From NCBI GenBank assembly GCA_013815405.1, contig JACDGF010000004.1:1-17933 (forward strand): DNA of 17,933 nucleotides, read 5' to 3'. Shown here piece by piece: positions 1 through 17,933 of the stretch. The notes under the pieces are model-generated. The model did not search any database, was not told the origin of the DNA, and was given only the letters and a program-made list of their open reading frames with translations. Numbering within the stretch: position 1 is the stretch's first letter; every line of letters starts with the position of its first letter. This DNA is from Caulobacteraceae bacterium. Lineage in GTDB: Bacteria; Pseudomonadota; Alphaproteobacteria; Caulobacterales; Caulobacteraceae. The translations under genes were made by a program, and so were the position numbers.

Positions 1-614
1 GCGATGTTCCGCTTGACCCATTGCAGGGCGGCGATCTGGTCCATGATCCCATAGGCGACCAAGGGCTCGTCGGGCCGCGCCGCCTTGGTCAGGGCCGGAT
101 GGGCGAAGAAACCCAGGGGGCCCAGGCGATAGTTGAGGGTGACCAGGATCACCCCGTCGCGCACGAAGGCCGAACCCTCATAGGCGCCCAGCGAACCCGC
201 CCCGGCGCTGTTGCCGCCGCCGTGCAGCCAGACCATGACCGGCGCCTTCGTCGCGCCCTTGGGCGCCCAGACGTTGAGGAACAGGCAATCCTCGCTGCTC
301 GCCCCGCTGGCCCCGCCTTCGTTGGGCGTCCCGTCGGCCTTGAGCTTTTGCGGGCAGATGGCCCCATAGGAGTCGGCGGCGCGCGGCGTGGTCCACGGGG
401 CGTGCTTTTTGGGCGGCGCCCAGCGAAGCGCGCCCACCGGCGCGGCGGCATAGGGCACGCCCTTGAACGAGACGACGTCACCTTTGGCCGCGCCCACGAG
501 TTCGCCGGAATCGATGCGGACCTTCGGCCCCGCCTGCGCCATCGCGCCGCCGGCTACGGACGCCACCGCCAGGATCAAGGCGACCGAAGCGGCCGCTCGC
601 CAATGAATGCGCAT
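1..614 (-). CDS. Secreted type-B carboxylesterase, N-terminal part (cut by window edge)
   Basis: The first 204 residues of a carboxylesterase type-B (alpha/beta hydrolase) are visible; the C-terminal part lies beyond the left edge. Family members are usually 500-550 residues. The protein opens with a charged start and a hydrophobic stretch ending in AMA-QA (about residues 1-27), a good Sec signal peptide, so it should act in the periplasm or outside the cell. Next come the family landmarks FKGVPYAAAPVGALRW, the type-B signature EDCLFLNVWAP (about residue 105) and the oxyanion-hole stretch VWLHGGGNSAG. The catalytic Ser (GESAG), Glu and His are not in view. The ATG at 614 follows GGGAGG at 619-624. 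It would hydrolyse carboxylic esters; the substrate cannot be told. It lies 67 bases downstream of the GNAT gene in the same direction and may not belong to the lipid pathway. Confidence 0.9.
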   Translation of the reverse strand, partial: MRIHWRAAASVALILAVASVAGGAMAQAGPKVRIDSGELVGAAKGDVVSFKGVPYAAAPVGALRWAPPKKHAPWTTPRAADSYGAICPQKLKADGTPNEGGASGASSEDCLFLNVWAPKGATKAPVMVWLHGGGNSAGAGSLGAYEGSAFVRDGVILVTLNYRLGPLGFFAHPALTKAARPDEPLVAYGIMDQIAALQWVKRNI

Positions 615-657
615 AGCACCTCCCGATTTTTGCGCCGGCACAATCGGTCGGCGCATC

Positions 658-679
658 GCGCCGGTCAAGCGGCCGGCGC
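658..679 (-). other. GC-rich hairpin after the GNAT stop
   Basis: A perfect 7-bp inverted repeat (GCGCCGG / CCGGCGC, 8-base loop) sits a few bases downstream of the GNAT stop and upstream of the esterase ribosome-binding site. No T-run follows it in the direction of transcription, so a classical terminator is not supported. It may attenuate read-through into the esterase gene or be chance in GC-rich DNA. Confidence 0.25.
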
Positions 680-681
680 GC

Positions 682-1254
682 CTATCGCGCCGCGCGCAGC
701 ATCGGCCAGAGCGTCGGAAAGTCGGCGACCTTGATCTCGCCCAGCACCTCGAAACCGTGACGTTCATAGAGCGGCATGTTCCTGGGGTTGGAGCTCTCCA
801 AGAAGGCGGGAAGGCGTGCCTGGTCCACCTCCTTGAGCGTCTCTTTGAGCAGGGCCGAACCGACGCCCCGCCCCTGGCGGGCCGGGTCGACGCCGATCAT
901 CGGCAAATACCAGTGGGTGTCGGTCGGATGGTAGACCGCCATCTGCTCCAAGGTCCCATAGACCCCGTCGCGGGCTTCGGGGGCGACGGTGGATTCGACC
1001 AGGGCGGCCAGAGCCTCCTGGTCGGGCTCCGCGCCCGGCGGCAGCCAGAGGGCCGCGCCCTCGTCGCCCTGGCCGCGCCAGGCGGTCCCCAACGCGAACG
1101 CCCCGCCGCCGAAGGCCCTCGCGAAACGCGGAAAACTGGCCAGATAGGTCCGCGCGTCGGGCCATAGATGCCGCGAGACCGGGTCGGATGAAAACGCCAG
1201 GGTGAGGCTGTCGACCACCGCGTCGGCCTCTGCGGCGCCGGCCGCGACGATCAC
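682..1254 (-). CDS. GNAT-family N-acyltransferase
   Basis: A GNAT-fold acyltransferase of about 190 residues. The acyl-CoA pyrophosphate-binding motif A reads GVDPARQGRGVGSALL (about residues 121-136), preceded by the beta-4 strand HWYLPMI. The C-terminal motif B region NPRNMPLYERHGFEV (156-170) is typical of the family. Such enzymes usually move an acetyl group from acetyl-CoA to an amine; the acceptor is unknown. It is the third gene after acp and the ketosynthase, with 54 bases between it and the ketosynthase stop. The GTG at 1254 was chosen because no ATG/GTG/TTG lies upstream in frame. However, the only good Shine-Dalgarno sequence (AGGGGA, 1276-1281) is 21 bases from it and 9 bases from an in-frame ATT (1264-1266). 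The N-terminus may therefore be four residues longer. A link to lipid synthesis is possible from position only. Confidence 0.85.
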   Translation of the reverse strand: MIVAAGAAEADAVVDSLTLAFSSDPVSRHLWPDARTYLASFPRFARAFGGGAFALGTAWRGQGDEGAALWLPPGAEPDQEALAALVESTVAPEARDGVYGTLEQMAVYHPTDTHWYLPMIGVDPARQGRGVGSALLKETLKEVDQARLPAFLESSNPRNMPLYERHGFEVLGEIKVADFPTLWPMLRAAR

Positions 1255-1275
1255 TGTCCGCTCAATCGTGGTCGC

Positions 1276-1281
1276 TCCCCT
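1276..1281 (-). promoter_or_regulatory. Shine-Dalgarno suggesting an ATT start for the GNAT gene
   Basis: AGGGGA on the minus strand lies 9 bases before an in-frame ATT (1264-1266) and 21 bases before the GTG used here (1252-1254). The spacing favours the ATT or loose initiation at the GTG. The reading frame is open through this stretch. Confidence 0.3.
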
Positions 1282-1308
1282 GGCCGTTACCCCGGCGCTG
1301 AACGGGTA

Positions 1309-2559
1309 TCATGCGCCCCAACGCTTGAACACAAGGCTGGTGTTCAGTCCCCCGAAGGCGAAGGCGTTGAGCAACAGGGCGCCCGCCTCGATCGGCCGGG
1401 CCTCGCCGACCACCAGGTCGAGATCGCAGTCCGGATCGGGCCCCAGCCAGTTCAGGATCGGGGGCGCGAGGCGTTCGGCCAGCGCCATCAGGCCGATGAT
1501 CCCCTGGACGGCCGTGGCCGCGCCGATCAGATGGCCGTGGGCGCTCTTGGTCGCGATCACCGGATGGTCCTTGGCGCGGGCGCCGAACACGGCATGGATG
1601 GCCGCCGCCTCGTTCTTGTCATTGAGAGGGGTGCCGGTGCCGTGGGTGGAAATCAGGAGCGGGGAGCCCTCCAACGTCCCGGCCTGTTCACAGGCGGCGG
1701 TCATGGCGCTCACCGCGCCCTCGAGGCTGGGTTGGGTCCAGTGGAAGGCGTCGGACGACAGCCCCACCCCCGCCAGTTCACCGAGGATGGGCGCTCCGCG
1801 CTTCTCGGCGTGTTCGAGCCCCTCCAGCACCAGGGCGGCGCCCCCTTCGCCGATCACCATGCCGTCGCGGCCGGCGGAGAACGGGCGGCAGGTGGTGGGG
1901 CTCATGGCCTGGAGCCCTTCCCAGCCGCGCAGGCATCCGGGGGTGGCGATGGCCTCGCTACCGCCGACCAGGGCGACGTCCGCCGCTCCGGAGGCGATGA
2001 AGGCGGCGCCCTGGGCGATGGCGTGGCCCGAGGAGGAACAGGCGCTGGAAACCGCGAACACCGGGCCGCGCACGCCAAACTCCATGGCCACCGCGCTGAC
2101 GGGCGCGCTCACCATCACCTTGGGCACGCTCAAGGGGTGCATGCGCGCGATCCTCTGGCCGTAGAAGCGTTCGTAGGCGTGCTCCATCGTATGGATGCCG
2201 GCGAAGCCGTGGCCCAGGACCACCGCGGCCCGCCGCTCGAGCACCGGCTCGCCGATCAGCCCGGCCTGGGCCAGCGCCTCGTGCGCCGCGGTCAGGGCGA
2301 AGACGGTGAAGGGGTCGAGGGAATTGCCGACCCGGCGGCCGAGCGCCGCCTCGAGCGGCCCGGTCACCTCCCCGTCCACCAGGGCCGCGGGGGTCGTGTG
2401 CGCCGGTGGGCCATGGGGCCCCGGATCGAAGGTGTGCGGGGCGATGGCGCCCGCCCCGTCCCGCGCCGCGGCCCAGACATCCTTCGCCGTATGGCCGAGG
2501 GCGCAGACCGCGCCCAGGCCGGTGACGACAATTCGCCGGCCCGACGCGCCCACCCCCAT
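1309..2559 (-). CDS. FabF-like beta-ketoacyl-ACP synthase (KAS II type)
   Basis: A condensing enzyme of 416 residues, the usual length for KAS II. The thiolase-fold catalytic set is complete: Cys174 in VSSACSSSG, His306 in THGTGTPLND, Lys338 and His343 in KSAHGHLIGAA. The glycine-rich end NAFAFGGLNTSLVF is present. It should perform decarboxylative Claisen condensation of malonyl-ACP with an acyl primer. The ATG at 2559 shares one base with the stop codon of the upstream acp (TGATG), so the two are translationally coupled and this ACP is the likely partner. The open frame continues upstream to 2898, but that part runs through acp in another frame and is not protein. No reductase or dehydratase accompanies it, so it is probably not the housekeeping fabF; it may make a special acyl chain for the neighbouring lipid pathway (inference). 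Confidence 0.93.
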   Translation of the reverse strand: MGVGASGRRIVVTGLGAVCALGHTAKDVWAAARDGAGAIAPHTFDPGPHGPPAHTTPAALVDGEVTGPLEAALGRRVGNSLDPFTVFALTAAHEALAQAGLIGEPVLERRAAVVLGHGFAGIHTMEHAYERFYGQRIARMHPLSVPKVMVSAPVSAVAMEFGVRGPVFAVSSACSSSGHAIAQGAAFIASGAADVALVGGSEAIATPGCLRGWEGLQAMSPTTCRPFSAGRDGMVIGEGGAALVLEGLEHAEKRGAPILGELAGVGLSSDAFHWTQPSLEGAVSAMTAACEQAGTLEGSPLLISTHGTGTPLNDKNEAAAIHAVFGARAKDHPVIATKSAHGHLIGAATAVQGIIGLMALAERLAPPILNWLGPDPDCDLDLVVGEARPIEAGALLLNAFAFGGLNTSLVFKRWGA

Positions 2560-2804
2560 CAGCCGCCAGACTTTCCGACCAGGTCCTTGAGCGTATCGAT
2601 GAAACCCCCAAGATCGACCGTGTCGCTGAACGCGTCTTGAGGGATTTCCACGCCGTATTTTTCCTCCACCGCGAAGACGATGCTGATCACGTCCACCGAG
2701 TCCAGCCCGAGGTCCGCCAGGGTCGCCTCGCGCGCCAGCTTGCCCCGGTCGATCAGCGCCTCGGCGGCGATCAGGTCCAGAAGGTCTTCGTCCACGGTGG
2801 CCAT
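2559..2804 (-). CDS. Acyl carrier protein (partner of the ketosynthase)
   Basis: An 81-residue acidic acyl carrier protein. The phosphopantetheine attachment site is Ser36 in DLGLDSVDVI, followed by the helix-III region EEKYGVEIP typical of type II ACPs. It carries acyl chains as thioesters in the cytoplasm. The ATG at 2804 was preferred to the TTG one codon upstream because it has GGAG at a suitable distance and gives the usual ACP start. Its stop overlaps the ATG of the ketosynthase gene by one base. The window has a second, different ACP (8309-8605), so the ketosynthase and SPT each have their own carrier. Confidence 0.93.
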   Translation of the reverse strand: MATVDEDLLDLIAAEALIDRGKLAREATLADLGLDSVDVISIVFAVEEKYGVEIPQDAFSDTVDLGGFIDTLKDLVGKSGG

Positions 2805-2847
2805 CAAAGTCTCCGCTCCCGGTCGCCGTTAGCCATATCAAGGCGGA

Positions 2848-2869
2848 GCCTCGCCACCAACAGCGAGGC
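2848..2869. promoter_or_regulatory. 7-bp inverted repeat in divergent promoter region
   Basis: The 140-base gap between acp (minus strand) and the YiiX-like gene (plus strand) must hold both promoters. In it, GCCTCGC and GCGAGGC form a perfect inverted repeat around an 8-base spacer. It could be an operator for a dimeric regulator. At this GC content a 7-bp match is weak evidence. Confidence 0.25.
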
Positions 2870-2944
2870 GCGAGCGCGGAGGGGATCGGCGCGGCCAAGC
2901 CTGGCCCATGCTAAGGTCGCCTGGACCAGGAAGGGGCAGCGACG

Positions 2945-3574
2945 ATGGCGATCGGCGACGACGTGTTTACCCGCTTGCCGCCGGAGAGCCTCGAGACGAT
3001 CTCGCCGCGGGTTCGCGACGGCGACATCTTGATGTGCGCGGCCAAGGATCCCTTCTCGCGCCTGATCGGCTGGAGCACCAAGAGCCCGTGGAGTCACGTC
3101 GCCGTCGCGTGCCGCTGGCCAGCCATGAATCGGATCATGGCCTTCGAATGCGTGGAACATCTGGGAGTCCACGCCGTCTCGCTGTCCAAGTTCATCAGCC
3201 AGACGAGTAGCGGGACGAGGCCCTATCCGGGCAGGATCGTCCTGGCCCGGCACGACGACCTGGCCGGGCGCGGCGACGGGTCAGGGGTCGACGAGCTCAA
3301 ACCTCTCGCCCAATTCGCCATCGATCACATGGGCGACCGCTTCTCCGGCGGCGAAGTGGTCAAGATCGCCACCCGTATCCTCGTCGGCCGTATCGAGCGC
3401 CATATGCCCCGGTCCCTGGGCCCCAGCGACGAGTTCATCTGTTCGGAATTCGTCGCCCGGTGTTTCAACAGTATCGGGATCCAGATCGCCTGGGATGGCC
3501 TGGGCTTCATCGCCCCGGCCGACTTCGCCCTGGATCCGAAAATCCAAGCGGTGGCGCAGATCCAGACACGGTAG
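2945..3574 (+). CDS. YiiX/YaeF-like permuted papain-fold (NlpC/P60-related) enzyme
   Basis: A 209-residue protein with the circularly permuted NlpC/P60 arrangement, in which the catalytic His comes before the Cys. It begins VRDGDILMC (23-31), as in YiiX/YaeF proteins. The predicted His is His51 in SPWSHVAVA, a possible third polar residue is Glu68 in MAFECV, and the Cys is Cys166 in FICSEFVARCF. Members of this clan (LRAT, YaeF, YiiX) are cysteine hydrolases or acyltransferases, several of which act on lipids; this one's substrate is not known. No signal peptide is visible, so it is probably cytoplasmic. The ATG at 2945 follows GGAAGGGG. It is divergent from acp-KS and ends 9 bases from the convergent ceramide synthase stop, which makes an amidase or acyltransferase role on sphingolipids an attractive guess. 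The call could be wrong in function but hardly in fold. Confidence 0.75.
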   Translation: MAIGDDVFTRLPPESLETISPRVRDGDILMCAAKDPFSRLIGWSTKSPWSHVAVACRWPAMNRIMAFECVEHLGVHAVSLSKFISQTSSGTRPYPGRIVLARHDDLAGRGDGSGVDELKPLAQFAIDHMGDRFSGGEVVKIATRILVGRIERHMPRSLGPSDEFICSEFVARCFNSIGIQIAWDGLGFIAPADFALDPKIQAVAQIQTR

Positions 3575-3583
3575 CACCGTCGA

Positions 3584-4792
3584 TCAGAGCCTTAGGGTCA
3601 TGTCCGGGCGCACGCTTGCGCCGATTTCGCCGCCCGGGGCCGAAGGAGCCGGGCTCCCGCCGATCTTCTTGCCGTAGATTCGGTAGGTCTTGTAGATCCG
3701 CGCGCCGAAGCTCTCGAGGATGTGGCGCATGGCCAGGTTGTCCTCCAGGATCCAGGAATATTCGCCCTGGGTGATGCCGGCCTTCACCCCCTCGCGGCGG
3801 ATGGCGTCGAGGATCACGAAGGGGGCGAAAGCGCCGCGCGGGTCGCGGGCGAACTTGCGCTTCACCCCCATCAGCGGCACCCGGCCGCGCTTGACGCCGG
3901 CGACCTTCAGACGCCACAACAGCTTGGCCCAGCCGAAGGGGAAAAGCCGGCCGTTCAGATCGAACGTGGCGTCGTTGAGGTTGGGCAGAAGAACCCCTAA
4001 GCCCGCCGCCTCGCCGTCGATCTCCAGGAACCAGACGAGGCGGGGGTGAAGCAGCGGCTTCAAGGCTCGCGCCAGGTGAGTCGTCTCGGCCTCGGTGACC
4101 GGCGAGGCGCCCCAATTCTGGGACCACGCGTCGTTCAGGATGTCGACCAGAATGCGCACGTCCTCATCGAGCCGGTCCATCCGGACCGGCCGCAGATTGA
4201 CCCCGGCGGGAAGCGGCCGGTTCAGCCGCGCCTGCACGCCCGGGGTGAAGACCGGAACGTCGGAGATATAGGCGTAGACATCCTTGGCCTTTTCATAGCC
4301 CTGCTCCTCGATCCGCCGGGCGGCGTAGGGTGGGTCGTGGCCCATCATCAGCATGGGCGGCGCATCGAAGCCGTCGATCAGCAGCCCGACCTCTTCGTTG
4401 ATCGAGAGGTTGAACGGCCCCGTCGCCCGCGCCCGCCCCCGCGCGCGCAGCCACGCCTCGGCCTCAGCGAAGAGCGCCGCGAAGACCTCCGGATCGTCCT
4501 CCGCGGCGATCATCCCGAAATAGCCGGCCGGCGCGGCCGCGTCGGTGGCCGCCAGATGGTCGATCTGGGCGCTGATCCGGCCCACATCGCGACCGCCCTT
4601 GTGGGCCAGCCAGAACTGGACCTCTGCATGCTCGAAGAAGGGGTTGTGCTTGGCGGACAAGGCCTCACGACGTTCCAGGAGCAGCGGCGCGATCCAGTTC
4701 GGATCGCCGGCGTTGAGCCGCATGGGCACGCGAATGAACCGTTCCAGCTGCGCGGCCGTCGAGACCGGCAGGATGTCCACCGACGCGCTCAT
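3584..4792 (-). CDS. bcerS: Bacterial ceramide synthase, GNAT-fold N-acyltransferase
   Basis: A 402-residue protein of the long hypothetical family (YghO-like, GNAT fold) to which the Caulobacter ceramide synthase (CCNA_01212) belongs. I recognise it by family features and by its place in the operon, not by alignment. Typical stretches are IRVPMRLNAGDPNWIAPLL (20-38), a region around 125-150 with GPFNLSINEEVGLLIDGFD, and the C-terminal GNAT-like part with EYSWILEDNLAMRHILESFG followed by YKTYRIYGKKI, as in substrate-acylating GNATs. The reaction would be transfer of an acyl chain from acyl-CoA to the amine of (3-oxo)sphinganine to form (dihydro)ceramide in the cytoplasm. The ATG at 4792 overlaps the stop of the LptF-LptG gene (ATGA), so translation is coupled. 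It is the last gene of the operon and converges on the YiiX-like gene. Confidence 0.85.
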   Translation of the reverse strand: MSASVDILPVSTAAQLERFIRVPMRLNAGDPNWIAPLLLERREALSAKHNPFFEHAEVQFWLAHKGGRDVGRISAQIDHLAATDAAAPAGYFGMIAAEDDPEVFAALFAEAEAWLRARGRARATGPFNLSINEEVGLLIDGFDAPPMLMMGHDPPYAARRIEEQGYEKAKDVYAYISDVPVFTPGVQARLNRPLPAGVNLRPVRMDRLDEDVRILVDILNDAWSQNWGASPVTEAETTHLARALKPLLHPRLVWFLEIDGEAAGLGVLLPNLNDATFDLNGRLFPFGWAKLLWRLKVAGVKRGRVPLMGVKRKFARDPRGAFAPFVILDAIRREGVKAGITQGEYSWILEDNLAMRHILESFGARIYKTYRIYGKKIGGSPAPSAPGGEIGASVRPDMTLRL

Positions 4793-7083
4793 CCCTCGGC
4801 GTAGAGCAGGATGCTGACCGCGCCGGCGGCGAACCCCACCGGCGCCCCCCAGGCGGCCGCCAGGGGCGGAAGCACCCCGGTCTGCCCCATGGCGGTAAGC
4901 AGGCCGTCGACCACCAGATAGAGCAGGCCGCAGCCCAGGCCGAAGATCACCGGAGCGGTGCGGTTGCTGCGCGCGTGGCCAAGCGCCGTGGGCAGGGCCA
5001 AAAGCAGCATGATGATCGGCGCCAAACCCTCGGCGACCGTCCGGTAGAGACGGGTCTTGAACTGGTTGGGGCTCTTGTCCACGGGCCCTTTTCCGAACAG
5101 CGAGCGGAGGGCGGTTCCGGAGGTGATTTCGTAGGTGTTGGAGAACAGGCGCGCCGCGTCGCTGGGCCGCAGGCTGGTGCGCCAATCCATCGCCGCGACG
5201 GTCATGGTCTCGGCGCGGCTTTCGTGAAGATCGGTGACCTTGGCGTCGTGAAGCCTCCAGCCGCCGTTCTGCCGCGTGGCGTCCACCGCGGTCATCCGTC
5301 GGACGAGCGCCTGGCGATCGTCACGCTGATAGATGGAGACTCCGTGCAGGATCGCCGCTCCGGGAGACGCCGATTTTATGGTGACCACGTCGCCGTCGAT
5401 CCGGAACCAGCGCGGCGCCGGGGCCTTTTTCGCCGGGCCGGGGGCGCTCGCGGCCCACCAGGTGGCCAGAGCCTGCTGCGCCCGAGGGGTGACCTGATCG
5501 GTCACCACCAGGTCCAGCGCCGCCACCGCAAGGGCCACCGGCAGGGTGCGCCTGAAAATCTGGAACAGCGACAGGCCCGTGATGCGCATCACCACCAGCT
5601 CGCTGTTACGGGCCAGTTGGCTGAAGGTGAAGATGGCGCCGGCGAGCACGGCGAAGGGCGCCACCTCCTGAAACAGGAACGGCAGGCGCAGGAGCATGTA
5701 GCGGCCGATCTCGAGCACGCCGCCGCGGGCGAGGATGTCGCTGGTTCGTTCCAGAAGATCGATGAGCTGCAGAAGGCCCATCAAGGCGGCGGCGGCGGCG
5801 GCGGTGCGCGCCGCCATGATGCGGGTCAGATAGGCCGAGAGGCTCAAGGCCCCCCTCTTGTGCATCGCGGTCGGGGCGACCTTGAAGCGCCGCTCGAACA
5901 GCGCCTCGAGACGCAGGAACAGGCCGGAGATGGGGGTCTCGCCGGGCCGCCGGCGGCTCGACAGGAAGAGCCAGAGCCCGAAGGCGGCGATCAGGGCGAA
6001 GGCGCCGCCCAAGGCGAGAGCGGGATCCACCTTGCCCGAGGCCGCGAAGCTCTTGCACAGGGTCACGCCGTGATGGAAAGCCACCAGGACCACCGCCCCG
6101 ACGATCATTCCGGGCGCCCGGCGTCCCCGCTTGGCGGCCAGGGCGAGGGGCAGGGCGAGCAGGGGGAGGAAGGGGATGGCCAGGGAACGGGCGAGACGGG
6201 CGTAGAGTTCGGCCTGCAGCACCCTTTTGGGGATCATCGCGTCGGGGCGTTTTATCTCCGCGGCCAGTTCGGGAAGCGTGAGTTCCTGCTCGTCCCCGCC
6301 CCGGGGGCTCAGGGTCGCGCCGCCGCTCAGGATCTCGTGGTCGGTGAAGTCCCCGAACCGGAGCAGGCGGATGGCGCCCTTGGCGGCGTCCGACAAAATC
6401 AGGCCGCCGCCCAGGCGAAGGTCGGTGGTCTTGCGGTCCGGGCGCAGGCCCAAGGCGCCCTCGCTGGCGGTGACCACGGTCTCGCCGTCCGCCGACTTCC
6501 GCCGGATGAAGACGCCCTTGAGGCTGCGGCCGGTGGCGTCCACCTCATCGGCGGTGATGGTGAAGTCGGGGCCGGCGTGGATGAACACCTGCGGATCAAG
6601 CTGGGCGGTCCATCCGGCCTGGGTCGCGGCGTTGAGCACGGCGCGATAGCCGAAGCGGCTATAGGGTTGGAGAAACCCGGTCAGCAGGATGCTGATCACG
6701 CCCAGCAGGACGCCGGCGAACACCAGGGGCGCGACGATCCGCTCGAAGGGAATGCCGCCAGCTAGGGCGGCGTCGATCTCGCTTTCCTCGTCCAGCCGGG
6801 CGATGACGATGAACATGGCCACGAAGAACGAGGCCGGCAGGGCCAGTCCCAGCTGATAGGGAACCAGATTGGTGATCAGGCCGAAGAGATAGCCCAGCCG
6901 GGCGCCGTTGGAGGCCAGCTCGTTGATCAGGCGAAGGGTCTGTTCCAGAAGGAACGCGACCAGGGTGACGCCCAGCACCGCCGCCGCCGGCATGGCCAGC
7001 ATGCGCAGTAGGTACCCATCGAGGATAGCCGGCCGCCAGGATGTCCGGTAGGCCACCGGGGCGGCCAAGGTGATGGCCGTCAC
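4789..7083 (-). CDS. LptF-LptG fusion permease (YjgP/YjgQ tandem)
   Basis: A 764-residue membrane protein made of two LptF/LptG-type halves in one chain. Half one has TM segments near 26-48, 65-95 and 118-138, a periplasmic beta-jellyroll at about 155-275 and TM segments at 298-377. Half two starts near 414, has TM segments at 420-442, 466-490 and 508-528, a jellyroll at about 555-650 and final TM segments at 686-762. Each half carries the expected cytoplasmic coupling stretch (about 95-116 and 489-510). LptF and LptG are normally separate proteins of about 360 residues that form, with LptB, the extractor of LPS from the inner membrane. Here the fusion sits between SPT and ceramide synthase, so its likely cargo is a sphingolipid rather than LPS (inference). 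The GTG at 7083 lies 5 bases after the SPT stop; its own stop overlaps the next ATG. No LptB-like ATPase is in the window. Confidence 0.9.
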   Translation of the reverse strand: MTAITLAAPVAYRTSWRPAILDGYLLRMLAMPAAAVLGVTLVAFLLEQTLRLINELASNGARLGYLFGLITNLVPYQLGLALPASFFVAMFIVIARLDEESEIDAALAGGIPFERIVAPLVFAGVLLGVISILLTGFLQPYSRFGYRAVLNAATQAGWTAQLDPQVFIHAGPDFTITADEVDATGRSLKGVFIRRKSADGETVVTASEGALGLRPDRKTTDLRLGGGLILSDAAKGAIRLLRFGDFTDHEILSGGATLSPRGGDEQELTLPELAAEIKRPDAMIPKRVLQAELYARLARSLAIPFLPLLALPLALAAKRGRRAPGMIVGAVVLVAFHHGVTLCKSFAASGKVDPALALGGAFALIAAFGLWLFLSSRRRPGETPISGLFLRLEALFERRFKVAPTAMHKRGALSLSAYLTRIMAARTAAAAAALMGLLQLIDLLERTSDILARGGVLEIGRYMLLRLPFLFQEVAPFAVLAGAIFTFSQLARNSELVVMRITGLSLFQIFRRTLPVALAVAALDLVVTDQVTPRAQQALATWWAASAPGPAKKAPAPRWFRIDGDVVTIKSASPGAAILHGVSIYQRDDRQALVRRMTAVDATRQNGGWRLHDAKVTDLHESRAETMTVAAMDWRTSLRPSDAARLFSNTYEITSGTALRSLFGKGPVDKSPNQFKTRLYRTVAEGLAPIIMLLLALPTALGHARSNRTAPVIFGLGCGLLYLVVDGLLTAMGQTGVLPPLAAAWGAPVGFAAGAVSILLYAEG

Positions 7084-7088
7084 GCCAG

Positions 7089-8312
7089 CTAGATCACTCC
7101 GCCGGCGCGACGGCGGTCGGAGCCGAGGAATCCCAGCTGGCGGCCGACGTCGGCGAAGATGGCGAGGGCGGTATCGATCTGCTGGACGCTGTGAGCCGCG
7201 CTGACGCTGGTGCGCAGGAGCCGGACATTGGTGGGCGTCGCCGGCGGCAGGGCCAGGTTGAGGTAAAGGCCGGCTTCCAGAAGCATCTTCCAGAAGATCA
7301 CGGCGACCTCCTGGTTGGGCATCGCGACGGCGACGATGGGATTGGCTTCGGGTCCGGTCTCGAAGCCCATGGCGCCGAGGCCATCGTAGAGGCGGCGGGC
7401 GTTGCGCATTAGGCTGACGCGCAGTTCCGGTTCGGCCCGAACCTTGACCAGGGCCTCGAGGGTCGAGGCGACCACGCCGGGGGGCAGGGAGGCGGTGAAC
7501 ATATAGGGCCGACAGACGATCCGCATGAGGTCGAAATCGGGACTGTCGGAGACGCAGAAGCCGCCGACGCTGCCCAGGCTCTTGGAGAAGGTCCCGACGA
7601 TGAAATCCACGTCGGCTTCGACGCCAGCCGCCTCGGCCAGGCCCCGGCCGGTTTCGCCCAAAACACCCAGAGAGTGGGCCTCGTCGACCAGGAGGTAGGC
7701 CCCCGTCTCGCGCTTCACCGCGGCGATTTCCTTCAAGGGCGCGGTATCGCCGAGCATCGAATAAATGCCCTCGACCACGATCAGACGATCGCCCGGCGCG
7801 CCTTCCAGGCGCCGCAGCCGCTTGTAGAGATCGTCGGGGCTGTTGTGCCGGAATCGAATCACCTCCGAGGCGCCCAGGCGCGATCCGTCGTAGATGCTGG
7901 CGTGGCTGTCGGCGTCGAGCATCAGGTGGTCGCCGCGGCCCACCAGGGTCGAGAGCACCCCCAGATTGGCCTGGTAGCCGGTGCTGAAGACCATGGCGTG
8001 TTCACGGCCATAAAACGAGGCGAGCGCCTGCTCGAGCCGCATATGGCCGTCATAGCTGCCGTTGGCGATGCGCGAGCCGGTGGTGCCGGTGCCCTGGCGG
8101 CGCGTCGCCTCCACCGCCTTTTCGATGCAATCGGCGTCGAAGGTCAGGCCCAGATAGTTATTGGTGCCCAGCAAAATCGTCCGCCGGCCGGCGAGCATGC
8201 CCTCGGTGGGCGACAGTACGCTGTCGAAGCGGACGTTGAACGGATCGACGCCGTGCTCGCGCAGTTCATCATAGGCAAGCTTATAGGCGGCGTGTTTGGC
8301 GAGAATCGTCAT
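7089..8312 (-). CDS. spt: Serine palmitoyltransferase
   Basis: A 407-residue PLP enzyme of the alpha-oxoamine synthase family. It condenses L-serine with a fatty acyl thioester to give 3-oxo-sphinganine and CO2, the committed step of sphingolipid synthesis. Visible landmarks are NNYLGL (51-56), His138 (DSHASIYDG, stacks on PLP), DEAHSLGVLG (210-219), the PLP Lys244 in GTFSKSLGSVGG, and Arg367 in LLRTSVSAAHS, matching the carboxylate-binding Arg of the Sphingomonas enzyme. The length agrees with soluble bacterial SPT (about 420). Alternatives in the family are KBL, AONS and ALAS. The operon with ACP, acyl ligase and ceramide synthase decides for SPT. The ATG at 8312 overlaps the acp stop by 4 bases, so acyl-ACP from the coupled gene is the likely substrate. 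It lacks a membrane anchor and should be cytoplasmic or peripheral. Confidence 0.93.
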   Translation of the reverse strand: MTILAKHAAYKLAYDELREHGVDPFNVRFDSVLSPTEGMLAGRRTILLGTNNYLGLTFDADCIEKAVEATRRQGTGTTGSRIANGSYDGHMRLEQALASFYGREHAMVFSTGYQANLGVLSTLVGRGDHLMLDADSHASIYDGSRLGASEVIRFRHNSPDDLYKRLRRLEGAPGDRLIVVEGIYSMLGDTAPLKEIAAVKRETGAYLLVDEAHSLGVLGETGRGLAEAAGVEADVDFIVGTFSKSLGSVGGFCVSDSPDFDLMRIVCRPYMFTASLPPGVVASTLEALVKVRAEPELRVSLMRNARRLYDGLGAMGFETGPEANPIVAVAMPNQEVAVIFWKMLLEAGLYLNLALPPATPTNVRLLRTSVSAAHSVQQIDTALAIFADVGRQLGFLGSDRRRAGGVI

Positions 8313-8605
8313 GCTGGGGTCCCGCTGCGCAGGTCTTGGACTGCGTGGATCAAATCGCCCACGGTTTGAATCTGGGCGATCCGGTCGAGGGGGATGGAGA
8401 TATCATAGAAATCCTCGATCGCCATGACGAAATTCATCACCCCCAAGGAATCCATGCCGAGATCCTCGACAATATCGGTGCCGTCACTGACCTGGACGGG
8501 ATGGCCGAGGACTTGCTCGAAGATAGCCGAAATATCGTCCCGGACGGGCCGTCCCCACCCGACCACCTTACTGTCCACGAGCGCCAACTGATGGTTTTGC
8601 CGCAT
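8309..8605 (-). CDS. Sphingolipid acyl carrier protein
   Basis: A 98-residue acyl carrier protein with the phosphopantetheine site at Ser53 in DLGMDSLGVMNF and the helix-III region EDFYDISIPLD. It should present a fatty acyl thioester to the SPT encoded immediately after it (ATGA overlap). The N-terminus is about 17 residues longer than in the other ACP of this window. The ATG at 8605 has only a weak AGGCGG before it. A GTG at codon 10 (VDSKVVGWGRP) would give a more usual length but has no visible ribosome-binding site. About 125 non-coding bases separate it from the upstream acyl ligase gene, enough for its own promoter. Confidence 0.92.
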   Translation of the reverse strand: MRQNHQLALVDSKVVGWGRPVRDDISAIFEQVLGHPVQVSDGTDIVEDLGMDSLGVMNFVMAIEDFYDISIPLDRIAQIQTVGDLIHAVQDLRSGTPA

Positions 8606-8655
8606 GCCGCCTGTCTGCCGTTTCGCTTGAAGGTCGCGAAGCTCCGGCGCGCACC

Positions 8656-8682
8656 GTAACAGGTTTGAGACGCTCGCGACAA
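8656..8682 (-). promoter_or_regulatory. Candidate promoter for the acp-spt-lptFG-bcerS operon
   Basis: In the gap between the ligase stop and acp, the minus strand reads TTGTCGC, 12 bases, then CCTGTTAC. This resembles the Caulobacter housekeeping promoter (TTGACGS, 10-14 bases, GCTANAWC) with a good -35 and a partial -10. It lies about 50 bases before the acp start. Judged by eye only. Confidence 0.3.
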
Positions 8683-8730
8683 CTGCGCGCGGGCGGCCTC
8701 CCCGATCAGCCCGGCGGACCGTCGGCGCAA

Positions 8731-10461
8731 TCAGGCGAGGGCCCGCTCCCCCATCTTGGCGAGGCCGCCGGAGAGATAGCGGCTCCGGGCGCGCGAACGG
8801 CTCAGCTTGCCTGAGGATGTCTGTGGCAGGCTGTGGGGAGGGACGAGCATGACCTCGGCGTCCAGCCCGTGGCGGGCCCTGATCAGATTGGCCACCGCGC
8901 CGCGCAGGCTTTCCCGCGCCGCCGGGTCGCTCAGACGGCATTGGATCAGGGCCACCACGCGTTCTCCTTCGACATCCGGAATCGAGAACACGGCGACATC
9001 TCCGCTGCGCAGGCCGCCGATCTCCTGCTCGGCGCTCCACTCCAAGTCCTGGGGCCAGACATTGCGGCCGTGGACGATGATCAGATCCTTGGCGCGCCCG
9101 GTGATCACGATCTCACCGCCAAGGCTGTAGCCGAGGTCGCCGGTGTCGAGCCACCCGTCGGGCGACAAGGCCTTGGCGGTCTCATCGGGCTCGCCGAAAT
9201 AGCTCCTCATGAGGCTGGGCCCTCGCGCGAAGATTCGCCCCACGCCGCGGTCGGCCAGGACGGCGCCGCCGGCGTCACGCACTTCGACCTCGTGACCGGC
9301 CAGCACTTTACCGCAGAGCGCGAATTCGCGCGCGCGGGCGCGTGCCGAGTGCGAGGGCTTGCCAGCGTGAGCGTAGCGCTCCAGGCGGTCCACGTCGATC
9401 ATGTCCGTGCGCAGGCCTCCGCCAAGGGGGGCCAGGGTGAGCGCCAAGGTCGCTTCGGCCATGCCGTAGCTGGCCACGAAGGCGCGAGGGTCGAAACCCG
9501 CCGGAGCGTAGGCGTCGCTGAAGGCGCGCAAAGGTTCGGGCCGGATCATGTCGCCGCCCAGGCCGGCGACGCGCCAGGAGGCCAGGTCGAGTCCGGCGAG
9601 GCTGGCGGTCCCGGCGCGACGGGCGGCGAGATCATATCCGAAGGTCGGCGCGTAGGAGATGCTCCCGCGGCGTTTGGAAATCAGGTCCAACCACAGCCCG
9701 GGCCGGCGCACGAAGGCGCCGGTGGGTAGAAGGTCGACGGAGACCTGAAAAGCCAGGCTGCACAGCAGCATGCCGACCAGGCCCATGTCGTGGTAGAGCG
9801 GCAGCCAGGAAACGGTGCGGTCCTCGGCCGAGACATCCAGCCCGCGCCCTCCGATCGCCACCACATTGGCCATCAGGGCGCTCTGGGTCACCGCCACGCC
9901 GAGAGGAAACCGGGTGCTCCCGGAGGAGAACTGCAGATAGCACAGGCCAAACGGGTCCGGCGGCGGCAGGGCCTCCTCTCGCGCCAACGGCAGTTCGGTC
10001 ATCGCGCCGGCGCGCAAGAGGCCGAGCCCCGCTCCCGCCTGCTCAAACCATTCGGCCAGGGCCGAGGGCGCGAAAGCGGCTCGGGCCCCCGCCGACATCA
10101 TCAGGCGCCGGACGTGAGCCACATAAGCATCCTTGCCCGCGAACGGCGCCGGCAGAGGCACGGGGGCGGGGACCAGCCCCGCGTATTGGCAAGCGAAGAA
10201 GGCGCGCAGGAAGTCGCCGTCGCTGTCCGCCGCCAAGGCGACGCGATCGCCAGGCTCCAGTCCCACCGCCAGGAGGCCGGCGCCGAGGCGACACGCTTGT
10301 TCGCGCAGCGCCGAATAGGGCAGGACCTCGACCAGTTCGCCGCGGAGCGAATGAATATTGACGCCGGTGGCCTGGCCGGCGGCGCAGTCCAGCGCCTCGG
10401 TGATGGTGGAAAAGTCGCCGCGGCGGAGCGTTCGGCCGGGCGCGGTGGGCGTCGGGGTCAA
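8731..10461 (-). CDS. Fatty acyl-AMP ligase / acyl-ACP synthetase
   Basis: A 576-residue ANL-superfamily adenylating enzyme. Visible motifs are the P-loop A3 motif FSSGSTRFPLG (178-188), A5 SYGMAEAT (331-338), A7 Asp439 in LDTGDLGYS, A8 Arg456 in ITGRAKDLIIVHG, and the catalytic A10 Lys552 in TSSGKLSRSRAR. The length and the FSSGST and WLPLYHDMGLVG stretches resemble fatty acyl-AMP ligases, which pass acyl-adenylate to an ACP, more than acyl-CoA ligases. The usual P-loop Lys/Arg before Gly is Leu187 here. The neighbouring acp is the natural acceptor, and a homologous ligase belongs to the Caulobacter ceramide cluster. The start is a TTG at 10461 with a poor ribosome-binding site. A stop precedes in frame, and only non-standard codons (CTG, ATT) lie between, so the N-terminus is uncertain by about 10 residues. 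Confidence 0.88.
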   Translation of the reverse strand: MTPTPTAPGRTLRRGDFSTITEALDCAAGQATGVNIHSLRGELVEVLPYSALREQACRLGAGLLAVGLEPGDRVALAADSDGDFLRAFFACQYAGLVPAPVPLPAPFAGKDAYVAHVRRLMMSAGARAAFAPSALAEWFEQAGAGLGLLRAGAMTELPLAREEALPPPDPFGLCYLQFSSGSTRFPLGVAVTQSALMANVVAIGGRGLDVSAEDRTVSWLPLYHDMGLVGMLLCSLAFQVSVDLLPTGAFVRRPGLWLDLISKRRGSISYAPTFGYDLAARRAGTASLAGLDLASWRVAGLGGDMIRPEPLRAFSDAYAPAGFDPRAFVASYGMAEATLALTLAPLGGGLRTDMIDVDRLERYAHAGKPSHSARARAREFALCGKVLAGHEVEVRDAGGAVLADRGVGRIFARGPSLMRSYFGEPDETAKALSPDGWLDTGDLGYSLGGEIVITGRAKDLIIVHGRNVWPQDLEWSAEQEIGGLRSGDVAVFSIPDVEGERVVALIQCRLSDPAARESLRGAVANLIRARHGLDAEVMLVPPHSLPQTSSGKLSRSRARSRYLSGGLAKMGERALA

Positions 10462-10497
10462 GGGCGGTGGTCCAATCGAAACCGTCTTCAGAGAATG

Positions 10498-10537
10498 GCG
10501 ACGTCGCGCCCATCATGGCACAGGCCGCGACGTCGCG
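10498..10537. promoter_or_regulatory. Twin GCGACGTCGC palindromes in divergent promoter region
   Basis: The 150-base gap between the acyl ligase (minus) and ABC exporter (plus) contains the perfect palindrome GCGACGTCGC twice, at 10498-10507 and 10527-10536. The second copy extends to the 12-base palindrome CGCGACGTCGCG. The centres are 29 bases apart. Two copies of one palindrome between divergent genes look like operator sites for a dimeric regulator. The regulator is unknown. Confidence 0.4.
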
Positions 10538-10611
10538 TCATTATCGACAATGCCGCAAGACCTGATAGTCGGTAGACGCGGCGCGAGGCGGTGTGGAGAT
10601 ATGGCCCCTAG

Positions 10612-12465
10612 ATGAACGAACCGGGCGCGATCGAGGCCGCGAAGGACGGCCGTCCCAGCCTTGGGGCGCTTATGAAGGAGGCGTTCCTGATCGACGCCTG
10701 GCGGCGGGAAAAGCGGCGCGATATCCGTCCCCTGACCCGCCTGGCGCCGTTCGTCCGCCGCCACCTTTCCGATGCGGTCCTCGGTATCGTCTTCCTGCTG
10801 CTCTCGACCGGCGCTCTGCTCGCGATCACCGGGGGGGCGCGCCAGGTTCTGGATCAGGGTTTCGAACTTCACAGCCGCGCGGCCCTGGTGCGGGTTTTCT
10901 CGTGGCTTGGGCTGGCCGCCCTCATCCTCGCGGCAACGACCGGCCTTAGGGTCTATTTCCTGTACAAGCTGGGCGAGCGGGTGGTGGCGGATCTGCGCCA
11001 GACTGTCTTTCGCCATGTGCTGAACCTGGATCTCACCCACTTCCTGAAGCTACGCACGGGTGAGGTCCTGTCCCGCATGACCACCGACATGACCATCGTC
11101 GAGTCGACGGTAGGCAACGTCATTCCCGCCGCCATGCGAAACCTGCTCACCCTGAGCGGAGCGCTGGTGCTGATGGTGGTCGTGAGCCCCAACGTCACCG
11201 GCCTGGTGCTGGTGTTGATCCCGCTTCTGCTGACACCCCTGTTCCTGATCGGCCGGCGCATCCAAAGACTCTCCGTCCGGGCGCAGGACCGGTTCGCCCA
11301 CGCGATCGGCTATGCCGGCGAGGGGCTCGAGGCCTTGGAGACGGTTCAGGCCTTCGGTCAGGAAGACTTCGTTTCGGCGCGGTTCGATAGCGCCATCGAG
11401 CGCGCGTTCGACGCCTCGCGGGCGCAGATTCGCGCCAGCGGCCTGATGTCGGGCCTGATGATCATCCTGATCTTCGCCGGCATGCTCATCCTGCTCTTCC
11501 AGTGCGCTATCGCCGTGATCGTCGAACGCTCGATGACCCCAGGCGCCCTCCTGCAGCTGCTGATCCTGGCCATGGTCGCGGCCACGGCGCTTCGCGACCT
11601 TTCCGAGGTGTGGAGCCAGATCCAGAAAGCCTCGGGCGCCGCCGAACGCATCGCCGGAATGATGGACGCGTCTTCGACCATCGCCGCGCCGGCCCGCCCG
11701 ACGCCTCTTCCCGAACCGGCGCGCGGGGAAGTGAGTTTCGAGAACGTCAGCTTCGCCTATCCGGGCCGGCCGGACTTGGCCGCCTTGAGCGGGTTTTCAC
11801 TGCGCGTACGGCCGGGTGAGCGGATCGCGCTCGTGGGGCCCTCCGGCGCCGGAAAGAGCACGGTGTTCCGCCTCCTGCTCCGCTTCTACGATCCGGACGC
11901 CGGCGCCGTGCGGATCGACGGCGTCGATCTCACCGAGACCTGCCCTCGCGAGGCCCGCGCCCGCCTGGCGCTGGTGGCTCAGGACGCGCCCCTGTTCTCC
12001 GGTTCGGCGGCGGACAATATCGGCTTCGGACGCCATGGGGCGAGCGCCCAGGACATCCGCGTCGCCGCCAGGGCCGCCCAGGCGGAAGGTTTCCTGATCG
12101 CCTTGCCCGACGGCTTCGACACCGCCGTGGGCGAGCGGGCCAAGACCCTTTCCGGCGGACAGCGCCAGCGCATCGCCATCGCCCGGGCGCTGATTCGCCT
12201 CTCCCCCATCCTGCTGCTGGACGAAGCCACCAGCGCCCTGGACGCCGAGAACGAGCGCCTCGTCCAGCAAGCCCTGCATGTCGCCATGGAGGGGCGCACC
12301 ACCCTGGTCATCGCTCACCGCCTCGCGACGGTGCTGGAGGCCGACCGCATCGTGGTCATGGACGCCGGCCGGGTGGTCGAGCAGGGCCGCCACGGCGAAC
12401 TGCTCGCCCGGGGCGGGCTCTACGCCCGCCTGGCGCGGCTTCAGTTCGGGGCCGAGGCGGCCTGA
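10612..12465 (+). CDS. MsbA-type lipid ABC exporter (fused permease and ATPase)
   Basis: A 617-residue half-transporter of the MsbA/LmrA class that works as a homodimer in the inner membrane. The exporter membrane domain (about residues 45-345) has six predicted TM segments, including 55-75, 97-118, 173-192, 196-214, 282-303 and 311-328. The ATPase domain (about 372-610) has Walker A GPSGAGKST (409-417), Q-loop VAQDAP, signature LSGGQ (513-517), Walker B with Glu538 in ILLLDEAT, and H-loop His569. MsbA relatives flip lipids across the inner membrane; the cargo here is unknown. It is divergent from the acyl ligase and converges, with 5 bases between stops, on the CDP-alcohol transferase. ATG 10612 directly follows an in-frame TAG and its GGAG is 13 bases away. 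Met21 (10672) is an alternative. A lipid-linked role near the ceramide genes is inference. Confidence 0.92.
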   Translation: MNEPGAIEAAKDGRPSLGALMKEAFLIDAWRREKRRDIRPLTRLAPFVRRHLSDAVLGIVFLLLSTGALLAITGGARQVLDQGFELHSRAALVRVFSWLGLAALILAATTGLRVYFLYKLGERVVADLRQTVFRHVLNLDLTHFLKLRTGEVLSRMTTDMTIVESTVGNVIPAAMRNLLTLSGALVLMVVVSPNVTGLVLVLIPLLLTPLFLIGRRIQRLSVRAQDRFAHAIGYAGEGLEALETVQAFGQEDFVSARFDSAIERAFDASRAQIRASGLMSGLMIILIFAGMLILLFQCAIAVIVERSMTPGALLQLLILAMVAATALRDLSEVWSQIQKASGAAERIAGMMDASSTIAAPARPTPLPEPARGEVSFENVSFAYPGRPDLAALSGFSLRVRPGERIALVGPSGAGKSTVFRLLLRFYDPDAGAVRIDGVDLTETCPREARARLALVAQDAPLFSGSAADNIGFGRHGASAQDIRVAARAAQAEGFLIALPDGFDTAVGERAKTLSGGQRQRIAIARALIRLSPILLLDEATSALDAENERLVQQALHVAMEGRTTLVIAHRLATVLEADRIVVMDAGRVVEQGRHGELLARGGLYARLARLQFGAEAA

Positions 12466-12470
12466 TCCAT

Positions 12471-13361
12471 TCAGCTTATCGCCGCCGCCAACGCCCGGTT
12501 TCGCCGGCCGCGCCACAGGGTGAAACCGGCCAGCGCGAGGTTGAGGGCGACGACCTCGAACAGGAAGAACCACAGCGGCCGGTTCGCCAGAATGGCCAGA
12601 AAGGCCGCGATCGTGCGGCTGTTGGCGCCCAGCACGGCGCTCGCCTTGACCACCGGTGCGAAATATCGGCGGTAGTGACCCTTGAGCGCCTGGGCGGTCT
12701 CCCCCCCGGCCGCCAGTCTCGGCTCCATCACCGCCTCCAGGCGGGCCTCTCCGGGGCTAACGAGGACGGACAGGCCGACGTAGAGGTCGCCCAGAAGGCC
12801 CTGGACGGCGCCGGACCGGTTCAGGGACTCCAGGTTCTGGCGCATCCAGGTCGCGCCGTGGACCCAGCGCCGATAGGTCTTGCGGCCGGTCTCATAGGCG
12901 TTGGCCTGGATGAAATGCGAGAGGGCCGCAGCGACCGCCCAGGCCCAGGCGCCGAGCCCCAGGGTGCGCTGGAGGATGACCGCGAAGGCGACATAGACGA
13001 GGGCCTGGCTCACATGATCGCAGACGCCGTCGACCAGCTCCCCGGAGGTGGACGCCCGGCCGGTGCGACGGGCCAGATCGCCGTCGGCGCCGTCCAGGAC
13101 ATGCCAGGCGAACAGGAAGGCGAGGCCGGCGAATGCGCCCCACGGCGCATTGAGCCGGGCGTAGCAGAGCGCCCCCGCCGCCGCCATGAACACGCTGGCG
13201 ACCGAGACCTGATCGGGGGTCACGTGCGTGCGGGCCAGCCCGTCGACGAGCGCCCGCGAGAGCGGGTGGATCAGGTAGCGGTTGGTCGCCTCCTCGATCT
13301 CGACCGGGCGTCCCGGCGCCGCGCCGGCTGGCGGCGTGGCAAGAAGGGGGCTTGATTCCAC
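12471..13361 (-). CDS. CDP-alcohol phosphatidyltransferase
   Basis: A 296-residue integral membrane enzyme of the CDP-alcohol phosphotransferase family. The full catalytic motif is present: Asp90, Asp93-Gly94, Ala97-Arg98, Gly107, Asp111 and Asp115, matching DxxDGxxAR(x8)GxxxDxxxD exactly. Hydrophobic segments lie near 52-68, 74-90, 117-146, 206-222 and 244-282. Such enzymes move a phospho-alcohol from a CDP-linked donor to an alcohol acceptor. The length exceeds the common 180-200 residues of PgsA/PssA because of a loop at about 150-235. It is divergent from the MIPS/cytidylyltransferase fusion, so CDP-inositol is the likely donor and a lipid alcohol (ceramide or diacylglycerol) a likely acceptor. 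This would be the reverse of classical PI-phosphate synthase, where the lipid carries the CDP. The start is a GTG with GGAG 12 bases ahead. The acceptor is unproven; inositol phosphate (DIP synthesis) is the alternative. Confidence 0.88.
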   Translation of the reverse strand: MESSPLLATPPAGAAPGRPVEIEEATNRYLIHPLSRALVDGLARTHVTPDQVSVASVFMAAAGALCYARLNAPWGAFAGLAFLFAWHVLDGADGDLARRTGRASTSGELVDGVCDHVSQALVYVAFAVILQRTLGLGAWAWAVAAALSHFIQANAYETGRKTYRRWVHGATWMRQNLESLNRSGAVQGLLGDLYVGLSVLVSPGEARLEAVMEPRLAAGGETAQALKGHYRRYFAPVVKASAVLGANSRTIAAFLAILANRPLWFFLFEVVALNLALAGFTLWRGRRNRALAAAIS

Positions 13362-13409
13362 GGCGGTTTTTGGCTCCTTCGGCGATCGCGCCGGTCGGTC
13401 TTGTGACGG

Positions 13410-13434
13410 GCGACGTCAGGCGATAGCCTAAAAC
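13410..13434 (+). promoter_or_regulatory. Candidate promoter of the inositol-phosphate fusion gene
   Basis: CCTAAAAC (13427-13434) matches seven of eight positions of the Caulobacter -10 element GCTANAWC. Ten bases upstream is GCGACGT, a partial match to TTGACGS. A leader of about 85 bases would follow. Judged by eye only. Confidence 0.3.
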
Positions 13435-13463
13435 CCGTCCAAACGGACTCTGGATCGATGGAA

Positions 13464-13483
13464 CGCGCGCCTAAAAGCGCGCG
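13464..13483 (+). other. GC hairpin in the leader of the inositol-phosphate fusion gene
   Basis: CGCGCGC, CTAAAA loop, GCGCGCG: a perfect 7-bp stem about 40 bases before the ATG at 13525. It could form in the mRNA leader. No riboswitch class is recognised and no T-run follows, so its effect is unknown. Confidence 0.3.
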
Positions 13484-13524
13484 CCGGCCCCGTTACAAAT
13501 ACCTCTCCCTCAAAGGAAGACTTC

Positions 13525-15339
13525 ATGACCAAGATTCGCGCGGCGATTGTCGGAGTGGGCAATTGCGCGAGTTCCCTCGTGCAGGGCGTGGCCTATTACC
13601 GGATGGCCAACGACAACGGCGTGGGCCTGATGCACTGGGATCTCGGCGGATATGAGCCGACCGATTTGGAGTTCGCCCTGGCCTTCGACATCGACGAACG
13701 CAAGGTCGGCAAGGATCTCGCCCAGGCGATCTTCGCCAAGCCTAATTGCACCGCGGTCTTCGCCGAGGTGCCTAGCGCCGGCGTTACGGTGCGCATGGGC
13801 GCGGTGCTGGACGGCATGGCCGACCACATGGCGGCGATGCCGGCGGATCGCAGCTTTCGCCTCGCCGAAGCGGCCCAGCCCGATAAGAGCGATGTCGTCG
13901 GCGCCCTGAAGGACGCGGACATCGACGTTCTGGTGAATTTCCTGCCGGTGGGCTCCGAGGACGCGGTGAAATTCTACATGGAATGCGCCCTGGAGGCGGG
14001 GGTCGGGGTGGTCAATTGCATGCCGGTGTTCATCGCCAGCGACCCGGAGTGGGAACAGCGATTCAAGTCCGCCGGCCTGCCCATCGTCGGCGACGACGTG
14101 AAGGCCCAGTTTGGGGCGACCATCGTCCACCGCGCCCTGACCAATCTCATGCGCCAGCGCGGGGTGCGGCTGGACCGGACCTATCAGCTGAACACCGGCG
14201 GCAACACCGACTTCCTCAACATGATGGACCGCACCCGCCTGGCGTCGAAGAAGATCTCCAAGACCGAGGCGGTGCAGGCGGTGCTCGCCGAACGCTTGGC
14301 GGACGAGAACATCCACGTCGGCCCCAGCGACTATGTGCCGTGGCTGAACGACAACAAGCTGTGCTTCCTTCGACTCGAAGGCGCCCTCTTCGGCGCGGTG
14401 CCGATGAACATCGAGGTGCGCCTGTCGGTGGAGGATTCGCCCAATTCCGCCGGGGTGGTGATCGACGCCATCCGCTGCTGCAAGCTGGCGCTCGACCGCA
14501 ATCAAAGCGGCGCGCTCATCGGCCCGTCGGCCTTCTTCTGCAAGCACCCGCCGATCCAGTTCACCGACGACGAGGCTCAGCGGATGACCGAGAGCTTCAT
14601 CGAGCCGCGCCCGAGCCTCGCCGGGCGGGTCAAATGCCTGATCGTGGCCGCCGGCCAGGGCACGCGCCTTCGCGACGTGGCCCCCTCCAAGCCCCTGGCG
14701 GAAATCAAGGACGTGCCCCTTATCGAGCGGGTGATCGACACCGCCCAAGCCGCAGGCCTGAGCGAGTTCGTGGTGGTGACCGGCTATGAAGGCGCGCGGG
14801 TGGAGACCTTCCTGCGGGGCTTGGCCAGTCGCCGGGGCCTCTCCATCACCTGCGTGCGGAACTCCGACTGGACCGCCTCCAACGGCCTGTCGGTCGCGGC
14901 CGCCGAGGGGCATCTGGGCGACCAGTTCGTGCTGCTGATGGCCGACCATCTGTTCGACCCGACCATCGTCGCCGACCTCCTGGCCGGCGGCGGGGACGCG
15001 GACGGCGTGGTCCTGGCCGTCGACCGCCGCCTCAAGAGCCCGATCGTCGATCCCGAGGATGTAACCCGGGTGACGACCGACGCGCGGGGGAACATCCAGG
15101 CGATCGGCAAGGGGATCGCCGGTCACAATGCGCTGGACACCGGCATCTTCCTCGCCTCCAAGGCCCTGATCGGGGCCATCCGCGCGGATCTCGCGGCCGG
15201 CGGCGACGGGAGCATCTCGGCCGGGATGCGGCGCCTGGCCGCCGAGGGCCGCGCCTCGGCCTTCGAGATCGGCGACCGCTTCTGGCTCGACATCGACGAC
15301 GCCGTCGCCCATGGCGAGGCCGAAAGGGTGACTGCCTAG
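13525..15339 (+). CDS. Fused myo-inositol-phosphate synthase / inositol-phosphate cytidylyltransferase
   Basis: Two enzymes in one 604-residue chain. Residues 1 to about 366 are a complete bacterial-type myo-inositol-phosphate synthase (Ino1): NAD site IVGVGNCASSLVQGV (8-22), FLPVGSE (139-145), LNTGGNTDFLNM (222-233), SDYVPWLNDNK (268-278) and VEDSPNSAGVVIDAIR (302-317). Stand-alone bacterial Ino1 has about 360 residues, so nothing is missing. Residues 368-604 are a nucleotidyltransferase: CLIVAAGQGTRL (371-382), Lys389 in PSKPLAEI, SDWTASNGLSVA (447-458), the metal site MADHLFDP (472-479) and WLDIDD (587-592). The N- and C-terminal motifs are those of inositol-1-phosphate cytidylyltransferase from di-myo-inositol-phosphate pathways. 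Together: glucose-6-phosphate to inositol phosphate, then with CTP to CDP-inositol. The start has AGGAAG 6 bases ahead. It is divergent from the CDP-alcohol transferase, its probable user. The stop TAG is the edge of a repeat element. Confidence 0.88.
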   Translation: MTKIRAAIVGVGNCASSLVQGVAYYRMANDNGVGLMHWDLGGYEPTDLEFALAFDIDERKVGKDLAQAIFAKPNCTAVFAEVPSAGVTVRMGAVLDGMADHMAAMPADRSFRLAEAAQPDKSDVVGALKDADIDVLVNFLPVGSEDAVKFYMECALEAGVGVVNCMPVFIASDPEWEQRFKSAGLPIVGDDVKAQFGATIVHRALTNLMRQRGVRLDRTYQLNTGGNTDFLNMMDRTRLASKKISKTEAVQAVLAERLADENIHVGPSDYVPWLNDNKLCFLRLEGALFGAVPMNIEVRLSVEDSPNSAGVVIDAIRCCKLALDRNQSGALIGPSAFFCKHPPIQFTDDEAQRMTESFIEPRPSLAGRVKCLIVAAGQGTRLRDVAPSKPLAEIKDVPLIERVIDTAQAAGLSEFVVVTGYEGARVETFLRGLASRRGLSITCVRNSDWTASNGLSVAAAEGHLGDQFVLLMADHLFDPTIVADLLAGGGDADGVVLAVDRRLKSPIVDPEDVTRVTTDARGNIQAIGKGIAGHNALDTGIFLASKALIGAIRADLAAGGDGSISAGMRRLAAEGRASAFEIGDRFWLDIDDAVAHGEAERVTA

Positions 15340-15387
15340 AGCTGATGCGTCTGCACGGAACAGATGCGAACGCTGAATCAGGCTCTA
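15337..15387. repeat. TAGAGC-bounded palindromic element 1
   Basis: An imperfect inverted repeat starts with the TAG stop codon of the fusion gene. The outer arms are TAGAGC-TGA (15337-15345) and TCA-g-GCTCTA (15378-15387). Inside, GCGTCTG (15347-15353) pairs with CAGATGC (15361-15367) with one G-U pair. It carries a GAATC (GANTC) site. This type of short intergenic palindrome ending in GCTCTA is common in Caulobacterales genomes as I recall them; copy number here cannot be checked. Confidence 0.5.
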
Positions 15388-15398
15388 CACTTTTGACT

Positions 15399-15452
15399 CT
15401 AGAGCAAAGTATCCCCGTTCAGACGATTCCGTCTGAACGGGGTTTGCTCTAG
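15399..15452. repeat. TAGAGC-bounded palindromic element 2, probable bidirectional terminator
   Basis: A strong inverted repeat between two convergent genes. The outer arms CTAGAGCAAA (15399-15408) and TTTGCTCTAG (15443-15452) match over 10 bases. The inner arms CCCCGTTCAGACG (15413-15425) and CGTCTGAACGGGG (15430-15442) match over 13 bases around an ATTC loop. A four-base GTAT bulge separates the arms on one side only. The right edge contains the TAG stop of the glycosyltransferase gene. The hairpin would stop or slow transcription from both sides. A GATTC (GANTC) site lies across the loop. Confidence 0.75.
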
Positions 15453-16657
15453 GCGCCCAAGGCCAGGGCGCGCGGCGCCGCAGCCTGTTCGAGGAAGAGG
15501 TTGGTGTAGGCCTCGACCATCCTGCCGATGTCGAAGGTGGGCGCGCGGGCCGCCCCGTTGACCCGGAATCGCTGGGTGAGTTCGGGCTGGGCGAGGAGCA
15601 TGTCCATGGCGACGCCGAACGCGGCCGGATCCTCGGGCGGTACGACCCAGCCGCTCTGACCGTGCTCGATCAGCTCCCGCGGACCGAAGTCGCAGGCGGT
15701 GACCAAGGTGGGGACGCCGCAGGCCAGGGCTTCGGCGACCACGCTGGGGCACCCTTCCCAGCGCGAGGGCAGGACGAACAGCCGCGCCTTGGAGAACCAG
15801 GCCCAGGGATTGGCGCTGAAGCCCGGAAACTTCACCCGCGACCCCAGGCCCAGGGCGGCGGCCTGCCGCTTGAGGTCACCCTCGCGGCTTCCGCGGCCCA
15901 GGATCACCAGGTCATGGTCCTTGGCCGCCTCGCTGGCGGCGAAGGCCCGAAGCAGCAGATCATGGCCTTTCTGGTATTCGAGCCGGCCGGCGGTGACGAT
16001 GAACGGCCGCGCCTGCGGCCGGGGGAGGGGTTCGCGGGCGAGCCGCTGGATATGCGCCACATCGATCGGGTTGTGGATCACCCGGATGCGGGTGCGGTCC
16101 AGATCGAGCGAATCGTGCAACCCGCGCGCCATTTCGTGGGAATTGGCCAGGAAGCAGTCGGCGGCGCGATAGCACCGGCGGGTCAGGCTCTTGATCAGGG
16201 CCCGACCGGCGGGATTGGCCAGCTCGTCGTCGATCACCTTGTCGGTGTTGTTGCCCTCGCGCGCGATCCAGCGGGGACGCGCCTCGCCTAATCCCTTGAG
16301 GACGAAATAGGTGAGGACGCTGATCCCCTTGAGGAAGCTCATGACCACATGGGGCCGGTGGGCGCGGATCATGGTGGAGACGTTGGCCGGCGCGAACACG
16401 GCCCCGGCGATCAGCTTGCGGGGCCGGTAGAAGCCTGAATTGTGACCCTCGAAGGCCAGCCAGTCCTGTCCGATGGGGGAGGTGTCGATCCGGCCCGCGT
16501 CGGCGTCGCGCAGGAAGGGGCCGGCCTTGCGCAGCAGACCCATCCGAACATCGATGAGACCGGGATCGCAGCGGTTGAGCAGATGGACGGCCACCCGCTC
16601 GGCCCCTCCCCCATGCAGGGAGGACAGCAGCAACATGACGCGCACCCGCTCGTTCAT
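15449..16657 (-). CDS. GT4-family glycosyltransferase
   Basis: A 402-residue retaining GT-B glycosyltransferase of family GT4. The N-terminal domain opens with the acceptor-side loop LLSSLHGGGAERVAVHL (10-26), as in WaaG/PimA-like enzymes. The linker holds VIHNPIDV (193-200). The donor domain has TAGRLEYQKGHDLLLRAFA (222-240) and the E-x7-E motif Glu301/Glu309 in EGCPSVVAEALACG. It moves a sugar from a nucleotide donor to a lipid or polysaccharide acceptor; neither is known. The ATG at 16657 was chosen over a start ten codons upstream because GGGGAG lies 7 bases ahead of it. It converges on the CDP-inositol fusion gene and is divergent from the PLD-like gene. A role in glycosylating an inositol lipid (as PimA does in mycobacteria) or lipid head group is possible, but LPS or capsule synthesis is as likely. 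Confidence 0.9.
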   Translation of the reverse strand: MNERVRVMLLLSSLHGGGAERVAVHLLNRCDPGLIDVRMGLLRKAGPFLRDADAGRIDTSPIGQDWLAFEGHNSGFYRPRKLIAGAVFAPANVSTMIRAHRPHVVMSFLKGISVLTYFVLKGLGEARPRWIAREGNNTDKVIDDELANPAGRALIKSLTRRCYRAADCFLANSHEMARGLHDSLDLDRTRIRVIHNPIDVAHIQRLAREPLPRPQARPFIVTAGRLEYQKGHDLLLRAFAASEAAKDHDLVILGRGSREGDLKRQAAALGLGSRVKFPGFSANPWAWFSKARLFVLPSRWEGCPSVVAEALACGVPTLVTACDFGPRELIEHGQSGWVVPPEDPAAFGVAMDMLLAQPELTQRFRVNGAARAPTFDIGRMVEAYTNLFLEQAAAPRALALGA

Positions 16658-16761
16658 GCTATCTCCCCGCCCGGCGAGTCGCGCCAAACGAGGCTTCTAG
16701 ACGGGCCAGGCGACAAGGGGCAACGGCGTTCTCGTCTGGGAGCGCCGGGCGCGAGGGCGGC

Positions 16762-17886
16762 TTGACGAAGATTGAACTGCTCGTGGGGTCGGACGCCTTC
16801 TGGGCGCGGGCGGCGCGGGACATCGCTTCGGCGCGGCGTCGGCTCTACGTCCAGGCGATGAGCTTCGAGGGCGACGACGCCGGCAAAACGGTCGCCGGCG
16901 CGATCATGGCGAGCCCGGCGCGCGACAGGCGGGTGCTCGTCGACGCCTATTCGACGGTGGTGATCAGCGATCGTTTCGTCCTTTCGCCGGCCGGTCTCTT
17001 CGACCGCGCCCTGCGCGCGGAAGCCAAGGCGACCCGCGCGATGTTCGACGACCTGGTCCGGGCGGGCGCGCGAGTGCGCGTGACCAACCCGATCGGCCCC
17101 CTTTATCTCCACTATCCGGCCCGCAACCACAAGAAGCTGATCGTCGCCGACGAGGCCGCCTATATCGGCGGGATCAATTTCAGCGACCATAATTTCGCGT
17201 GGAGCGACCTCATGCTGAGGCTCGAGGGCGAGGCCACGGCCCGGGTTCTGGCCCGGGACTTCGAAGCCACCTTCGAAGGCGTGGCGCGCCCGTGGCGCGA
17301 GGATTTCGGCGACCTGGCGCTCCAGGGCCTCGACGGTCGGAGCAATGCGCGAGGGTTCGGCGAGATCATCGGCCTGATCGAGGCGGCGGCGCGGGCCATC
17401 ACCGTCGTCAGCCCTTATCTGACCTTCCCGTTCACCGACGCCCTGGCGTGCGCCGCAAAGCGCGGGGTGGCGGTGACCTTGATCACGCCAATGGCCAACA
17501 ACAAACCCCTCCTGCGAACCTATCTCCTCGAAGCCGCCCGGCGGGCCGGATTCCACGTGCGCCTGACCCCCGGGATGAGCCACCTGAAGGGCCTTCTGAT
17601 CGACGACCGGTATCTGGTGCTCGGCTCTTCCAATTTCGACTTCGTGAGCGTCGCGGCGGAGGAGGAGCTGATGGCGGTCATCGCCCGGCCGGGGGTGATC
17701 GCCGACTTCCGCCAGAGGATCATCGCGCCGGGCCTGCAAAACGCTTTTTCCCCCGACGCCCATGGCGCGTCCCGCCTGGCCGGTTGGGCCGCCCGCGCCG
17801 CGTTGCGGATCGCCGACCTCTCCATTCGCCGCGCCCGCCTGGCGCCAAGGTCGGCGGGGGACTGGCGGGCGCGGGGCGAAGGATGA
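16762..17886 (+). CDS. Phospholipase D family, cardiolipin synthase-like protein
   Basis: A 374-residue protein with two HKD motifs: His123-Lys125-Asp130 in NHKKLIVADEAAYIGGINF and His274-Lys276-Asp281 in HLKGLLIDDRYLVLGSSNF. Both end in the GG/GS-x-N typical of cardiolipin synthases (ClsB-like) and related phosphatidyl transferases, which move phosphatidyl groups between alcohols through a phospho-His intermediate. No N-terminal TM segments are seen, as in ClsB. Substrates cannot be told; cardiolipin, or another phospholipid head-group exchange, is likely. The start is a TTG with GAGGG 6 bases ahead. The stop overlaps an ATG at 17883, so it may be the first gene of an operon running out of the window. 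It is divergent from the glycosyltransferase, 104 bases apart. Confidence 0.88.
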   Translation: MTKIELLVGSDAFWARAARDIASARRRLYVQAMSFEGDDAGKTVAGAIMASPARDRRVLVDAYSTVVISDRFVLSPAGLFDRALRAEAKATRAMFDDLVRAGARVRVTNPIGPLYLHYPARNHKKLIVADEAAYIGGINFSDHNFAWSDLMLRLEGEATARVLARDFEATFEGVARPWREDFGDLALQGLDGRSNARGFGEIIGLIEAAARAITVVSPYLTFPFTDALACAAKRGVAVTLITPMANNKPLLRTYLLEAARRAGFHVRLTPGMSHLKGLLIDDRYLVLGSSNFDFVSVAAEEELMAVIARPGVIADFRQRIIAPGLQNAFSPDAHGASRLAGWAARAALRIADLSIRRARLAPRSAGDWRARGEG

Positions 17887-17933
17887 TGTGGCGCCCGGAC
17901 GCACGGGCCGACGCGCTCCAGCCGGGTAGCCGA
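17883..17933 (+). CDS. Start of an unidentified gene cut by the window edge
   Basis: An open frame of 17 codons begins with ATG-ATG-TGG. The first ATG overlaps the stop of the PLD-like gene (ATGA), a common operon junction. The visible residues are MMWRPDARADALQPGSR; this is too little for identification. Either ATG could be the start; GGGGCGAAGG lies just upstream. Confidence 0.5.
   Translation, partial: MMWRPDARADALQPGSR

Follow-up and report, generated by a model that had tools for sequence, protein, structure and literature searches.

The window, i.e. the whole stretch of 17,933 nucleotides analysed here, carries two divergent genes beside a ceramide locus:

3584..4792, minus strand: 402-aa protein that we take to be bCerS-like (bacterial ceramide synthase), from homologues 44-63% identical in other SPT loci; no Pfam or NCBIfam match
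4789..7083, minus strand: LptF-LptG fusion permease, over cut-off in the profile search
7089..8312, minus strand: serine palmitoyltransferase (SPT; NF047599, 674 bits, cut-off 500)
8309..8611, minus strand: presumably acyl carrier protein-like (ACP), from its motif and BLAST to ACP-like ORFs adjoining SPT elsewhere; last 100 residues of ORF 8309-9040, start provisional
8731..10461, minus strand: fatty acyl-AMP ligase (NF006624, over cut-off)
10612..12465, plus strand: ABC transporter, MsbA-related (TIGR02204, 737 of 780 bits)
12471..13361, minus strand: PT-A, class I CDP-alcohol phosphotransferase, 296 aa, divergent from the fusion (profile, alignment, model)
13362..13524, no strand: divergent intergenic region between PT-A and fusion, 163 bp
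13525..15339, plus strand: Ino1-IPCT fusion, 604 aa; residues ~1-362 myo-inositol-phosphate synthase, ~369-604 inositol-phosphate cytidylyltransferase (ORF, profile and structure matches)
15449..16687, minus strand: GT4-type glycosyltransferase; relatives (53-77%) near the module in L089, L090 and L094
16762..17886, plus strand: PLD-family (cardiolipin-synthase-like) protein; relatives (50-62%) near the module in the same three loci

The ceramide context (SPT, bCerS, acyl-AMP ligase, LptFG) is real, as the original prediction had held, with SPT, the LptF-LptG fusion and the acyl-AMP ligase all above their cut-offs. A 39% relative of the PLD-family protein also occurs in the G365 locus. The fusion and PT-A are divergent and do not form one operon, a point against the reading preferred below; the 163 bp between them contain no sigma-70 consensus.

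The claim that one chain unites Ino1 and IPCT is borne out by the 604-aa ORF. The structure search aligns residues 2-359 with M. tuberculosis Ino1 (1gr0, E = 1.1e-117) and 366-548 with IPCT (2xme, E = 8.5e-14; 4mnd, E = 2.2e-13), and the Pfam domains Inos-1-P_synth (PF01658, 121.2 bits, cut-off 27) and NTP_transf_3 (57.7 bits) are both above cut-off. Since the two domains occur together in 99 of the best 120 fusion homologues listed, a few of which are fragments, the fusion is no assembly accident. It does not reach the mycothiol-type Ino1 equivalog TIGR03450 (441.9 vs 638 bits). Among nucleotidyltransferase families the IPCT model scores best on the window domain (87.9 vs 55.3 bits for the next family), and the alignment finds the catalytic Arg, Lys and Asp in place. 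By these features the domain classifies as an IPCT and is predicted to form CDP-inositol, the intermediate that had been proposed. An M.DH motif present in 80 of 80 IPCT loci was dropped as evidence, being partly forced by the search pattern; DTG was absent from the patterns used to search these loci.

PMC12275187 describes Caulobacter CpgD as making CDP-glycerate for a ceramide headgroup. CpgD is 33% identical to the window IPCT domain over 179 aa and lacks an IPCT-specific margin (67.8 vs 68.7 bits). The catalytic Arg and Asp of the window domain align with CpgD R16 and D112, and its catalytic Lys aligns with that of 2xme; MAFFT does not pair this Lys with CpgD K26. N90 of CpgD is kept in the window domain, while N110 and S170 are replaced by IPCT-type residues. 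Querying the window genome (85% complete) with CpgD returned the window IPCT as sole match; the CpgB query of this genome was run without a positive control. The window genome and the Caulobacter-like genome G329 fall in one family.

PT-A is a complete CDP-alcohol phosphotransferase, also as predicted. The protein matches CDP-OH_P_transf with 43.4 bits (cut-off 22), and its eight-residue CDP-AP signature (D90, D93, G94, A97, R98, G107, D111, D115) is intact and invariant in 46 rows; the pattern DxxDGxxAR-8-GxxxDxxxD together with a six-TM core places it in class I. The structural model comprises this core and a four-helix insert (residues 173-244) and stops at TM6, the three to four extra C-terminal TM helices of the CEPT1 type being absent. 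Under the rule of PMC4634129, by which six TM go with soluble acceptors and three to four extra TM with lipid acceptors, this architecture counts against a lipid acceptor. Fold comparison places PT-A closer to AF2299/DIPPS than to PIPS, with soluble-acceptor DIPPS among the nearest folds. In the phylogeny PT-A and its relatives make up a clade of 29 rows (support 98/97), separate from the IPCT-DIPPS transferases, and PT-A falls short of the IPCT-DIPPS model NF041135 (32.5 vs 580 bits) and the PIP synthase model NF045883 (44.1 vs 170 bits); its match to the archaetidylinositol phosphate synthase model is weak (53 of 180 bits).

Two arginines, R160 (46/46 rows) and R249 (42/46), could be contacts for a phosphorylated acceptor, and R249 may be the counterpart of the second Arg in RxxR of PIPS. 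As evidence on a phosphorylated acceptor, either way, they were set aside, the R249/RxxR match being made by sequence reading. A likeness to the human CEPT1 motif (ARRT...SP.GEL.D..CD) was likewise dropped, as Caulobacteraceae rows have it and Emcibacter-type rows do not. The window genome, 85% complete, contains only two PF01066 matches, PT-A and a protein that appears PgsA-like from its sequence and neighbours, and no canonical PIP synthase was seen in it, in agreement with the predicted lack of a PIP step.

We then compared the occurrence of these genes with that of SPT. Of the 28 genomes in which PT-A lies near IPCT, 25 have SPT above the curated cut-off, and in two more the gene is split between contigs; of the 22 in which IPCT is paired with another transferase, none reaches the cut-off. 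The PT-A threshold (115 bits) and the 22 comparison loci were chosen post hoc, and the contrast is inflated by kinship because the two sets of genomes differ mostly in phylum or class. In a survey of 150 genomes of the home order, IPCT and PT-A co-occur exactly, and SPT is present in 5/5 PT-A genomes vs 48/150 overall. Within the fetched flank, 21 of the 28 PT-A loci contain no SPT, bCerS or acyl-AMP ligase, which speaks against the reading preferred below. The E. coli control, too, scores above the NF047599 cut-off, so that an SPT match is no proof of sphingolipids.

Across the class, a strong Ino1 (E < 1e-50) was found in 20 of 241 genomes, four of them with SPT above cut-off (G000, G173, G193, G170); in a further one (G208) SPT lies just under it because the gene is cut. 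SPT does not exceed its cut-off in any of seven alphaproteobacterial genomes (G128, G006, G048, G053, G054, G014, G192) where Ino1 and/or IPCT adjoins a different transferase or no transferase at all; among them are genomes with the fusion next to a transferase of another type (G128, G006) or to none (G054). Ino1 or the fusion was rejected as a sphingolipid marker on these counts. The genomic co-occurrence with ceramide genes, whose absence would have refuted the original prediction, was thus observed, but what tracks SPT is the PT-A transferase clade and not the fusion in itself.

PT-A loci often include flippases and lipid exporters. Half of the PT-A loci (14 of 28) have a MOP flippase nearby, against none of the 22 comparison loci. 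The references for this count were taken from two PT-A loci and an order-mate, a choice that favours matches there, and the flanks varied in length; 2 of 30 loci outside both groups (L118, L131) have the flippase too. Inositol monophosphatase did not help to tell di-inositol phosphate modules from lipid modules, as BLAST with two references detected it in neither the 28 nor the 22 loci.

Based on these data the gene pair probably represents an inositol-headgroup module, in which the fusion would make CDP-inositol and PT-A would move phosphoinositol onto a lipid alcohol, ceramide being the likeliest. The Ino1 half would convert glucose-6-phosphate to inositol-1-phosphate, which the IPCT half of the same chain would turn into CDP-inositol with CTP; the membrane enzyme PT-A would then combine CDP-inositol with the lipid alcohol to a phosphoinositol lipid. 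With ceramide of the neighbouring SPT/bCerS as the likeliest acceptor, inositol-phosphoceramide would arise in a single step, with neither a PIP intermediate nor a phosphatase. The adjoining LptFG/ABC exporters may carry the product outward, and the adjoining glycosyltransferase may glycosylate it. The logic would be that of the Kennedy pathway, and of Caulobacter CpgD with its CDP-alcohol transferase, inositol replacing glycerate.

Other products have to be weighed against this. Diacylglycerol, which is expected in every such cell, could be the acceptor, giving phosphatidylinositol directly, perhaps followed by exchange onto ceramide. The Prevotella/B. vulgatus cluster of NTP transferase, CDP-alcohol transferase and HAD is proposed to work so in PMC9246714, but diacylglycerol offers no reason for the coupling of PT-A to SPT, and no HAD-family match was found in the ten window proteins scanned (3-767, 682-1254, 2945-3574 and ACP lay outside the scan); we regard this route as unlikely. 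Somewhat more doubtful is soluble di-inositol phosphate as in thermophiles, with the ceramide genes adjoining by accident. The homology to IPCT and DIPPS, the six TM helices and the conserved arginines of PT-A could be read in its favour, as could two surveyed Alphaproteobacteria (G014, G192) that carry Ino1 and IPCT-DIPPS blocks with a gene between them, in G192 an Inositol_P family member. However, neither of these genomes has SPT above cut-off, and PT-A forms a separate clade that tracks SPT, often with flippases and lipid exporters.

The identity of the headgroup and of the CDP-activated substrate can be questioned as well. CpgD is an enzyme of the same kind in a Caulobacter-type ceramide locus, and its N90 is retained, so the nucleotidyltransferase half might make another CDP-alcohol and the headgroup not be inositol. 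This is highly improbable given that the domain is fused to, or a neighbour of, Ino1, has the IPCT-specific margin missing in CpgD, and exchanges N110 and S170 for IPCT-type residues. Least probable is that PT-A is a PIP synthase acting on CDP-DAG and inositol phosphate, CDP-inositol being used elsewhere: there are weak matches to PIPSynth and to archaetidylinositol phosphate synthase, but both lie far below cut-off, the structure is nearer AF2299/DIPPS than PIPS, and the survey of the home order showed IPCT and PT-A in exactly the same genomes.

The preferred reading, a CDP-inositol route to an inositol lipid, is known so far only in part from other organisms, its chemical precedents being thermophile CDP-inositol, the proposed Prevotella route and Caulobacter CDP-glycerate. 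Thermophile IPCT and IPCT-DIPPS (2xme, 4mnd, 4jd0) likewise combine a CTP:inositol-1-phosphate cytidylyltransferase with a CDP-inositol-dependent class I CDP-AP; in the window, however, IPCT is fused to Ino1 rather than to the transferase, and PT-A differs from DIPPS in its clade, its four-helix insert and its coupling to SPT. A CDP-inositol route leads to dialkylether glycerophosphoinositol lipids (Jorge 2015, as cited in PMC9246714 and PMC10191378), i.e. also to an inositol lipid, but to hyperthermophile ether lipids rather than sphingolipids. The Prevotella/B. vulgatus cluster, likened here by description only, shares MIPS, NTP transferase and CDP-alcohol transferase, all present in the window, and the proposed absence of a PIP step; it differs (PMC9246714) in being from Bacteroidetes, with separate genes and a HAD hydrolase, a family without a match among the ten window proteins scanned, and unproven. 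The B. thetaiotaomicron pathway (BT_1522-1526) outlined there has the same end product, inositol-phosphoceramide, but employs a PIP synthase, a PIP phosphatase and an AUR1-like transferase.

In the Caulobacter ceramide diphosphoglycerate system (CpgD, CpgA-C; PMC12275187, PMC13228409, PMC11324152 and PMC10331486), a related nucleotidyltransferase activates the headgroup with CDP for a CDP-alcohol transferase in a ceramide locus; unlike in the window, the headgroup is glycerate, a ceramide kinase acts first and the transferase is of another clade. The novelty that the original prediction supposed for Alphaproteobacteria is thus partly pre-empted by CpgD. Among the open-licence papers listed, judged by titles and abstract starts, we found no account of such a module in this class; most subscription papers lie outside that literature.

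We give an even chance to the idea that PT-A is a CDP-inositol:ceramide inositolphosphotransferase not described before, namely a bacterial enzyme of Kennedy type with six TM helices that uses a sphingolipid acceptor and forms inositol-phosphoceramide in one step. Such an enzyme would be convergent with the eukaryotic IPC route and spread over Caulobacterales, Sphingomonadales, Acetobacteraceae, Azospirillaceae and Emcibacteraceae/Kordiimonadaceae, and some sphingomonads would perhaps have a second transferase adding a second phosphoinositol, comparable to CPG to CPG2.

PMC9246714 calls inositol lipids rare in Bacteria and reports an inositol-like sphingolipid of the alphaproteobacterium Novosphingobium acidiphilum without a known gene. 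A link of this species to the module is unsupported, as the organism-named proteins among the best 120 of 511 relatives of the S. adhaesiva transferase are all from Sphingomonas. The module provides a concrete gene set for bacterial inositol sphingolipids, with Sphingomonas adhaesiva, S. parva, S. deserti, Lichenicoccus roseus and Azospirillum sp. B4 as named strains. If true, the proposal would depart from the view that CDP-alcohol transferases acting on lipids carry extra TM helices, and it would suggest that alphaproteobacterial ceramide loci harbour exchangeable CDP-activated headgroup modules, with glycerate in Caulobacter and inositol here.

The window holds a predicted inositol module and ceramide genes, which run from left to right as follows.

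Leftmost: esterase-like open reading frame (ORF), read by eye
Left part, next to the esterase-like ORF: GNAT-like ORF, read by eye
After the GNAT-like ORF: ketoacyl synthase
Between ketoacyl synthase and bCerS: YiiX-like ORF, read by eye
After the YiiX-like ORF, minus strand: putative bacterial ceramide synthase-like ORF (bCerS), so named on the strength of its homologues
Between bCerS and SPT, minus strand: LptF-LptG
Between LptF-LptG and the ACP-like ORF, minus strand: serine palmitoyltransferase (SPT)
Between SPT and the ligase: ACP-like ORF, minus strand
Between the ACP-like ORF and the ABC transporter, minus strand: fatty acyl-AMP ligase
Between the ligase and PT-A, plus strand: MsbA-like ABC transporter
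12471-13361, minus strand: CDP-alcohol phosphotransferase PT-A
13525-15339, plus strand: fusion of Ino1 and inositol-phosphate cytidylyltransferase (IPCT)
Right of the fusion, minus strand: GT4 glycosyltransferase
Rightmost, plus strand: PLD-family ORF

The SPT, bCerS, acyl-AMP ligase and LptF-LptG genes bear out the original prediction of a ceramide locus beside the module. Between the convergent fusion and glycosyltransferase genes we noted by eye a strong inverted repeat (15413-15442; 13-base arms, 4-base loop), probably a terminator common to both. The genome assembly (2.72 Mb, 513 contigs) is 85% complete, and the closest organism-named proteins among the matches listed for the fusion are from Caulobacteraceae. 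A second, partial Inos-1-P_synth match in this genome (G000:C326:4370-4498; 43 residues, 38 bits) showed no Ino1 relative by BLAST at that place.

The predicted joining of Ino1 and IPCT in one chain was confirmed: residues 2-359 cover M. tuberculosis Ino1 almost entirely (E 1.1e-117), and residues 366-548 align to A. fulgidus IPCT. Both Pfam domains occur in 99 of the 120 homologues listed (a few of them fragments; 7,999 candidates scored), and the two-domain proteins among those listed range from 87% identity in Caulobacteraceae to 55-56% in Nitrospina; the other 21 are mostly separate Ino1 proteins of 368 amino acids. The architecture is conserved across homologues. A profile of the second domain scored 94.8, 93.9 and 80.2 bits against three solved IPCTs, followed by MurU (48.6 bits) and the phosphocholine enzyme LicC (41.2 bits). 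With the NCBIfam IPCT model the domain leads the next family by 33 bits, yet stays far below the cut-off of that bifunctional model; CpgD, the CDP-glycerate enzyme of the Caulobacter-like genome G329, has no such lead. This CpgD was identified by its first residues, which match a published primer, and its numbering fits R16, K26, N90, N110, D112, S170 and W201 as given in PMC12275187, where N90, N110 and S170 are the three glycerate contacts. In the alignment the window domain retains N90, while N110 becomes M (as in two of the three solved IPCTs) and S170 the D of a DTG stretch found in all three. From these sequence comparisons CDP-inositol is predicted, with high confidence, as the product of the fusion's IPCT domain.

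G329, from the same family as the window genome and Caulobacter-like by its CpgD, has a ceramide locus resembling that of the window in its acyl-AMP ligase, SPT, LptF, LptG and bCerS; CpgD lies there too, along with a phosphoesterase and a transferase of the Cpg type. In the 85% complete window genome the sole match to a CpgD query is the window IPCT, and only two PF01066 (CDP-alcohol phosphotransferase) matches occur. The headgroup part of the locus thus looks exchanged, with glycerate genes in G329 and inositol genes in the window, although the incompleteness of the window genome makes this no more than a suggestion.

Scanning with an IPCT alignment confirmed 433 places, and we retained the 80 best; 27 of these 80 have a PT-A-type transferase, defined by our own threshold of >115 bits against the window protein. 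Locus L165 was taken as the 28th because it is a contig of genome G208, in which PT-A is found on a separate contig (L070). The 28 loci are from Caulobacteraceae, Sphingomonas parva, S. deserti, S. adhaesiva, Lichenicoccus, Rhodovastum, Azospirillum sp. B4, Rhodospirillales, Emcibacteraceae, Kordiimonadaceae, Bacterium BMS3Bbin13 and a handful of entries labelled loosely as Alphaproteobacteria or Proteobacteria. For comparison we chose 22 loci with IPCT fused to a transferase like di-inositol phosphate synthase (DIPPS; 17) or beside another kind (5), from Desulfobacterales, other Deltaproteobacteria, SAR324, Nitrospina, Neomarinimicrobiota, Gammaproteobacteria and Mariprofundus. In a maximum-likelihood tree of 81 transferases PT-A forms a single clade (support 98/97) of 29 rows, among them those of the window and G208, and fused IPCT-DIPPS another (22 rows, a different set from the 22 comparison loci; 86/94). 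Transferases of a ceramide phosphoglycerate-like locus (G029) branch beside PT-A with weak support (88/66) and long branches. Two alphaproteobacterial loci (L075, L076) carry a thermophile-like block of Ino1, an intervening gene (Inositol_P family in L076) and IPCT-DIPPS.

SPT exceeds the curated cut-off of 500 bits in 25 of the 28 PT-A genomes; in two others it is split across two contigs (G266, 495 and 217 bits; G250, 420 and 243 bits), and G263 (1.2 Mb) has none. No comparison genome passes (0/22; best 379 bits). As the two groups mostly differ in phylum or class, the test was repeated inside the home order, where PT-A occurs in 5, SPT in 48 and Ino1 in 8 of 150 genomes. All five PT-A genomes, three of them from one family, have SPT (Fisher 0.0029) and Ino1, and exactly these five of the 150 have an IPCT-domain match. 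In the class survey PT-A (E < 1e-20) occurs in two of 241 genomes: the window genome, over the SPT cut-off, and G208, whose SPT is truncated at a contig end. Seven Alphaproteobacteria have Ino1 and/or IPCT with a transferase of another kind, or none, adjoining, and none of the seven passes the SPT cut-off. Against coupling, Ino1 by itself does not follow SPT, fusions without PT-A were found, and an E. coli control also passes the SPT model (NF047599), which is therefore not restricted to known sphingolipid makers. The predicted co-occurrence with ceramide genes thus holds for PT-A but not for Ino1 alone or for every fusion. Genomes G006, G128 and G054 carry the fusion and G053 Ino1, with SPT not over the cut-off (L072, L071, L073, L088); a transferase of another kind, with a long N-terminal region, adjoins or lies within about 6 kb in G006, G128 and G053.

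In G208, from another family, the fusion lies ~25 bp after bCerS, behind a fatty-acid-hydroxylase gene and SPT; this ceramide locus seems to run on in a second contig, which carries the remainder of SPT followed by ACP, an epimerase-like gene, acyl-AMP ligase and PT-A. SPT, bCerS or acyl-AMP ligase lies within the fetched flank of seven of the 28 PT-A loci (L090, L093, L094, L138, L163, L165, L167) and is absent from that of the other 21. Where the ceramide genes lie elsewhere, the neighbours are often lipid movers, and a MOP flippase is found within the flank of 14/28 PT-A versus 0/22 comparison loci. In the order-mate G292 Ino1, PT-A, a MOP flippase, an MMPL exporter (HpnN-like, below the model cut-off) and IPCT are co-directional; G365 has the same gene kinds, with three other ORFs separating PT-A from the rest. 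The flippase and exporter lie at L179:6878-10854 and L180:3924-7897, the flippase being assigned by PF01943 in G292 and by position and the start of its sequence in G365. A Gly_transf_sug glycosyltransferase (PF04488), a member of the family to which fungal inositol-phosphoceramide mannosyltransferases belong, adjoins the module or ceramide genes at L069:2405-3370 and L114:7730-8719, with BLAST relatives in L138 and L163; this hints at a glycosylated product.

PT-A relatives (E <= 1e-15) occur in 24 of 199 genomes of the S. adhaesiva family. For 18 of these 24 the sphingomonad locus was examined at 11 kb; Ino1 and IPCT lie beside the relative in 15 and are absent there in three (L195, L205, L209); eight of the 18 relatives score below 115 bits. 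Eleven loci (L196-L203, L206-L208) have between Ino1 and PT-A a second, longer transferase, divergent to PT-A and closer to the Cpg type (open frames of about 440-595 aa), which could add a second phosphoinositol.

Jorge 2015 reportedly deals with CDP-inositol in lipid synthesis. PMC9246714 puts forward a CDP-inositol route in Prevotella as unproven and describes an inositol-like dihydroceramide lipid without known genes in Novosphingobium acidiphilum; we also drew on PMC13228409, PMC11324152, PMC10331486, PMC8791184, PMC10191378 and PMC4634129.

The biochemical idea of the original prediction, a CDP-inositol route to an inositol lipid, is the best-supported reading. PT-A very probably takes CDP-inositol as donor, its acceptor is quite likely a membrane lipid and, given a lipid, ceramide is the probable choice over DAG. 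The kind of chemistry is already known; the novelty lies in this variant of CDP-activated headgroup synthesis.
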